Positions 1 through 64,000 of a stretch of DNA of 64,000 nt are shown here, piece by piece. The DNA lies in contig NZ_CP042906.1 in NCBI RefSeq assembly GCF_008728855.1, positions 3,346,001-3,410,000 of the forward strand, written 5' to 3'. How positions within the stretch are numbered: position 1 is the stretch's first letter; each line of letters begins with the position of its first letter. The notes beneath the pieces were generated by a model, which worked only from the letters and a program-made list of their open reading frames with translations, did no database searches and was not told the origin of the DNA. A program made the position numbers and the translations under genes. This DNA comes from Hypericibacter terrae (GTDB taxonomy: Bacteria > Pseudomonadota > Alphaproteobacteria > Dongiales > Dongiaceae).

Positions 1-164
1 AGGTCGAAGCGTCCGACGACCACCAGTGTTCCGGCGCCGAGCTCGCCGGCACTGCGACAGGCATGCTCGAAAGCATCGCCCGCCTCGCGCAAGGTTACCG
101 CTCGGAAAGGAGGCGGCAGGTCGAGAGAATGCCTAAAATGCTCCTCTGCGTTTTGGAGTGGCAT
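1..164 (-). CDS. Biotin/lipoate protein ligase-like protein (N-terminal part, DUF4444 type)
   Basis: Only the first 54 codons are inside the window; the gene runs off the left edge. ATG is at 164-162, with AGGAG about 4 bases and GGAGG about 11 bases upstream. The peptide begins MPLQNAEEHF and continues LDLPPPFRAVTLREAGDAF, then a helical stretch and GTLVVVGRFD. From memory this N-terminus resembles alphaproteobacterial biotin/lipoate A/B protein ligase family proteins that carry a DUF4444 domain and lie in formate dehydrogenase accessory clusters. It is divergent from the Fe-S protein at 280, which fits that neighbourhood. The assignment rests on a short stretch and is moderately sure. Confidence 0.6.
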   Translation of the reverse strand, partial: MPLQNAEEHFRHSLDLPPPFRAVTLREAGDAFEHACRSAGELGAGTLVVVGRFD

Positions 165-279
165 TTGGCTCCTGACCTCCGAGGCCCGATTGCGCAGAGC
201 GCTTGTTGTTTTGTGGACTTGGAACAATATAGTTCGGGAATGGCGCGCGGCCAGGACCGCTTAGACCGAGGTTGCCGAA

Positions 280-2298
280 ATGGCCGAACAGCGCACAATT
301 CTGCTGTGTTCCTGCGAAGACACGATGCCGACCGACGCCAAGGCGATGCGGCGCGCCTGCCCGGATGCAGGCGTGGTCGTGGGACGGCAGTTTTGCCGGG
401 CGGAGCTGGAGCGTGTTCGAACCGCCTTGGCTTCGGACTCCCCGGTGACGATTGGCTGCACGCAGGAGGCACCCCTGTTTCGCGAGGTCGCCGGCGAAAA
501 TGGCAGCGACATTGCCTTTGTGAACCTTCGCGAAACCGCCGGCTGGTCGGCCGATGCCACCCGTGCGGGACCCAAAATGGCAGCACTTGTCGCTGCGGCT
601 GCGGAACCGATGCCAGATACCTCCTTCGTGGAGCTCGTCAGCGAGGGGGTCGTGCTGATCTATGGATGCGATGACCGTGCCGTCGAAGCCGCCCAGCGCC
701 TCGAGGATCATCTCGACGTCACGGTCATGATTGTCGGAAGCGCCGACATTACGGCGCCGCGGCAGACCGTGTTTCCCGTCGTCAAAGGGCGCATCCGGTC
801 CGCAACGGGATATCTGGGCGCATTCAAAATCGTCGTGGACGGCTATGCCACGGCATCACCGTCGTCGCGCACTGCCCTCACTTTCGGGGCCGGGCGCGAT
901 GGAGCCGTCTCTCATTGCGACATCCTGCTCGATTTATCGGGAGGGGGCCCCCTCTTTGCCGCGGCTGACCTCCGCGACGGCTATCTGCGCGCCGATCCGG
1001 CCGATCCCGCCGGTGTGCTCGCCGCGGTATTGCGGGCTCGCGATCTCGTGGGTCGTTTCGACAAGCCCCGCTACATCAACTTTTCCCAAGAGCTCTGCGC
1101 GCATTCCCGCTCCGGCATCGTCGGCTGCCACCGCTGCCTCGACCTTTGTCCGACCGGCGCCATCAAGCCCGCGGGCGATCATGTGACGATCGATGACAAG
1201 ATCTGCGCCGGTTGCGGTCAATGCGCGACCGCCTGCCCGACCGGCGCGGCGAGCTATGCCCTTCCCCCTGTCGACGCCCTCCTGCGCAAGATACGAACGC
1301 TGCTCACAACCTATCGTGACGCCGGCGGCCTGGATCCTGTCCTGCTCCTGCATGATGAACCACATGGCGCATCATTGATCGACGCTCTTGCCCGTCACGG
1401 CGACGGATTGCCAGCCTATGTGTTGCCGCTGTCGGTCAACGAGTCGACGCAAGTCGGGCTGGAGGCGACCGTCGCGGCGTTCGCCTATGGCGCCAGCGCG
1501 GTCCGCTTTCTTCTACGCCAGAAGCCGCGCCACGATCCTCTTGGCCTGACGCAGACGATCGAGCTCGCCGATGCCGTCCTGCAGGGCCTGGGCCTCGGCG
1601 ACACCAGGGTCGCAACGATCGAGACGGACGATCCGTTTGTGCTGGGTGACCAGCTCCGCGCAATCGTGCCCGCTCCCGCGGTACCGCGCCCCGCGAGTTT
1701 CCTGCCCTTGGGGTCCAAGCGGAGCGTCCTTCGGCTTTCCCTCGGCGAACTGCACCGGGCCGCCGCCTCCCCGGTCGACGTCGTCGCCTTGCCGGCGGGG
1801 GCGCCGTTCGGTGCCGTTGAGATCGACGCCGAGGGCTGCACGCTCTGCCTGTCTTGCGTCTCGGCCTGCCCGACCGGGGCGCTGTCAGACGATCCGGACG
1901 CACCGAAGCTTCGCTTTACCGAAGACGCTTGCGTGCAATGCGGCCTGTGCAAAGCGACCTGTCCCGAGAAGGTCATCAGCCTCGTGCCACGGATGAACTT
2001 CCGTACGACCGCCGGGACGGCGCGTGTGTTGAAGGAGGAAGAACCCTTTCATTGCATCCGCTGCAACAAACCGTTCGGCGTCAAAAGCACGATCGAACGG
2101 GTGGCGGCAAAACTCGAGGGCAAGCACTGGATGTATCCGGGCTCGGCGAAGCGCCTCGACGTCATCAAGATGTGCGCGGATTGCCGGGTCATCGCCGCAA
2201 CCGAAGACGATCTCGATCCTTATGGTGCACCGGCGCGCCCGAGGCCGCGCACCACGGACGACTATCTGCGAGAGCGGCAGAAGCGGAATGATGGCTAA
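280..2298 (+). CDS. Multi-cluster 4Fe-4S ferredoxin-type protein, 672 aa
   Basis: Probable electron-transfer or assembly partner of a formate-dehydrogenase-type enzyme. GAGG lies 8 bases before ATG 280. Four [4Fe-4S] motifs are visible in two pairs: Cys283/286/290 (with Cys273) and Cys309/312/315/319, then Cys520/523/526/530 and Cys551/554/557/561. Two CxxC pairs follow near the C-terminus (592/595 and 632/635) and look like a zinc or rubredoxin-like knuckle. The N-terminal half has a CxC at 10-12, a Cys60 and no membrane segment, so the protein is probably cytoplasmic. Alphaproteobacterial fdh accessory clusters commonly hold such a long ferredoxin beside a biotin-ligase-like gene. The exact redox partner is not visible here. 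Confidence 0.8.
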   Translation: MAEQRTILLCSCEDTMPTDAKAMRRACPDAGVVVGRQFCRAELERVRTALASDSPVTIGCTQEAPLFREVAGENGSDIAFVNLRETAGWSADATRAGPKMAALVAAAAEPMPDTSFVELVSEGVVLIYGCDDRAVEAAQRLEDHLDVTVMIVGSADITAPRQTVFPVVKGRIRSATGYLGAFKIVVDGYATASPSSRTALTFGAGRDGAVSHCDILLDLSGGGPLFAAADLRDGYLRADPADPAGVLAAVLRARDLVGRFDKPRYINFSQELCAHSRSGIVGCHRCLDLCPTGAIKPAGDHVTIDDKICAGCGQCATACPTGAASYALPPVDALLRKIRTLLTTYRDAGGLDPVLLLHDEPHGASLIDALARHGDGLPAYVLPLSVNESTQVGLEATVAAFAYGASAVRFLLRQKPRHDPLGLTQTIELADAVLQGLGLGDTRVATIETDDPFVLGDQLRAIVPAPAVPRPASFLPLGSKRSVLRLSLGELHRAAASPVDVVALPAGAPFGAVEIDAEGCTLCLSCVSACPTGALSDDPDAPKLRFTEDACVQCGLCKATCPEKVISLVPRMNFRTTAGTARVLKEEEPFHCIRCNKPFGVKSTIERVAAKLEGKHWMYPGSAKRLDVIKMCADCRVIAATEDDLDPYGAPARPRPRTTDDYLRERQKRNDG

Positions 2299-2370
2299 GA
2301 GCCTCGCCGCAAATTCTCCGGCTGCGTCGCGTTATGGCTCGGACGGATTGAGCCCAAATCGGAGGCTGAA

Positions 2371-2493
2371 ATGCGTAGCTTCATTGCCGCCTGCGTTGCC
2401 GCCATCGTTCTTGCCGCCATCGGCGGAACGGTTCTAAATCATTTCCAGACCCCGGTGGCGGTGGCCTTCTCAACCGTTGGCGTGCGGCTGTGA
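2371..2493 (+). CDS. Small single-pass membrane peptide, 40 aa
   Basis: A 40-codon reading frame that is easy to miss. ATG 2371 is preceded by GGAGG at 2361-2365 with 5-base spacing, a strong ribosome binding site. The peptide starts MRSFIAACVAAIVLAAIGG, one hydrophobic helix, and ends in a short soluble tail, VAFSTVGVRL. From memory, short proteins of this shape (N-terminal helix, tail ending in VRL) recur beside formate dehydrogenase accessory genes in alphaproteobacteria. It follows the Fe-S gene by 72 bases on the same strand and is probably cotranscribed. Function unknown; a membrane-anchored subunit-like peptide is a guess. Confidence 0.65.
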   Translation: MRSFIAACVAAIVLAAIGGTVLNHFQTPVAVAFSTVGVRL

Positions 2494-2540
2494 CAGACTG
2501 AGGATCGGCGGCGCCAGGATCGCGCGGCTTCGACGACCCA

Positions 2541-3059
2541 TCACCGAACCGGCGTCGCGATTGCGTAGAGGGAGCAGCGCATTCCCTCATGCTCGATGCG
2601 GCGCTCGAACCGGAGGCCCGCTTTCTCGGCCGTGCGGATCGAGGCTTGGTTCTCCGGATCGATCAGCGCAATCAGCCGCGACAGGCCTAACTCCTTGAAG
2701 CCGTAATGCAGCAGGGCCTGGGTGATCTCGCCACCCAGCCCCTGACGCCAATGGTCCTTGGCGAGCAGATAGGCGACCTCGACCTCATCTCGTCCGTCGA
2801 TGCCCCAGGGGATCAGGCCGCAACGGCCGATGAAGCGGCCGGTCTCCTTGTCCAGGGTCGCCCAGAGTCCCAGCCGCGGATGATCGGGATCGCCGCCTCC
2901 GACGAACCAGTCGAGTTCCTCCCGGGTCTGCTCGCGGGTCAGGGTGCCGTCGGGAAAATAGCGGCGGATCTCCGGATCGCGATAGAGCGCGAACAGGTCG
3001 TCGAGGTCGTCCGGCCTCAGCGTCCTCAGGATGAGGCGTCTCGTCTCGAGAATCTTCAT
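2541..3059 (-). CDS. GNAT family N-acetyltransferase (RimJ/RimL type), 172 aa
   Basis: Acetyl-CoA-dependent N-acetyltransferase; the substrate cannot be predicted. It opens with the RimJ/RimL-like signature ETRRLILRTLRPDDLDDLF. The acetyl-CoA loop is around residues 105-112 (HWRQGLGGEITQALL), followed by a C-terminal NQASIRTAEKAGLRFE stretch typical of the fold. Full length for the family. It lies just downstream of the Pot-type operon on the same strand, with a 13-base gap to the ATPase gene, so it may be read through from it. It converges on the 40-aa membrane peptide gene. Confidence 0.85.
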   Translation of the reverse strand: MKILETRRLILRTLRPDDLDDLFALYRDPEIRRYFPDGTLTREQTREELDWFVGGGDPDHPRLGLWATLDKETGRFIGRCGLIPWGIDGRDEVEVAYLLAKDHWRQGLGGEITQALLHYGFKELGLSRLIALIDPENQASIRTAEKAGLRFERRIEHEGMRCSLYAIATPVR

Positions 3060-3072
3060 CGAGAGGCCAGGG

Positions 3073-4167
3073 TCAGCGTGTCAGCACCGTCATGTCCTGG
3101 GGGCGGGCAAGGATGTCGAGAGCCTCTCCCGCGGCCGGCGCCAGATCGGGCGGCAACCGCAGCAAGAGATCGAGCGCCCCCTTGCCGCCGGCCTTGGCAT
3201 GGGCGCGCCAGTGTGTTCCCTGGAACACCAGCTCGGTCAGGATGGCCGCTCCCAGCGGCACCGCATCCTCGGGCGCCGTCGCCGCCGGAAAGATCTGCTC
3301 GGGGCGAAGAGCGACGTGGAGTGCAGCGCCGGGCTGCAGGGCCGACGCGTCCTCGCCGCCCACCAGCAGGAAGCGGCCGAGCGCGGTCTCCACCGTGAGT
3401 TCGTCGCCCGATCGGGCCACGAGCTTGGCAGGGAGGATATTGTTCTCGCCCATGAAGGTCGCGGTGAAGAGGCTGGCCGGGCGGCGATAGATGCGCGAGG
3501 GCGTGCCGCGATCCTCGACCCGGCCCTTGTTCATCACCACGATCTTGTCGGCGACGCTCATCGCCTCCTCCTGGTCGTGGGTCACATGGACGAAGCTGGT
3601 GCCGAGCCGCTTCTGGATATGGACGAGCTCCTCCTGCATCTGCCGGCGCAGCGCCAGGTCGAGGGCGCCCAGCGGCTCGTCCAGCAGCAGGACCGCCGGC
3701 TTGACCGCGATGGCGCGGGCCAGCGCCACGCGCTGGCGCTGGCCGCCCGAGAGCTGATGCACGCGCCGCGACCCGAAGCCTTCGAGCCCGACCAGCTTCA
3801 GCACCTCGTCGGCGCGGATGTCGCGCGCAACCCTGCTCACCTTCCGCATGGCGAGCCCGAAGCCGACATTGGCGCGCACGCTCATATGCGGGAACAGGGC
3901 GTAATCCTGGAACACCGTCGCGGTCGGGCGTTTCGCCGGCGGCAGCGCCGTCACGTCGGCGCCCTCGATCAGCACCCGGCCCTCGCTGGGCTCGGTGAAG
4001 CCGCCCAGCATCGAGAGCACCGTGGTCTTGCCGCTGCCCGAGGGACCCAGCAGCACCACGAACTCGCCCTTGGCGATGGACAGGTCGAAGCGCTCGACCG
4101 CGACCTGCGTGTCGTAGCTCTTGCAGAGTCCTTCGAGCCGGACCAGCGGTTCTTTGGTCTCAGCCAT
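3073..4167 (-). CDS. ABC transporter ATP-binding protein, spermidine/putrescine type (PotA-like), 364 aa
   Basis: ATPase of an uptake system for polyamines or related amines. Visible motifs are Walker A GPSGSGKT at 41-48, Q-loop VFQDYALFPHMSV around 85-97, signature LSGGQRQR at 139-146, Walker B LLLDEP at 160-165 and a switch His in VHVTHDQEEA. The C-terminal ~110 residues form the TOBE-like domain common to PotA/CysA-type ATPases. It overlaps the permease gene at 4160 by 8 bases and is the last transport gene of the order binding protein, permease, permease, ATPase. The substrate class is inferred from family and gene order only. Confidence 0.9.
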   Translation of the reverse strand: MAETKEPLVRLEGLCKSYDTQVAVERFDLSIAKGEFVVLLGPSGSGKTTVLSMLGGFTEPSEGRVLIEGADVTALPPAKRPTATVFQDYALFPHMSVRANVGFGLAMRKVSRVARDIRADEVLKLVGLEGFGSRRVHQLSGGQRQRVALARAIAVKPAVLLLDEPLGALDLALRRQMQEELVHIQKRLGTSFVHVTHDQEEAMSVADKIVVMNKGRVEDRGTPSRIYRRPASLFTATFMGENNILPAKLVARSGDELTVETALGRFLLVGGEDASALQPGAALHVALRPEQIFPAATAPEDAVPLGAAILTELVFQGTHWRAHAKAGGKGALDLLLRLPPDLAPAAGEALDILARPQDMTVLTR

Positions 4168-4942
4168 GACGCCGGCTCCGCGCCTGGATCAGCTCGATCA
4201 GGATCACGAACAGGATCGAGATCGCGAAGACGACGGTACCGGCGGCATTCAAGGCCGGGTTGAGGCCCGAGCGCAGCATGCTCCAGATCATCACCGGCAT
4301 GGTGACTTCGAACTTGGAGAGCAGGAAGGCGATCACGAACTCGTCCCAGGAGAGCGTCGCGGCGATGAGGAAGCCTGCGAGCAAGGCCGGCCAGAGCATC
4401 GGCACGGTGATGAGCAGCAGCGCCTTGAGGTCGCTGGCACCCAGATCATGCGCGGCGCGCTCGATATTGGCCTGATGTTCGCCCAGCTGCGAATAGACGA
4501 TGGCGAAGCAGAGCGGGAGGTTGATCACGACATGGCCGATCCCGACCGCCAGCAGCGAGCGCGAGATGCCGAGCCAGTTGAAGACGATCAGGAGGCCCAT
4601 CGCGATGATGAGATAGGAGACGGCGATGGGCGCCATCAACAGAAGCTGGAGCCCGAGATTGAGCCGCCGCTTGCGCCGCGCCATGCCATAGGCGGCGAGG
4701 AAGCCCAGCGTCGTCGCCACCGCCGACGAAGCGATCGCCACCAGGGTCGAGTTGCCCATGGCATGGATCAGCCGGTCGTTGGCGAGGAAGGCCTCGTACC
4801 AGCGCAAGGAGACGCCCTTGAAAGGCGGCACCGGCAGGAGCCCGTCCTGGAACGAGTATTGCACCAGCATCACGACAGGCAGAAAGATGAAGCCCAGCGC
4901 CAGCAGCAGATAGACGATCGCGAAGATTCGGCGCGCGCTCAT
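4160..4942 (-). CDS. ABC transporter permease, PotC-like, 260 aa
   Basis: Inner-membrane permease with about six hydrophobic segments. The first is in the N-terminal 30 residues (IFAIVYLLLALGFIFLPVVM) and is followed by a periplasmic loop with PVPPFKGVSLRWYEAFL, characteristic of PotC-type permeases. A coupling (EAA-like) loop reads ERAAHDLGASDLKALLLITVPML. The start is ATG 4942, 3 bases after the stop of the upstream permease, and the end overlaps the ATPase gene. The gene order identifies it as the second permease of a polyamine-type importer. Confidence 0.9.
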   Translation of the reverse strand: MSARRIFAIVYLLLALGFIFLPVVMLVQYSFQDGLLPVPPFKGVSLRWYEAFLANDRLIHAMGNSTLVAIASSAVATTLGFLAAYGMARRKRRLNLGLQLLLMAPIAVSYLIIAMGLLIVFNWLGISRSLLAVGIGHVVINLPLCFAIVYSQLGEHQANIERAAHDLGASDLKALLLITVPMLWPALLAGFLIAATLSWDEFVIAFLLSKFEVTMPVMIWSMLRSGLNPALNAAGTVVFAISILFVILIELIQARSRRHG

Positions 4943-4945
4943 GGC

Positions 4946-5812
4946 TCAGACCCGCTCCATGCGCAGATGGCGCGCGAAGAGGAGGAAGGCAGCGCTCACC
5001 ACCAGCATCAGCACCATGCTCATGGCCGAGGCCATCTCGAAATTCGCCTGGCGGCTGATCTGCAGCATGATCGCCTGCGGCAGCAGCAGCTCGCGGCTGC
5101 CGCCCAGGATCTGCGGCGTGATGTAGTCGCCGATCGCGAGCACGAAGGTGAGGAAGGCGCCGACGGCGACACCGGGCAGGCTCAAGGGCAGCGTGATGCG
5201 CAGGAAGACCTGCAAGGGCGAGGCGCCCAGATCGGCCGCGGCCTTCCGGTAGCTCTCCTTGATCTGCACCAGGTTGGCATAGATCGTGAGGGTGAGCAGC
5301 ATCGTGAAGAAATGGACAAAGCCCAGCACCGTCGCGCCGCGCGTGTTGCCGAGCCCGATCGGCTGGTCGAACAGACCCAGCGCCATCATCACCTGATTGA
5401 TCACGCCCTTCTCCGACAGCACCAGCAGCCAGCTGTAGGAGCGGATTACATAGGAGGTCCAGAAGGGCAGCACGATGACCACGAGCAGCAGCCGCTGCCA
5501 GCGCGCCGGCACGCCATAGGCGAGGATGTAGGCCAGCGGATAGGCGACCGCGAGGCTGACCAGCGTGACGATCGCCGTCACCTCGACCGAGTTCAGGAGC
5601 GCCGCGACATAGACGCCGCCGCCTTGCGTGAAGAAGGCGGCGTAATTGTCGAGCGTGAAGACCGCCAGCATCCGGTTGTCGACCCGCGCCGAGAAACTCA
5701 CGGCCAGCATGATCAGCAGCGGCAGCAGGAAGAACAGCCCGGTCCAGAGCGCCGCCGGCCAGGTGGCCCAACGGGTGAGGTCGAGGCGGCAGTGCGGCGT
5801 GAGCACGGTCAT
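4946..5812 (-). CDS. ABC transporter permease, PotB-like, 288 aa
   Basis: First permease of the polyamine-type importer. It has a long hydrophobic N-terminal helix (WTGLFFLLPLLIMLAVSF), a periplasmic segment typical of PotB (TLDNYAAFF), several further helices and a coupling loop KAAADLGASPLQVFLRITLPLSLPG near residue 190. It lies 181 bases downstream of the binding-protein gene, and that gap contains a long inverted repeat (5855-5961) that may reduce read-through. ATG 5812 begins MTVLTPHC. Full length for the family. Confidence 0.9.
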   Translation of the reverse strand: MTVLTPHCRLDLTRWATWPAALWTGLFFLLPLLIMLAVSFSARVDNRMLAVFTLDNYAAFFTQGGGVYVAALLNSVEVTAIVTLVSLAVAYPLAYILAYGVPARWQRLLLVVIVLPFWTSYVIRSYSWLLVLSEKGVINQVMMALGLFDQPIGLGNTRGATVLGFVHFFTMLLTLTIYANLVQIKESYRKAAADLGASPLQVFLRITLPLSLPGVAVGAFLTFVLAIGDYITPQILGGSRELLLPQAIMLQISRQANFEMASAMSMVLMLVVSAAFLLFARHLRMERV

Positions 5813-5854
5813 GGTGGGAACCGCGCGAGCGCAGACTCGGCCGAGAGCGAGTTT

Positions 5855-5961
5855 GCCCCCTCCCTAACCCTCCCCCTCGCGGGGGAGAGGACAGTGAGAG
5901 GAGCCGCCGCGGAATTATTGTCCCCTCCCCCTTCTACCAGGGGGAGGGCTAGGGAGGGGGC
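5855..5961. repeat. Long interrupted inverted repeat (CCCCTCCCTAACCCTCCCC family), copy 1
   Basis: Left arm 5855-5893 and right arm 5919-5961 are largely reverse complements; the left arm carries CCCCCTCCCTAACCCTCCCC and the right arm the matching GGGGGAGGGCTAGGGAGGGGG. Each arm also contains its own smaller hairpin (CCCCCTCGCGGGGG on the left). It sits between the binding-protein and first-permease genes, so transcription of the operon must cross it. The same arm sequence recurs at 11327-11458, 29340-29482 and 49058-49197. Confidence 0.8.
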
Positions 5962-5993
5962 TGCTCCGACCACCGACGACCGTTCCGAACCCA

Positions 5994-7079
5994 CTACGCG
6001 TTCAAGAACTCCGTCCACACCTCGAGCATCGCCTTGTCCATCTCCGGGTTGGGCGACATGTAGTGGTAGGACTTCGAGAGGAAGGTCGGCTGCTCGTCCC
6101 AGCGCAGGATCTTCTTCTGCTCGTCGGAGAGGGCCGCCTTGTTGTTGGCGGGCATGGCCCAATAGCAGGCCGAGGTCGCGAGCCGGGCCTGGCCGGCGGG
6201 GCTCATGATGTATTTCACGAACTTGCTGGCGGCTTCCTTGCGCTTGCTCTTCTCGAAGATGGCGAGCGACTGCATCCAGCGGATGCCGCCCTCGTCCGGC
6301 AACACCCAGTCGAGCGCCGGGTTCTCGCCATGGAGGCCCGCGGTCGCGAACTCGCCGCCGCCGGCGATGATGTCGGCCGAGCCGCTGACCAGCGCGTTCT
6401 GCACCGTCACGACGTCGCCGATGAGCGCCGCCAGCGGCTTCATCTCCAGGAGCTTCGCCTTGATCGCCGGCAGCTGGTCTTGCGTCAGCTGCGGCGGGAT
6501 GATGCCGATCCCGATCGCCACCATCTGCATCAGCGGCACATAGTAGTCATAGATCGCGATTCGGCCCTTGTATTTCTCGTTCCACAGCACCGAGGCCTTG
6601 CGCATGTCGGCCGGATCGACCTTCGAGGAGTTGTAGGCGACCGTGTTGTAGCCGAACTTCTCGGGGATCCCGTAGAGCTTGCCGTTGAGGAAATGGAGGC
6701 TCTCGGTGGTCAGCTGCGGGAAGATGTCGTCCCAGGGATAATCGGACTTGGTGAGCGCCGCCAGATGGCCCATCGCCGCCACCTTGGTGATGTCGACTGT
6801 GTCCAGCACCAGCACGTCCCAGTCGCCGGGCTGCGACTGCTCGAGGATCGCCAGCGCCTCGCCGGTCGCGGCGAACTCCTTGGTATTGACCTTGATGCCG
6901 TAGGTGTCCTCGAACGGCTTCAGCAGGGCCGGGTCCGAATGATCGCACCAGACCAACGCGTTGATTTCCTCCGCGGCCCTGGCGCGCCCGATGATCGAGA
7001 ACGTGCCGACCGCGGCGGCACCGGCGGCGCCCGTCTTCAGCAGACGGCGGCGTGAAATGCGGAGATGCGAACGGATCAT
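5994..7079 (-). CDS. ABC transporter substrate-binding protein, PotD-like, Tat signal, 361 aa
   Basis: Periplasmic receptor of the polyamine-type ABC importer. The N-terminus carries a twin-arginine motif, SRRRLLKTG, then a hydrophobic stretch and an Ala-rich cleavage region (IIGRARA) near residue 35, so export is likely by Tat. The mature part has PotD-like features: LVWCDHSDPALLKPFEDTYGIKV, VDITKVAAMGHLA, YGIPEKFGYNTVAYN. ATG 7079 is preceded by a strong AGAGGAGG with 8-base spacing. It is the first gene of the operon and is divergent from the TetR gene at 7227, which probably regulates it. The ligand is not established from sequence. Confidence 0.9.
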   Translation of the reverse strand: MIRSHLRISRRRLLKTGAAGAAAVGTFSIIGRARAAEEINALVWCDHSDPALLKPFEDTYGIKVNTKEFAATGEALAILEQSQPGDWDVLVLDTVDITKVAAMGHLAALTKSDYPWDDIFPQLTTESLHFLNGKLYGIPEKFGYNTVAYNSSKVDPADMRKASVLWNEKYKGRIAIYDYYVPLMQMVAIGIGIIPPQLTQDQLPAIKAKLLEMKPLAALIGDVVTVQNALVSGSADIIAGGGEFATAGLHGENPALDWVLPDEGGIRWMQSLAIFEKSKRKEAASKFVKYIMSPAGQARLATSACYWAMPANNKAALSDEQKKILRWDEQPTFLSKSYHYMSPNPEMDKAMLEVWTEFLNA

Positions 7080-7226
7080 GACGAGAGCCTCCTCTGGGGT
7101 GACGGGATTCGAGTCCCGATCTTCGCCTTCCGCAAGCCGTCCGGAAGGGCTTGCCGAAAAAATGAACCGTCTCTAAATTTGCGTCAAGCTCCAACGAACT
7201 CATTCTGACGGAGATTGTCGCTCCCG
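7080..7226. promoter_or_regulatory. Divergent promoter region between the PotD-like and TetR genes
   Basis: 147 bases between two divergent starts; both promoters and any TetR operator must lie here. It contains the strong Shine-Dalgarno of the minus-strand gene (complement of CCTCCTCT near 7089-7096). No convincing -35/-10 pair was identified. Assignment by position only. Confidence 0.5.
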
Positions 7227-7850
7227 ATGGCCGGCCTGCGCGAACGACAGAAAGCGGGACGACGGCGTTCGATCCTGGCGGCGGCCGAGAACCTGTTCCG
7301 GCGCGACGGGTTCGACGCGACGCCCGTCGACGCCATCGCCGAGCAGGCCGAGGTCGCGGCCGGGACCGTCTATAATCATTTCGAATCCAAGGGCGACCTG
7401 CTGCTGGCGCTGGTGGCGCGCGACGGCGAGGAGGTCCGCGCGGCCGGCCGGGACATCATCGCGGATCCGCCCAAGGACCCGGTCGCCGCCGTCCGCAGGC
7501 TGCTCGAGCATTACGTCGATCACTCGCTGGTGCATCTGAGCAAAAGCATGTGGCGCAACGCCATGGCGACCGCCCTCACCCAGGCCGACTCCCCCTTCGG
7601 CCAAGGCTATGCCCAGCTCGACCGCAAGCTGGCCGACCAGGTGGGCGAGCTCCTGCTGGCAATGCAGGGGCGCGGCCAGATCGCCGCCGGCGTCGATTGC
7701 CGGGCGGCCGGCGACCTCCTGTTCGCGTCCTGCAACAGCCTCTTCATGGGATTCGTGGCGCGGGAAGAACGCACCCTGGCAGACCTCAAGCGCGAGATGG
7801 CGCGCCAGGTGAAGATCGTCTTCACCGGTCTCATTGCGCCGCGTCCCTGA
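7227..7850 (+). CDS. TetR family transcriptional regulator, 207 aa
   Basis: DNA-binding repressor-type protein. The N-terminal TetR helix-turn-helix is clear: RRRSILAAAENLFRRDGFDATPVDAIAEQAEVAAGTVYNHFESKGDLL over residues 12-60. The rest is a helical ligand-binding domain. I chose ATG 7227; an in-frame TTG at 7215 is possible, but GGAG at 7210-7213 leaves it only one base of spacing. The gene is divergent from the Pot-type operon, the usual arrangement for a local repressor, so control of amine uptake is the likely role. The inducer is unknown. Confidence 0.88.
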   Translation: MAGLRERQKAGRRRSILAAAENLFRRDGFDATPVDAIAEQAEVAAGTVYNHFESKGDLLLALVARDGEEVRAAGRDIIADPPKDPVAAVRRLLEHYVDHSLVHLSKSMWRNAMATALTQADSPFGQGYAQLDRKLADQVGELLLAMQGRGQIAAGVDCRAAGDLLFASCNSLFMGFVAREERTLADLKREMARQVKIVFTGLIAPRP

Positions 7851-7948
7851 CCGGGGCAGCCGGTCCTAGGATTTCGGACTTACGCCCTTCCCGCCGATTG
7901 TCCTAGATTGCTGACGTATCTTCAAACACCGGTGAGGGGGACCGTGCC

Positions 7949-8299
7949 GTGAGCAGCAATTCAATCGACACAACAAAGGTGGGCGCTACCGCCAATCTGA
8001 TTTACATCCTCTATCTCGTCAGCCTGATCGTCGGCGTGACAGCGCTGGTCGGCGTGATCATGGCCTATATGAACAAGGGCGAGGCGCCGGAATGGGTGCA
8101 GACCCATTACCGCCTCCAGATCCGCACCTTCTGGATCGGCATCCTGTTCTCGATCGTCGGCGTGCTGACGACGATCATCCTGATCGGCTGGCTGATCCTG
8201 CTGCTGGTGGTGGTCTGGTGGATCGTGCGTTGCGTCAAGGGCATGCAGTATGTCGGCAAGCAGCAGCCCTATCCCAATCCCGCGACCTGGATGTTCTGA
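7949..8299 (+). CDS. DUF4870-like membrane protein, 116 aa
   Basis: Small inner-membrane protein with two or three hydrophobic helices: residues 14-45 (ANLIYILYLVSLIVGVTALVG) and a long segment around 68-95 (IGILFSIVGVLTTIILIGWLI). Between them is EWVQTHYRLQIRTFWIGILF, matching the pattern of DUF4870 proteins. The start is GTG 7949, preceded by a purine-rich GGTGAGGGGG with about 8-base spacing. It ends with YPNPATWMF. Function unknown. It converges with the oxidoreductase gene, with a 10-base gap. Confidence 0.8.
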   Translation: MSSNSIDTTKVGATANLIYILYLVSLIVGVTALVGVIMAYMNKGEAPEWVQTHYRLQIRTFWIGILFSIVGVLTTIILIGWLILLLVVVWWIVRCVKGMQYVGKQQPYPNPATWMF

Positions 8300-8309
8300 C
8301 GTCCGGTTT

Positions 8310-8936
8310 CTAGGCCTCGCGCACCGCACCCGGCTTGAGAGTCGCCGGGTGCGGCCAGCGCCCGAATTCCCGGCCGCAGCGCCGCGCCTCCGCCAGGTGC
8401 GTCGCGAGCAGCGCCGCGTCGTCATTGACGTCGTAGAGGATCCGGGTCGAGACATTGCGCAGCCCGCAATAACCCAGGATCCCGACATCGATCTGGGTCG
8501 CCATGGCGTCGTCATAGCGATATTTGCGATAGGTGCCTTCGCGCGAGCCGGCCGATGCCAGCAACAGCACCGGGCGATCGGCCAGCTGCCCGCGCGATCG
8601 CGCCGGCGAGAAATCATAGGCCCAGCCCTGCGACATCACGCGATCGATCCAGCCCTTCAGAATGGCTGGGAAGGACCACCACCAGACCGGAAAGACGAAG
8701 GCGATGCCTTCCGCCCGGTCGGCCCGCGCCTGCTCCTCACGGATCGCCTCGGGCATGGCGCCGCCTTTGAATTGCACGAAATCCTCGGGCTGAAAGCGGG
8801 GCTCGAAGCCCTCGCGATAGAGATCGGCCGTCTCGGTGCCGTGCCCGGCTTCGGCAGCGCCCTCGAGAAACGCGTCGAGCAAGGCGCCGGTGAAGGATTC
8901 CCGAACCGGATGGGCAAAGACCGCCAGGATATGCAT
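8310..8936 (-). CDS. NAD(P)H-dependent oxidoreductase, flavodoxin-like fold, 208 aa
   Basis: Probable FMN/FAD-dependent quinone or azo reductase of the MdaB/NQO family. It starts MHILAVFAHPVRESFTGALL, the first strand and phosphate-binding loop of this fold, then shows TADLYREGFEPRF and the typical FVFPVWWWSFPAILKGWIDRV segment near residues 80-98. Length is normal. The downstream end is 10 bases from the DUF4870 gene, convergent. It lies 20 bases from the aminotransferase stop on the same strand, so they could be cotranscribed. The substrate is not predictable. Confidence 0.88.
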   Translation of the reverse strand: MHILAVFAHPVRESFTGALLDAFLEGAAEAGHGTETADLYREGFEPRFQPEDFVQFKGGAMPEAIREEQARADRAEGIAFVFPVWWWSFPAILKGWIDRVMSQGWAYDFSPARSRGQLADRPVLLLASAGSREGTYRKYRYDDAMATQIDVGILGYCGLRNVSTRILYDVNDDAALLATHLAEARRCGREFGRWPHPATLKPGAVREA

Positions 8937-8956
8937 CGCGACGTCCCCTGCCCCGG

Positions 8957-10132
8957 CTACGGCGCCAGTCTGGCGGCGTAGCGCTCGATCCGATCGCAGG
9001 CGCGCGCCAGTTCCTCGTCGGCATTGCCGAGCGAGATCCGCACATGCCCGGCGGCGCTGGGGCCGAAGGCGTCGCCCGGCAGCACGGACACGCCTTCGGC
9101 ATCGAGCAGCCCGCTCGCGAAATCATGGGCCGAGAGGCCCGTGCCGCGCACATCCACCATGGCGAACATGCCGCCCTCCGGCCGATGACAGCGCAGGCCC
9201 TTCACATTGCCGAGCCGCCCGCAGACGAGATCGCGCCGACGCCGATAGCCCTGCTTCATCGCCGACACCTCGGGCGGTTCCACCGCGAAGGCCTGGCGGG
9301 CCGCGTCCTGAATGAAAGGCGGCGAACCATAGAGCATGCAGAGCGCCAGATTGCCGATATGCTCGGCCAGCTCGACCGGCGTGATGCTCCAGCCCAGGCG
9401 CCAGCCCGTCATCGCATGTGACTTGGAGAGGCTGTTGATCGTCACGGTGCGTTCGGCCATGCCGGGCAGACCCGCCGGGCTCACATGCTCGCCTTCGAAG
9501 ATAAGGCCGGCATAAACCTCGTCCGACAGCAGCCAGAGGTCGTGGCGCACGCAGATCTCGGCGATGCGCTCCCAGTTGGCGCGGGTGATGACGGCGCCGG
9601 TCGGGTTATGCGGCGAGTTGATCAGGACCGCCCGGGTCTTCGCGGTGACGGCACGCTCGATGGTCTCGGGCTCGATCTGGAAACCGCGCTCGGGCCGGAG
9701 CGGCACAAACACCATGCGGGCACCGCTGGCGCCGACCACCGCCTCATAGGTGACATAGGCGGGCTCGGGCACGATGATCTCGTCGCCCTGGTCGAGCACG
9801 CAAACCGCGGCGGCATAGAGCGCGCATTGCGCGCCGGCCACCACCACCACCTGCTTCGGGTCGGTCGGCTGGCCGCTTCGCGCCTCATGGGCCTCGGCGA
9901 TCGCGGCACGCAGGCGATGGTCGCCGACCACCTCGCCATAGTGCGTGCGGCCCTGGCGCAGGCTCTCGATCGCCGCATCGACAATGGCCGGGGGCGTGTC
10001 GAAATCGGGGTCGCCGACGCTGAGCAGGATGACGTCCTTGCCCTGGCGCTTGAGCTGGGACGCCCGGAAATGGATCTCCCACGCCGCGGCGCCTTCGCCC
10101 CCGATGCGCTCGACGAAAGAGGAGAAACGCAT
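8957..10132 (-). CDS. Pyridoxal-phosphate aminotransferase class I/II, 391 aa
   Basis: Fold-type I PLP aminotransferase, AspC/AlaT-like. Motifs: SVGDPDFDTPP at 38-48, NSPHNPTGAV at 172-181, DEVY at 204-207, Schiff-base Lys237 in SLSKSHAMTGWRLGW, and Arg245 for substrate carboxylate. The start is ATG 10132 (MRFSSFVERIGG); longer frames upstream encode low-quality sequence over the divergent promoter region. It is divergent from the ureohydrolase gene at 10287. Pairing of the two suggests amino acid or guanidino compound catabolism, but the amino donor cannot be fixed from sequence. Confidence 0.9.
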   Translation of the reverse strand: MRFSSFVERIGGEGAAAWEIHFRASQLKRQGKDVILLSVGDPDFDTPPAIVDAAIESLRQGRTHYGEVVGDHRLRAAIAEAHEARSGQPTDPKQVVVVAGAQCALYAAAVCVLDQGDEIIVPEPAYVTYEAVVGASGARMVFVPLRPERGFQIEPETIERAVTAKTRAVLINSPHNPTGAVITRANWERIAEICVRHDLWLLSDEVYAGLIFEGEHVSPAGLPGMAERTVTINSLSKSHAMTGWRLGWSITPVELAEHIGNLALCMLYGSPPFIQDAARQAFAVEPPEVSAMKQGYRRRRDLVCGRLGNVKGLRCHRPEGGMFAMVDVRGTGLSAHDFASGLLDAEGVSVLPGDAFGPSAAGHVRISLGNADEELARACDRIERYAARLAP

Positions 10133-10286
10133 GGCTTGTCGGGATCTCCAAAAGCGCGGGGTTGACCGCATGGACCGGTTGGGGCTCGATAGCAGACAGC
10201 ACGCCGGAGAGCAATCGCCCGCTTGGATGAGGACCGCCGGTCCGCGGTATCCGGCGGCATTCCACCTTTCAGACAGATCTCGAGAG
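10133..10286. promoter_or_regulatory. Divergent intergenic region, aminotransferase / ureohydrolase
   Basis: 154 bases between two divergent starts; promoters for both genes are expected here. A modest GGAGA lies about 13 bases upstream of the minus-strand start. No clear consensus promoter or operator palindrome was found. Confidence 0.4.
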
Positions 10287-11240
10287 ATGACCAAGACACA
10301 TTATCAGCCGCTCGGCGGCAACCAGATGCCTCGCTTCGGCGGTCCCGCCACCATGATGCGGCTGCCGAGCCTGCCCTCGGCCAAGGGCCTCGACGCCTGC
10401 TTCGTCGGCGTGCCGCTCGACACCGGCACCTCGAACCGTTCGGGCGCCCGCTTCGGCCCGCGTCAGATCCGCGCCGAAAGCTGCCTGATCCGCCCCTACA
10501 ACATGGCGACCCGCGCGGCGCCCTTCGACAGCCTGTCGGTGGCCGATATCGGCGATGTCGCCATCAACACCTTCAATCTGCAGAAGAGCATGGGGATCAT
10601 CGAAGCGGCTTATGACGAGATCCTGGGCCACGACTGCATCCCGCTGACGCTGGGCGGCGACCACACCATCGCGCTGCCGATCCTGCGCGCGATCAAGAAG
10701 AAATACGGGCCCGTCGGCATGGTGCATGTCGATGCCCATGCCGACATCAACGACAACATGTTCGGCGAGCCGATCGCGCATGGCACGCCCTTCCGCCGCG
10801 CGGTCGAGGAAGGACTCTTGGACGGCAAGAGAGTCGTGCAGATCGGATTGCGGGGCACCGGCTACGCGGCCGAGGATTTCGACTGGCCGCGCGCGCAAGG
10901 GTTCCGCGTCGTCCAGGCGGAAGAGTGCTGGTACAAATCGCTGGCGCCGCTGATGGAAGAGGTGCGAAAGCAGGTGGCCGGCGGGCCGGTCTATCTCACC
11001 TTCGATATCGACGGGCTCGACCCCGCCTTCGCCGGCGGCACCGGCACGCCCGAGATCGGCGGCCTCACCATCACGCAAGGCATGGAAGTGATCCGCGGCT
11101 GCCGCGGCCTCGACATCGTCGGCTGCGACCTGGTCGAGGTGGCACCGCCCTATGACCCGACCGGCAACACGGCGCTCACCGGCGCCAATCTGCTGTTCGA
11201 GATGCTGTGCGTGCTGCCGGGCGTGACCTATCGGAACTAG
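10287..11240 (+). CDS. speB: Agmatinase / guanidino-acid ureohydrolase family protein, 317 aa
   Basis: Binuclear manganese hydrolase that releases urea from a guanidino compound such as agmatine or guanidinobutyrate. All six metal ligands are visible: His126 in GGDHT, Asp149/His151/Asp153 in DAHAD, and Asp240/Asp242 in FDIDGLDP. The segment AFAGGTGTPEIGGLT also fits agmatinase-type rather than arginase-type enzymes. The start is ATG 10287 (MTKTHYQPLGG). Together with the Pot-type transporter and the acetylpolyamine deacetylase nearby, it suggests use of amines. Substrate specificity is inferred only at family level. Confidence 0.9.
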   Translation: MTKTHYQPLGGNQMPRFGGPATMMRLPSLPSAKGLDACFVGVPLDTGTSNRSGARFGPRQIRAESCLIRPYNMATRAAPFDSLSVADIGDVAINTFNLQKSMGIIEAAYDEILGHDCIPLTLGGDHTIALPILRAIKKKYGPVGMVHVDAHADINDNMFGEPIAHGTPFRRAVEEGLLDGKRVVQIGLRGTGYAAEDFDWPRAQGFRVVQAEECWYKSLAPLMEEVRKQVAGGPVYLTFDIDGLDPAFAGGTGTPEIGGLTITQGMEVIRGCRGLDIVGCDLVEVAPPYDPTGNTALTGANLLFEMLCVLPGVTYRN

Positions 11241-11326
11241 TAGGAACTAGCGAGTATCGGCGCGCGACCTCGCTCGGCTTCTTTCTGCTCACAAGAGAGA
11301 AACGAGAACCCGATCCGAAAGACAAT

Positions 11327-11458
11327 CCCCTCCCCCCTTGTGGGGAGGGTTAGGGAGGGGGTATCGCGGTCTCGATTGAGGAACGGAATCTCCGAATGCA
11401 TTTCGGAGACTGAGTCAGTCACCCCCTCCCTGCCCTCCCCCATCAAGGGGGTGGGGAT
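11327..11458. repeat. Long interrupted inverted repeat, copy 2
   Basis: Left arm about 11327-11362 (containing GGGGAGGGTTAGGGAGGGGG) pairs with right arm 11420-11458 (CACCCCCTCCCTGCCCTCC and a following AAGGGGGTGGGGAT). The spacer is about 57 bases. It lies in the 274-base gap between two convergent genes (10287-11240 and 11515-12117), where it could act as a bidirectional terminator. It shares arm sequence with copies at 5855, 29340 and 49058. Confidence 0.8.
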
Positions 11459-11514
11459 GTTTCCTCGATCTCCTCAACAGACTCCTTCACCGGCATGTCT
11501 GAAGAAGTCGATCA

Positions 11515-12117
11515 TCACCTCACCTCGACCAGCAGCTCCGTCACGCCGCCGCCGGCATTGATGGTCCAGCCAGGAACCTTGAGGTCGAAGGGGCAAGACG
11601 ACACCACCACGATCAGATTCATCAGCGCCTCTAGCTCGACATGGCTGCCGGGTGCCACGGGGTTGGGCGGCGAGACCAGCTTGCCGTCGGCCTCAACATG
11701 GGTGTTGGTGAAGAAATTGACCGGCTGCGGCGTAACCGCGACCTGATGGCCGAGCCCGGCCATCGCCTCGGCCAGATTGGCCGCGCAACTGCGATGGGGT
11801 GCGGCATGGCCGAACTGCGTGTAGCGGGCCTGGTCGCAGGCCGCGATCAGCATGTCATGGCAACCGCCCGCCTTGTCTTCCAGCAGCGTCAGCATGGGGC
11901 GGCGAAACCGGCTCAGGAACCAATCGCCGGGTTTCGGCTTGATCGAGCGCGTCGTAACCCAGGTGTGCATCGGCGACAGCCATTCGTCGAGGTCGTCGGC
12001 ATTGTAAGCGAAAAAATCGGCGGCCTGATGTCCGGCCGGCGTGGTGACGCGAACCCGCTTGCCCCGTGCCACAGGAATGGCACGACCTTCGGCGGGCGGA
12101 ACCGTAATGCGATCCAT
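11515..12117 (-). CDS. DUF1989 (urea carboxylase-associated family) protein, 200 aa
   Basis: Member of the DUF1989 family often found near urea carboxylase and related nitrogen genes. Features: PAGHQAADFFAYNADD near residue 30, AAPHRSCAANLAEAM around 113-127, PVNFFTNTHVEADG, and a C-terminal LIVVVSSCPFDLKVPG. The start is ATG 12117, with GGGAG spaced 6 bases upstream. The biochemical role is unsettled. Proximity to a urea-releasing hydrolase is suggestive, but the two genes are convergent and separated by a repeat, so they are not one operon. Confidence 0.85.
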   Translation of the reverse strand: MDRITVPPAEGRAIPVARGKRVRVTTPAGHQAADFFAYNADDLDEWLSPMHTWVTTRSIKPKPGDWFLSRFRRPMLTLLEDKAGGCHDMLIAACDQARYTQFGHAAPHRSCAANLAEAMAGLGHQVAVTPQPVNFFTNTHVEADGKLVSPPNPVAPGSHVELEALMNLIVVVSSCPFDLKVPGWTINAGGGVTELLVEVR

Positions 12118-12503
12118 GGACAGCTCCCTGTTGACATCGGCTCGCAAGTCGATCCGGACAGTGTGGACCGACCCGGGTTTCCGTGTCTGTTCTCCCGGGA
12201 CGATACAACCATGCCGCGGCCCGCGCCTCAAAGGCCCCTGGCGGAACCGGGACAGGGCCGGAAACCGCGGCGGTTGCAGCGCAACCAACCTCCGGCCTCG
12301 TCGTCATCGCCCCGCCATAATAGGACCTGGCTTTCTTTTCGACCCCGACCGAAGGACCGCTCCGCCTTATCGCCTGCGGGTGGGACTTGATGTTAAGCTG
12401 GCTCCGCTTCCGAGTCTGGCCATCGATCAACGCAATCCAGCCTGGTCTCCATGGCACGGCCGCCTTCTCACGCCGCCGCGATAACTGGAAGTGAAGTGCA
12501 GGC
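12118..12503. other. Non-coding gap, 386 bases, divergent starts
   Basis: Lies between the divergent DUF1989 and ATP-grasp genes. No credible gene was found. A TTGACA occurs at 12131-12136 but without a convincing -10 partner. Promoters for both flanking genes are expected here on position alone. Confidence 0.4.
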
Positions 12504-13619
12504 ATGACGGAGCGCCGTCCAACCGTGCCAGAAACAGGCAATCTCCACGTCGGTTCGCCAAAGCGAATCCTGTCCCCATTCGAATCCTGGCATCCGGTGT
12601 TGTTCTATGCGCCGGTCATCGTCTATTGGCTGCTCCTGGCCTTGCGCCATCGCAGCCTGACCTTGCCAGCCGTGGCCAACCCGCAGATCGAACATGGCGG
12701 GCTGTGCGGCGAATCGAAGACGAAGCTGTTTGCGAGCATGACGCCCGAGGGCCGCGAATGGGTGGCGCCCTATGTCAGCTTCGCCCGCGGCGACGACGGC
12801 GAGATCGACCGCGATCTCGGCCGATTGACCGCGCAGCTCGAGGCCGCGGGGCTCGAATTCCCGCTCGTCGCGAAGCCCGACGTCGGCTGCCATGGCGCCG
12901 GCGTGCGGCTGGTGCATGATCGCGCCGAGCTCCGCGCCTATTTGCGCGCCTTCCCGGCGAACGAGCGTCTGCTGATCCAGCATTTCGTCGATCATGAGGG
13001 CGAAGCCGGCATCTTCTATGTCCGCCGGCCGAACGACGCGGTCGGCCGGATCTTCTCGATGACGCTGAAATATTTCCCCACCGTCGTCGGCGACGGCAAA
13101 TCGACGCTCGGGCAGTTGATCCGGCGCGACCCGCGCGCGGGCCGTCTGGCCCATCTCTATCTGCCGCGCCATCAGCACCGCATCCACTGGGTCCCGGCCG
13201 TAGGCGAGCCGGTACGGCTCGTGTTCGCCGGCAATCACTGCAAGGGCGCGATGTTCCGCAATGGCGGCCGCCTGGTGACGCCGGAACTGGCGGAGCGGAT
13301 CGACCAGATCGCGCGTACCATCCCCTCCTTCCATTTCGGGCGGTTCGACGTCCGTTTCCGGTCGCTGGGCGAGCTGATGCAGGGCGAAGGCTTCACCATC
13401 GTCGAGTTCAACGGCGGCGGCAGCGAAGCGACCCATATCTGGGATCCCGACACCACGCTGTTCTCGGCCTATCGGGATCTGTTCGCGCAGACCCGGATCC
13501 TGTTCGAGATCGGGGCCGCCCATCGCGAGGTCGGTCACGAGCCGGCGGGCTGGCGCGTGCTGCTGGGATTGTGGCTGCGCGAGCAGCAGCTCAAGCGCGC
13601 CTATCCGATCACCGAGTGA
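12504..13619 (+). CDS. ATP-grasp domain protein (D-alanine-D-alanine ligase-like), 371 aa
   Basis: Likely an ATP-dependent carboxylate-amine or related ligase. Residues 24-45 include a hydrophobic stretch (WHPVLFYAPVIVYWLLLAL), then PQIEHGGLCGESK. The ATP-grasp core is seen in LVAKPDVGCHGAGVRLVHD (about 120-138), LIQHFVDHEGEAGIFYVRRP (about 155-174), GRFDVRFRSLGELMQGEGFTIVEFNGG (metal-binding E/N near 312-314). Full length; ATG 12504 begins MTERRPTVPE. Similar proteins are often labelled D-Ala-D-Ala ligase, but specificity is unproven. It stands alone between divergent and convergent neighbours. Confidence 0.75.
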   Translation: MTERRPTVPETGNLHVGSPKRILSPFESWHPVLFYAPVIVYWLLLALRHRSLTLPAVANPQIEHGGLCGESKTKLFASMTPEGREWVAPYVSFARGDDGEIDRDLGRLTAQLEAAGLEFPLVAKPDVGCHGAGVRLVHDRAELRAYLRAFPANERLLIQHFVDHEGEAGIFYVRRPNDAVGRIFSMTLKYFPTVVGDGKSTLGQLIRRDPRAGRLAHLYLPRHQHRIHWVPAVGEPVRLVFAGNHCKGAMFRNGGRLVTPELAERIDQIARTIPSFHFGRFDVRFRSLGELMQGEGFTIVEFNGGGSEATHIWDPDTTLFSAYRDLFAQTRILFEIGAAHREVGHEPAGWRVLLGLWLREQQLKRAYPITE

Positions 13620-13641
13620 CGGCCCCGGGGGCTCCCGCCCC

Positions 13642-14004
13642 TCATTCAACCGGCTTTTCCAGCGTCTCCACATAAACCAGCAGCGTGCAGCCGCCGGGCG
13701 TATGCGATTCATGCTGCGTGCCGGCGCGCAAGAGCACCATGTCGCCGCGGCGATAGCGGGTGCCGTCGCGCTCGATCAGCTCTCCGTCCAGCACATAGAA
13801 CATCTCGTCGGCGGTATGTTCATGCGCCGCCGACAGGGTGCCGGGCTCCATGCGGATGACATGGAAGCCGGTGCCGGGCACCCGCGTCTCGTCCAGCGGC
13901 AGATAGCTCATGCCCTCATAGACGAGACCGGGGGCGTCGAAGGACCGATAGGGATCCGACAGCAGGTTGCGCACGATACGGTCGCCAGCCTCAATCGGTT
14001 TCAT
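13642..14004 (-). CDS. Cupin domain protein, 120 aa
   Basis: Small single-domain cupin, a beta-barrel metal-binding fold. Motif 1 is recognisable as HEHTADEMFYVLDGEL (about residues 61-76), providing two His and a Glu, and motif 2 as GDMVLLRAGTQHESH (about 86-100). Starts MKPIEAGDRI. It could be an isomerase, dioxygenase or a sensory small-molecule binder; there is nothing to choose between these. It is on the same strand as the cNMP-binding gene, 32 bases downstream of it, so it may share a transcript. Confidence 0.85.
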   Translation of the reverse strand: MKPIEAGDRIVRNLLSDPYRSFDAPGLVYEGMSYLPLDETRVPGTGFHVIRMEPGTLSAAHEHTADEMFYVLDGELIERDGTRYRRGDMVLLRAGTQHESHTPGGCTLLVYVETLEKPVE

Positions 14005-14036
14005 CCGGCCTTCTCCTTGGAAAGCAAGCCCGTCGA

Positions 14037-14939
14037 TTACCGGTCCAGATCGCGTTCGATCCGATTGAGCCGCTTCAGCAGCTCCGCCTGCAGATTGTCG
14101 ATCTTGTCATGCAGATGCGAGACCTCGAGCTCGGCCTTGAGGTTGACGTCATATTCGATATCGGTGCGGATCCGGTCCTTGGAGGCCTGCCGGCTCTGGC
14201 TCAACAGCACGATCACGCTGAGGAAGATCGCCTCCAGCGACACGCACATCGTCAGCAGGCCGAAGGGGAACGGGTCGAACGCCTCCAGGCCCGGGATCAC
14301 GTTCCAGCCGATCCAGGCCGCGAACAGGACGCCATGCAGCACCAGGAAGGCGAAACTGCCGCTGAACTCGGCGATGGCGTCGGTCGCCCGCTGGATCAGG
14401 GTCGCATGCGAGGCCATCACGTCGTTGGCGTTGCGCACGGCGGCCTGGCGCAGCCGCTGGTCGGTGGCGCGCAGGCGCCCGGCCATGACCGCCATCATGT
14501 CGAGCGCCGCCTCGGGCCGCGCCCTGACGAAGCGCAGCAGGGCACCGCGATCGAGCACCAGGAGATGGGTCGCCGCCGTGGCGATGGCATTGGCCGTGCG
14601 CGGTCCCTGGTCCAGGAGCGAGAGCTCGCCGAACAGCTCGCCGGGGCCGGCATCGTGAAGCACTATCTTTTGCCCGAGCTTGTCGGTGGTGGCGAGCTCG
14701 ACCGCCCCTTCGCAGACGATATACATGCGCTCGCCGGTCTCGCCCGTCCGGAACAGCATGTCGCCCTCGGCGGCGTCCTGCTCTTCGACGAAATCCGCGA
14801 GCATCGTACGGTCGTCGGGATCGAGGCGCGAGAAGATCGGTACGCGGCCGATGGCCTCGACCTTGTGGACCAGATCCGCCGTCGCGTCCGAGGTCTCGTC
14901 GCTCGGCGGCGACGTGATGGTGCTGCTCTCTGCCGTCAT
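14037..14939 (-). CDS. Cyclic-nucleotide-binding / DUF1003 membrane protein, 300 aa
   Basis: Two domains. Residues about 30-150 form a Crp-like cNMP-binding barrel (VPIFSRLDPDDRTMLADFVEE, then GELFGELSLLDQGPRTANAIA, the phosphate-binding cassette with Glu and Arg). Residues about 185-300 form DUF1003, with two membrane helices (FAFLVLHGVLFAAWIGWNVI and FGLLTMCVSLEAIFLSVIVLL) followed by a charged coiled coil ending in ELLKRLNRIERDLDR. There is no helix-turn-helix, so this is a membrane sensor or effector rather than a Crp regulator. The ligand may be cAMP or cGMP but is unproven. Confidence 0.88.
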   Translation of the reverse strand: MTAESSTITSPPSDETSDATADLVHKVEAIGRVPIFSRLDPDDRTMLADFVEEQDAAEGDMLFRTGETGERMYIVCEGAVELATTDKLGQKIVLHDAGPGELFGELSLLDQGPRTANAIATAATHLLVLDRGALLRFVRARPEAALDMMAVMAGRLRATDQRLRQAAVRNANDVMASHATLIQRATDAIAEFSGSFAFLVLHGVLFAAWIGWNVIPGLEAFDPFPFGLLTMCVSLEAIFLSVIVLLSQSRQASKDRIRTDIEYDVNLKAELEVSHLHDKIDNLQAELLKRLNRIERDLDR

Positions 14940-14972
14940 GGTGTGCGGGTCGGAAGGCCGAAGCCGGCCGCC

Positions 14973-15833
14973 CTATTCTCCGGCCGCGGCGAACGGCACC
15001 AGACGCTCGGGCGCCTGGAACGGACGGTCATGCCGCAGGGCCGGGATCATCTGGCGGGCCTCCTCGACCTTGGCGGGGTCGATCTCGGCCATCGCATAGC
15101 CCACCTTGTCGCCGGCATCGGCGAGAACCTCGCCCCAGGGGCTGACGATCAGCGAATGGCCGAAGGTGCGCCGTCCTTCGGCATGGATCCCGCTCTGGGT
15201 GGCAGCGAAGACATAACTCCCGGTCTCGATCGCCCGGGCCCGAACCAGCACATGCCAATGGGCGAGGCCGGTCGTGTAGGTGAAGGCGGCCGGAATCCCG
15301 AGATAAGCCGCCCCGCCCTGGGCCAGCGCGCGGAACAGCGCCGCAAAGCGCAGGTCGTAGCAGATCGAGAGCCCCATCTGGCCCCAGGGGAGTGCCGCCA
15401 GCACCGCCTTGTCGCCCGGCGCCACGGTCGCCGATTCCTTGTAGGCATGGCCGTCTTTGATCGCCACATCGAACAGATGGATCTTGTCGTAGCGCGCGGT
15501 GATGCGGCCTTCCGGATCGATCACGAAGGCCCGGTTCGCGACCCGCGAGGCCCCCTTCTCCTTGATCAGCAGCGATCCGACATGGATCCAGCGCCCGAGC
15601 TCGCTCGCCAGACGGCGAAAGGCGGCAAGCCCCGGATCCTCCGCCTCGGTCACGGTCTTGCGCAGCACGGCCGCATTGTCGGGCTCGATCATCGTTGCCA
15701 TCTCGGGCAACTGGATCAGGTCGGCGCCATCCTTCGCCGCCGCGCGGATCAGCGGCTCGATCGCCGCGATCGAGGGCGCCATCTCGCGCTCGGCGCAGTT
15801 CTGCACGACGGCGACACGGAAACGGTTGGACAT
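14973..15833 (-). CDS. Carbon-nitrogen hydrolase (nitrilase superfamily, Nit-like), 286 aa
   Basis: Cytoplasmic amidase-type enzyme with the catalytic triad visible: Glu44 in LIQLPEM, Lys117 in RYDKIHLFDV and Cys158 in GLSICYDLRF. The spacing and KIHLFDV sequence resemble Nit1/Nit2 (deaminated glutathione amidase or omega-amidase) more than true nitrilases. Starts MSNRFRVAVVQ at ATG 15833. Full length. The upstream 201 bases run to the tRNA gene. The substrate is inferred at subfamily level only. Confidence 0.88.
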   Translation of the reverse strand: MSNRFRVAVVQNCAEREMAPSIAAIEPLIRAAAKDGADLIQLPEMATMIEPDNAAVLRKTVTEAEDPGLAAFRRLASELGRWIHVGSLLIKEKGASRVANRAFVIDPEGRITARYDKIHLFDVAIKDGHAYKESATVAPGDKAVLAALPWGQMGLSICYDLRFAALFRALAQGGAAYLGIPAAFTYTTGLAHWHVLVRARAIETGSYVFAATQSGIHAEGRRTFGHSLIVSPWGEVLADAGDKVGYAMAEIDPAKVEEARQMIPALRHDRPFQAPERLVPFAAAGE

Positions 15834-16034
15834 GGGGCGACCTCGTGCTCGCTCGATGAAGGCCCTGGCGCGTCAGCGGCAAAGCCGCCCCGGGCGCCGG
15901 CAGGGAAACCATATCGCGCAGCCCAGGTCGGAACAACCACCCCCGTCCCTCCCGCGGGCTCCGCGAAGCGGTTGACAGCGCGCCCATTCTGGTTCATCCG
16001 AAGCGCGGTTTTCCGGCTTCGTCCGGCTCAGGAT

Positions 16035-16110
<76 letters not shown>

Positions 16111-16614
16111 TCTTTTCGATCGGGCGGCCCATACGCCTTCAAGCGCGGACCGCCAGGCGCGGCTGGATCGATCGGCGACAGTCGCATTCTCGACGCTCGC
16201 CGCAGCATTCGAAATTTCTGGCCGACCTGCATCGCTGTCTCGAGCCACAGCGAACTCCGTGAAGCGGTCGAACGACCCGGCCCAGGGGCGCCCCGATGGC
16301 GTTCGCTCCTGCCGCCATGCGGGCCCCCGCTGTCGCCGCGAAACTCGTCCAAATTGGGACCAAACCGCCGATCCATTGGCGGTTTCCCCCTATCCAACGA
16401 TAGCGAAGTGCCGGGAAACGGTTACCGGTAATCCTTCCCAGGATCAAATCTCAATGAAATCAATCCGCTGTTGATCGCCACGGCGGAATCGTCGTTAACT
16501 GACGGTTTGGACAGTTTTGCTACGCTATTCCCACGGTCGTGCCTTCAACCCTAGGAGTGAAATGACGCGAAGCGCGTTTGGGCAGAGCGCGCGCTTCAGT
16601 TGAGGGAATTCATC
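16111..16614. other. Non-coding gap, 504 bases, tRNA to REC-EAL gene
   Basis: No convincing gene. The open frames here have low-quality, arginine-rich translations. A near-perfect palindrome GGTTACCGGTAATCC lies at about 16418-16432. The Shine-Dalgarno GAGGGA for the next gene is at 16602-16607. The region probably contains the promoter of the response regulator. Confidence 0.4.
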
Positions 16615-17769
16615 ATGGCAAAACATAAAGTGGTTGTGCTGGATGACGAACCAATGATCCGGCATTTGGTCGCAGAAATCGCCCAAACCTGCGGCTGGGA
16701 AACCTTCGATACCGGAGATCCCGAAGTCTTCGAGGCGGAGGTCCGCAGACGGCCCCCTGCCGCGGTCGTGCTCGACCTGGTCATGCCGAATGTCGACGGC
16801 ATCGAAGTCCTGAGGGAACTCGCCGCTGTCCTCACCGGCATCCCCATCTTGATCCTCAGCGGGATGGATGGCCGGTTGCTGGAAACCGCGATGCAGCTCG
16901 GCCAGGCGCGTGGCCTGACCATGGCCGGATGCATTCAAAAGCCCTTCCGCGCCGATGCCCTGAGCGCGCTCCTGCAGAAGGTCGCGTCCTGCCGGGGCGA
17001 GATCAGCGAGGCGATGCTGGAGGAGGCCGTCGAACGCGAGGAGCTCGATCTTCACTACCAGCCCTATCTCGATCTGCAGTCCCGCCGGATCATCGGCGCC
17101 GAGGCACTGGTGCGCTGGCAGCATCCGCAGCGCGGCCCCATTCCCCCGTCCGCCTTCATTCCCATGGCGGAGAAGAGCGCACTGATCGGCAAGGTGACGG
17201 ATCTCGTTCTGGCGAAGGCCGTCGCTCAGGCGGCCCGGTGGAACGACCGACTGGCGCCGCTCGACATATCGATCAACCTCTCGGCCCGCAGCATCCAGGA
17301 TGTCACCTTCCCCGAGCAGATCCTCCGGCTGTGCCGGCAGCATTCGCTCAATCCGGCCCGCATCGTCTTCGAAATCACCGAAACGGCGGCGATGCAGGAT
17401 CCGGTCATGCTGATGGACGTGCTCACCCGGCTCCGCTTGAAGGGCATCCGGCTTTCGATCGACGATTTCGGCACGGGCTATTCTTCGCTGGCGCAGTTGC
17501 GCCGATTGCCGTTCTCGGAATTGAAGATCGACCTGTCCTTCGTCTCCACGATGATGGCCTCGCGCGACAGCGAGATCATCGTCAAGACGATCATCGACAT
17601 GGCCCGCAATCTGGGCCTGCGGACTGTGGCCGAGGGGGTGGAGACGCCGACGATCCTGGAACGGCTGGGTGAGCTCGGCTGCAATGTCGCGCAGGGCTAC
17701 TTGATCGGCCGCCCGATGACGGCGCCGCAGATCCCGTCTTTCCTGGGAAACTACGCAGCCGCCCAGTAA
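16615..17769 (+). CDS. REC-EAL response regulator, c-di-GMP phosphodiesterase, 384 aa
   Basis: Two-component output protein that probably hydrolyses cyclic di-GMP. REC domain residues 5-122: acidic pocket Asp10/Asp11, phospho-acceptor Asp54 in VVLDLVMP, Lys109 in QKPF. EAL domain residues about 135-378: EAL at 163-165 with VRW, Asn221 in INLS, Glu253 in FEITE, DDFGTG at 283-288, Lys304 in LKID, Glu340 in AEGVE, and Gln360 in AQGY. All catalytic positions look intact. ATG 16615 is chosen over an in-frame TTG at 16600 because GAGGGA lies 7 bases upstream. No histidine kinase is adjacent. Three diguanylate cyclases occur at 57946-63630. Confidence 0.93.
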   Translation: MAKHKVVVLDDEPMIRHLVAEIAQTCGWETFDTGDPEVFEAEVRRRPPAAVVLDLVMPNVDGIEVLRELAAVLTGIPILILSGMDGRLLETAMQLGQARGLTMAGCIQKPFRADALSALLQKVASCRGEISEAMLEEAVEREELDLHYQPYLDLQSRRIIGAEALVRWQHPQRGPIPPSAFIPMAEKSALIGKVTDLVLAKAVAQAARWNDRLAPLDISINLSARSIQDVTFPEQILRLCRQHSLNPARIVFEITETAAMQDPVMLMDVLTRLRLKGIRLSIDDFGTGYSSLAQLRRLPFSELKIDLSFVSTMMASRDSEIIVKTIIDMARNLGLRTVAEGVETPTILERLGELGCNVAQGYLIGRPMTAPQIPSFLGNYAAAQ

Positions 17770-18012
17770 ACCGCCGACGGCCTGCCCGCGCCCCCGCTCT
17801 TCTGAAGGGTACCGGCAAGCCGGTCGTCCGAGGCCTGCGCTCTCCTTCGGAAGTCCGGAGCCTGCGCGGCCGGCGGCCCTAAGTAGAAATACGCCAATCT
17901 CTCTGGTACTGTTTCCTGAAGAACTAAAGGCGATAGATTGCTATATTTAGAATTATTTATGAGTTACAATGGGTCAATAAAATTACTTCATCAATAATTT
18001 GAGAGGTATTCA

Positions 18013-18030
18013 CCTTTCAAATGAAAGGAG
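18013..18030 (+). promoter_or_regulatory. Hairpin sequestering the Shine-Dalgarno of the 18039 gene
   Basis: CCTTTC at 18013-18018, loop AAAT, then GAAAGG at 18023-18028: a perfect 6-bp stem. The 3' arm contains most of the AAAGGAG Shine-Dalgarno of the gene starting at 18039. It is placed just after an unusually AT-rich stretch (about 17935-18010). This arrangement could control translation by opening and closing. It is an inference from sequence only. Confidence 0.45.
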
Positions 18031-18038
18031 ATTCTCGA

Positions 18039-18383
18039 ATGAAGATTCCTCCCTCGACCGGGCCAGCCCTCGTCGGCGTGCTCGTCGGCGCGGTGGCCGT
18101 CATGATTCTCGGCTTCAGCTTCGGCGGCTGGATGCTCGGCAGCTCGGCGCAGAAGATGGCCGACCAGCGCTCGGCGGTCGCCGTGATCGACGCCCTCGTC
18201 CCCTTCTGCGTCACCCAGTCGAAAGCCGATCCCACCGGTTCGGCCAAGCTGGTCGAGCTCCAGGCGATCACCTCGACCTATGAGCGTCGCGATTTCATCA
18301 TGAAGGCCGGCTGGGCAACGACACCGCCGACCGAGGCGCCGAACAGCGACCTCGCCATGGCCTGCTCGAAGGTCCTTTCCTGA
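18039..18383 (+). CDS. Small membrane-anchored protein of unknown function, 114 aa
   Basis: One N-terminal hydrophobic helix (PALVGVLVGAVAVMILGFSFGGWML, residues 9-33) followed by a soluble tail of about 80 residues with two cysteines (FCVTQSK and MACSKVLS). Probably anchored in the inner membrane with the tail in the periplasm. ATG 18039 is preceded by AAAGGAG with 8-base spacing; an in-frame ATG at 18021 overlaps that site and is unlikely. The leader is AT-rich and holds a hairpin over the Shine-Dalgarno. I do not recognise the family. Confidence 0.7.
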   Translation: MKIPPSTGPALVGVLVGAVAVMILGFSFGGWMLGSSAQKMADQRSAVAVIDALVPFCVTQSKADPTGSAKLVELQAITSTYERRDFIMKAGWATTPPTEAPNSDLAMACSKVLS

Positions 18384-18550
18384 CCGGTTGTTGATCGCCG
18401 CTGAAAGCCGCGCCGATCAGGTCGGGAAACCACCCGTCACCACCAGCACCGGCAGACGCCGCTCAGGCGACCCCGGCAGCCTGCGGGCGAACCGCCAGCT
18501 GGCGCTTCGCCCGCGTTTGCCGGTTCTCTGCATTCGACCTCGTGCGGGCC

Positions 18551-18922
18551 TTACCGCTCGCCGAAGCCGCAGAAGGTCTCGTCGGACCCGATCTGCTGGC
18601 TCGGAAGCGTCGGGGCTCCCGTGCAGTCATTGAAGAAATTCGGGGTCCTCGAGGTCGGATGAAGGTTCGGCGTCTCGGGATTCTGCCGCAGCAACGGCTC
18701 CCGGAACGTCGACAGCGCACCGTCGCGGCTCGATGCCGGGGCCGTCATCGATCCCGAGGGGGAAAGGCCCATGGGGACCTGCGGGGCGAACTGGGCGCCC
18801 GGATTGAGCAGATCGACGCCATGCATGTCGTTTTCCGCGGCCCAGGCGGAGGGGCCGGTGCCGAGGGCCGCTACCGCGAGCCCGAACGTCAATCCGGCGA
18901 CTGCGAAGAATTTAGAGACCAT
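18551..18922 (-). CDS. Secreted small protein of unknown function, 123 aa
   Basis: Clear Sec signal peptide: MVSKFFAVAGLTFGLAVAAL, then GTGPSAWAAE with likely cleavage after AWA. The mature part of about 95 residues is rich in Pro, Ser and Asn with two cysteines (NDCTGAP and ETFCGF) and no recognisable domain. ATG 18922 is preceded by GAGG with 8-base spacing. It is divergent from the hydrolase gene at 19148. Function unknown. Confidence 0.65.
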   Translation of the reverse strand: MVSKFFAVAGLTFGLAVAALGTGPSAWAAENDMHGVDLLNPGAQFAPQVPMGLSPSGSMTAPASSRDGALSTFREPLLRQNPETPNLHPTSRTPNFFNDCTGAPTLPSQQIGSDETFCGFGER

Positions 18923-19147
18923 GTTGAAAACCTCAGTTCAGTGTGGCCCCCATGCCGGACATCTGGTGTGTCTCGCGGTTTGGGCAATCATACGATGGTC
19001 GCGACCCGCTCCTCCGCCTGACCTCCCCTTGACGATTTCGCCGCTTCAGCCCAGGCTTCACCCGCCGCCTGAAGAAGAGGAAATTCATCAAGCAATCCCA
19101 GGAACATGGCGGCCGATGTGAAGACACCGGACAGAAGGGGGACCACC

Positions 19148-20032
19148 ATGCCGAGCCGCCAGCCGGATGCATCGACCCGGGTCGGGGTCGATGGACACGA
19201 GGTTGTGACCTACAGTTACGGTAGCGGGAGCGAGGTCCTGTTCCTGTTGAACGGTGGCCCCGGATTGCCATCCCTTTATCTGCGCGAGCCGCTGCTGCGG
19301 CTGCTCGACGAGGGTTACCGCATCGTCACCTATGACCAGCTCGGCTGCGGCGCGTCGGACCGTCCCACCGATCCCAAGCTCTGGACCATGGCGCGCTATG
19401 TCGCCGAGGTGGAGACCGTCCGCAAGGCGCTCGGGCTGGGGCCGGTTCATCTGCTCGGCCATAGCTGGGGCGGATGGCTCGGCATCGACTACACGCTGAC
19501 CCACCCGGCCGCGATCAAGACCTTCATCCTCTCCAACACCTGCGGGGACATGCCCCACCTGGTCGGCGAGCTGAACCGGTTGCGCGCGGCCCTGGGGGCT
19601 GAGACCGTCGCGATGATGCAGCATCACGAGGCCGATGGAACGCTCGACCATCCGGAATATCAGGCGGCCGTCACCATCCTCAATTACCGGCATGTCTGTC
19701 GCTTGCAGCATTGGCCGGAGCCGGTGTCCCAGTCGCTGGGGGACTGGAACATGGGACCCTATGCGACCATGCAGGGCCCGAACGAATTCCTCTATATCGG
19801 CAACCTCAAGGACTGGAACCGCATCCCGGACATGCACCGGATCACGCAGCCCTGCCTGATCCTCACCGGCCATTTCGACGAACTGGGCCCCCCTTGCGCG
19901 ATGCGGATGAAGCATGCGCTCCCCCATGCCGAGCTGACGGTCTTCCCCAACAGCTCCCACATGCCGATGTATGAGGAGCCGGATGCTTATCTGGCAAGGG
20001 TTTCGGCGTTTCTCGGACAGCATCGCGGCTGA
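19148..20032 (+). CDS. Proline iminopeptidase-like alpha/beta hydrolase, copy 1, 294 aa
   Basis: Serine hydrolase of the prolyl-aminopeptidase group. Oxyanion/N-terminal motif NGGPGLPS at 35-42, nucleophile elbow GHSWGG with Ser106, an Asp in TGHFDELGPP and a His in NSSHMPMYEEP. It is closely similar throughout to the protein at 21244 (shared DQLGxGxSD, LNYRHVCRL, HWP, GPNEF). ATG 19148 follows a strong AGAAGGGGGA; an in-frame ATG at 19106 is possible but has poor spacing. It lies 113 bases before the LuxR solo gene. In PipR/XccR-type loci such an enzyme neighbours the regulator; it may modify the signal. Confidence 0.9.
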   Translation: MPSRQPDASTRVGVDGHEVVTYSYGSGSEVLFLLNGGPGLPSLYLREPLLRLLDEGYRIVTYDQLGCGASDRPTDPKLWTMARYVAEVETVRKALGLGPVHLLGHSWGGWLGIDYTLTHPAAIKTFILSNTCGDMPHLVGELNRLRAALGAETVAMMQHHEADGTLDHPEYQAAVTILNYRHVCRLQHWPEPVSQSLGDWNMGPYATMQGPNEFLYIGNLKDWNRIPDMHRITQPCLILTGHFDELGPPCAMRMKHALPHAELTVFPNSSHMPMYEEPDAYLARVSAFLGQHRG

Positions 20033-20145
20033 GCCTGCGCCGGGTTTGACCGCCGAAGGCGCCGCGCCCTATTGTTGACGGGAGGGCGCCCGGAAACCTT
20101 GCGCAAGCGGCGCCGCTGGCAGGGGAGCCTCGTCCGCTGGACGAC

Positions 20146-20907
20146 GTGATCGACAGTTTCGCCGACAAGATCGAGAGCGCCGACAGTCTCGAGCGCTGCC
20201 TCGATCTGCTGCTCGAGGCCGTTGTCCCGATCGGCTTCTCCTCCGTCATCTACGACTATGCGCCGGTGCCGGTCGCGCATGACGGGAGGATGATTCGGCC
20301 GAATCTGCTGAATGCGCGCAACGTGCCGGCGGATTTCGCCGGGCTCTGGGCCGACCATGAATATTACCGCATCGACCCGGTCCAGCAGATGTGCATCGAC
20401 TGCAATCTGCCGTTCGTCTGGTCGTTCCAGGGCGTCGACGATCATATCCTCGAACGCCCGCTGACGCGCGAGCACCAGCCGGTGGTGGCGTATCTCAAGG
20501 ATACGCATCTGAGCTGCGGCGCCACGGTGCCGATCCATTCGCGCGACGGCAGCCTCGCGACCGTCACCGCAATTCGCGTCGGCGCCGAGCGGGGCTTCGA
20601 GCGCGTGGCGCGGCGTGAGCTGGCGACGCTCAGCTTCCTCGCCCACTTCATGCATGAAGCGGCGCTGCGCAGCTTCGACGAGGAGACGCGCCGCTGCCAT
20701 GCCGTCTCTTTGAGCGCGCGCGAGATCGAATGCCTGCGCTGGGCGGCCCGCGGCAAGACCGCCGAGGACATCGCCGAGATCCTGGACCGCGCGCCGGCCA
20801 CGGTCTGCCTCCATCTCAACAACGCCCAGCACAAGCTCGGCGCCCAGAACCGCGCCCAGGCCATCGCCCGCGCCGCGCATTACCGGCTTCTGGGCGCGGG
20901 GCTGTGA
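20146..20907 (+). CDS. LuxR family solo regulator with autoinducer-binding domain, 253 aa
   Basis: Quorum-sensing-type activator without a LuxI partner in the window. N-terminal signal-binding domain residues 10-170; C-terminal GerE helix-turn-helix 187-250 (SLSAREIECLRWAARGKTAEDIAEIL). Aligning to TraR/LasR numbering, Asp70/Pro71 are Asp77/Pro78 and Trp85 is Trp92. The Trp57 equivalent is Phe64 and the Tyr61 equivalent is Trp68. A change to Trp at position 61 is the hallmark of plant-associated LuxR solos such as OryR and XccR. GTG 20146 is the likely start. It is flanked by two proline-iminopeptidase-like genes and a peptide ABC transporter. A non-AHL signal is therefore likely. Confidence 0.9.
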   Translation: MIDSFADKIESADSLERCLDLLLEAVVPIGFSSVIYDYAPVPVAHDGRMIRPNLLNARNVPADFAGLWADHEYYRIDPVQQMCIDCNLPFVWSFQGVDDHILERPLTREHQPVVAYLKDTHLSCGATVPIHSRDGSLATVTAIRVGAERGFERVARRELATLSFLAHFMHEAALRSFDEETRRCHAVSLSAREIECLRWAARGKTAEDIAEILDRAPATVCLHLNNAQHKLGAQNRAQAIARAAHYRLLGAGL

Positions 20908-21243
20908 CGGAGCAGGCGACGACTGCCACCTCCGTTCCTCTCCGCCCGGGTAGCGGGGGACAGGGATGCGAAGGGTTGGCGCAAGCGGAGCTTGCGCTTA
21001 CCCGAAGCTGGGAGAGATGGGTCTTTCTTTCCCGCACACCCTCTCCCAGCTTCGGGTCAGTCTGCGCTTCGCCCCGACTAACCCTGCGCAACCCTCCCCC
21101 TCACGAATGAGGGGGAGGACAGGACGTTCGTGCCCTATCAGTTCTGCTAGTTGTCCCGCCCCTCCTCTGGTCCCTAGCCTGACATAGGCCTCAAGCGGCA
21201 TTCCGCGCCGGGCCTGTTTCCAGACATTGGGACCCGAGAGATC
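20908..21243. other. Non-coding gap, 336 bases, filled by palindromes
   Basis: No gene. It holds three perfect hairpins (see the repeat entry 20979-21118), and a lux-box-like CTGT-N6-ACAT at 21214-21227. That last site is only 17 bases before the next start codon, too close for a standard activator site. The promoter of the hydrolase gene at 21244, if separate, would lie in the last 120 bases. Confidence 0.5.
20979..21118. repeat. Compound palindromic element of three nested or adjacent hairpins
   Basis: Hairpin A: GCGCAAGC at 20979-20986, loop GGA, GCTTGCGC at 20990-20997. Hairpin B: 17-base arms ACCCGAAGCTGGGAGAG (21000-21016) and its exact complement at 21041-21057, with a 24-base loop. 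Hairpin C: CCTCCCCCTCA at 21093-21103, loop CGAA, TGAGGGGGAGG at 21108-21118. The outer flanks also show partial complementarity (GAAGGGTTGGCGCA against TGCGCAACCCT). Hairpin C shares the CCCTCCCCC theme of the long inverted repeats elsewhere. It separates the regulator from the second hydrolase. Confidence 0.8.
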
Positions 21244-22158
21244 ATGGCCGCGCTCAATCCGCCCCTTCCCGCCGATGCCCGTCCGCCCGACGAGACCTTC
21301 CGGGTCAAGATCGATGGCCATGAGGTCCAGGTCTACAGCTACGGTCGCGGGCCCGAGGTCCTGTTCTGCCTCAATGGCGGGCCGGGCCTGCCTTGCGATT
21401 ATGTGCGCGAGACCCACAGCGTCATGGCGGACCATGGCTATCGCGTCGTGGTCCATGACCAGCTCGGCACCGGGCGCTCCGACAAGCCGAAGGATAAGAG
21501 CCTCTGGACCCTCGCCCGCTATGTCGAGGAGGTGGAGACCCTGCGCCGGACGCTGGGGCTGGGCCGCGTCCATCTGCTGGGGCAGTCCTGGGGCACCTGG
21601 CTGGGCTTCGAATATCTCCTGACTCACCCGAACGGCGCCAAGAGCTTCATCTGCGCCAACGGGACCGCCGAGATCCCGCTGCATCTGCGCGACCTGGAGC
21701 GGCTGCGCGGGGCGCTCGGACCCGAGACGGTCGCGATGATGGCGCGCCACGAGGCCGAGGGCACGACCGACCATCCGGCCTATCAGGGCGCGGTCCAGGT
21801 CCTGAACTACCGCCATGTCTGCCGGCTCGACCATTGGCCGCCGGCGCTGATGCGCTCGATCGACGGCATCAACATGGACATCTACGGCACGATGTGGGGG
21901 CCGAACGAGTTCACCTGCACCGGCAATCTCAAGGATTGGGACCGGCTCGCCGACCTGCCGCGCATCGAGCAGCCCTGCCTCGTGCTGTGCGGGCATCATG
22001 ACGAGCTGACGCCCGACAGCGCAGCACGCATCGCCCGCCGGCTCAAGAAGCCCACGCTCAAGATCTTCAGGAACAGCTCGCATATGCCGTTTTTCGAAGA
22101 ACCCGCCGACTACATCGCGACGCTCAGGAGCTTCCTCGACCAGCATCGGGGCGGCTGA
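21244..22158 (+). CDS. Proline iminopeptidase-like alpha/beta hydrolase, copy 2, 304 aa
   Basis: Paralogue of the hydrolase at 19148. Motifs: NGGPGLP at 44-50, HDQLGTGRSD at 71-80, nucleophile Ser115 in GQSWGTW, Asp in CGHHDELTPD and His in NSSHMPFFEEP. Relative to copy 1, the elbow reads GQSWG rather than GHSWG, the form typical of proline iminopeptidases. The start is ATG 21244 (MAALNPPLPA). Only 53 bases separate it from the peptide-binding protein gene, so it probably heads or joins the transporter operon. Likely cytoplasmic; processing of an imported signal or peptide is inferred. Confidence 0.9.
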   Translation: MAALNPPLPADARPPDETFRVKIDGHEVQVYSYGRGPEVLFCLNGGPGLPCDYVRETHSVMADHGYRVVVHDQLGTGRSDKPKDKSLWTLARYVEEVETLRRTLGLGRVHLLGQSWGTWLGFEYLLTHPNGAKSFICANGTAEIPLHLRDLERLRGALGPETVAMMARHEAEGTTDHPAYQGAVQVLNYRHVCRLDHWPPALMRSIDGINMDIYGTMWGPNEFTCTGNLKDWDRLADLPRIEQPCLVLCGHHDELTPDSAARIARRLKKPTLKIFRNSSHMPFFEEPADYIATLRSFLDQHRGG

Positions 22159-22211
22159 CGAAAAGGCCGCTCGCGAACGGGCGGCGCCTAGGACCGGGAG
22201 GAACCTCGACC

Positions 22212-23735
22212 ATGATTTCCGCAAAGCCACGACATCTTCTGTCGGCATTTCTCGTCGCCGCCGCCCTGCTGTTCACCGCAGCCCAGGCCTCGGCCGGCGG
22301 CGTGCTCAAGATCGCCCGCGAGCAGGACAGCACGACCTTCGATCCCATCTATACGATCCTGGCGCCCGACATCTGGGTCTTCAACCAGTTCTATTCGACC
22401 CTGGTGCGCGCCAACGCGACCGCGACCGACATCGAGCCGGATCTCGCCGAAAAATGGGAAATCTCGGCCGACGGCACGGTCTACACCTTCCATCTGCGCG
22501 AGGCGAAGTTCTCCGACGGCACGCCGGTCCTCGCCAGCGATGTGGTTTTCAGCCTGCTGCGCGCGCGCGATGACGAGAAATCGGTGCTGCGCTCGATGTT
22601 CTCGCCGATCGACAAGGCCGAGGCGCCCGACGACCGCACCGTGGTGCTGAAGCTGAAGGGTCCGAGCGCGCCGCTCATGTCGACGCTGGCCATGTTCGCC
22701 GCCTCGGTCCTCCCCGAACATGCGGTCAAGGCCGAGGGCGAGGGCTTCGGCGAGAAGCCGGTCGGCTCCGGCGCCTTCGTCCTCAAGGAATGGAAGCGCG
22801 GCGACCGCATCATCCTGGCGCGCAATCCGCTCTATTGGGAGAAGGGGCTGCCCAAGCTCGACGGCATCGAGTGGATCTATGTGCCCAACGACAACACCCG
22901 CATGCTGAAGCTCAAGGCCGGCGAGGTCGATGCCGCGACCTTCGTGCCCTGGAACCAGATCAAGGAGCTCCAGGCCGACAAGAACATCCAGGTCCAGCTC
23001 GACAAATCGACCCGCATGGATCACATCCTGGTCAACCACGCCCACAAGCCGCTCGACAACAAGCTGGTGCGCCAGGCGCTCAACATGGCGATCGACCAGA
23101 AGGCGATCGTCGACGTCGTGACCTCGGGCTACGGCACCGTCGCCAACTCCTTCTTCCCGCTCGACGGTATGGACTACAACCCCGACAACCCGAACTACCC
23201 CTACGACCCGGCCAAAGCGAAGAAGATCCTGGACGAGCAGGGCGTGAAGGATCTGACGCTCAATTTCGCGCTGGTGGCGGGCGACACCGCCCATGACCAG
23301 ATCGGCGTGCTGGTGAAGGACCAGCTCGCCAAGGTCGGGGTGGCGGTCAATCTGGTGAAGATGGAGGGCGGCCAGCAATGGGACGCGCTCGTCAATGGCG
23401 ACTACGACATCGGCGTGATGTGGTGGGTCAACGACGTGTTCGATCCGGACGAGAAGGCGCAGTTCTGTGTCTCGGGCGATCCGGAGAACCGGTCCTACTA
23501 CACCAACTACAAGAACCCGGTCGTGACCGACCTGGTCAACAAGGCTGCGGTCGAGCAGGACCCGGCCAAGCGCAAGCAGATGTATTTCGACATTCAGCGG
23601 CTGGCGAAGGACGATGTTCACTGGATCGACCTCTATTACAGCCCCTTCCGCAACGCCTCGCGCGCGAACGTGACGGGCTTCGTCCAGAACCCGCTCGGGC
23701 GCTACATGCTGGAGACGGCCGACATCACCAACTGA
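22212..23735 (+). CDS. Peptide-type ABC transporter substrate-binding protein 1 (SBP family 5), 507 aa
   Basis: Periplasmic receptor of a dipeptide/oligopeptide/nickel-class importer. Signal peptide in residues 1-28 (HLLSAFLVAAALLFTAAQASA). Family 5 signatures: LKIAREQDSTTFDPIY, LAEKWEISADGTVYTFHLREAKFSDG, GSGAFVLKEWKRGD and RQALNMAIDQKAIV. GGGAGGA lies 9 bases before ATG 22212. It is similar throughout to the protein at 27784, which ends the operon. Between it and the first permease lies a strong stem-loop at 23754-23787. In the context of the LuxR solo it is a candidate signal receptor for uptake. Confidence 0.92.
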   Translation: MISAKPRHLLSAFLVAAALLFTAAQASAGGVLKIAREQDSTTFDPIYTILAPDIWVFNQFYSTLVRANATATDIEPDLAEKWEISADGTVYTFHLREAKFSDGTPVLASDVVFSLLRARDDEKSVLRSMFSPIDKAEAPDDRTVVLKLKGPSAPLMSTLAMFAASVLPEHAVKAEGEGFGEKPVGSGAFVLKEWKRGDRIILARNPLYWEKGLPKLDGIEWIYVPNDNTRMLKLKAGEVDAATFVPWNQIKELQADKNIQVQLDKSTRMDHILVNHAHKPLDNKLVRQALNMAIDQKAIVDVVTSGYGTVANSFFPLDGMDYNPDNPNYPYDPAKAKKILDEQGVKDLTLNFALVAGDTAHDQIGVLVKDQLAKVGVAVNLVKMEGGQQWDALVNGDYDIGVMWWVNDVFDPDEKAQFCVSGDPENRSYYTNYKNPVVTDLVNKAAVEQDPAKRKQMYFDIQRLAKDDVHWIDLYYSPFRNASRANVTGFVQNPLGRYMLETADITN

Positions 23736-23753
23736 GCGGGGCCGAGGCGGCAT

Positions 23754-23787
23754 GAGGGCGGCGACCCCGGACGGGATCGCCGCCCTC
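23754..23787 (+). terminator. Intra-operon stem-loop (attenuator-like)
   Basis: Perfect 11-bp stem: GAGGGCGGCGA at 23754-23764 and TCGCCGCCCTC at 23777-23787, with a 12-base loop; the following bases TGTCTTGTC are only weakly T-rich. It lies 19 bases after the binding-protein stop and 105 bases before the permease start. It may partly terminate transcription or protect the upstream mRNA 3' end, giving more binding protein than permease. Confidence 0.6.
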
Positions 23788-23892
23788 TGTCTTGTCGGAC
23801 AGGCTTCGCGCGCCCTGGAGCGCGACAGGGAAGGCCGATAGGATTGCCGCCAGCGCTTTCCTGACGCGGATCACCGGGATCACTTCACGGGC

Positions 23893-24831
23893 ATGGGCCG
23901 ATATCGCTTCATTCTCTGGCGTCCCCTGCAGCTGGTGCCGGTGCTGCTCGGCGTAAGCCTGATCAGCTTCCTGCTGGTGCATGCGATTCCCGGCGATCCG
24001 GTGCGGATCCTGCTGGGCACGCGTGCGACCGCCGCCGTGATCGAGGCGACCCGCGCGCAATATGGCCTCGATCAGCCGCTCGCCCTGCAATATCTCTACT
24101 TCCTCAAGAACCTCGCCGCCGGCGAGTTCGGCAAATCGATCATCTTCAAGATCGGTATCCCGAAGCTGGTGGTGAGCCGGATCGTCCCGACCCTGTTCCT
24201 GCTCGGCTATGCGATCTTCATGTCGGTCGTCATTGCGATCGGCTTCGCCGTGCTGGCGGCCGTCTATCGGGGCCGATGGCCCGACCAGGTGGTCCGGGTC
24301 TATTCGACGGCGGGGCTCGGCCTGCCGGCCTTCTGGCTCGGCATTGTGCTCATCATCCTCTTCAGCATCGAGCTCGGTTTGTTTCCAGTGTCCGGCTATG
24401 GCGAGACCCCGCTCGATCATCTCCATCATTTGTTCCTGCCGGCCCTGACCATCGCGCTCGCGCTCTCGCCGGTGCTGATCCGGAACCTGCGCGCGAGCCT
24501 GCTGGCCGAGATGGAGGCGGATTACGTGAAGGCCGCGCGTTCGCGCGGGCTCTCCGAGGCCAAGATCTTCCGGCGTCATATCTTCCGCAACTCGCTCATT
24601 CCCACCATCACGCTCCTGGGCGTCAATGTCGGCTGGCTCATCGGCGGGACGGTCGTGGTCGAGCAGGTCTTCTCGGTGCCGGGGCTGGGCTCGCTGATGG
24701 TGAGCTCGATCTTCGCCCGCGACTATCTGGTGGTGCAGGTGGTGACCCTGGCCTTCGCGCTGGCCGTCATTCTCACCAACTTCATCGTCGATATCGTCAC
24801 GGTCGCGCTCGACCCGCGGGTCAAGCTATGA
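23893..24831 (+). CDS. Peptide-type ABC transporter permease (DppB-like), 312 aa
   Basis: Inner-membrane permease. Six hydrophobic segments, beginning LQLVPVLLGVSLISFLLVHA. The DppB-type IPGDP motif is at about 35-39, followed by the YGLDQPLALQYLYFL segment. The coupling loop reads DYVKAARSRGLSEAKIFRRHIFRNSLIP (EAA motif). ATG 23893 begins MGRYRFILWRP. The end overlaps the next gene by ATGA, so translation is coupled. Full length. Confidence 0.94.
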   Translation: MGRYRFILWRPLQLVPVLLGVSLISFLLVHAIPGDPVRILLGTRATAAVIEATRAQYGLDQPLALQYLYFLKNLAAGEFGKSIIFKIGIPKLVVSRIVPTLFLLGYAIFMSVVIAIGFAVLAAVYRGRWPDQVVRVYSTAGLGLPAFWLGIVLIILFSIELGLFPVSGYGETPLDHLHHLFLPALTIALALSPVLIRNLRASLLAEMEADYVKAARSRGLSEAKIFRRHIFRNSLIPTITLLGVNVGWLIGGTVVVEQVFSVPGLGSLMVSSIFARDYLVVQVVTLAFALAVILTNFIVDIVTVALDPRVKL

Positions 24832-25691
24832 GCCTGACGCCCGCCCACCGCGCCGCCACCCTGCCGTTTCGCCTCGCCGCGCACGGGCTTGCGGCGCCCA
24901 CGGCGCTGAAGCTGGGCGCCGCCATCTCGTGCGCCTGGCTGTTCCTGGCGGTCGCCGCCCCCTTGATCGCGCCTTACGATCCCATCGTCCAGGATCTGGG
25001 CCAGACCCTGCGCCCTCCGAGCCTCGCCCACTGGCTCGGCACCGACAATTTCGGCCGCGACGTGCTGACCCGCATCATCTGGGGCGCGCGCCTGGACCTC
25101 GCCATGGGTCTCCTCGGCGTGATCGTTCCCTTCATCCTCGGCAGCGCCGTCGGCCTCGTCGCCGGCTATTTCGGCGGCATCGTCGATACGCTCCTGATGC
25201 GCCTCCTCGACATCACCATCTCCTTCCCCTTCTTCGTGCTGGTGATTGCGATCATCTCGGTGCTGGGGGCCGGCCTCGTCAGCTTCTTCATCGCCGTTTC
25301 GCTGGTCGGCTGGGTCAGCTACGCACGGCTGATCCGGGGCCAGACCCTGGTGCTCAAACATAGCGACTTCGTGCTCGCGGCCCGCAATCTTGGCTATGGC
25401 CGCCTGCGCATCATGGCGCGGCATATCCTGCCCAACGCCGTGCTCCCGGCGATCGTATTCTCCATGTCGGACGTGGTGCTGACCATCCTGCTGGGCTCGT
25501 CGCTCTCCTATCTCGGCCTCGGCGTCCAGCCGCCCGCCGCCGAATGGGGCGTCATGATCGCCGAGGGCCAGACCTTCCTCGCCAGTGCCTGGTGGATCAG
25601 CTTCTTCCCGGGCCTCGCCATCGTCACGCTGGCGCTGGGCTTCAGCCTCCTGGCCGACGGGCTGGCCGAGACCCTGGGGATCCGGGAATGA
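24828..25691 (+). CDS. Peptide-type ABC transporter permease (DppC-like), 287 aa
   Basis: Second permease. The N-terminal cytoplasmic stretch is followed by helix SCAWLFLAVAAPLIAPYDP. The family motif HWLGTDNFGRDVLTRIIWGAR is near 65-85. The coupling loop reads DFVLAARNLGYGRLRIMARHILPNAVLP. ATG 24828 overlaps the DppB stop by four bases. A longer frame upstream is out of phase with DppB and is rejected. It overlaps the next ATPase gene in the same ATGA manner. Confidence 0.94.
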   Translation: MSLTPAHRAATLPFRLAAHGLAAPTALKLGAAISCAWLFLAVAAPLIAPYDPIVQDLGQTLRPPSLAHWLGTDNFGRDVLTRIIWGARLDLAMGLLGVIVPFILGSAVGLVAGYFGGIVDTLLMRLLDITISFPFFVLVIAIISVLGAGLVSFFIAVSLVGWVSYARLIRGQTLVLKHSDFVLAARNLGYGRLRIMARHILPNAVLPAIVFSMSDVVLTILLGSSLSYLGLGVQPPAAEWGVMIAEGQTFLASAWWISFFPGLAIVTLALGFSLLADGLAETLGIRE

Positions 25692-26689
25692 GCGCGGCCC
25701 TGATCGAGGCGCAGGATCTGACGGTCGATATCGAGACGCGCAGCGGCCGCCTGCGGCCGGTCGATCATGTCTCCTTCGCCTTGCGCGCGGGCGAGATCAT
25801 GGGCCTCGTCGGCGAGAGCGGTTCAGGCAAATCGATGACCTGCCGCGCCCTGATGCGCCTCCTGCCCAGCCGCCAAGCCCGCATCGCTGCCGGCCGCGTC
25901 GTCTTCGAGGGCCGCGATATCGCGGCCCTGCCGGAATCGGAGATGCGCGCCCTGCGCGGACCGAAGATGGCGATGATCTTCCAGAATCCGTCCTCGCATC
26001 TCGATCCGGTGATGACGATCGGCGAGCAGATCACCGAGGCCGTGCTCAGCCACGAGAAGATCGGCCGGAAGGCGGCGCGTGACCGGGCGGCCGACCTGCT
26101 GCGCCAGGTGGGATTTCCGGACCCGCGGCGCCAGCTCGACGCTTATGCCCATCAGTTCAGCGGCGGCATGCGCCAGCGCGCCATGATCGCGGCGGCGCTC
26201 GCCTGCCGGCCTCAGCTGCTGATTGCCGACGAGCCCACCACCGCGCTCGACGTCACGGTGCAAGCGCAGATCCTGCGCTTGCTGCTCGATCTTCGCGACC
26301 GCACCGGCCTGGCCATCATTCTCATCACCCATGATCTCGGCGTGGTGGCCCAGACCTGCGAAAGCGTTGCGGTGATGTATGCCGGCCGGATCGTCGAGCG
26401 CGCCAGGAAGACCGACCTGCTGCGCCGCCCCTTGCACCCCTATACCGAGGCCCTGATGCGGTCGCGGCCGGAGTCCGTGCCGCTCGGCAGCCTCCTGCCC
26501 TCGATCGAGGGCCAGCCGCCGGCCCTGTCGCAATTGCCGCCAGGCTGCCGCTTCCATCCGCGCTGCCCGCATTGCCGGCCGCTCTGTCGCGAGACGGACC
26601 CGGCCCTTGTGGGCGCGGGCAAGGATCGGGCCAGCGCCTGCCTGCGCTGGGAGGATCTCTATGCCCTGCCGGCGGGAGGCCGCGCATGA
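25688..26689 (+). CDS. Peptide-type ABC transporter ATP-binding protein (DppD-like), 333 aa
   Basis: First ATPase. Walker A GESGSGKS at 42-49, signature FSGGMRQRA, Walker [13 protein letters not shown], and switch His in [11 protein letters not shown]. The C-terminal oligopeptide-transporter domain has [18 protein letters not shown], whose cysteines may hold an iron-sulfur cluster as in other DppD-like proteins. Start at ATG 25688, overlapping the permease stop by 4 bases. It ends overlapping DppF. Confidence 0.94.
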
Positions 26690-27705
26690 GCACGCTGCTC
26701 GAGACGAACGACCTGACGGTCGAGTTTCGGGAGGGCGGCCTCGGTGCGCTGCTCAACCCTGCGAGCGCCCGCGTCACCCATGCGGTCAATGGTGTTACGC
26801 TCTCGATCGTGCCCGGCGAGACCATGGGCCTCGTCGGCGAGAGCGGCTGCGGCAAGAGCACGCTGGGCCGGGCGATGCTGCGCCTGGTGGACGCCAAGAG
26901 CGGCAAGGTGCAGTTCGACGGCACCGACCTGACCGCCCTCGATCCGGCCCGGTTGCTGGGCTTCCGTCGTCGCGCACAGATGATCTTCCAGGACCCCTTC
27001 GCCGCGCTCAATCCGCGCCTCACCATCGGCGACACGCTGGCGGAGGTGTTTCGGGTTCATCGGCTCTGCCCGTCCGGCGAGGTCGCGGAGAAGGTCGCGG
27101 ATCTGATGCAGAGCGTGGGCCTGTCCCCCGACCTGGCGTCGCGGCGGCCCGCGGCACTTTCCGGCGGCCAATGCCAGCGGGTCGGCATCGCCCGGGCGCT
27201 CGCGGTCGGCCCCGAGCTCCTGATCGCCGACGAGGCCGTGTCGGCGCTCGACGTCTCGATCCAGGCCCAGATCCTCAATCTCCTGACCCAGCTCTGCGCC
27301 GAGCGGCATCTGGCGCTCATCTTCATCTCACATGACCTGGGCGTGATCCGGCATCTCTGCCGGCGCGTCGCGGTCATGTATCTGGGGCGCATCGTCGAGG
27401 AAGGCCCGACCGAAACCGTGTTCTCGAGCCCGCGCCATCCCTATACCGAGGCCCTGCTGGCCTCGATCCCGCGGATGGCGCCGGACGGCAGCCTGCCGCC
27501 GCCCCGCCTGCTGGGCGAACCGCCCAGCGCCACCCGCCTGCCCGCAGGCTGTGCATTTAATCCTCGCTGCGCCAAGGCCTTCGACGCTTGCCGCGCCGGC
27601 GCGCCCCCGGCTCACCGCCGCGACGGACCGGTCCGCGTCGCCTGCCATCTCTACACCGATGACAAATTGGCGACCCACCGTCCCTTCGCCGCCGGGGACC
27701 ATTGA
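26686..27705 (+). CDS. Peptide-type ABC transporter ATP-binding protein (DppF-like), 339 aa
   Basis: Second ATPase. Walker A GESGCGKS at 51-58, Q-loop MIFQDPFAALNPRLTIGD, signature LSGGQCQRV (a Cys replaces the usual Arg/Gln after SGGQ), Walker B LLIADEAVSALD (Ala replaces the common Pro after DE). The switch His is in FISHDLGVIRH. The C-terminal LPAGCAFNPRCAKAFDAC is the oligopeptide-transporter extension. ATG 26686 overlaps the upstream stop. These substitutions are mild, and the protein is probably active. Confidence 0.93.
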   Translation: MSTLLETNDLTVEFREGGLGALLNPASARVTHAVNGVTLSIVPGETMGLVGESGCGKSTLGRAMLRLVDAKSGKVQFDGTDLTALDPARLLGFRRRAQMIFQDPFAALNPRLTIGDTLAEVFRVHRLCPSGEVAEKVADLMQSVGLSPDLASRRPAALSGGQCQRVGIARALAVGPELLIADEAVSALDVSIQAQILNLLTQLCAERHLALIFISHDLGVIRHLCRRVAVMYLGRIVEEGPTETVFSSPRHPYTEALLASIPRMAPDGSLPPPRLLGEPPSATRLPAGCAFNPRCAKAFDACRAGAPPAHRRDGPVRVACHLYTDDKLATHRPFAAGDH

Positions 27706-27783
27706 CGCTGACCCGCCGCCGCGCGCCATAATTCCCGCCAAGGACGGCGCCGAGGCCGTCCGCCATTCGACGGGAGACTTCAC

Positions 27784-29313
27784 ATGGCCGCCATCATCCG
27801 CCGCGTTGCGGTGGTTTCGCTCCTGTTGCTGTCCGTGCTCCTGCTCGGCGCCGGCCCGGCTCACGCCGGCGGCACGCTCAAGATCGGCCGCGACCAGGAC
27901 AGCACCACCTTCGATCCGATCCTGATCAGCCAGAATGCCGACCTCTGGGTGATCATCAACGCCAACGAGATGCTGGTCCGGAACAATTTCGACGGCACGG
28001 CGATCGAGCCGGACCTGGCGGAAAGCTGGACCGTCTCGCCGGACGGCCTGACCTACAGTTTCAAGCTGCGCGACGGCCTCAAATTCAGCGACGGCAGCCC
28101 GCTCAAGGCGTCGGACGTGAAGTTCAGCCTGGAGCGCGTGCGCGACACGAAGGAGTCGGTGTTCGGTGCCATGTATGCGCCGATGAAATCGATCGACACG
28201 CCCGACGACCGCACCGTGATCATCACACTGAGCCAGCCGACGGCGCCGTTCCTGACCTTCCTCGCCCTGTTCTCGGCCGCCGTGCTGCCCGAGGACGCCG
28301 TCAAGAACCACTATGACGACTGGCTGGAGCATCCGGTCGGCGCCGGCGCCTTCAAGATCACCGAATGGAAGCGCGGCGAATCCATCACCCTCGACAAGAA
28401 CCCGAACTACTGGGAGGGCCCGGCCAAGCCCAAGCTCGACCAGGTGCAGTGGATCTATATCCCGAACGACAACACCCGGATCCTCAAGCTGCAGGCGGGC
28501 GAGATCGACGCGATGATCTTCGTGCCCTTCAACCGCATCGACGAGCTGAAGCAGGATCCGAAACTCGAGGTCCATCTCGACAATTCGAGCCGCGAGGACC
28601 ACCTGCTGATCAATCACAGCCATCCACCGCTGGACAAGAAGGAGGTCCGTCAGGCGCTCTGCATGGCGATCGACCTCGATGCGATCGTCAAGACCGTGAC
28701 CTTCGGCCATGGCACGCCCGCCAACTCCTACATTCCGCAGGGCGGCATGTTCTACAACCCGGACAATCCGCGCTGCCCCTATGACCCGGCCAAGGCCAAG
28801 GCCATCCTGGAAGCGGCCGGCGTGAAGGATCTTTCCCTCAAGCTGCTGATCTCCTCGGGCGACGTCACCCACGAGCAGCTCGCCGTATTGTTGCAAAGTC
28901 AGCTGGCCCAGGTTGGCGTCACCGCCAACATCGAGAAGCAGGAGGTGGGTCAGGCTTGGGAGACCGAGATCTCGGGCGACTACGATCTCAGCGTCAACTA
29001 CTGGACCAACGACATCATCGACCCCGACGAGAAGACGTCCTTCAGTCTCTATGGCGATCCGGACAACCTCTCCTATCACACGCGCTACAAGAATCCGGAA
29101 GTGACCAAGCTGATCGACGAGGGCCGCGCCGAGCTCGATCCCGAGAAGCGCAAGGCGATCTATTACAAGATCCAGGCCATCGTGAAGGACGATGTCCATT
29201 GGATCGATCTCTACTACTCGCCCTACCGCAATGCGTCCCAGATCTATGTGAAGAACTTCACCCAGAACCCGCTGGGGCGATTCACGCTGGAAGATACGGA
29301 GATCGTGAAGTAG
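27784..29313 (+). CDS. Peptide-type ABC transporter substrate-binding protein 2 (SBP family 5), 509 aa
   Basis: Second periplasmic receptor at the 3' end of the transporter operon, 78 bases after DppF. Signal peptide in residues 1-27 (VVSLLLLSVLLLGAGPAHA). Family 5 motifs: LKIGRDQDSTTFDPIL, LAESWTVSPDGLTYSFKLRDG, GAGAFKITEWKRGESITL. It is a clear paralogue of the protein at 22212, matching along its length up to a shared ending (FxQNPLGRxxLExxxI). Two receptors with one transporter suggest a broadened or dual ligand range. GGGAG is 8 bases before the start. Confidence 0.92.
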   Translation: MAAIIRRVAVVSLLLLSVLLLGAGPAHAGGTLKIGRDQDSTTFDPILISQNADLWVIINANEMLVRNNFDGTAIEPDLAESWTVSPDGLTYSFKLRDGLKFSDGSPLKASDVKFSLERVRDTKESVFGAMYAPMKSIDTPDDRTVIITLSQPTAPFLTFLALFSAAVLPEDAVKNHYDDWLEHPVGAGAFKITEWKRGESITLDKNPNYWEGPAKPKLDQVQWIYIPNDNTRILKLQAGEIDAMIFVPFNRIDELKQDPKLEVHLDNSSREDHLLINHSHPPLDKKEVRQALCMAIDLDAIVKTVTFGHGTPANSYIPQGGMFYNPDNPRCPYDPAKAKAILEAAGVKDLSLKLLISSGDVTHEQLAVLLQSQLAQVGVTANIEKQEVGQAWETEISGDYDLSVNYWTNDIIDPDEKTSFSLYGDPDNLSYHTRYKNPEVTKLIDEGRAELDPEKRKAIYYKIQAIVKDDVHWIDLYYSPYRNASQIYVKNFTQNPLGRFTLEDTEIVK

Positions 29314-29339
29314 CCCGCGCAGGCATTGAGTTCGTGGCA

Positions 29340-29482
29340 CCCCTCCCCCTAACCCCCTCCCGCAAGGGGAGGGGCGTGGAAAACACAAAGCGCATCCCGC
29401 GACTGGATGCAGAATGATGACAAGCGAGAAATCAGAAACTGAATCACGCCCCTCCCCTTGCGGGAGGGGCTAGGGGGACGGG
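29340..29482. repeat. Long interrupted inverted repeat, copy 3
   Basis: Left arm 29340-29378 (CCCCTCCCCCTAACCCCCTC then CCGCAAGGGGAGGGGCGTG) and right arm 29445-29482 are near-perfect complements over about 38 bases, with a 66-base spacer. It fills the gap between the convergent peptide transporter operon and the deacetylase gene. It is the best-preserved copy of the family seen at 5855, 11327 and 49058, and may terminate transcription from both sides. Confidence 0.85.
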
Positions 29483-29497
29483 TCTCGTAGAACTCGC

Positions 29498-30526
29498 TCA
29501 GCCCCGCCCCTCCTCGAACCCCTTCAGGCTCGCCACCAGATTCCGCCCCAGCTCCGGCGAGGGATAGCCGCCCTCCTGCACCAGCACGGTCGGCAGCTTG
29601 AGACCGCCGATGCGCCGGCAGATCGCCTCGAAGCCCGGCGTCGTCACCTTGAGGCCCGCCAGCGGATCGCCTTCGAAGGCGTCGAGGCCCAGCGCCACCA
29701 CCAGCGCGTCGGGCGCGTAGGCGCGAATCTCGGCAAGGCCCTGCTCCAGCGCCGCCAGGAAAGGCGCGTCGCCACTGCCGAGCGGCAGCGGGAGATTGAG
29801 ATTGTAGCCCTCGCCCGCCCCTTCGCCCCGCTCCGCCGCATGGCCCCAGAAGAAGGGGTAGAAGTTCGCCGGATCGGCATGGACCGAGACCGTCTGCACG
29901 TCGGCGCGGGCATAGAAGATGCCTTGCGTGCCGTTGCCGTGATGGAGATCGACATCGAGGATCGCGACGCGCGATGCGTGGCGTCGCAGCTCGGTCGCGA
30001 CGATCGCGCAGTTGTTGAGATAGCAGAAGCCGCCCGCCATATCGGCGAAGGCATGGTGCCCCGGCGGACGGCAGAGCGCATAAGCCGCAGAGGCGCCGCC
30101 CTGAACCAGCCGCGCCGCATGCACCGCCGTGTCGGCGCTGGCGACGATCGCGGGCCAGCTCCCGGCCGCGATCGGACACGCCGTGTCGGCCATGTGGTGC
30201 CCCGCCTGGCCGACGATGCTCTCGGGGTATCCGCCCTTCAGCCCGTTGGGATGGACGTTGGGAATCACTTCGGGCGAGGCACCGGGCAAGGCCTGCCAGC
30301 GTTCATGCGCCGTCTCGAGGAAGCGCAGATAGCGGGGTGTATGAACGGCGGCGCGCGGGCCCGCGCCATAGCTTTTCGGCCGCACCAGCCGATGGCCATG
30401 GCGCTCGGCCGCCTCCTTCAACACCGTGGCTCGTGCCGGAATCTCGGGACAGGGCTGGCGCTGGCCGCGCACCAGGAATCCCGACGGGTGATGGCCCAGC
30501 TGCGCTTCGGCGAAAACGATCTGCAT
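29498..30526 (-). CDS. Histone deacetylase family / acetylpolyamine amidohydrolase, 342 aa
   Basis: Zinc amidohydrolase that removes acetyl groups from acetylated polyamines or related amides. Catalytic features: His157/His158 in RPPGHHA, zinc ligands Asp193 and His195 in DVDLHHGNGT, Asp282 in LGLDAFEGDP, and Tyr321 in EGGY. An N-terminal PHPSGFLV-like stretch (GHHPSGFLVRG) and length fit the bacterial acetylpolyamine amidohydrolase group. The start is ATG 30526, 11 bases after the SDR stop, so the two are likely one transcript. It fits the amine theme of the Pot-type transporter and agmatinase. Confidence 0.9.
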   Translation of the reverse strand: MQIVFAEAQLGHHPSGFLVRGQRQPCPEIPARATVLKEAAERHGHRLVRPKSYGAGPRAAVHTPRYLRFLETAHERWQALPGASPEVIPNVHPNGLKGGYPESIVGQAGHHMADTACPIAAGSWPAIVASADTAVHAARLVQGGASAAYALCRPPGHHAFADMAGGFCYLNNCAIVATELRRHASRVAILDVDLHHGNGTQGIFYARADVQTVSVHADPANFYPFFWGHAAERGEGAGEGYNLNLPLPLGSGDAPFLAALEQGLAEIRAYAPDALVVALGLDAFEGDPLAGLKVTTPGFEAICRRIGGLKLPTVLVQEGGYPSPELGRNLVASLKGFEEGRG

Positions 30527-30537
30527 GGCGTGGCCGC

Positions 30538-31293
30538 TCACCAGGCCAGAATCTTGCGGTCGCGATAGAAGCCACCCGTGGGACCGCCCTTCGGCAGCGT
30601 GGCGAGCCAAACGGCCGTATCGGCGCCTTGCGCCAGGCTGCGGGTGGCATAGGGCCCGCCCATGTCCGATTTGACCCAGCCCGGGCACATGCAGTTCACC
30701 AGGATGTCCTTGGCCTTGGGATCCTTCGTCAGCTCGGCGGCGAAGATCGCCGTCACGGCATTGAGGCCCGTCTTGGCGATGCGGTAGCCCGCTTCGCCCA
30801 CGCCCATGCCGGTCAACTGCCCCGAGCCGCTCGACACATTGACGATCCGGCCGCGCTTGCGCGTCTTCATCATCGGCAGGATCGCCTGGATCAGCTGCAG
30901 CGGCCCGTAGAGGTTGGTCTCCATCGTCTCGCGCACCTTCGACATCGGTTCGGTCTGGATGCTGTCGATGGGCGAGCCGGCGGCGTCATAGCCGCCCTCG
31001 AGATAGATGCCGGCATTGTTCACCAGCACGTCGCAGCCGCCGAACTCACTTTCCAGATGACGCGCCAGCGCGCGGATCCGCTTGGCGTCCGTGACGTCGA
31101 GCTTGAAGAACTCGACCGGCCCCGCCTTAGGGCCCAGCTCCTGCTTCAGCGCCTTGGCGGCTGCCCTGCCCTTTGCCGCGTCGCGCGCCGTCAGCACCAC
31201 ATGGAAGCCCTGTTCCGCCAACTGGCGACAGATTTCGCGACCGATCCCCCGATTGCCGCCGGTCACGACGGCGACGCCTTTGGCGTTGGCCAT
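30538..31293 (-). CDS. SDR family oxidoreductase, 251 aa
   Basis: NAD(P)-dependent short-chain dehydrogenase, carbonyl-reductase-like. Rossmann motif VVTGGNRGIG at 9-18, NNAG in DVLVNNAGIYL, Ser in VNVSSGSGQL and the YxxxK catalytic pair in GYRIAKTGLN. After the catalytic Lys it carries NCMCPGWVKSDMGG, as in carbonyl reductases. ATG 31293 has GGAG 8 bases upstream; longer frames upstream are arginine/serine-rich and rejected. Cotranscribed with the deacetylase. Substrate unknown. Confidence 0.9.
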   Translation of the reverse strand: MANAKGVAVVTGGNRGIGREICRQLAEQGFHVVLTARDAAKGRAAAKALKQELGPKAGPVEFFKLDVTDAKRIRALARHLESEFGGCDVLVNNAGIYLEGGYDAAGSPIDSIQTEPMSKVRETMETNLYGPLQLIQAILPMMKTRKRGRIVNVSSGSGQLTGMGVGEAGYRIAKTGLNAVTAIFAAELTKDPKAKDILVNCMCPGWVKSDMGGPYATRSLAQGADTAVWLATLPKGGPTGGFYRDRKILAW

Positions 31294-31416
31294 TCCCCAG
31301 TCTCCGCAATTGCCCGAACTCTCAGGCTGCGGAGTTTGACGAGAAGAAAGAGAGGCGTCCAGTGCGGACGGGCGCGGGCCGGCCGATCGAGAAAGAGCGC
31401 GTGACGGGCGCATCGT

Positions 31417-33030
31417 TCAGGTCGTGCCCGGCCCCGCCGCCTTCGGATTCAGCCCTGCCGGCAATTCCCTCGTCGCCGTCGCGGCCGCCGGCCGCACCAT
31501 ACGGTTGCGATACCAGTGCGGAACCGTGGCGCCGAGGAATACGCCGATCAGGAACGATACGCTGCAGGGAAATTGCCAGGGCGGCGGCGCCGGCAGGGGA
31601 CAACCCGGGACCGGCGGGATTGCGCCCCTGATATCGCCCAGAGCCTGCACGATGTAATAGGCGATGCCGGCCTGGGCGACCCCCTGGGCCAGCCCCTCGG
31701 CATAGCGCGTCCATTTCGGCGCGCGCTGCGGGTCGGCCGCATAGTTGTCGGCCAGCAGCGCCAGCAAGACCGTTTCGATGAAGGACATCGCGAGCCATGG
31801 CGAAGACGCGAGCGACAGCGAGATGGAACAGTCGAAGTTCATGTAGAGCAGCGAACGGAAGACGAAGCCGATGGCGGCGGCGGCGATGATCGCCAGGACC
31901 CCGGACACGAAATAGCCGATCACCGGACGCATTCCGACCTTCTGGATATTGGCGAAGCCCCAGAACTGCTTCGGCATGATGGCGCAGTAGATCGCGACGC
32001 CATTGATGATCGCGACCAGAAGCGCCATGCCGAACAGCCGATGCACTTTGACCTCATAGCCATTGAGCACGAACCCGAGCAGCGACAGGCCCGTGAAGAA
32101 GATCAGGAAGACCGAGGTGGCGAAGGTCACGATCTTGGTGGCGCTGAGCCCGGCCTCGGCCCCCTCCGGGATAACGAACCCCAGATCGCGTATCACGGCC
32201 TCGCGTTCGCGACGGGTCCGGATGTTGTGCAGCAGAGCCCGGGCCAGAAAGTCGCAGATCTCCCGATTGAGCGCCTGGCAATCCGCAAGAATGCGCTTGC
32301 GCAACTCGCCATGGGCGCGCGCCACCGCATCCGTGCCGCCCTTTTCCGGCAGCGCGAAGATCGCGGCGAAACGGCTCGTCAGTTTGACGAGGTCGTCGAG
32401 TTTCTTGAAGATTCCGTCGAAATCGTCGCGAAACTGCACGCAATCCCCGGAAAATCTCTCGTGGCTCTCCCACTGCTTGAGGCGTGTCCCGAGATACAGC
32501 ACGCGATTGAAGATATATTCCGGCTCGTCCGGCGCGTTGGCTTTCAGAAAGGCCTGCAGCGCTTCAGGCGATTCGAGCTGGGCATCGACATAGCGCGCGG
32601 AATCCGCGGCGGCCGCCGACTCGATCTGCAATCTGGCATCGCGCAGAAGCGCGGCAAGCCGGCGAACCTCGACCGGAATATTGCCGAGCGCGCGGAAGCG
32701 ATCGAGGAGAAACTTGTCGATCTGGGAGATGACCGGAGAGTGCGGCAGCAGGGTCGTCATGACCAGGGCCGCGACCAGCGGCGCCGATATGCCCTCGATC
32801 CCCTCCGGAATCTGTGTCGGGTCGCCGCCGGCAAGAAGCTTCAACACCTCGGGCGAAGCGTGGACCAGTCCCGACATCAGCACGAGGAGCAGGAGATTGC
32901 AGGTGACGTAGGCGATTTCCGCGAAATAGAACTGCCCGATGGTCGTCGAATAGCGGCTGTTCGACGGCGTGTTGAAGCGGCTATGCGCGAACACGATCAC
33001 CAGCAGAACGGCGAAGGCCCAATTGTACAT
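31417..33030 (-). CDS. Multi-pass membrane protein of unknown function, 537 aa
   Basis: About eight hydrophobic segments: one at the N-terminus (WAFAVLLVIVFAHS), two or three in the first 110 residues, a long soluble middle region (about 110-290, with charged helices, no recognised domain), then a block of four or five helices and a Pro-rich tail. I do not recognise the family. ATG 33030 (MYNWAF) is supported by AAAGG about 9 bases upstream; a much longer frame would reach 33474 but its extra residues look non-coding. It stands alone, with a 474-base gap upstream. Confidence 0.7.
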   Translation of the reverse strand: MYNWAFAVLLVIVFAHSRFNTPSNSRYSTTIGQFYFAEIAYVTCNLLLLVLMSGLVHASPEVLKLLAGGDPTQIPEGIEGISAPLVAALVMTTLLPHSPVISQIDKFLLDRFRALGNIPVEVRRLAALLRDARLQIESAAAADSARYVDAQLESPEALQAFLKANAPDEPEYIFNRVLYLGTRLKQWESHERFSGDCVQFRDDFDGIFKKLDDLVKLTSRFAAIFALPEKGGTDAVARAHGELRKRILADCQALNREICDFLARALLHNIRTRREREAVIRDLGFVIPEGAEAGLSATKIVTFATSVFLIFFTGLSLLGFVLNGYEVKVHRLFGMALLVAIINGVAIYCAIMPKQFWGFANIQKVGMRPVIGYFVSGVLAIIAAAAIGFVFRSLLYMNFDCSISLSLASSPWLAMSFIETVLLALLADNYAADPQRAPKWTRYAEGLAQGVAQAGIAYYIVQALGDIRGAIPPVPGCPLPAPPPWQFPCSVSFLIGVFLGATVPHWYRNRMVRPAAATATRELPAGLNPKAAGPGTT

Positions 33031-33504
33031 GGCATCATGCCTTTGCTCGAATTCGGGCCGCTCGACGACCGCATGAAGATGTCCGCGCTTCTCGGCGCGA
33101 CCTTCCTGCGATGTCGACCGGCACGCGGCGGTCGGCTTGGCCAGACCGTCGAACGAAATTCGACACGGGCTCCATGTCGCAAGGCGGAAGTCTAACAGAC
33201 GGCCTGCCCGTCCCGAAATACGCATCGGCGCCGGTTCGGCCGGATTCGCCCCTCGACGATGTCGTTGCGCCGATGCAGGCGTTAACAAAAGTGAATGAAA
33301 TCCTACCCGCGAATGGCCAGCGCCCTTGCCCCATGCATTCCCGCAAGGCCGTTCCTTGGGCGATCGACCAAGCATCGCAGGGACCCCGCAAATGGGCGAG
33401 TCCGGCGGCTGGAACACGGTAACCGAATGCTTACTCTTGCGGCCTAGCATCGGGCATAAGCGGCCCCGACCCATTCGAGGCCTGGCAAGGAAGGACCCTG
33501 TCCC
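33031..33504. other. Non-coding gap, 474 bases, divergent starts
   Basis: Lies between the divergent membrane-protein gene and the 89-aa gene. Open frames on both strands translate to low-complexity Arg/Ser/Pro-rich sequence and have no good Shine-Dalgarno. I see no RNA gene, repeat or operator. Promoters for both neighbours are expected here. Confidence 0.4.
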
Positions 33505-33774
33505 GTGACCCGCTTTCTCGTCACGCCCGAAAACCCCACCGGCTGGCGCCTCGAGGATATCCTCAGCGAGATCCAGAAGGACATCATCCGGCGTTGCAGC
33601 AAGATCCTCGAAGATCCGAGCCCCGTCGCAGCCCCGGTGCGATACAACAATGTCCGGATCATGGGCATGCTGACCGAGTGCATCAAGCTGGCGGAGGATT
33701 CCTCGCGCCTCTTGAACACGCTCGGACCGAGCCAGGCCGCCACTGGCGGGCCCCCGCGCATCGGCCTGCCCTGA
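33505..33774 (+). CDS. Small soluble protein of unknown function, 89 aa
   Basis: GTG start at 33505 with AAGGAAGGA spaced 9 bases upstream. The sequence has a structured look: FLVTPENPTGWRLEDILSEI, then a helical DIIRRCSKILEDP and a second helix RIMGMLTECIKLAEDSSRLL, ending in a flexible tail. No signal peptide or membrane helix. The first part (TPENPTGWRLEDIL) resembles small proteins seen in Rhodospirillales genomes, but I cannot name a family. It converges with the acyl-CoA synthetase gene. Confidence 0.7.
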   Translation: MTRFLVTPENPTGWRLEDILSEIQKDIIRRCSKILEDPSPVAAPVRYNNVRIMGMLTECIKLAEDSSRLLNTLGPSQAATGGPPRIGLP

Positions 33775-33858
33775 CGCCCCTGTAGGTTCCGTTTTCTCGA
33801 TCTGACCGGGTTTGGCTGGCGACCGGCTTCCCCGAAGGCGGAGCCGCGCCGACGGAGT

Positions 33859-36015
33859 TCAAACGCCCATCACCACCAGCGCATCGACCGCAACGACGCC
33901 TTTGCCCTGCGGCAGCACCATCAGCGGATTGACGTCGAGCTCGACCAGCTTGTCGCGATGCGCATAGGCGTAAGCCGCGATCGCCATCACCGCGTCGACC
34001 GCCGCATCGATATCGCCGGCGGGCTTGCCCCGATAGCCTTTCAGCAGCTTGGCGATCTTCAACCCGGCGACCGCCTTGGCCACATCCTCCCGCACGGTCG
34101 GCAGCAACAGAGTCGCTGCGTCTTCGACCATCTCTACCAGGATGCCGCCGGCGCCGACGACGAGGATCAATCCGAACTGCGGGTCGCGCTTCACGCCGAC
34201 GATCAGCTCCGCGACCACATCCGAAACCATGCGTTCGATCAGGAACCGCTCGGGCCGGGCGCCCGGTTTGTAGCGCGCCAGATTCTCGCCAATCGAAGCC
34301 ACCGCCGCCTTCACCTCGTCGGCGCTCTTGAGATTGAGCTTGACCGCGCCGGCCTCGGTCTTGTGCGCCAGCACCGGCTCGGCCAGCTTGGCCACCACCG
34401 GAAAGCCCAGAGCCGCCGCCGCCAGGCCCGCGTCGGCGGCGCCGACCAGGCGATTCTCGGGCACGGTCAGGCCTTGCGCCTTCAGCGCGGCCTTGCCCTC
34501 GGCCTCGCCCAGCAGGCGGGTGGCGGTCGGTATCGGCGGCAGGTCCGGCAGCAGCGCCGCATCGATCGCGCCCGGCTTCATCAGCGTGCGACGGCGCTGC
34601 CCGAAGCGTGCAGCCCCGGCAAAGGCGTCGATCGCGCTCTGCAGACCCTGCAGCGGCGTGCCGCCCGACTTGACCACATGATCGCGGGCCTCGATCGGCA
34701 TCAGCTCCGACAGCGAGCTCGTCACGAAGGCCGGCTTGCCATGGATCCGGCCCGCCCGGATGACCGCGTCGGTCGCGATGAAACAGGCGTCGTAGCCGCT
34801 CTTGTCGTCGACCGGGAAATCGATCACCAGCATCGCCGCGTCATAGTCGCCATGCAGCGCCGTCTCGAAGCATTTCTCGAGTTGCTCCTTATGGCCCCAG
34901 AGCGAGGTGTTGTAGTCGAGGGGATTGGAGACCGAGGCGAAATGCGGCAGCTGCTCGCGCAGCGAAGCCGCGGTCTTCGGCGGAAACTGCGGGAGCTCGA
35001 CGCCGACCTCGGCCGAGCGGTCGGCGGTCATCAGGCTGTCGCCGCCCGAGCAGGTGAAGACCACCATGCGGTTGTTCTCGGGCGCGCCGGAGATCGCCAG
35101 CAGCTTCGCCGTCTCCAACAGCTCCGAAAGCTCGCGCACGCGCACGACACCCAGGCGGTCGAAGAGCGTGCTGTAAAGCTTGTCGTTGCCGGCGAGCGAG
35201 CTCGTATGGCTCATCGCCAGCTTGCTGCCCAGCTCCGAATTGCCGGCCTTGAGCGCCACCACTGGCTTGCCCGCCTTGAGCGCCTTGAGGGCCGCCCGCG
35301 CGAAACGCGCGGCGTCCGGCATGCCCTCCATATAGAGGCCGATCACCGAGACCAGCGGGTCGTCCGCCAGGCACTCGATATAGTCGGCGATGTCGAGGAC
35401 CGCCTGATTGCCGCAAGTGATGACGTAGGACAGCGGCACCGACCGCTGATGGTTGGTCAGGTTGAGCGCGATGTTGCCGCTCTGCATCACCAGCGCGACG
35501 CCGCCCTTGGACCGGGCCCAGCCGGGGCCCGAGGCGAACATGGCGACGCCATCGACATAGTTGAGCAGGCCGTAGCAATTGGGGCCCACCACCGCGAGAT
35601 CGCCGGCCGCCGCCACCAGCGCCTTCTGCAGTTCCTTGCCCTCCTCGCCCACCTCGGCGAAACCGGCGGCGTAGCAGACTGCCCCGCCCGCTCCCATGCG
35701 CGCGAGCTCGCCCACCATCTCCACCGTCATCTCGCGCGGCACCGCCAGAAACACGGCATCGGGCGGCTCCGGCAGATCGGCCAATGTCTTCACGCAAGGC
35801 AGACCGGCAATCTCCGGATATTTCGGATTGACCGGCCAGATCTTGCCGGAGAAACCGGCCTTCTGGCAGAGCTCGATCGGAACGGCGACCCCCTGGCCGC
35901 CGACGAAGGCGACATGGCGGGGCGAGAGCAGGCGGCGCAGATTGGCCAGGCGGCGTTTCTGCCGGTCGTCGGTCGCGGAGGCGGACATGGGCGTCGGATC
36001 GATCGCGATGTTCAT
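33859..36015 (-). CDS. Acetate/acyl-CoA synthetase, NDP-forming type, 718 aa
   Basis: Single-chain ADP-forming acyl-CoA synthetase with domains in order: CoA-binding Rossmann (residues about 25-155, RRLLSPRHVAFVGGQGVAVP), succinyl-CoA-ligase-like domains (about 160-450), and ATP-grasp (about 490-718, with GFPVVAKLAEPVLAHKTEAGAVKLNL and LDVNPLMVLPQG at the end). The phosphorylated His common to the family would lie in the ligase part and is plausible in AMSHTSSLAGND. ATG 36015. It sits 77 bases after the SDR gene on the same strand, suggesting a shared role in acyl-CoA metabolism. Confidence 0.9.
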   Translation of the reverse strand: MNIAIDPTPMSASATDDRQKRRLANLRRLLSPRHVAFVGGQGVAVPIELCQKAGFSGKIWPVNPKYPEIAGLPCVKTLADLPEPPDAVFLAVPREMTVEMVGELARMGAGGAVCYAAGFAEVGEEGKELQKALVAAAGDLAVVGPNCYGLLNYVDGVAMFASGPGWARSKGGVALVMQSGNIALNLTNHQRSVPLSYVITCGNQAVLDIADYIECLADDPLVSVIGLYMEGMPDAARFARAALKALKAGKPVVALKAGNSELGSKLAMSHTSSLAGNDKLYSTLFDRLGVVRVRELSELLETAKLLAISGAPENNRMVVFTCSGGDSLMTADRSAEVGVELPQFPPKTAASLREQLPHFASVSNPLDYNTSLWGHKEQLEKCFETALHGDYDAAMLVIDFPVDDKSGYDACFIATDAVIRAGRIHGKPAFVTSSLSELMPIEARDHVVKSGGTPLQGLQSAIDAFAGAARFGQRRRTLMKPGAIDAALLPDLPPIPTATRLLGEAEGKAALKAQGLTVPENRLVGAADAGLAAAALGFPVVAKLAEPVLAHKTEAGAVKLNLKSADEVKAAVASIGENLARYKPGARPERFLIERMVSDVVAELIVGVKRDPQFGLILVVGAGGILVEMVEDAATLLLPTVREDVAKAVAGLKIAKLLKGYRGKPAGDIDAAVDAVMAIAAYAYAHRDKLVELDVNPLMVLPQGKGVVAVDALVVMGV

Positions 36016-36092
36016 GGGAAGGGTTCGAGAGCCTTATCGAGGGTCCAGTCTGGCCGAGACGGGCCGGGCTGGCTAGGCGGGGCCGGCAGGGC

Positions 36093-36899
36093 TCATGCGG
36101 CAGCCACCGGACCTATCAGATGTTCGCCGCCATCCAGAATCAGCGTTGTGCCCGTCATGTAATCGCCCGCCGGCGACACGAGGAAGGCGACGAGCTGCGC
36201 CACCTCTTCGGGCCGGCCCATGCGCTTGACCGGCAGCCGCTGGATGTCGGCCGCCATTTCTGCCGCATCATATTGCGAGAGAGCGGGCGTTTCGATGGTG
36301 CCGGGTGCTACCGCATTGAGGAGGATGCCGTGCCTGGCCCAAGCGAGCGCCAGGGACTTGGTGAGGTTGATGACCCCGGCGCGTGCCGCCCCCGCATGGG
36401 CCGAGCCGGGCAGACCTTGAAACAGCGAGAGGACGATATTGACGATCCGCCCCGCCCGCTGGGCAGCCACCAGCCGCTCCGCCACCGCCTTGGTCACATG
36501 CCAGGTGCCGTTCAGATTGAGATCCACCACGGCGCGGAATCCATTGGCACTGATCGCCAGCGGTTCGGCGTTGAACTGACCGCCCGCATTGTTCACCAGA
36601 ATGTCGGGCAACCAGCCGTCGGCCTGCAGCCGATCCAGGAGCAGGCCGACCTCGGCCTCCTTGCGGATGTTGAGGGGCTCGGCGCGGGCGACGATACCGG
36701 CCTCGCCGAGATCGGCGGCCGCGCGTGCCAGACGGTCGCCGTCGCGCGCGGCAATGACGACCCGGGCGCCCAGTGCGCCCAACTCCCGCGCGATCGCCAG
36801 ACCGATGCCGGTGCCGCCGCCGGTCACGAGGGCCGTGCGTCCGGCGAGCAGGTCGGCTCGGAAGATCGTGGAAGAGGCGTCGCGGACGGGGATGGGCAT
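36093..36899 (-). CDS. SDR family enoyl-CoA reductase-like protein (PECR/DECR clade), 268 aa
   Basis: Short-chain dehydrogenase with VTGGGTGIG near residue 26 and NNAGGQFNAEPL. The usual YxxxK catalytic Tyr is absent: the region reads AHAGAARAGVINLTKSLA. That matches the peroxisomal trans-2-enoyl-CoA reductase and 2,4-dienoyl-CoA reductase clade, which uses other residues and acts on CoA thioesters. The start is ATG 36899 (MPIPVRDASS), though its Shine-Dalgarno is weak. Its neighbour is an acyl-CoA synthetase, supporting fatty acyl-CoA metabolism. Confidence 0.87.
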   Translation of the reverse strand: MPIPVRDASSTIFRADLLAGRTALVTGGGTGIGLAIARELGALGARVVIAARDGDRLARAAADLGEAGIVARAEPLNIRKEAEVGLLLDRLQADGWLPDILVNNAGGQFNAEPLAISANGFRAVVDLNLNGTWHVTKAVAERLVAAQRAGRIVNIVLSLFQGLPGSAHAGAARAGVINLTKSLALAWARHGILLNAVAPGTIETPALSQYDAAEMAADIQRLPVKRMGRPEEVAQLVAFLVSPAGDYMTGTTLILDGGEHLIGPVAAA

Positions 36900-37161
36900 G
36901 AGGGAGGGGCCTGGAAACCGACAAGAAACCGGCTGAGAGCCCCGGCTCATCGGGCGGGGAACCGCTTCTTAGCCGGTCTGGCGCAAACCGTCGAGGGCAG
37001 GACGCCTGGAGCCACCGGGTGCCTGCCCCGGATTGGCCACAATTGATGCGCAGCGGCCGTTAGCCGCGGACCAAAAGAGAACGGGCGGCCCGCGATTGAC
37101 GCCGCCCACAGCCAAGGCGAGGATGCCGCCATTGCGCACCATTTTAAGGACGTCTCCCCTC

Positions 37162-37482
37162 ATGTTCCGGTCCTTCGCCGCCGCCTTCGGCCTCACCCTC
37201 GTCCTGTTCGCAGGACCCGTCCGTGCCACCGAGATTCCGAAAGACCAATCGGACAAGGACTACAAGGAATGCATCGATAGCGCGCACGACAAGAAGTACA
37301 GCGACGATAAGTGGGCGGCCTTCTGCAAGTGCAATGTGGATGGCACCAAGGCGCAGTTCACCTATGAGGAATATCAGAAGCTTCTCAGCGATATTAACGC
37401 CGGTACCTTGGCCAACCAGGATTCGCTGAACAAATTTAAGTCGATCGCCTCGGGCTGCAGCGCAAAGACGCTCCAGCCTTAA
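37162..37482 (+). CDS. Secreted small cysteine-containing protein, 106 aa
   Basis: Sec signal peptide [22 protein letters not shown], cleavage likely after VRA. Mature part about 84 residues, with four Cys (KECIDS, FCKCN, SGC) that may form two disulfides, and a helical pattern ([21 protein letters not shown]). AAGGA lies 11 bases before ATG 37162; a longer frame from 37033 has poor-quality extra residues. Function unknown; probably periplasmic. It precedes the LpxD-like gene by 35 bases and may share its transcript. Confidence 0.7.
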
Positions 37483-37517
37483 GACAAGCCGAGGCAGGGA
37501 CGAGCAGGTTGCAGGGC

Positions 37518-38624
37518 ATGCCTCGTCACCGCCTCGATGCGCTCGCTTCGCAGATCGGCGGTCGCTGCGAAGGCGATGGCAGCATCGAGGTGGATCGCCC
37601 TTGCGAGCCGGCCGATGCGGGGTCGGCTTTGGATCTGCCGTTGATTTTTTCCACCGAGGCGCTCGGAAAATTGAAACCTGGCGGAGCCTGCGCCGCGCTG
37701 GCGGTCGAAGGCCTCGCCCTTCCTCCTGGCCGCTTCTCCGGCCTCATCCGGGTTGCCCGCCCGCGCTATGCCCTGGCGAAGCTTCTTCCGCTGTTTCTGC
37801 TAACGATCCGTCCCGAACCCGGCATCCATCCGATGGCGATCGTCCACGCCACGGCGCGGGTCGCCCCCGACGTCGCGGTCGGACCCTTCACCCAGATCGG
37901 TGCCGATGTCGAAATCGCCGCCGGATGCGTCCTCGACGGGAATGTCACCGTCGGCGAAAGGTCCCGGCTGGGGGCCGGCTGCAGGCTTCATGGGGGCGTG
38001 CGGCTGGGCCCCGACGTCGTCCTGGGTGACCGGGTCATCCTGCATTTCAACGTCTGCCTGGGGGCGGACGGATTTTCCTATGCCACGCCGGAGCCGGGCA
38101 GCATCGAGGCCTCGGCGGTGGGAAGTCGGGTTCAGGCTCGCAACCATGCCATCGAGCGGATCCCTTCCCTGGGCCGGGTGGTGATCGGCGACGATGTGGA
38201 GATCGGCGCCAACAGCGCCGTCGACCGTGGCACCGTCGGGGATACGGTGATCCTGCGAGGGACCAAAATCGACGATCTGGTCATGATCGGCCATAATTGC
38301 CGCATCGGCGAAGACTGCCTGATTGCCGGACAGGTCGGCATTGCCGGCAGTTGCCAGATCGGAAATCGGGTGGTGCTGGGCGGTCAGGTGGGAATCGCCG
38401 ATCATGTGACCCTCGGCGACGATACAATGGTGATGGCCTCGTCCGGAGTCGGCCGTGACGTGGGGCCCGGAATGGTGGTGGGCGGGACGCCGGCCTTGCC
38501 CCGGCAACAATTTTTCGAGCAGTTGCTTGGCCTTGCGCGGCTCAAGCGAATAGCCGAAGAAATAGGTGGGTTGGCGGAACGAGTCAGGGGCCTGGAGCGT
38601 AGTAAGGACCGGCCCGAGACGTGA
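37518..38624 (+). CDS. lpxD: LpxD-like UDP-3-O-acylglucosamine N-acyltransferase, 368 aa
   Basis: Left-handed beta-helix acyltransferase that transfers an acyl chain from ACP to the amine of a sugar nucleotide. The N-terminal part binds the nucleotide ([21 protein letters not shown]). Hexapeptide repeats fill about 105-330 ([36 protein letters not shown]). Catalytic His259 in [15 protein letters not shown] 37518 is chosen; an in-frame TTG at 37509 has AGGGA 8 bases upstream and cannot be excluded. Next to ACP and ketoacyl synthase genes rather than the usual lpxA/fabZ, so it may be a paralogue for a modified glycolipid. Confidence 0.85.
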
Positions 38625-38645
38625 CCAGCAGGGGAGATCAGGGAA

Positions 38646-38897
38646 GTGATATCGGCTATCGAGGAGAAGGTAATCGAGATTGTCGCCCGGGAAAGTGGTT
38701 TGGACCGGACGCGAATTTCGGGGAACTCGACCTTGAAGGATCTGGATATTCCATCGTTGGATTTCGTGCAGATCATGTTCGCGATCGAGGAAGAGTTCAA
38801 AATCTATCTGCCGACCAACGATCCCCGCGCCGAGACCGGTTCAGTGGCCGGCCTGGTGGCGGAGATCGAGCGGCAGATAGCCGCGAAGACGGCGTGA
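38646..38897 (+). CDS. Acyl carrier protein, 83 aa
   Basis: Carrier of an acyl chain on phosphopantetheine. Four-helix pattern with IEEKVIEIVARESGLD and an acidic second helix (VQIMFAIEEEF). The modified serine is Ser37 in DIPSLDF; the usual DSL is PSL here, a mild departure seen in specialised ACPs. The start is GTG 38646 with GGGGAGATCAGGGAA just upstream. It is 21 bases after the LpxD-like gene and 16 bases before the ketoacyl synthase, so it is cotranscribed with both. Confidence 0.88.
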   Translation: MISAIEEKVIEIVARESGLDRTRISGNSTLKDLDIPSLDFVQIMFAIEEEFKIYLPTNDPRAETGSVAGLVAEIERQIAAKTA

Positions 38898-38913
38898 ACG
38901 CGCGCTCGGGATC

Positions 38914-40128
38914 ATGAACCGCGTCGTCATTACCGGCGCCGGCTGCGTGTCGGCGCTGGGGCCGGACCTCGCGACGACCTGGGCCGGAATGCGCGACGGC
39001 CGGTCGGGGATCGGTCAGCTCGAGGGGCTTCCGCTGGAACGGCTCCGGATCACCATCGGCGCCCAGGTCCGGGGCTTCGATCCGGCGACGCATTTTGCCG
39101 AAAAGAAGCTGGCGCAGTACGACCGCTTCACGCAGTTCGCCCTGGTGGCGGCGCGCGAGGCCGTCAAGCAATCGGGGATCGCGCTGAGCGGTGAGCTGGC
39201 GCGCGGATGCGCGGTGATTGTCGGCACAGGCATTGGCGGCCAAACCACCCAGGACGAGGGGTTTCAACGGCTCTACGGCGAAAAGGCCGACCGCCTCGCG
39301 CCCATGACCGTCCCGCGCGCCATGCCGAGCGCTGCCACCAGCCACGTCTCGATGGAGTTCGGTCTGCGTGGGCCCTCCTTTGGAGTGACCTCGGCCTGCG
39401 CCTCTTCAAATCATGCGATCGCGATCGCCTTCGATATGGTGCGCCTCGGCCGCGCGCCGGCTGCGCTCGCCGGCGGTGCCGAGGCCCCCATGACGCTGGG
39501 CGGGCTCAAGAGCTGGGAGGCGCTGCGGGTCATGTCGCCCGACGGCTGTCGACCGTTCTGCCGCGACCGCCGCGGCATGGTGCTCGGCGAGGGTGCCGGC
39601 ATGTTCCTGCTGGAGCCGCTGGAAAGCGCGCTTGGCCGAGGCGCCCGCCCGCTGGCCGAGTTGGTCGGTGCCGGCATGTCCGCCGACGCGGGCGATCTCG
39701 TGGCACCGTCGGTCGATGGCTGTGCCGCGGCCATCACCGCGGCATTGGCCGATGCCGGACTGGCTCCGGAGCAAATCGGCTATATCAATGCCCACGGCAC
39801 GGCCACGCCGGCCAACGACCCGGCGGAGACCAAGGCCGTTCGGAAGGCCTTCGGCCGCCACGCCGAGCGGCTCGCCATATCCTCGACCAAGGCCGTCCAT
39901 GGCCATGCGTTGGGGGCCGCCGGTGCGATCGAGCTGGTCGCGGTTCTGGGGGTCCTGACGGAGGACGTGCTTCCGCCCACCGCCGGCTTCACCGAGGCCG
40001 ATCCGGAATGCGATCTCGACTATGTTCCCAACCAGGCGCGCAAGGTCGCGGTCGAGGCGGCTCTCTCCAACTCCTTCGCCTTCGGCGGCCTGAATTGCGT
40101 TCTGGCGCTGAAACGCATCGATTCCTAA
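38914..40128 (+). CDS. fabF: Beta-ketoacyl-ACP synthase (KAS II/FabF family), 404 aa
   Basis: Elongating condensing enzyme. Catalytic triad intact: Cys162 in SACASSNHAI, His294 in NAHGTATPAND and His329 in KAVHGHALGAAG, with Lys326. It begins MNRVVITGAGCVSALG and ends with SNSFAFGGLNCVLALKR, full length. It follows the dedicated ACP by 16 bases. Together with the LpxD-like gene it could build a special acyl chain for a sugar lipid, as in very-long-chain lipid A pathways; this is inference. It might equally be a housekeeping FabF. Confidence 0.88.
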   Translation: MNRVVITGAGCVSALGPDLATTWAGMRDGRSGIGQLEGLPLERLRITIGAQVRGFDPATHFAEKKLAQYDRFTQFALVAAREAVKQSGIALSGELARGCAVIVGTGIGGQTTQDEGFQRLYGEKADRLAPMTVPRAMPSAATSHVSMEFGLRGPSFGVTSACASSNHAIAIAFDMVRLGRAPAALAGGAEAPMTLGGLKSWEALRVMSPDGCRPFCRDRRGMVLGEGAGMFLLEPLESALGRGARPLAELVGAGMSADAGDLVAPSVDGCAAAITAALADAGLAPEQIGYINAHGTATPANDPAETKAVRKAFGRHAERLAISSTKAVHGHALGAAGAIELVAVLGVLTEDVLPPTAGFTEADPECDLDYVPNQARKVAVEAALSNSFAFGGLNCVLALKRIDS

Positions 40129-40266
40129 GACAGGGTGACGTGCCAGCGGCTATAGATGCGGGCTGGCCCACGGCTTTGCCACAAGTGGCCCTTCATGGTG
40201 CCTTGTTTTGGTCTAACAATTCCCGATCCTGGGCGCTGAACAAATGGCGTGCCACCCGTGAGGCGA

Positions 40267-41391
40267 ATGCGCAACTCCATCACCGCCGAGCCGGCTGCCG
40301 CATCGCATCGCGGGACCTCTGCATTCCCGACCCACGTTGCGAGCCGGTCTCTCTGCCGAAGGCTGCTTGACGGCTCGAGGCTGTTGGCGCGGGCGCTCTG
40401 CCTCGGTCTCTGCCTGTTCGCGTTGACCGGCCACGTCGAGGGGCAGGAGCTGCGTTATTTCCGCATCGGCACCGGCGCGCCCGAGACCAGTTACTTTCCG
40501 ATCGGGGGCGTCATCGCCAGCGCGGTCTCCAACCCGCCCGGCGCCCGCGACTGCAATCAGGGCGGCAGCTGCGGGGTGCCGGGGCTGATCGCGCTCGCCC
40601 AGACCACCAACGGTTCCATCGACAACCTCACGCAGATCGCGGCGGGCAATCTCGATTCCGGGCTCTGCCAGGCGGACATCGCCGCGGCGGCCGCCAAGGG
40701 CCTGCCCCCCTTCGATGGGAGCCGTGCCATACCGGGCCTGCGGGCCATCGCGAACCTCTATCAGGAGGGCGTGCATGTGGTGGTCCATGCCGATGTCTCG
40801 ATCGACAGCGTGGCCGATCTCAAAGGGCGCCGGGTGGCGATCGGTGAAAAGGGCTCCGATGCGATGGTGACGTCGCTGCTGGTCCTGGGCGCTTATGGCC
40901 TCAACGAAAAGCGAATCAAGCCGGCCTATCTCGATCTCGCCGATGCGACCCAGAAATTCGCCGCGCGCGAGATCGACGCGATCATCACCCTCGGCAGCTA
41001 CCCAATTCCGGCCCTGGTCGATCTGGCCAGCGAAACGCCGATCAAGCTGGTGGCGCTCAATGACGATCAGGCCTCGGCGCTCCGCGAGGCCAATCCCTAC
41101 CTCACCGTGGACCTCATCCCGGCCGGTGCCTATGATGGCGTCGGCAGCACGGTCACGCTCGGCATCGGGGCCCTGTGGGTGGTGGACGAGAAGCTCGATG
41201 CGGAGCTGGTCTATGAGCTGACGCGTGCGCTCTGGCACAAATCGACCCGCCGGCTGCTCGACCAGGCCGGTCCGGTGGGGCAAAAGATCAAGCTCGATGC
41301 CGCGCTGCTGCGGCTGCCGATCCCGCTCCATCCGGGTGCCGCCCGCTATTATGCCGAGTTGGGCAAGGCGCCGGTCGGGACGTCGAACTGA
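40267..41391 (+). CDS. TAXI family TRAP-type solute-binding protein, 374 aa
   Basis: Periplasmic receptor of TRAP-associated extracytoplasmic family. A long N-region precedes a hydrophobic signal segment (LLARALCLGLCLFALTGHVEG), then the TAXI signatures RIGTGAPETSYFPIGGVIASAVS, VHADVSIDSVADLKGRRVAIGEKGSDAM and a C-terminal IPLHPGAARYY. The start is uncertain: GTG 40249, GTG 40258 and ATG 40267 are all in frame with no strong Shine-Dalgarno; ATG 40267 is used. No TRAP permease genes are adjacent, so it is an orphan receptor. Confidence 0.85.
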   Translation: MRNSITAEPAAASHRGTSAFPTHVASRSLCRRLLDGSRLLARALCLGLCLFALTGHVEGQELRYFRIGTGAPETSYFPIGGVIASAVSNPPGARDCNQGGSCGVPGLIALAQTTNGSIDNLTQIAAGNLDSGLCQADIAAAAAKGLPPFDGSRAIPGLRAIANLYQEGVHVVVHADVSIDSVADLKGRRVAIGEKGSDAMVTSLLVLGAYGLNEKRIKPAYLDLADATQKFAAREIDAIITLGSYPIPALVDLASETPIKLVALNDDQASALREANPYLTVDLIPAGAYDGVGSTVTLGIGALWVVDEKLDAELVYELTRALWHKSTRRLLDQAGPVGQKIKLDAALLRLPIPLHPGAARYYAELGKAPVGTSN

Positions 41392-41528
41392 CGTCCACCC
41401 CGGAGTCGCTGCCTCATTTTCAGCGGGAAATGTCTGCCCCGGCGCCGAAGCCCCCTGAGTTTCGGTAGAGGGATCGACCCGACTTTCCCTGGATATCAAT
41501 ACATCTTCCGGGCGCGCACTATCGCAAA

Positions 41529-41557
41529 TTGACACAAGTTGGGGCATCCTCGCTTGT
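41529..41557 (+). promoter_or_regulatory. Possible promoter of the DegT gene
   Basis: TTGACA at 41529-41534, then a 17-base spacer and GCTTGT at 41552-41557 as a weak -10. It lies about 57 bases before the start of the aminotransferase gene at 41614 within a 222-base gap. The -10 element is poor; low confidence. Confidence 0.3.
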
Positions 41558-41613
41558 GCCACTCTGTGACCGCCCTTCCGCAGCCCGGCCTCGTCCCCCA
41601 GGAGCATTGCCTG

Positions 41614-42747
41614 ATGAGCATCCAACTCTTCGTCCCGACCTTCGCCATCGACGAGGTTCTCGCCGAAATTCGCGAATGTCTCGAGCGGGGCTGGACCGGT
41701 TTGGGCTTCAAAACCGTCGAGATCGAGAACCGCTGGAAGGAGCATGTCGGGCTGCCTCATGCCCATTTCCTGAACTCGGCGACGGCGGGCCTGCATCTGG
41801 CGCTGAACGTGTTCAAGGAAGAGTATGGCTGGCAGGAAGGCGACGAGGTCATCACCACGCCGCTGACCTTCGTCTCCACCAATCATGTCATCCTCTATGA
41901 AGGGCTGAAGCCGGTCTTCGCGGATGTCGACGAGTATCTCTGCCTGGATCCTCGGTCCGTCGCCCAGCGCATCACGCCGCGGACGAAGGCGCTGATCTTC
42001 GTGGGGCTCGGCGGCAATACCGGCCGCCTCGAAGAGATCCAGACGCTATGCGCCGCCCATGACATCAAGCTGATCCTGGACGCCGCCCATATGGCCGGCA
42101 CGCGCCTCCATGACCGCACGCCCACCGGCGACGCGACCGTCTATTCGTTCCAGGCGGTCAAAAACCTGCCGACCGCGGATTCGGGAATGATCTGCTTCGA
42201 GGACGGGCGCCTGGATGCGATCGCCCGCAAGAAGACCTGGCTCGGGATCAACAAGGACACCTATACGCGCACCAGCGAAGGCGGGACCTACAAGTGGCTC
42301 TATGACGTCGAGTATGTCGGATTCAAATATCACGGCAATTCGATCATGGCCGCGATCGCCCTGGCGCAGCTTCCCTATCTCGAACGGGACAATGACCGCC
42401 GGCGCGAGATCGCTGCGCGGTACGACGCGGGTTTTCGCGGATTGGAAGCGATCTCGACGATTCCCGTGGCCCCGGGCTGCGTCTCGTCGCGCCACCTCTA
42501 TCAGATCGCCGTCGAGAAGCGCGACCAGATGATGGTCCATCTCAACGAATGCGGCGTGTTTCCCGGCGTGCATTACCTGTCGAACACCGACTACCGCATG
42601 TTCGCGGACTATCGCGGGCTTTGCCCCAATGCCGATCGCATGTCGGAGCGGATCATTTCGCTGCCGCTGCATCTTCGGCTCACCGATGCCGATGTGGACA
42701 AGGTCATCGAGAGCGTGATCCGCTTCCGCATCGGCATGGTTGCCTGA
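41614..42747 (+). CDS. DegT/DnrJ/EryC1 family sugar aminotransferase, 377 aa
   Basis: PLP enzyme, probably adding an amino group to a nucleotide keto-sugar. Catalytic Lys183 in SFQAVKNLPTADSG, Asp156 and nearby His159 in LILDAAHMAG. Also TTPLTFVSTNHVILYEGLKPVF, and a C-terminal VHYLSNTDYR segment. ATG 41614 is preceded by GGAG with 9-base spacing; an extended frame to 41539 is poor. Full length. It precedes the GNAT gene by 22 bases, so an amino sugar may be made and then acylated. Confidence 0.9.
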   Translation: MSIQLFVPTFAIDEVLAEIRECLERGWTGLGFKTVEIENRWKEHVGLPHAHFLNSATAGLHLALNVFKEEYGWQEGDEVITTPLTFVSTNHVILYEGLKPVFADVDEYLCLDPRSVAQRITPRTKALIFVGLGGNTGRLEEIQTLCAAHDIKLILDAAHMAGTRLHDRTPTGDATVYSFQAVKNLPTADSGMICFEDGRLDAIARKKTWLGINKDTYTRTSEGGTYKWLYDVEYVGFKYHGNSIMAAIALAQLPYLERDNDRRREIAARYDAGFRGLEAISTIPVAPGCVSSRHLYQIAVEKRDQMMVHLNECGVFPGVHYLSNTDYRMFADYRGLCPNADRMSERIISLPLHLRLTDADVDKVIESVIRFRIGMVA

Positions 42748-42769
42748 GCGCCCCGAAGATGGCGTTCGT

Positions 42770-43438
42770 GTGAGCGGATTCTGGCCAGCGGCAGAGCGGA
42801 AGCTGGCGGACGCGAAGTCCACCGCCCATCCTCTCCGCTTTCAAATTCGCGACGAGGCCGGCGGCACCGTGGCGACCTTGCGTTCCCTGACGACCTCCGA
42901 TCTCGGCGACGACCGGCTGGTCGCGACCCTCGCCCGCTGGCGCGAGGAGAACAAGGATCGCTTCCTCACCATCGTGCCGTTCGATCCGGAAGGTACCCGT
43001 CGATGGATGGAGCGATTTCCGGTAGGCGACCCGAAGCGCATCCTGTTCCTGGTCGGGGGGCCGGATGGCGAACTGCTGGGCCATTATGGGTTGCTGCTCA
43101 TCGGACCCGGCGAGGCGGAGATCGACAATACGCTCCGCGGCTCAGTGCGCTGCCCGGCCGGTTTGTTTGGCCAAGTGGCGCAAACAATCATTCGCTGGGC
43201 GATTGACGAGCTTGGCGCCCGGAGGCTGATCGTCCGGGTCATGTCCAACAATCCCGTCGCCATCCGGCATCAGGAGCGCAATGGTTTTGCCCAAGAGAGC
43301 GTCTTGCCGCTGCGTGAAATCCATGAGGGTGACATTATCCGCCGCGAAGTGGTCGACGACCCGTCCCGTTCAAATCTGCCTTTCGGCCTGACGGTGCTGT
43401 CCTATCCGATCGCAAGGGAACGGCCGGCGAGGCACTGA
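42770..43438 (+). CDS. GNAT family N-acetyltransferase, 222 aa
   Basis: Acetyl-CoA-dependent acyltransferase. Core seen in LGHYGLLLIGPGEAEIDNTL, followed by AQTIIRWAIDELGARRLIVRVMSNNPVAIRHQERNGFAQE, the typical acetyl-CoA binding and C-terminal half. The N-terminal ~50 residues are extra. GTG 42770 is used; TTG 42740 is an in-frame alternative overlapping the DegT stop. Immediate coupling to the DegT aminotransferase suggests N-acylation of an amino sugar, as in rare-sugar pathways. This is inferred from position. Confidence 0.8.
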   Translation: MSGFWPAAERKLADAKSTAHPLRFQIRDEAGGTVATLRSLTTSDLGDDRLVATLARWREENKDRFLTIVPFDPEGTRRWMERFPVGDPKRILFLVGGPDGELLGHYGLLLIGPGEAEIDNTLRGSVRCPAGLFGQVAQTIIRWAIDELGARRLIVRVMSNNPVAIRHQERNGFAQESVLPLREIHEGDIIRREVVDDPSRSNLPFGLTVLSYPIARERPARH

Positions 43439-43588
43439 CGAAAGCGTGGCACGAACTCCGGCCGTGGCCCTCCCGCGCCGATCGGGAGTCGACTCTGGGC
43501 CGGGCCGCCTTCTCAACCCCTTGACCGCGGATCGCGGCCCACGTTACTTGCTGCAGCCCCACTCAAATAAAGGCGTCCTCCGTCTCTC

Positions 43589-45706
43589 ATGGTCAAGGTT
43601 GCGAATCTCGTCGCCGACACGATCTGGTCTCCGGGCGCCGGTTACAACGACAAATCCCCCGAACTCTCGATCTTCCTTCCGACCTTCAGGCGCGCAGCCG
43701 ATGGCCTGCTGCAGAAGGTGCTGCAGAGCATCGCGACGCAAAGCTTCCGTGATTTCGAGCTGATTGTGATCGACGACGCTTCGACCGACGGGAGCGCCGA
43801 CATTGTCCGGGACTGGATGGCACGCGACCCCCGGATAAGCTGCCTGACCCATCCGCGCAATGTCGGACTGCCGGCGGTCTCGGAGTTCGAGGCCTACCTC
43901 AAATCGCGCGGCCGCTTCATCGGCTTCGCGTTCGACGATTTCGTCTATGAGCCGGGGGCCTTCGAAGCGCTGATCAAAGCCGCGCGCGCAAATCCGGAAG
44001 CGCTGGTTCACGGTTACGCCGAAATGGTCGGCTGGAGCGGACCGCATCAGGTTCTAGGGCGGTCCGGCGTGCCGGCCGCGCGGTTGTGGCATGATAACTT
44101 CATTGCCAACGCCACAGTGTTCATGCCGAGGCAGATCATCGAGGCGATCGGCTTCTACGATCCGCACATCATGGCGGCGCGCAATTGCGACTGGGATCTG
44201 TGGCGGCGCGCGCAGCGTCATTATCCGTTCGTATCGGTTCCGGTCTTTATTGGACGCGAGCACGGCACCCAACGTGCGGACAGCCTCGGCCGCACCTATC
44301 CGGTCTTTCAGGAGGTCATGTTCGAGTTCTACGGGAGCCGGTCGAACGACCTGCTGCTGCCGAAGAACCTGCCCGAGCGGGACGTTTGGACCGTGCCGAC
44401 GCCGTCGTCCTTCGCCATGGCCGCCGCCGCAATGAGCACCCGGAAGTTTTTCCGGAACAAGGCTTGGGCGTCATTGGAGATAGTGGCCGACACCGCCGAG
44501 CTCCAGCGCTTGATCGAACCGAAGCGTCCCATTATTGGCGTTGCGGGCAGCCTTGAAGCAACCATCTCCTTGTGCTTCGACGGCGTTCGGGATCGCTTCG
44601 CCGCGAATCTGAGATTCGTGGATTTCCAGGCCCTGGCGTCAGTTCAGGCGCAGCATGTCCTGTTGTGCGATGCCGTCATCGTCTCGCGCGGGCTTCTCGA
44701 TCCGAACGCGGAACGCGTGATCAGCCTCTGCACGAACACGGGGATCGACCTCTATTACCTCGCCGACGACAATCCGATCCTGATCGCGATGGAGAACCCG
44801 GAGCTATCCCGATATCGTCTCGAAAATGTCAGGGCTGTGCTGAAGCCCTTCAAGGGCGTTCTGGCGACGTCGCCCCGGCTGGTCGACTACTATCGAGCCA
44901 ACGACTTGCACCCGAATGTGCAGCTGTTCGGTCCCATTCTGGACCAGGCCACACTGGGAAAGATGCGAAGAATTGCGGCAGAACCGCATCCCGAGCAACT
45001 GCGAGTGGGATTCATCGGCGGCAAATTCCGTGAATCCGACCTTCGCGATCGGGTCTTTCCGGCGCTTCAGGAACTGTCGCACCGCATCGAGATCGAGTTC
45101 TTTGCCCGAGGAAGCGAAGGCTTGCGCCGAGATCCACCGCCTTCGCCCCTTGGCTGGCGCCCGATCCCGTTCGCCATGTCCTATGACGACTTCTTGCAGA
45201 GATGGCGTGCGCTCGGCATCGACATCCTGATTCATCCCAAGGGCCAGACCCTCAATATCGACTACAAGACCCACAGTATTTTGCTGACGGCGCTCTATCT
45301 CGGCGCCGTCCCGATCGTCTGCGACGAGTCCGCCTTTCGCGACATCGGCGAAAACGAAGGTATCCTGAAGGTCAGCGACGGACCGGGCGGTTTCGCCGTC
45401 GCACTTGAGCGAGCATCCAATCCCGACTTCCGGCAGGAGATGCTCCGCCGGCTCGAAGCATTTTGCCGCCGTAATTTCGATCCGGCGGTCAACGAACAGG
45501 CGCTACAGAAAATCAGCGACGCGACCCGTCCAACCGATCTGATCGGGTACTTTGAGCGGCTTTCCCGGGAATGCGCACGGTTGTCCCATCTCGCGAGCGA
45601 GGCTAATAGCCAGTTCAATTCCCGCGCGTTCAAGCTGGCGTTGAAGGTGCGCCACGTCGCTTCGTGGCTGCGTCGGGCCGGGAGCCTGCTCAGAAGCCGC
45701 CCCTGA
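43589..45706 (+). CDS. Large glycosyltransferase (GT2 plus C-terminal glycosyltransferase-like part), 705 aa
   Basis: N-terminal GT-A domain about residues 25-250: LSIFLPTFRRAADGLLQKVLQSIATQS, IVIDDASTDGSADIV, and a DxD-like FAFDDFVYEPGAF. The C-terminal half (about 310-680) resembles a GT-B-like group 1 glycosyltransferase, with RVGFIGGKFRESDLRDRV, and LTALYLGAVPIVCDESAFRDIG near 580-600. A cytoplasmic enzyme with a basic tail ending RRAGSLLRSRP. Two domains may give two transfer steps. ATG 43589. It ends the LpxD/ACP/KAS/DegT/GNAT run, supporting synthesis of a surface glycan or glycolipid. Confidence 0.85.
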   Translation: MVKVANLVADTIWSPGAGYNDKSPELSIFLPTFRRAADGLLQKVLQSIATQSFRDFELIVIDDASTDGSADIVRDWMARDPRISCLTHPRNVGLPAVSEFEAYLKSRGRFIGFAFDDFVYEPGAFEALIKAARANPEALVHGYAEMVGWSGPHQVLGRSGVPAARLWHDNFIANATVFMPRQIIEAIGFYDPHIMAARNCDWDLWRRAQRHYPFVSVPVFIGREHGTQRADSLGRTYPVFQEVMFEFYGSRSNDLLLPKNLPERDVWTVPTPSSFAMAAAAMSTRKFFRNKAWASLEIVADTAELQRLIEPKRPIIGVAGSLEATISLCFDGVRDRFAANLRFVDFQALASVQAQHVLLCDAVIVSRGLLDPNAERVISLCTNTGIDLYYLADDNPILIAMENPELSRYRLENVRAVLKPFKGVLATSPRLVDYYRANDLHPNVQLFGPILDQATLGKMRRIAAEPHPEQLRVGFIGGKFRESDLRDRVFPALQELSHRIEIEFFARGSEGLRRDPPPSPLGWRPIPFAMSYDDFLQRWRALGIDILIHPKGQTLNIDYKTHSILLTALYLGAVPIVCDESAFRDIGENEGILKVSDGPGGFAVALERASNPDFRQEMLRRLEAFCRRNFDPAVNEQALQKISDATRPTDLIGYFERLSRECARLSHLASEANSQFNSRAFKLALKVRHVASWLRRAGSLLRSRP

Positions 45707-45749
45707 AGGCACTGAAGTCCCTCGCATTGCGCTGCCAGGTCGGCGGTCC

Positions 45750-45974
45750 TCAAGCGCTCTTGCGAATGACCAGGCTGAAGACCCCATCCGACTCGGTCGA
45801 CTCGACCAGCTCATGGCCGGTCGCCCGGCAGAAATGCACGAAATCCTGGGGCGCCCCGGGGTCGGTCGCCAGCACCTTCAGCAGGCCGCCGGCCGCGACT
45901 TCCTTCATCGCCTTGCGCGCGCGCAGCACGGGCAGGGGGCATTTGAGATTGCGGGCGTCGAGGGTGATTGTCAT
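45750..45974 (-). CDS. TusA-family sulfur carrier protein, 74 aa
   Basis: Small sulfur-relay protein with the diagnostic CPxP motif: LDARNLKCPLPVLRARKAM, where the first Cys carries a persulfide. The rest matches the family (AGGLLKVLATDPGAPQDFVHFCRATGHELV). The start is taken as ATG 45974 (MTITLDARN); a longer frame to 46064 is possible but adds no family sequence. It is divergent from soeA by about 160 bases; TusA-like proteins often accompany sulfur oxidation genes, which fits. Confidence 0.88.
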   Translation of the reverse strand: MTITLDARNLKCPLPVLRARKAMKEVAAGGLLKVLATDPGAPQDFVHFCRATGHELVESTESDGVFSLVIRKSA

Positions 45975-46133
45975 GCGACGGAAGAGATCCCAGGGGTTGG
46001 GCCACATCCTAGCAAAATCCGAGGCCAGCGGCAGTCCGGGCGGCTGGAATCCTGGACGAAGCAAGGTTTTTGCCGATGATCGGGCCGCCAGCAGCTATGC
46101 TCCGGGCGCCATCACTCCGAGGTTCACCGGATT
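45975..46133. promoter_or_regulatory. Divergent intergenic region, tusA-like / soeA
   Basis: 159 bases between the two divergent genes. GAGG at about 46119-46122 serves the TTG start of soeA. No clear consensus promoter. Any sulfur-dependent control of both genes would be expected to act here. Confidence 0.4.
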
Positions 46134-49037
46134 TTGCGATTCGACGTCTTCACCACGGTCCATGAGCAGGTCGACACCTCGCCGAAGGTCTCGGACGAGG
46201 TCAAGACGACCACGTGCTACATGTGCGCCTGCCGCTGCGGAATCAAGGTCCATATCAAGGACGGACGGGTCCGCTACATCGAGGGCAATCGCGACCACCC
46301 GGTGAACAAGGGCGTGCTCTGCGGCAAGGGCTCGGCGGGCATCATGACCCAGAACTCGCCGGCCCGGCTGCGCAAGCCCTTGAAGCGCGTCGGCGAGCGC
46401 GGCCAGGGCGAGTTCGTCGAGATCGAGTGGGAAGAAGCGCTGCTGCTGGCGACCCAGTGGCTGTCCGAAGTCCGCTGGCGCGATCCCCGGAAGCTCGCCT
46501 TCTTCACCGGCCGCGACCAGAGCCAGGCCCTCACCGGTTTCTGGGCCAAGGAGTTCGGCACACCCAATTATGCCGCCCATGGCGGCTTCTGCTCCGTCAA
46601 CATGGCCGCCGCCGGGCTCTACTCGATCGGCGGATCGTTCTGGGAGTTCGGCGAGCCGGACTGGGACCACACCCGCTACTTCGTCATGTTCGGCGTCGCC
46701 GAGGACCATGCCAGCAACCCGATCAAGATCGGGCTGGGCAAGCTCAAGGGCCGGCCGGCCGAGCACGGCGCCAAGTTCCTCTCGATCAATCCGGTGCGCA
46801 CCGGCTATTCCGCGATCGCCGACGAATGGCTCGGCATCCGCCCGGGCAGCGACGGCCTGTTCGTGATGGCCCTGATCCATGAGTTGCTCAAGGCCGACAA
46901 GATCGATGTCGACTATCTGGTGCGCTACACCAACGCCTCGTGGCTGGTGATCCGGGCGCCCGGAACGGCGCAGGACGGGCTGTTCGCGCGCAACAGCGAG
47001 GGCCAGCCGCTGGCCTGGAACAAGGAAGCCAAGGCGCCCGTCACCGCCTATCAAGCCGATCTCGATCCGGGGCTGATCGGCGAGTTCACCTTGCCCGATG
47101 GCCGGCGCGCCGTCCCTGCCTTCCAGCTCATGGCCGAGCGCTATCTCGATCCGCGCTACGGGGCCGACGCCGTCGCCGAGGAGACCGGCATTCCGGCCGA
47201 CACGACACGGCGTATCGCCGCGGAACTGGCGCATGCGGCCTTCGAGCAGGAAATCCGTCTCGACATTCCCTGGACCGACTGGCTGGGGCGTCACCACGAC
47301 CATGTGATCGGGCGGCCCGTGAGCATGCATGCGATGCGGGGTATCTCGGCCCACTCGAACGGCTTCCACACCTGCCGCGCCATCCATCTCCTCCAGATGC
47401 TGCTGGGCTCGATCGATTGCCCCGGCGGCTTCCGCCACAAGCCGCCTTATCCGAAGCCGGTGCCGCCGGCGCCGCTGCCCGCCGGGCACGCGCTCGAGAT
47501 GAAGCCGGGCGAGCCTCTGGCCGGCATGCCGCTGGGCTTCCCGACCGGCCCCGAAAACCTGCTGGTCGATCCCGACGGCACGCCGCGGCGCATCGACAAG
47601 GCTTTCAGCTGGGAGGCGCCGCTCGCGGCCCATGGGTTGATGCATATGGTGATCGCCAATGCCTGGGCCGGCGACCCCTACCCGATCGATGTGCTGTTCC
47701 TCTACATGGCCAATATGAGCTGGAACTCGGCCATGAACAGCAGCGGCACGATGAAGATGCTGTCCGACAAGGACCCGGCGACGGGGCAATACAAGATTCC
47801 GCACATCATCTATTCCGATGCCTACGCCTCGGAAATGGTGTCCTACGCGGACCTGGTGTTCCCCGACACCACCTATCTCGAGCGGCATGACTGCATCTCG
47901 CTGCTGGACCGGCCGATCTCGGATGCCAACGGCTGCGCCGATGCGATCCGCCAGCCGGTGATCGAGCCCGACCGCGACGTGCGGCCCTTCCAGGACGTGC
48001 TGATCGATCTGGGCGCGCGCCTCGGTCTCAAGGGCTTCACCACGCCCGAAGGCGAGCCGCGCTATCCGGGCTTCTACGCCGATTACATCGTCAATCACGA
48101 GCGCCGCCCGGGCATCGGCCCGCTGGCCGGCTGGCGCGGCGCGCTAGGCGACAAGATCGGCCGCGGCGAGGTCAATCCGAACCAGCTCGAGATGTACAAG
48201 GCCAATGGCTGCTTCTGGCGCCACGAGCTCGAGCCGCATCAGCGCTATTACCGCTTCGCCAATGCCGACTATCTGCGCTGGGCGACCCAGATGGGGTTCA
48301 TCGACCGCCCCGAGCCGATCCAGATGCAGATCTATAGCGAGGTGCTGCAGAAGTTCCGGCTGGCGGCCGATGGCCATGGCCGGCTCCAGCCGCCCGACGC
48401 GCATCGCGAGCGGATCAGCACCTATTTCGATCCGCTGCCCTTCTGGTATCGGCCGCTCGAGCAGGAAGCCGGCAACGAGGCGGCCTTCCCGCTCCATGCG
48501 ATCACGCAGCGCCCCATGGCGATGTATCACAGCTGGGGCTCGCAGAACGCCTGGCTCCGCCAGATCCACGGCCATAACAAGCTGTTCGTAAACCGCCGCA
48601 CCGGCGAGGCGCTGGGCTTGGCGGACGAGGATTGGGTCTGGATCGTCAGCCCGCATGGCCGCGTCAAGGCGCCGGTCAAGCTGATGGAAGGCGTCGACGA
48701 GCGCACCGTCTGGACCTGGAATGCGATCGGCAAGCGCAAGGGCGCCTGGGACCTGTCGCCCAAGGCGCCGGAATCCCAGCAGGGCTTCCTCCTCAATCAT
48801 GTGATCTCGGAATTGCTGCCGCCGAAGCCTGACGGCCACCGCTACTCGAACAGCGATCCGGTCACCGGCCAGGCCGCCTGGTACGATCTCAAGGTGCGGC
48901 TGGAGAAATGCTCGCCGGCCGAAGGCGGCCGCACCGAGCCGCAATTCCCCGCCGCCAAGCCCGTCCCGGGCACGCCGAAGCGGCCGAAACGGCTGCGCTA
49001 CGGCGCCGCCTTCCGCGGCCGGAAGGAGAAGGTATGA
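46134..49037 (+). CDS. soeA: Sulfite dehydrogenase molybdopterin subunit SoeA, 967 aa
   Basis: Large bis-MGD molybdoenzyme subunit, probably cytoplasmic, oxidising sulfite to sulfate. One [4Fe-4S] site: Cys28, Cys31, Cys35 and Cys63 (TCYMCACRCGIKV, GVLCGKGSAG), no Tat signal. Other features are TGRDQSQALTGFWAKEFGTPNYAAHGGFCSVNMAA, GVAEDHASNPIKIG and a C-terminal dinucleotide domain. The sequence and the SoeB/SoeC partners match SoeABC as I remember it from Allochromatium and marine alphaproteobacteria. The TTG start at 46134 (MRFDVFTTVHEQ) is read from GAGG 11 bases upstream. Other members of the DMSO reductase family with the same architecture cannot be fully excluded. Confidence 0.87.
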   Translation: MRFDVFTTVHEQVDTSPKVSDEVKTTTCYMCACRCGIKVHIKDGRVRYIEGNRDHPVNKGVLCGKGSAGIMTQNSPARLRKPLKRVGERGQGEFVEIEWEEALLLATQWLSEVRWRDPRKLAFFTGRDQSQALTGFWAKEFGTPNYAAHGGFCSVNMAAAGLYSIGGSFWEFGEPDWDHTRYFVMFGVAEDHASNPIKIGLGKLKGRPAEHGAKFLSINPVRTGYSAIADEWLGIRPGSDGLFVMALIHELLKADKIDVDYLVRYTNASWLVIRAPGTAQDGLFARNSEGQPLAWNKEAKAPVTAYQADLDPGLIGEFTLPDGRRAVPAFQLMAERYLDPRYGADAVAEETGIPADTTRRIAAELAHAAFEQEIRLDIPWTDWLGRHHDHVIGRPVSMHAMRGISAHSNGFHTCRAIHLLQMLLGSIDCPGGFRHKPPYPKPVPPAPLPAGHALEMKPGEPLAGMPLGFPTGPENLLVDPDGTPRRIDKAFSWEAPLAAHGLMHMVIANAWAGDPYPIDVLFLYMANMSWNSAMNSSGTMKMLSDKDPATGQYKIPHIIYSDAYASEMVSYADLVFPDTTYLERHDCISLLDRPISDANGCADAIRQPVIEPDRDVRPFQDVLIDLGARLGLKGFTTPEGEPRYPGFYADYIVNHERRPGIGPLAGWRGALGDKIGRGEVNPNQLEMYKANGCFWRHELEPHQRYYRFANADYLRWATQMGFIDRPEPIQMQIYSEVLQKFRLAADGHGRLQPPDAHRERISTYFDPLPFWYRPLEQEAGNEAAFPLHAITQRPMAMYHSWGSQNAWLRQIHGHNKLFVNRRTGEALGLADEDWVWIVSPHGRVKAPVKLMEGVDERTVWTWNAIGKRKGAWDLSPKAPESQQGFLLNHVISELLPPKPDGHRYSNSDPVTGQAAWYDLKVRLEKCSPAEGGRTEPQFPAAKPVPGTPKRPKRLRYGAAFRGRKEKV

Positions 49038-49057
49038 TGGCTGGGCATCGTCGCAGC

Positions 49058-49197
49058 TGCCACCCCTCCCCCTACCCCCTCCCGCAAGGGCGGGGGGCAG
49101 GGAAATGGGGCGCGACCTCAATTCCAAATCGCGATCGAAGCTCAAAAGTAGAGCGAAGCGATCACATCGACTTAGGGGGTACGGGGAGGGGGGCCAC
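49058..49197. repeat. Interrupted inverted repeat, copy 4, inside soeA-soeB
   Basis: Left arm about 49058-49085 (GCCACCCCTCCCCCTACCCCCTC then CCGC) and right arm 49171-49197 (TTAGGGGGTACGGGGAGGGG then GGCCAC) are complementary over about 25 bases with few mismatches; spacer about 85 bases. The right arm ends exactly at the soeB start and contains its Shine-Dalgarno (GGGGAGGGG). Family members are at 5855, 11327 and 29340. Confidence 0.75.
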
Positions 49198-49950
49198 ATG
49201 ACCTCCCTCCCCGCCAATCCCACCGGCAAGCAGCTCGGGCTCGTGATCGACCTCGATATCTGCGTCGGCTGTCACGCCTGTGCGGTGAACTGCAAGGAGT
49301 GGAACAGCGGCGGCCAAATGGCGCCGATGACGGACGAGGATCCCTACGGCCCCAATCCGCTCGGCGTCTGGTTCAACCGCATCCATAGCTTCGAGGTCGG
49401 CGAGGGCCGCGAGAGCCAGACGGTGCATTTCCCCCGCTCCTGCCTCCATTGCGCGGAGCCGGCCTGCGTCACGGTCTGTCCCACCGGCGCCTCCTACAAG
49501 CGCGCCGAGGACGGGATCGTCCTGGTCAACGAGGACATCTGCATCGGCTGCAAGCTCTGCTCCTGGGCCTGTCCCTATGGCGCACGCGAATATGACTACG
49601 ATGTCGGCGTGATGAAGAAATGCACGCTTTGCGTCGACAAGATCTACAACGAGAATCTTCCCGAGATCGACCGCGTGCCCGCTTGCGTGGCGACCTGCCC
49701 GGTCGGCGCCCGCCATTTCGGCGACCTGGGCGATCCCGGTTCCGCGGTCTCGCAACTGGTGGCCGAACGGCAGGGTTACGACCTGATGCCGGAGCAGGGC
49801 TACCGTCCGACCAACAAATATCTGCCGCCCCGTCCGCGCAAGAATAGCTGCGGTTCCAACGGCAATGCCCCGGCCCGCCTCGAACCCGTGGGCGACGGCA
49901 GCATCGGCAACAGCTTGCTGCGCTGGGTCGATCGGGTCCTCTCGCGATGA
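49198..49950 (+). CDS. soeB: Sulfite dehydrogenase iron-sulfur subunit SoeB, 250 aa
   Basis: Electron-transfer subunit with four [4Fe-4S] clusters: Cys22/25/28/32, Cys82/85/90/94, Cys115/118/121/125 and Cys142/145/163/167. The first reads ICVGCHACAVNCKEWNSGG, typical of DmsB/NrfC-like proteins. ATG 49198 starts MTSLPANPTGKQ; a longer frame from 49105 would run through the inverted repeat and is rejected. It relays electrons from SoeA to the membrane subunit SoeC, 15 bases downstream. Confidence 0.88.
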   Translation: MTSLPANPTGKQLGLVIDLDICVGCHACAVNCKEWNSGGQMAPMTDEDPYGPNPLGVWFNRIHSFEVGEGRESQTVHFPRSCLHCAEPACVTVCPTGASYKRAEDGIVLVNEDICIGCKLCSWACPYGAREYDYDVGVMKKCTLCVDKIYNENLPEIDRVPACVATCPVGARHFGDLGDPGSAVSQLVAERQGYDLMPEQGYRPTNKYLPPRPRKNSCGSNGNAPARLEPVGDGSIGNSLLRWVDRVLSR

Positions 49951-49965
49951 TCGGCCGCGCCTGAC

Positions 49966-50913
49966 ATGCATCCCGCCTTCTCTGTCATCTTCTTCACCAC
50001 GATGTCCGGCGCCGGTTACGGACTGCTGGCGCTGATGAGCCTGCTGGGGACGCTCGACCGGCTGCCGGCCGATCGCTGGTTCGGCCTCGCCGGTCTGGGT
50101 CTCGGCTTCGCCGCGGTCTCGATGGGCCTGCTTTCCTCGACCTTCCATCTGGGCCATCCCGAACGCGCCTGGCGCGCCTTCTCGCAATGGCGGAGCTCCT
50201 GGCTGTCGCGCGAGGGTTTGATCGCCTGCATCACCTTCCTGCCCGCCGGCCTCTTCGCGCTGGGCTGGGTCTTGCTCCAAACCCATGACGGGATTTGGGT
50301 CGCCTTCGGCGTCGCGACCTTCCTGCTCTCCCTGGCGACGATCGGCTGCACCGCGATGATCTATGCCTGTCTGAAGCCGATCCCGCGCTGGTCGAACGGC
50401 TGGACGCTGCCCGTCTATCTCGCCCTGGGGCTGATGACCGGCGCGCTCTGGCTCGACGCGCTGGCACTGGCCTTCGGTCTCGGCGACCCGCTCCTGGCCT
50501 GGATCGCGCTGGGACTGGTCCTGGTCGCGACCGTCGTGAAGCTCGGCTATTGGCGTCATATCGATGCCGCCGCTCCGCGCAGCACTGCCGAAACGGCCAC
50601 CGGCCTCGGCGGGCCAGGCAAGGTCCGGCTGTTCGAAGCGCCCCACACCGGCGAGAATTACCTGATGCGCGAGATGGGATTCCGCGTCGCCCGCAAACAT
50701 GCGGCGAAGCTGCGCCGGATTGCGTTATTGTTGGCTTTCGGCGTGCCGTTGCTGCTGACCTTGCTGCTGTTCCTGCTCTCGCCGCTGGCCGGCATCGCCG
50801 CCGCTTTCCTGGCTGCGATCTCGGCCATGGCCGGCGTGTTCGTGGAGCGGTGGCTGTTCTTCGCACAGGCTCGCCATGCCGTGACGCTCTATTACGGGAC
50901 CAGCGAGGTCTGA
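49966..50913 (+). CDS. soeC: Sulfite dehydrogenase membrane anchor SoeC (DmsC/NrfD-like), 315 aa
   Basis: Polytopic membrane subunit of about eight helices that passes electrons to quinone. It begins MHPAFSVIFFTTMSGAGYGLLALM, with later segments FGLAGLGLGFAAVSMGLLSS, LIACITFLPAGLFALGWVLL. It contains LSSTFHLGHPERAWRAFSQWRSSWLSREG, the characteristic DmsC-family His-rich loop. Length is normal. It follows soeB by 15 bases; its TGA overlaps the ATG of the next gene by one base. Confidence 0.88.
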   Translation: MHPAFSVIFFTTMSGAGYGLLALMSLLGTLDRLPADRWFGLAGLGLGFAAVSMGLLSSTFHLGHPERAWRAFSQWRSSWLSREGLIACITFLPAGLFALGWVLLQTHDGIWVAFGVATFLLSLATIGCTAMIYACLKPIPRWSNGWTLPVYLALGLMTGALWLDALALAFGLGDPLLAWIALGLVLVATVVKLGYWRHIDAAAPRSTAETATGLGGPGKVRLFEAPHTGENYLMREMGFRVARKHAAKLRRIALLLAFGVPLLLTLLLFLLSPLAGIAAAFLAAISAMAGVFVERWLFFAQARHAVTLYYGTSEV

Positions 50914-52070
50914 TGCCGATTCCGAGGACAGCCGATATCGTGGTCGCCGGCAGCGGCATCGTCGGGCTGGCGCTCGCCTGGCGCCTGGCCCGCAGCGGCT
51001 TCAAGATCGTCGCCTTCGATGCCGGGGTCGCCGGCGGACAGATCAGCGCCGCCACTTTCGCCTGGATCAACGGTACGTCCAAGACCGAGCACGAGGCTTA
51101 TCACCGGCTCAATCGCGCCGGTGTCGATGCTTATGAGAAGCTCGCCCGCCAGATCGGCGCCTCGGCCATCGGTCTCGCCGGCAATGGCTCGCTCCAGTGG
51201 GCGGGACCGGACAAGCCTCATCTGTTCGACCGGATGCGCGATCAAGGCGACGTCCTGCGGCGCTGGGGCTACAGCGCGGACTGGGTCGATGCCCCGGCCA
51301 TGCGCCGGCTGGCGCCCGGCCTGTCCCTGCCCGATGGTGCGGAAGGGCTGTTCGCTTCGCTCGATCGCTGGATCGAGGTGCCGCGACTGCTGGGCTGGCT
51401 CAAGGCGCAACTGGCCGAGCGGGGCGCCATCCTGCGCGAGAATTGCACCATCAAGGGATTGGATCGGGCGAGCGACGGCTCGGTCCGCGCCGCCGTGACA
51501 GCCGAAGGCGTCATCCCTTGCAAGCATTTCGTCATCGCCGGCGGCACGGCCGCTGCCTCGCTGGTCGAGCTGGCGACCGGCCGCAGCGGCTTTCCGGTCC
51601 AGGAACTGGCGGGGCTGCTGGTGGAAACGCCGGCCGCGCCCCTGGCGCCGGGCTTCGACATGGTGCTCTGGTCGCCGGACGAGACCGGCTTTCACCTTCG
51701 CCGGATGCCGGGCGGCGGCCTGCTGCTCGGCGCCGACGATATCGACACCCAGATCCGGGCCAATCCCACCGAGGACAGCCTGCTCGCCGGACGCCGGACC
51801 CTGATCGAGCGCGCACTCGATTGGATGCCGGACCTGCGCAAGATCGACCTGCATCGCGGCGCCACCCATCGCGTCGGCCGGCGCGCCATGCCGACCGATG
51901 GCCATTCGATCCTGGGGCCTCTGAAAGACTCAGCGGGTGCCTATGTCGCTGCGACGCATAGCGGCGTGACCTTGGCGCTGGCGATCGCGGAGCTCCTGGC
52001 CGAGGAGATCACCACCGGCACCATGCCGGCAGCGCTGGCGCCCTTCCGGCCGGCTCGATTCGGATTCTAA
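50913..52070 (+). CDS. FAD-dependent amino acid oxidase-like protein (DadA-like), 385 aa
   Basis: FAD oxidoreductase of the D-amino-acid dehydrogenase/glycine oxidase group. Dinucleotide motif VVAGSGIVGLALAWRLA at 10-26, FDAGVAGGQISAATFAWIN, and a C-terminal ATHSGVTLALAIAELLAEEI. The start ATG 50913 overlaps the soeC stop by one base (TGATG), so translation is coupled to the sulfite dehydrogenase operon. A metabolic link to sulfite is not obvious; it might oxidise a sulfur-containing amino acid or amine that yields sulfite. It shares a CTAA overlap with the convergent ftsH end. Confidence 0.85.
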   Translation: MPIPRTADIVVAGSGIVGLALAWRLARSGFKIVAFDAGVAGGQISAATFAWINGTSKTEHEAYHRLNRAGVDAYEKLARQIGASAIGLAGNGSLQWAGPDKPHLFDRMRDQGDVLRRWGYSADWVDAPAMRRLAPGLSLPDGAEGLFASLDRWIEVPRLLGWLKAQLAERGAILRENCTIKGLDRASDGSVRAAVTAEGVIPCKHFVIAGGTAAASLVELATGRSGFPVQELAGLLVETPAAPLAPGFDMVLWSPDETGFHLRRMPGGGLLLGADDIDTQIRANPTEDSLLAGRRTLIERALDWMPDLRKIDLHRGATHRVGRRAMPTDGHSILGPLKDSAGAYVAATHSGVTLALAIAELLAEEITTGTMPAALAPFRPARFGF

Positions 52071-53959
52071 GGTGCCGCCTGACGCTCGCCGACCGCCGGC
52101 AATGTTGCAACCGGCGTCGCAAGCAAGGTCGTCAGGTCCGCCTCGGTCAGCGTTTCCTTTTGCAGCAGCCATTTCGCGCCCTGCTCCAGGGTCGGCCGCC
52201 GCTCGTTCAGCACAGCGATCGCCCGGGCAAAGGCCTCCTCGACGAAGCCCTGCACCGCCCGGTCGATTTCGCGCGCCGTTTCCTCGCTATAGCGCTTTTC
52301 GGCGGGCGGCGGTGCCATGCCGGGACCGGCCAGGAAGGGGCTGCGCTCTTCCTCGAAGGTGACCTGGCCGAGCTTCTCGACCATGCCATAGCGCATGACC
52401 ATGCTGCGGGCGATGTCGGTGACCTTCGCCAGATCGTCCGCGGCACCCGTGGAAAGCTCGCCGAACACGATCTTCTCCGCCGCGCGGCCGCCCAGCAGAA
52501 CCGCCATCTTGTTCTCCAATTCGTCGCGCCGCATCAGATAGCGGTCCTCGATCGGGCGCTGGATGGTGTAGCCGAGCGAGCCGATGCCGCGGGGAATGAT
52601 CGAGACCTTATGGACCTTGTCCGAGCCCGGCAGGGTCAAGGCGACGAGGGTGTGCCCCATCTCGTGATAGGCCACAACCTCGCGCTCCAGCGGATTCAAA
52701 AGCCGGTTGCGCTTCTCCAGCCCGGCCACGATCCGCTCGATCGCCATCGTAAAATCCTCCATCGCCACGGAGTCGCCGCCGCGCCGGGTCGCCATCAGGG
52801 CCGCCTCGTTGACGAGGTTGGCGAGATCCGCGCCCGAGAAGCCGGGCGTCAATGCCGCAATCTGCTCGGGATCGACGTCGATGCCCAGTTTCGCCTTCTT
52901 CATATGGACCTTGAGGATGTCGACGCGTCCCTTGCGGTCGGGCCGGTCGACCAGCACCTGCCGGTCGAAGCGCCCGGCGCGCAACAGCGCCGGATCCAGG
53001 ATTTCCGGCCGGTTCGTAGCGGCCAGCAGCACCAGTCCCTGGCGCGGATCGAACCCGTCGAGCTCGGCCAGGAGCTGATTGAGGGTCTGCTCCTTTTCGT
53101 CGTTGCCGCCGCCGAAGCTGAAGGGACTGCGGGCGCGTCCCAGCGCGTCCAGCTCGTCGATGAAGATGATGGCCGGCGCCTTGGCACGCGCCTGCTCGAA
53201 GAGATCGCGCACGCGCGCGGCGCCGACGCCGACGAAGAGCTCGACGAACTCCGACCCGCTGATCGAGAAGAACGGCACGCTCGCTTCGCCGGCGACGGCT
53301 CTGGCCAGCAGCGTCTTGCCGGTGCCGGGCGGACCGACCAGCAGGATGCCCTTCGGGATGCGGGCGCCCAGGCGGCCATAGCGATCCGGCTCCTTGAGGA
53401 AGGCGACAATCTCCTGCAGCTCCGCTTTCGCCTCGTCGACGCCCGCGACGTCGGCAAAGGTCACCTTCGTGTCGGTCTCCACATAGACCTTGGCCTTGCT
53501 GCGCCCGACCGTCATGAACCCGCCGCCCATGCCCTGCTTCTCGATGATCCGTCGAAAGACGAACACCCAGAGCCCGAAGAACAGCAGGACCGGCAGGACC
53601 CAGGAGAGGATGTCGCGCAGCCAGGTATTGTCCGTGCCGCCGGTGACCGTCACGCCGTAGATCGCGCTTTCGGCCGCGATGTCCTCGGGTACCCGGCGGG
53701 TCTCGAAATAGCGGACGCCGCCGGGTTCCGGAGACTTCAGGGTTCCGGTGATCCGCGTCTCGGTCACGGTCAGCTCGGCGATCTTGCCGGCCTTCAGCAG
53801 TTCCTGGAATCGGCTGTAGGAAATGGGCGCGACCTGCTGGGCCAGCAAGAACAGATATTGCAGCAGGAACACGGCTCCGATCGCCGCGAGGAAATACCAG
53901 GTGTTGAGTGTGTGCTTCTTGTCCAGCGCCAACGGCCGCCCTCCGAGGTTGCCGCCCAT
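52067..53959 (-). CDS. ftsH: ATP-dependent zinc metalloprotease FtsH family, 630 aa
   Basis: Membrane-bound AAA+ protease. Two N-terminal helices (residues 20-40 and 113-136) flank a periplasmic domain. AAA motifs: Walker A GPPGTGKT at 209-216, Walker [10 protein letters not shown] at 264-272. Zinc site HEMGH at 432-436, third ligand in GAADDLAK near 506-512. The N-terminus ([27 protein letters not shown]) and the [25 protein letters not shown] linker resemble accessory FtsH-type proteins rather than the housekeeping enzyme. It is the last gene after the GFA/PhnD/EamA run, 65 bases from EamA. Likely intact and active. Confidence 0.93.
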
Positions 53960-54024
53960 GATGCAACAATCGGCCGAAACGGCCTTGCGCTAAATCAATC
54001 TCCCGGCCGGCGAGATCGCGCCGG

Positions 54025-54954
54025 TTAGGCTTTCTGCTCCTTCGCCGGCTCCGCCTCCTGCGGCACCAGCAGCACGTCGAGCACCGCCGCACCGACGATG
54101 AGGGCGCCGCCGATCATCTCGCGCAGACCGAAGGGTTCGTCGGTCAGGAGAACCGACGAAATCACCCCGACCGGAACCTCGAACATCAAGAGGAGCGCCG
54201 AGCGCACCGGCGACAGCTGCCCCGCCCCCCACAGGCTCAAGCCCGCCGTCGGGATCAGCCAGAACGCGGCGATGGCCAGCAGCCACAGCCAATGATCGGT
54301 GATGGCGTTTACTGGGAACGGCGGCACGGGGCTGAGAATCAGGGGCATCAGCAAGAGCCCGGCCAGCAGGGCACCGGCGAATTGGGCGTAAGTCTTCTCG
54401 AAAGCACCGGTGGGCCCCCCGAGGCGGACGAGCACGATGCCCAGCGCCCAACAGACGCCCGACGCCAGCCCGAACCAGTCGCCCAGGGAGCGCGGGAAGG
54501 GAAAGCCGTTCTCGAAGCCCATCAGCACGACCATGCCGACCAGGCCCAGCGCGATCGTGCCGAAGCGCGTCGGGGTGACCGGGGTGCCGATAATCAGGCG
54601 CTCGAACAGGACGCTCCAGACCGGCATGAGATAGAACAACAGCAGCACGCGGACGATCTCGCCGACCAGCACGCCGTCGGCATAGAGCATGCTCGATGTG
54701 CCGATCAGCAGACCCGTGCCGATCAGCAGCCATCCCCCGGAACGGAAATGCCGGCGTCGCCAGAACGCCACCGGGAGCAGGAACAGGACCGGCGTCGCGA
54801 AGGTAAGTACGGCAACCCAGGGCCCGTCGACCCCGCGGGCCGCCAACTGGCGCATCGGCCACCAGAGCGTGCCCCAGAACAGGGCGGAGCCGGCCACCGC
54901 CAGGTTGGCCAGCAGCAGCCCGCCGGCGATCGCCCTCTCAGACGAGCGTGCCAT
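54025..54954 (-). CDS. EamA/DMT family transporter, 309 aa
   Basis: Ten-helix drug/metabolite-type exporter. Two EamA repeats: residues about 10-150 and 160-300. Examples are LANLAVAGSALFWGTLWWPMRQLAARG in the first and LLAIAAFWLIPTAGLSLWGAGQLSPVRSALLLMFEVPVGVISSVLL in the second, with TDEPFGLREMIGGALIVGA near the end. The substrate cannot be predicted. The start overlaps the PhnD-like gene by 17 bases, so they share a transcript. Confidence 0.9.
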   Translation of the reverse strand: MARSSERAIAGGLLLANLAVAGSALFWGTLWWPMRQLAARGVDGPWVAVLTFATPVLFLLPVAFWRRRHFRSGGWLLIGTGLLIGTSSMLYADGVLVGEIVRVLLLFYLMPVWSVLFERLIIGTPVTPTRFGTIALGLVGMVVLMGFENGFPFPRSLGDWFGLASGVCWALGIVLVRLGGPTGAFEKTYAQFAGALLAGLLLMPLILSPVPPFPVNAITDHWLWLLAIAAFWLIPTAGLSLWGAGQLSPVRSALLLMFEVPVGVISSVLLTDEPFGLREMIGGALIVGAAVLDVLLVPQEAEPAKEQKA

Positions 54955-55744
54955 AGCCTTGCGCCAGTGCCTCGCGTTCCTGGGTCAGCATGGTCTCATA
55001 GGCGTCCTCGGCGAGAATCTCGGCGCCCGCGATCAGCAGCGCCTCCCTTGCCCAGGCGAGGTCCGGCTCGATCAGCGCCTCTTTGAGGCCGTTTCTCATC
55101 CGCGCCAGATCGTCGTCGGAGGTCTCCTTCGCCGTCACATAGGGCAGCGACGGCGCCGGCGGGCTGCCGGCGATGACGCGCGTTCCATAGAGCAGCTGCG
55201 GCTGATGGCGCATCAGGATCGCGTAGGTCACGCAATCAATCGCGGCGAAGTCGGCGCGACCCTCGCGCACGGCCGCGATGCTTTTGCGATGGCCGCCTGT
55301 CTCGATCGCCGCCGAGACGAAGTGCCCACTCTTCGCCAAGGGCGCGAGCATCGCGCGCAGCACGTTGTAGCCCGACTGGGAGTCCGTCGAGTTATAGGCA
55401 ACGCGCGTCCCGCGCAGCTCGGCGAGCTGCATCAGGGGGCTTGCCTCTCGCACCAGGATCCAGCTCCGGTAATGCGCGCCCTCGCAGCCGGGCGCGTCAT
55501 AGACCGGCGTCGCCACCACCTTGAGCCGGTCGCGGAAACTCTTCATCAGCGGATAACCGCAGGTCTGGGCGAAGATCAGGTCGGGCCTTGCCCACAGCGC
55601 GTATTCGGGCATGCCCCGCGTGAGGTGGTCGGGGAGATCCTCGATCCCTTCATGGCGGAACGCCCGGGCCAGGCCGGTCCACCAGGCATCGGTTGCCGCA
55701 TGCAGCAGCTGCGGGTCGTACATCGGCAAGCCGGCGATGGTCAT
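54938..55744 (-). CDS. PhnD/SsuA-type substrate-binding protein without signal peptide, 268 aa
   Basis: Periplasmic-binding-protein fold of the phosphonate/phosphite group. Motifs: PDLIFAQTCGYPLMKSF, LRGTRVAYNSTDSQSGYNVLRAML, and HRKSIAAVREGRADFAAIDCVTYAIL. It begins MTIAGLPMYDPQ with no visible signal peptide, so it may be cytoplasmic or its start may be truncated. ATG 55744 overlaps the upstream GFA stop by four bases (ATGA), making this start firm. No phosphonate permease or ATPase is present. Role unknown. Confidence 0.85.
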   Translation of the reverse strand: MTIAGLPMYDPQLLHAATDAWWTGLARAFRHEGIEDLPDHLTRGMPEYALWARPDLIFAQTCGYPLMKSFRDRLKVVATPVYDAPGCEGAHYRSWILVREASPLMQLAELRGTRVAYNSTDSQSGYNVLRAMLAPLAKSGHFVSAAIETGGHRKSIAAVREGRADFAAIDCVTYAILMRHQPQLLYGTRVIAGSPPAPSLPYVTAKETSDDDLARMRNGLKEALIEPDLAWAREALLIAGAEILAEDAYETMLTQEREALAQGYGTLV

Positions 55745-56166
55745 GAGGAACTGCTGCCTGCAAAACGTGGAACGTCGTCCGCGATCTCGTAATAATCGCC
55801 CTTGTCGGCGACGAAGATATGTCGGGCGAGGCGCAGGCCGGTCGGCTGATCGAGACTGCCGGTGGCGACATCGATCGTCTGCCGGTCGCTCGCCTGCCAG
55901 AACAGCTTGGAGCCGCATTCGCGGCAGAACCCTCGTCGCGCCTCGGCCGAAGACCGATACCAGCGCAAATTCTCGACGCCGTCGATAACGACGCTTTCGA
56001 CCGGCAGTCCGCCCGAATAGCTGCCGGGCGCGCCATGCTGGCGGCGGCATTGGCTGCAATGGCAGCTGCTCACCGAATTGAGGGCTGCGAAGATGCGATA
56101 GCGGACGGCACCGCACAAGCAGCGGCCTGTCGCCCGGGGCGCGGCGCTCGGGGCGCGGGACGTCAT
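55741..56166 (-). CDS. GFA (glutathione-dependent formaldehyde-activating/CENP-V fold) protein, copy 2, 141 aa
   Basis: Zinc-binding small protein. Cys pattern: CLCGAVRY at about 16-23, CHCSQCRRQHGAP at about 36-48, and GFCRECGSKLFWQ near 80-92. A closing YRIFA...DKGDYYEI segment matches the family. Paralogous to the copy immediately upstream (56163-56594), with which it shares IFVADKGDYYEI. ATG overlaps the upstream stop (ATGA). Family members bind or react with thiol adducts, but many have no proven activity. Confidence 0.9.
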   Translation of the reverse strand: MTSRAPSAAPRATGRCLCGAVRYRIFAALNSVSSCHCSQCRRQHGAPGSYSGGLPVESVVIDGVENLRWYRSSAEARRGFCRECGSKLFWQASDRQTIDVATGSLDQPTGLRLARHIFVADKGDYYEIADDVPRFAGSSSS

Positions 56167-56594
56167 GGGCGGCCGAGGGTCAGCATCGAACCCGAAAGCT
56201 GCTCCGCGCCGTCATGGATCTCGTAATAGTCGCCTTTGTCGGCGACGAAGATATGGCGGACGGTCCTGAGGCCCGTGGGCGCGTCGAGCGCGCCGGCGGC
56301 GATCGACACCCGGCCGGTCCCGATCGGCTCCCAGAACAGGCTGGAGCCGCAAATCCGGCAGAAGCCCCGCCGCGCCTTCTCCGAGGAGCGATACCAGGCC
56401 AGGGATTCCTCCCCCTCGAAGCGGATATGCTCCCAGGCCGCCTGGGTGTAGCCGGGCGGAGCGCCGTGCTGGCGCCGGCACTGGCTGCAATGGCACACCA
56501 CCACGTCCCGCAACGGCCCCTCGATCTCGAAACGGATCGCCCCGCAGAGGCAATGGCCGGTCGCATGGGTCGGCAATTGTCGAATCTGGCTCAT
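56163..56594 (-). CDS. GFA (glutathione-dependent formaldehyde-activating/CENP-V fold) protein, copy 1, 143 aa
   Basis: First gene of the overlapping minus-strand run. Zinc-site cysteines: HCLCGAIRF near residue 14, CHCSQCRRQHGAPPGY around 33-48, and GFCRICGSSLFWE near 78-90, plus IFVADKGDYYEIHDG. ATG 56594 (MSQIRQLPTH) follows GGCGGGA; the longer frame upstream looks non-coding. It is a tandem duplicate of the next gene. No formaldehyde dehydrogenase lies nearby, so a formaldehyde role is not implied by context. Confidence 0.9.
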   Translation of the reverse strand: MSQIRQLPTHATGHCLCGAIRFEIEGPLRDVVVCHCSQCRRQHGAPPGYTQAAWEHIRFEGEESLAWYRSSEKARRGFCRICGSSLFWEPIGTGRVSIAAGALDAPTGLRTVRHIFVADKGDYYEIHDGAEQLSGSMLTLGRP

Positions 56595-56846
56595 TCCCGC
56601 CGGTCCTGGCCGCCTCAAAGGATCGCCCAGCAAGCCGGGAACGGCGCTGGGCGAGACCCCAATTATGGCCGCGGGGCGCCGGCTTGTCACCCGCGCAGCC
56701 CGCAGAGACGCCACTCAGGAGGGGCAAAAGGCCGCGCCAGCGGGGTCGGGAAAGTTAACAACTTATGGTCTAGGATTGGTGTCGCTCGGTCGTGCAAGCC
56801 CTGCTCTTGCAGCCGTTTTCCCGGAAGGGCATAAGCTTCCGCCGTC

Positions 56847-57776
56847 ATGGCCCGCATCGTCGCTTTCGACCCGCCCTCCAACTACGTCCGCAGCTCCGCC
56901 GACGTTCCCACCCTGCTTGTCGCGGTGGGGACCTATGTCACATTCGGTCTGCTCACCTGGTACAGCCACGTGATCCCCTGGTGGCTGCTCCTGCCCCTGG
57001 GCGGCTACACGGTCGCCTTGCACGGGTCGCTGCAGCATGAGGCCGTGCATGGGTTTCCCTTCCGCGGCCGGTTCCTCAACAGCCTGCTGGTCTATCCGTC
57101 GCTATGGCTCTGGCTGCCCTATCTCAGCTATCGCGAATCGCATCTGACCCATCACCGCGACGAGCGTCTCACCTGCCCGATCGACGACCCGGAATCGAAC
57201 TATCTGACTCCCGAGCAGTGGGCAGCCCTCGGTCCGCTACATCGGCGCCTGCGCCTGGTCATGACCACGGTCGCCGGCCGCCTCCTCGTCACCCCGCTCT
57301 ATTGCGTCTACCGCGCGGCCCGGCAATTGCTCAGGGCGATCGCGACCCGCGACATGCAGCATCTCGGTCAATGGCTGGTCCATGTGCCGGCCGTGGCCAT
57401 CGTGCTCTGGTGGGTGATGGGCATCTGCGACATGTCATTCTGGAAATATGTCTTCTGCTTCGCCTATCCCGGCCTGTCGCTGACGCTCCTGCGCTCCTTC
57501 TGCGAACATCGCGCCGCGCCCGAGGTGGGCAGCCGCACCGCGATCGTCGAGGCGGGCCCGGTGATGTCGCTCCTCTATCTCAACAACAACCTGCATTTCG
57601 TGCATCACAACGAGCCGAGCTCGCCCTGGCACGGCCGGCCGGCGCGCTACCGGCAGGTGCGCGATCAGGTCTTCGCCGCCAATGGCGGCTACCGCCTCGC
57701 CGGTTATGGCGAAATCCTGCGGCGCTGGTTTCTGACGCCGAAGGAACCGGTCATCCATCCGCAAGGCCGGCCCTGA
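56847..57776 (+). CDS. Fatty acid desaturase, 309 aa
   Basis: Membrane di-iron desaturase or hydroxylase. Three histidine boxes are visible: HGSLQHEAVH at about 60-69, HLTHHRDE at about 97-104, and HFVHHNEPSSPWH near 251-263. Four to six hydrophobic segments lie between them (LTWYSHVIPWWLLLPLGGYTV, VHVPAVAIVLWWVMG). Acts on acyl lipids in the inner membrane; the position specificity is unknown. The start ATG 56847 (MARIVAFDPPS) has a weak Shine-Dalgarno. Divergent from the GFA run, with a 252-base gap that shows no further gene. Confidence 0.88.
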   Translation: MARIVAFDPPSNYVRSSADVPTLLVAVGTYVTFGLLTWYSHVIPWWLLLPLGGYTVALHGSLQHEAVHGFPFRGRFLNSLLVYPSLWLWLPYLSYRESHLTHHRDERLTCPIDDPESNYLTPEQWAALGPLHRRLRLVMTTVAGRLLVTPLYCVYRAARQLLRAIATRDMQHLGQWLVHVPAVAIVLWWVMGICDMSFWKYVFCFAYPGLSLTLLRSFCEHRAAPEVGSRTAIVEAGPVMSLLYLNNNLHFVHHNEPSSPWHGRPARYRQVRDQVFAANGGYRLAGYGEILRRWFLTPKEPVIHPQGRP

Positions 57777-57913
57777 CCTTCCCGTTTCGTTGGTTCGAAC
57801 AGTAATTTCCGGCGCGGCGCACTCGCTCCGGTTACGGCGGCATATGAGTAAGTTTACCTATCGCGAACTTGCCCAATGTTAGTTCGTTCCTCCTCTCGAT
57901 CGTCGATCCGTTG

Positions 57914-57926
57914 CATTAGGATCGAA
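57914..57926 (+). repeat. Leader element CATTAGGATCGAA, copy 1
   Basis: A 13-base sequence shared exactly with 59902-59914. Each copy lies 17-20 bases before the start of a diguanylate cyclase gene, just ahead of a GGAGA-type Shine-Dalgarno. Probably a remnant of the tandem duplication, and possibly part of the promoter or leader. Confidence 0.6.
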
Positions 57927-57945
57927 TGGGAGATGGAGGTGACCG

Positions 57946-59679
57946 ATGTTTCGAGGCCGGCGTTCACCTGCGCTCGTGCTGGCATTTTTCGTGGGCATCC
58001 TGCTCCTCGCCGCCATGGCCGGATCGGCGTTGCTGCTTGGAATCGATGGCGGTCGCAAGAGTCAGGCCATTCGTGCGCTCGAGGTGGAGACCGGCCAGAT
58101 CCAAGCGGTTTTATTGGCGCTGGTGGATGCCCAGGCGGGTTTCGCCAGTTACCTCTCGACGGGAAATCCAAACTATCTCGAACCCTACTATCAAGGACTC
58201 GATCGAGAACGCACGATCGAGGACTCGGCGCCCGGCCTATTCGCCGCCGAGATGGAGAGTGGTGGATCGACGGTCGCGTTTGCGGACCTGATCCACGCCA
58301 ACCTCGGACAACTCGCCTTGGGCATCGCGGAAATCAACCGCAACGGCCCCATGACCAAGAGCGGCGTCGAAATCGAAATTCGCGCGCAGCAGATCATGGA
58401 CGCGATTCGCAAGGCCGTCGACCGAATGCAGATGCAGCGCCAGGACGCGATCGCATTGCAGTCTCGCGATTTGGCGCCTCGCAATACGCTCGCCTTTATG
58501 CTGGCGGCCGCAGCGGGCATGATTGCGATCGCCCTGAGCGTCGCGCAGTTCTTCGCGTTCAACCGCCAACTTCTCCGGCGCGAAACCTCGGAGACTGCGC
58601 TGCACTCGCGCGGCCGAGAAATCGAGTTATCGGCCGACATGACGAACGCGCTCCAATCCGTGCCGACCCGCGAGGAGAGCCTCCAGGTGATCGCCGACTA
58701 CGCGTCGCGGATCGTCAACGAGATGACGGGCAGCCTCTATACCTACAACAATTCGCGCGATCAGCTGGTTCAGACCGCAAGTTGGGGCAACGGATTGTTG
58801 AAGACCGAGTTGGTGGAATCATTTATGCCCGACGAGTGCTGGGCCCTGCGTCGCGGCGCTGCCTACCTCGCCTATTCCGGCCGGCCCGGCGTCAATTGCC
58901 ATCATGTGCGGGGCTCGCCGCATTCCTATCTGTGCGAGCCGATCGCCGCCCAGGGGGCCGTTTTCGGGGTCCTGCATCTGGCGTCGCCGGGCAAGCCGCC
59001 CGAACATGCCTTCGCAACGGTCAAGGAAACCGCCCGCGCCCTTGCCAATCGCCTGTCGCTGGCGCTTGCCAATATCGACTTGCGCGAAAGGCTGCAAGGG
59101 CTGGCCATTCGCGATCCCCTGACCGGACTTTTCAACCGGCGTGTCCTGGATGAGATCCTGATCCGGGAACTGGGGCGCGCCGACCGCGCCAAGTCGCGGC
59201 TCGGTGTCGCGATGGTCGATATCGACCATTTCAAGAATTTCAACGACCAGTTCGGCCACAAGGCGGGCGATACCATTCTGAAGGAGATCAGTGGCCAGAT
59301 CGCCAAGAAGATCCGAGTCAGCGATCTGGCCTGCCGCTATGGCGGGGAGGAGTTCGTGGTGCTCCTGCCCGATATCGATTCCGCGAACGGTTTGCGCGTT
59401 TGCGAAAAGCTGCGAGAGGGCATCGCCACCCTCGAACCGACGGATATGGTGCCGGGCGCTCCGCGCGTCACCATCTCGGTCGGGTTCAGCCTCTATCCCG
59501 ACCTCTGCAAGGATGCGGCCGATCTGATCGCAAGCGCCGACCGTGCCTTGTATGCGTCGAAGCACAATGGCCGCAACAAGGTGACGATCTATGACGCGGC
59601 TGTCATTGCGCCGTTCAAGCCGGCGAACGCCCATGTTGGTAGCGCAGGGTTATCGCCGGAGGCGCGACCTCTGATCTGA
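57946..59679 (+). CDS. CHASE3-like/GAF/GGDEF diguanylate cyclase 1, 577 aa
   Basis: Membrane sensor that makes cyclic di-GMP. Helix 1 at 8-33; a periplasmic helical CHASE3-like region at 34-180 (ALLALVDAQAGFASYLSTGN); helix 2 at 181-206; a GAF domain at about 235-380; and a GGDEF domain at about 385-555. Active site GGEEF at 466-470, DIDHFK at 425-430, inhibitory site RxxD at 457-460, five residues before GGEEF, so product inhibition is likely. The GAF domain has Cys298, Cys318, His320 and Cys330, conserved in all three paralogues. GGAGG is 6 bases before ATG. It is the only copy with the canonical Phe at the last GGEEF position. Confidence 0.93.
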   Translation: MFRGRRSPALVLAFFVGILLLAAMAGSALLLGIDGGRKSQAIRALEVETGQIQAVLLALVDAQAGFASYLSTGNPNYLEPYYQGLDRERTIEDSAPGLFAAEMESGGSTVAFADLIHANLGQLALGIAEINRNGPMTKSGVEIEIRAQQIMDAIRKAVDRMQMQRQDAIALQSRDLAPRNTLAFMLAAAAGMIAIALSVAQFFAFNRQLLRRETSETALHSRGREIELSADMTNALQSVPTREESLQVIADYASRIVNEMTGSLYTYNNSRDQLVQTASWGNGLLKTELVESFMPDECWALRRGAAYLAYSGRPGVNCHHVRGSPHSYLCEPIAAQGAVFGVLHLASPGKPPEHAFATVKETARALANRLSLALANIDLRERLQGLAIRDPLTGLFNRRVLDEILIRELGRADRAKSRLGVAMVDIDHFKNFNDQFGHKAGDTILKEISGQIAKKIRVSDLACRYGGEEFVVLLPDIDSANGLRVCEKLREGIATLEPTDMVPGAPRVTISVGFSLYPDLCKDAADLIASADRALYASKHNGRNKVTIYDAAVIAPFKPANAHVGSAGLSPEARPLI

Positions 59680-59813
59680 GGACACTCATTGCCGAGACCT
59701 GGGGCGAGGATCGCGCTTCGCTGCCGCTGCCCTGCCAGCGGCCACCGAACCATCCGAACCTTAAAGTCCACGGCCGCAGGGATAGGGGCGCCAGAACGGC
59801 CCACGATCCCATA

Positions 59814-59866
59814 GCGCCTCCTTGCCCGGAGGCGCCGCCCCTTGTCACATCGGACCCGCCGGTCCG
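59814..59866 (+). terminator. Paired hairpins after diguanylate cyclase 1
   Basis: GCGCCTCC at 59814-59821, loop TTGCCC, GGAGGCGC at 59828-59835: a perfect 8-bp stem followed by CGCCCCTTGTC. A second small hairpin follows, CGGACC at 59851-59856 with GGTCCG at 59861-59866. No long T-run, so termination would be weak or Rho-assisted. Confidence 0.5.
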
Positions 59867-59901
59867 AACGGGAACAGCCCCCTGGATTTCCCCGTTAATC
59901 T

Positions 59902-59914
59902 CATTAGGATCGAA
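59902..59914 (+). repeat. Leader element CATTAGGATCGAA, copy 2
   Basis: Exact copy of 57914-57926, 17 bases before the ATG at 59932 and followed by GGAGAGGGG. No such element was seen before the third cyclase. Confidence 0.6.
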
Positions 59915-59931
59915 GTCGGAGAGGGGTGGCT

Positions 59932-61659
59932 ATGGCCCAAAAGCATCGCTCTCTTGCGATCGTCGTTCCCTTTTTTGTCGGCATCGTGCTGCTCGCTGCC
60001 ATGGCGGGCTCAGCCCTGGTGCTGGGGATCGATGTCGGTCGCAAGAGTGAGGAAGTCCGTGGATTGGAAACCGAAGCGGTCCAGACCGAGGCCGCACTCT
60101 TGGCGTTGGTCGACGCCGAGACGGGATTCCGCGGCTATGCCTTGACAGCGGACGCTGGTTATCTCGAACCCTATTACCAAGGTCTGGAAAGATTGCGCGC
60201 GATCGAGGCCGCGTCGCCGTCCATGTTCGCTATCGATGTCGAGACCGACGGCGCGACCTTGCGCTTTGCCGACCTGGTCGCCCACCGGCTCGCCCTGTTC
60301 GAGCAGGGCATCGCCGACATCAAGCAGAACGGGCCTTTGACCGGCGGGCGTCTCGATGTCGTCAGCCAGGGCAAGCAGGTCATGGATGGGATCCGCAAAC
60401 TGGTGGGCGAACTCCGGGCCCACCGCCGGGCGGATATCGCGGCTCTGTCCGGCGATCTGGCTTTTCGCAACATGCTCGCCTTCGGTCTGGTGACCGCGGC
60501 CGGCATCATCGCGATTGCCCTGAGCATCGCCCAGTTCTTCGCCTTCAATCGCCAGATGCGCCGACGTGAAACGTCCGAAGCCGCGCTGCAGCTCCGCAGC
60601 CGCGAGATCGAGCTGGCAGCCGACATGACCAACGCGCTCCAGGCCGTGCCGACGCGCGAGGAGAGTCTGCTGGTGATCGCCGACTATTCCTCGCAGATCG
60701 TTGCCGACATGACGGGCGCCCTCTACACCTACAACAACGCCCGCGACCAACTCGTGCTTTCCGCCTCCTGGGGCAATCCAGCCCTCAAGGGCGAGCTGGT
60801 GGAGAGCTTCGGACCCGACCAATGCTGGGCCCTGCGCCGGGGCACCGCCTACATCGCCCATTCGGCACGGCATGGCCTCAATTGCCAGCATGTGCATGGC
60901 GTACCGCATTCTTATATGTGCGTGCCGATCGCGGCGCAGGGCGCCGTCTACGGCGTCCTGCACCTGGCCTCGCCGGCCGCCACGCCCGAGATCGCCTTCA
61001 GCGGGATTCAGGACACGGCCCGGGGGCTCGCCAATCGCCTGTCGCTGGCGCTCGCCAACATGGACCTGCGCGAGAAGCTGCGCAGTCTCGCCATTCGCGA
61101 TCCGCTGACCGGCCTCTTCAACCGGCGCGTCCTGGACGAGATTCTGACCCGCGAACTGGCACGCGCCGATCGCGCCCGCTCGCGCCTCGGCGTTGCAATG
61201 ATCGATATCGATCATTTCAAGTCCTTCAACGATCAATTCGGCCACAAGGCCGGCGACATCGTCCTCAAATCGGTCTGCGACCAGATCGCCAAGATGCTTC
61301 GGCGCAGCGACCTCGCCTGCCGCTATGGCGGGGAGGAGATCGTCGTGCTGCTGCCCGATATCGATGTCGAGAACGGGGTGCGGGTCTGCGAGAAACTCCG
61401 GGAAGGCGTCGCGAGCATCGAGCTGGGAGAACTGGTGCCAGGCGCCACCCACGTTACGGTCTCGATCGGATTCAGCCTCTATCCCGACCGCTGCAGCGAC
61501 CATGGCGATCTGCTTCCGAGCGCCGATCGCGCGATGTACGACGCCAAACGCGCTGGCCGCAACCGGGTTTCGGCCTATGGCGGTCCGGCCCCCAAGCCAG
61601 ACCTGCCCTTGGACATCGCCCAGCCACGGCTCGAAACCATCGGCTCCACACCGACCTGA
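59932..61659 (+). CDS. CHASE3-like/GAF/GGDEF diguanylate cyclase 2, 575 aa
   Basis: Tandem paralogue of the cyclase at 57946, colinear with it residue for residue to the active site. Same order: helix, CHASE3-like periplasmic helices (LVDAETGFRGYALTADAGYL), helix, GAF, GGDEF. The motif is GGEEI at 466-470 with RRSD inhibitory site at 457-460; Ile in place of Phe is non-canonical and activity should not be assumed. GAF Cys298, Cys318, His320 and Cys330 are kept. ATG 59932 follows GGAGAGGGG; a GTG at 59926 is in frame but less likely. Confidence 0.92.
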   Translation: MAQKHRSLAIVVPFFVGIVLLAAMAGSALVLGIDVGRKSEEVRGLETEAVQTEAALLALVDAETGFRGYALTADAGYLEPYYQGLERLRAIEAASPSMFAIDVETDGATLRFADLVAHRLALFEQGIADIKQNGPLTGGRLDVVSQGKQVMDGIRKLVGELRAHRRADIAALSGDLAFRNMLAFGLVTAAGIIAIALSIAQFFAFNRQMRRRETSEAALQLRSREIELAADMTNALQAVPTREESLLVIADYSSQIVADMTGALYTYNNARDQLVLSASWGNPALKGELVESFGPDQCWALRRGTAYIAHSARHGLNCQHVHGVPHSYMCVPIAAQGAVYGVLHLASPAATPEIAFSGIQDTARGLANRLSLALANMDLREKLRSLAIRDPLTGLFNRRVLDEILTRELARADRARSRLGVAMIDIDHFKSFNDQFGHKAGDIVLKSVCDQIAKMLRRSDLACRYGGEEIVVLLPDIDVENGVRVCEKLREGVASIELGELVPGATHVTVSIGFSLYPDRCSDHGDLLPSADRAMYDAKRAGRNRVSAYGGPAPKPDLPLDIAQPRLETIGSTPT

Positions 61660-61840
61660 ACCCAGGCATCCCAGGGCTGGAGCGGCATTGCAACAGCCCC
61701 ATAGCCACGAGCACCTTCAGCGGCTGCGCGCTGGATGGCGGAGGCCGGCATAGGTTTCCAGTCTCAGGCCAACAGGCGTGCTGCCCTGCCAGGCTCGTCC
61801 GATTCCCCGTCAAGGCCCTAGGACAAGATCCAGGCCGGCG

Positions 61841-61894
61841 GCTGTTCCAAATGGAACAGCGTTCCTGGATTCCTGCTCTATCCTCCAGGAATCC
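61841..61894 (+). promoter_or_regulatory. Two perfect hairpins in the leader of diguanylate cyclase 3
   Basis: GCTGTTCC at 61841-61848, loop AAAT, GGAACAGC at 61853-61860 (8 bp). Then GGATTCCTG at 61867-61875 and CAGGAATCC at 61886-61894 (9 bp, 10-base loop). Both end 20 bases before the ATG at 61915. They may be an operator, a terminator for the preceding gene, or a translational control element. Confidence 0.5.
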
Positions 61895-61914
61895 CAATCA
61901 ACGATCGGTGGCAG

Positions 61915-63630
61915 ATGGCCCCCCAACATCACTCCCTTCGGGTCGTGATGGCTTTCCTGTTTGGCATCCTGGTGCTCATTGCCATGGCGGGCTTGGCTCT
62001 GGCGCTGGGCATCGATGTCCGCCGCGAGAATCGGACCATTCAGGCATTGAACCTCGACGCCGATCGGGCCCAGGCGGCTTTGCTTGCGCTTGTGGATGCC
62101 GAAACGGGATTCCGCGGCTTCGCCCTCACCGGAGACGAGGCCTATCTGCAACCCTACTTTCAGGGTCTCGAGCGATTGAGCCTGATCGAGAGCGCGTCGC
62201 CGCTCTTGTTCGACTCCAAGCTCAAGGCCACGGGCTCGATCCTGCGACTTGCGGACATGATCCAGCATCGGATCCTCCAATTCAGCTGGGGGATCGAGAA
62301 TGTCCGACGCAACGGTCCCCTGATCGGAGACCGCCTCCAGGTCGTGATTCGCGGCGAGGAGCAGATGGACTCGATCCGCGAGCTGATCGGCGAGATTCGC
62401 GCCCAGCGCCAGGGCGACGCCAATGAACTGTCCCGCAAGCGAGATCTGCGCAATATCCTTGCCTTCGGACTGGTGACCGCGGCCGGTGTCATGGCGATCT
62501 CCCTCAGCATCACGCAGTTCTTCGCCTTCCGGCTGCAAATTCGCCGGCGCGCGGCTTCCGAATCAATGTTGCAATTGCGCGGTCGAGAGACGGAGCTGGC
62601 CGCCGACATGGTCAATGCCCTGCAGGCCGCGGCCACCCGCGAAGAAACCCTGACGATCATCGCCGACTATTCGTCGCAAATCATGCCCGGCCCGACGGGC
62701 GCACTTTATACTTACGACAATAGCCTCGACCAACTGGTCTTATCGGCGGCGTGGGGTGGTGCAGCGCTTCAATCCGGGCTGATTCCGGCCTTCGCCCCGG
62801 ACGAATGCTGGGCACTCCGGCGCGGCGAGGCCTATATGGCGGATTCAGGCCGTGTGAGCCTGAACTGTCACCATGTTCAAGGCTCGCCCCACCAGTATTT
62901 GTGCTTGCCCATCACGGCCCAGGGCGTCGTCTATGGCGTTCTGCATTTCGCATCCTCGGCCGCGACGCCCGAGCTCGCCTTCTCGGCGACCCTGGATACG
63001 GCGCGCGGCTTGGCCAATCGCCTGTCGCTGGCATTGGCGAATTTGGATCTGCGCGAGAAGCTGCGGTCCCTCTCGATCCGCGATCCGCTGACCGGACTCT
63101 TCAATCGGCGGGTCCTGGACGAGATTCTGGACCGCGAAGTGGCGCGGGCCGACCGTGTGCGCTCGAAGCTGGGCGTGGCGATGATCGACATCGACCATTT
63201 CAAGACCTTCAACGACCAGTTCGGTCACAAGGCCGGTGACGTCGTTCTCAAGGCCGTCTGCGACCAGATCGTGAAGCTGCTGCGACGCACCGACCTGGCC
63301 TGCCGCTATGGCGGCGAGGAGATCGTCCTGCTGCTGCCGGAGGTCGACCTGGAAAGCGGCATGCAGGTTTGCGAAAAACTGCGAAGCGCCGTTTCTGAAA
63401 TTGCCTTGGGAGATTTAGTGACCGGTGCGGTCAATGTCACCATCTCGGTGGGCTTCAGTCTCTATCCCGATCTCTGCAGCGATAGGAGCGATCTGCTAGC
63501 CAGCGCGGACCGTGCCCTCTATTGGTCGAAGCACAATGGACGCAATCAAGTCACTTGCTGGGCTGCCGCCAGACCCAATCCGAGTCTGCCACCGGCCGCG
63601 CCCGTCCCCCGGATCACGACCGCGGCCTAG
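61915..63630 (+). CDS. CHASE3-like/GAF/GGDEF diguanylate cyclase 3, 571 aa
   Basis: Third tandem paralogue. Helix at about 9-32, CHASE3-like region (LVDAETGFRGFALTGDEAYL), second helix (GLVTAAGVMAISLSITQFFAF), GAF, GGDEF. The GGDEF motif is GGEEI, with RRTD inhibitory site five residues before. The GAF Cys/His set is kept (DECWALRRG, NCHHV, YLCLPITAQG). It lacks the CATTAGGATCGAA leader but has two hairpins upstream. The stop codon shares a CTAG with the convergent methyltransferase gene. Activity is plausible but not certain because of the Ile. Confidence 0.92.
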   Translation: MAPQHHSLRVVMAFLFGILVLIAMAGLALALGIDVRRENRTIQALNLDADRAQAALLALVDAETGFRGFALTGDEAYLQPYFQGLERLSLIESASPLLFDSKLKATGSILRLADMIQHRILQFSWGIENVRRNGPLIGDRLQVVIRGEEQMDSIRELIGEIRAQRQGDANELSRKRDLRNILAFGLVTAAGVMAISLSITQFFAFRLQIRRRAASESMLQLRGRETELAADMVNALQAAATREETLTIIADYSSQIMPGPTGALYTYDNSLDQLVLSAAWGGAALQSGLIPAFAPDECWALRRGEAYMADSGRVSLNCHHVQGSPHQYLCLPITAQGVVYGVLHFASSAATPELAFSATLDTARGLANRLSLALANLDLREKLRSLSIRDPLTGLFNRRVLDEILDREVARADRVRSKLGVAMIDIDHFKTFNDQFGHKAGDVVLKAVCDQIVKLLRRTDLACRYGGEEIVLLLPEVDLESGMQVCEKLRSAVSEIALGDLVTGAVNVTISVGFSLYPDLCSDRSDLLASADRALYWSKHNGRNQVTCWAAARPNPSLPPAAPVPRITTAA

Positions 63631-64000
63631 GTCGGAACGCCACCCTCCTCCTTGCGCTTGGCGACGAAGGCTTCGAGCGCTTCCGTGATCGCCGGGTCGA
63701 GCGGCGGCGGCTGGAATTCCGCCAGCGCCTGCTTCCAGATCGCGTTGGCCCGCTGCTCGGCCGTCTGCGCACCCGCGAGACGCCAGCTCTCGTAGTTGCG
63801 CCAGTCGGAGAGGATCGGCGAATAGAACGCGGTCTCGTAGCGCGCCATCGTATGGGCCGTGCCGAAGAAATGACCGCCCGGGCCGACATCGGTCATGGCC
63901 TCGAGGCCCAGCGTGTCGTCGGTGACCTCGAGCGGCTGCAGGAATTCGCCCATCATCTGCAGCATCTCCACGTCGAGGATGAACTTCTCGAACGAGGCGA
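63627..64000 (-). CDS. Trimethylamine methyltransferase family (MttB) protein, C-terminal part
   Basis: Only the last ~124 residues lie in the window; the gene continues past the right edge. Ends ASFEKFILDVEMLQMM, LGLEAMTDVGPGGHFFGTAHTMARYE, YSPILSDWRNYESW and EALEAFVAKRKEEGGVPT, a pattern typical of MttB-family C-termini. These corrinoid-dependent methyltransferases act on quaternary amines; the many alphaproteobacterial members lack pyrrolysine. The presence of that residue cannot be tested because the central part is missing. Stop shared with the cyclase gene by a 4-base overlap. Confidence 0.85.
   Translation of the reverse strand, partial: ASFEKFILDVEMLQMMGEFLQPLEVTDDTLGLEAMTDVGPGGHFFGTAHTMARYETAFYSPILSDWRNYESWRLAGAQTAEQRANAIWKQALAEFQPPPLDPAITEALEAFVAKRKEEGGVPT

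Follow-up and report, generated by a model that had tools for sequence, protein, structure and literature searches.

Positions 37518-40128 of the window (the whole 64,000-nucleotide stretch of DNA analysed here) probably represent a conserved lpxD-acp-KAS cassette which, judging from the sequence, would both carry out N-acylation in ordinary lipid A biosynthesis and supply this step. LpxD is the enzyme of an early, central step in the making of lipid A, the anchor of outer-membrane LPS. The proposal is based on the observed identity of the genes, the single lpxD of the genome, its empty canonical site, the conserved linkage, the joint clades, and the intact catalytic residues.

Gene content of the cassette and the lipid A pathway

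The first gene, lpxD (37518..38624, + strand), was assigned to a UDP-3-O-acyl-glucosamine N-acyltransferase of a long-loop clade; its product of 368 amino acids, counted from the ATG at 37518, scored 272.2 bits against the TIGR01853 profile lipid_A_lpxD (cut-off, 242.5), with the HMM spanning residues 15-348. In the alignment, its His259 (His262 if the TTG at 37509 is the start) coincided with H239, the catalytic residue of the E. coli enzyme, and the counterparts of the oxyanion residue G257 and of D232 were also retained. The predicted structure, with a mean pLDDT of only 64.5, comprised an N-terminal uridine-binding domain, a left-handed beta helix, and a C-terminal helix, and the nearest folds in the PDB were all LpxD. 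Acyl transfer from acyl-ACP to UDP-3-O-acyl-GlcN is its predicted activity.

After a gap of 21 bp follows the gene of a putatively dedicated acyl carrier protein (ACP; 38646..38897, + strand), which gave 30 bits against PF00550 (cut-off, 20.8) and carries the phosphopantetheine site Ser37 in the motif DIPSLD, and another 16 bp downstream lies that of a cassette-specific, FabF-like beta-ketoacyl-ACP synthase (KAS; 38914..40128, + strand) with a complete FabF-type Cys-His-His active site (C162, H294, and H329). The KAS score of 435.8 bits was below the TIGR03150 FabF equivalog cut-off (493.75) and above that of the KAS II subfamily PRK07314. The reading frames, active-site residues, and 16-21-bp spacing given for these three genes in the initial annotation were thus confirmed, as was the PSL motif pointed out in the ACP; PSL is also present in the genome of the same genus (G001), ASL or ESL in other relatives, and mostly DSL or DSM in the Rhodobacterales.

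A search of the whole window genome (one contig, 99.65% complete) with TIGR01853 returned the window lpxD as the sole match above the cut-off, the remaining matches being LpxA, encoded in the lpx operon, and short matches to hexapeptide-repeat proteins. The canonical operon has the order rseP-bamA-skp-fabZ-lpxA-lpxI-lpxB-gloA, and its skp-fabZ interval of about 170 bases, exactly where lpxD is located in E. coli K-12, contained no lpxD; the second lpxD for which the initial annotation had wished the lpxA/fabZ cluster to be inspected was therefore not found there. Since this is the sole lpxD and lpxA, lpxB, lpxC, and lpxI are all present, the gene content indicates that the window gene would be the LpxD of the pathway.

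The window genome also harbors acpXL-type genes (an ACP, a FabZ, two KASs, and a dehydrogenase) at L255:6871-11301 (G000:C1, about 1366870-1371300), which suggests very-long-chain lipid A acyl groups like those of rhizobia. The ACP and KAS of the cassette were themselves considered as an acpXL system, and this assignment was rejected because the acpXL-type genes lie elsewhere in the genome. Within the family of the window genome (f1), none of 13 other genomes (G004-G016) had a real LpxD match; lpxC was absent from all nine searched and lpxB from all four searched, and several of these genomes were 100% complete. It seems that most of the family has lost lipid A, which the window genome and G001-G003 retain.

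Distribution and relationships of the cassette

The lpxD-acp-KAS order was also found in G001 and, within the same family, in G003. In the order of genome G038, whose LpxDs nest in the tree among named Rhodobacterales loci that agree on the cassette, exactly one LpxD was detected in each of 61 genomes, never adjoining lpxA among the matches listed, and ACP and KAS genes lay directly downstream of lpxD at all 30 loci read. Throughout this sample of 61 Rhodobacterales genomes, the cassette takes the place of the canonical lpxD. Its upstream neighbour in this order is a conserved, L,D-transpeptidase-looking gene, as judged by eye and not by profile. Outside the Rhodobacterales, the cassette was found in at least six families, including that of the window; among its carriers are Azospirillum sp. 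SYSU D00513 and, representing four further families, G172, G143, G169, and G159. Because it recurs at 30 of 30 loci of another order and in several further families, the linkage is far beyond chance.

The class was sampled with 86 alphaproteobacterial genomes, one per family, of which 74 gave matches, and low-scoring or unlinked cases were then read. The other 12 representatives, such as the large complete genome G144 (5.4 Mb, one contig), had no LpxD at E <= 1e-14. Each of the 11 named genomes tested had one LpxD. Members of the same LpxD clade stand alone in G153, G166, and G132, have no adjacent ACP or KAS gene in G002 and at L028, L038, L039, L257, L258, and L260, and are accompanied by an ACP only at L037 and L085, the latter from Paracoccus alkenifer, where the 21 kb read contained no KAS match. 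LpxD function thus does not strictly depend on the ACP and KAS, and G159, which possesses a canonical lpxD in addition to the cassette, indicates that the cassette need not always provide the main enzyme.

In the trees, all of which were built in quick mode, the cassette LpxDs formed one clade (SH-aLRT 100) separate from the fabZ-linked alphaproteobacterial LpxDs, with the LpxDs of Gastranaerophilales falling inside or beside it. The clade is tied to lipid A by a member in G023, whose gene has its place in the lipid A operon, flanked by lpxB and gloA. The cassette KASs likewise clustered away from FabF, acpXL-type, and other KAS paralogues, with a support of 99 when the long-branch paralogue L205 was included and 60 without it.

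The two groups of LpxD also differ in the length of the stretch that connects the position of E. coli F183 to the strand following it, which is 32-36 residues in all 53 cassette LpxDs and 15-18 in all 21 fabZ-linked ones. The resulting insertion of 17-21 residues lies beside the acyl site at F183, a residue situated near the acyl beta-hydroxyl in E. coli LpxD complexes (PMC6286764); in the model of the window LpxD, this segment (residues 183-219) was of low confidence. The tail past E. coli position 309 was also longer, at about 36 residues versus a median of 24 in the fabZ-linked enzymes. As the ACP-recognition helix known from the P. aeruginosa and E. coli enzymes (PMC6820557) is part of this C-terminal end of LpxD, the longer tail would fit matching to a particular ACP.

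Two further positions drew attention. Rhodobacterales cassette LpxDs stand out at E. coli H276, a contact of the UDP phosphate where an Ala substitution reduces kcat by a factor of 32 (PMC6286764): Asn occupies this position in 44 of the 53 cassette LpxDs, and the window LpxD keeps His. Loss of beta-hydroxyl recognition in Rhodobacterales through this substitution was considered and dropped, since in the E. coli enzyme H276 is at the UDP pyrophosphate and it is D232 and Q236 that are at the beta-hydroxyl (PMC6286764), D232 being kept in every LpxD aligned. The ruler position M290 is often Lys in Rhodobacterales cassette LpxDs and Gly in the window; an argument for long chains from this position was likewise abandoned, because Gly is also usual there in fabZ-linked alphaproteobacterial LpxDs.

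Proposed function and alternative explanations

A KAS makes 3-oxoacyl-ACP, which FabG reduces and FabZ subsequently dehydrates, and LpxD uses the 3-hydroxyacyl-ACP. Since the ACP and KAS genes adjoin lpxD, their products would most simply supply the donor of LpxD. We infer the feeding of LpxD by this pair, the chain identity, and a shielding role, and propose the following course: the KAS would condense malonyl-ACP with an acyl chain, the 3-oxoacyl product would be carried on the cassette's own ACP and normally be reduced to 3-hydroxyacyl by the housekeeping FabG, and LpxD would transfer the chain to the amino group of UDP-3-O-acyl-glucosamine, while the private ACP would keep it from FabZ and phospholipid synthesis. 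At this early step, lipid A synthesis normally draws on the common pool of fatty acids; should the cassette indeed feed LpxD, the step would have a private supply instead, and this in a major order of bacteria, that of Rhodobacter, a genus whose lipid A was the inspiration for the TLR4 antagonist eritoran (PMC5923411). A search of the open-access literature, with subscription papers outside its scope, found no description of the cassette.

An unlikely but conceivable variant is that the cassette makes 3-oxoacyl amides, LpxD taking the KAS product off the dedicated ACP before reduction by FabG. According to established enzymology, the product of a KAS is a 3-oxoacyl-ACP; moreover, all sampled Rhodobacterales carry the cassette, 3-oxo fatty acids are reported from the lipid A of both R. 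sphaeroides and R. capsulatus (PMC5923411), and the loop insertion adjoins F183 at the beta-hydroxyl site (PMC6286764). The conservation of the beta-hydroxyl contact D232 throughout the alignment speaks against it, however, as does the case of the gammaproteobacterium Spiribacter salinus, where just one of the two sugars carries 3-oxo-14:0 (PMC5923411), a one-sidedness that suggests a later or selective step. Lipid A with 3-oxo chains also occurs in Halorhodospira. That Rhodobacter lipid A owes its amide-linked 3-oxo-14:0 to the cassette, by way of unreduced chains handed to LpxD from the private carrier, is correspondingly doubtful. The cassette offers a direct genetic test for the origin of the unusual amide-linked chains in Rhodobacter-type lipid A.

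The ACP and KAS might instead be general fatty-acid genes that are co-transcribed with lpxD by chance and have no dedicated role, as the clade members lacking them as neighbours could indicate. This is improbable, because the gene order is kept across several families, the KAS groups away from the housekeeping FabF, and a housekeeping ACP-FabF pair exists at a separate locus of the window genome (C1:1703653-1705200).

The sugar genes farther downstream are assigned to a different module. The DegT/DnrJ/EryC1 sugar aminotransferase (41611..42747, +; PF01041), the GNAT acetyltransferase (42740..43438, +, start uncertain; PF13302), and the two-domain glycosyltransferase (GT; 43589..45706, +; PF00535) were named correctly in the initial annotation; the C-terminal part of the last (about residues 312-650) matched GT-B folds in a model that was confident in that part only and poor outside it, and no relatives of the GT were found in the viral contigs searched. 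That annotation had, however, omitted the gene of a TAXI-family TRAP solute-binding protein (40249..41391, +) with no evident lipid A role, which lies between the KAS and DegT genes, so that the two blocks are not contiguous. In G001-G003, too, the TAXI gene is found close to lpxD or KAS. In G001, the gene after KAS is TAXI, sugar genes are lacking there, and DegT, GNAT, and GT (87, 75, and 58% identity) are found together at about 5.78 Mb of C1, 3.9 Mb in coordinates from lpxD at 1.91 Mb; the trio was also absent from the lpxD loci of G002 and G003. These positions indicate that DegT-GNAT-GT forms a module of its own, which probably serves a surface glycan; near it, G001 encodes another large GT-like protein, 1101 aa in length (L179:3680-6985, - strand). 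The acyl-making and acyl-transfer unit originally envisaged, lpxD-acp-KAS, is inherited together; the downstream genes do not belong to it.

According to the original suggestion, all six proteins may act jointly to produce a special N-acylated lipid with an amino sugar, different from lipid A. In its favor one may cite their location on one strand within 8.2 kb and the pairing of the cassette with a canonical lpxD in G159, by which a role as second LpxD is possible in some lineages. The suggestion is very improbable given the two findings that the initial annotation itself had named as refuting it, namely the sole lpxD of the window genome and the remote trio in G001, and given also the intervening TAXI gene and, in Rhodobacterales, conserved downstream flanks whose genes, judged by eye rather than by profile, include no evident sugar gene.

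Comparison with known systems

The cassette LpxD shares with the canonical enzyme, encoded in the order skp-lpxD-fabZ-lpxA in E. coli and most alphaproteobacteria, the TIGR01853 family, the catalytic His, the oxyanion Gly, D232, and the pathway. It differs in belonging to another clade, in its 17-21-residue insertion, in its location outside the operon and ahead of an ACP and a KAS, and in the replacement of F41 with Leu, to which the window LpxD adds that of Q236 with Met. Like the housekeeping acpP-fabF pair, the cassette has an ACP followed by a FabF-type KAS; unlike it, it lies at a separate locus and its KAS belongs to a separate clade.

In the known system for very-long-chain acylation of lipid A, acpXL-fabZXL-fabF2XL-fabF1XL-adh-lpxXL (PMC11901934), a dedicated ACP and KAS are similarly linked to a lipid A acyltransferase. 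No fabZ, second KAS, dehydrogenase, or LpxXL gene was found beside the cassette in the window, and its acyltransferase is LpxD instead of LpxXL, with a single KAS. By analogy, lpxD-acp-KAS most likely works in the manner of the acpXL system, but would serve the primary amide acylation of lipid A.
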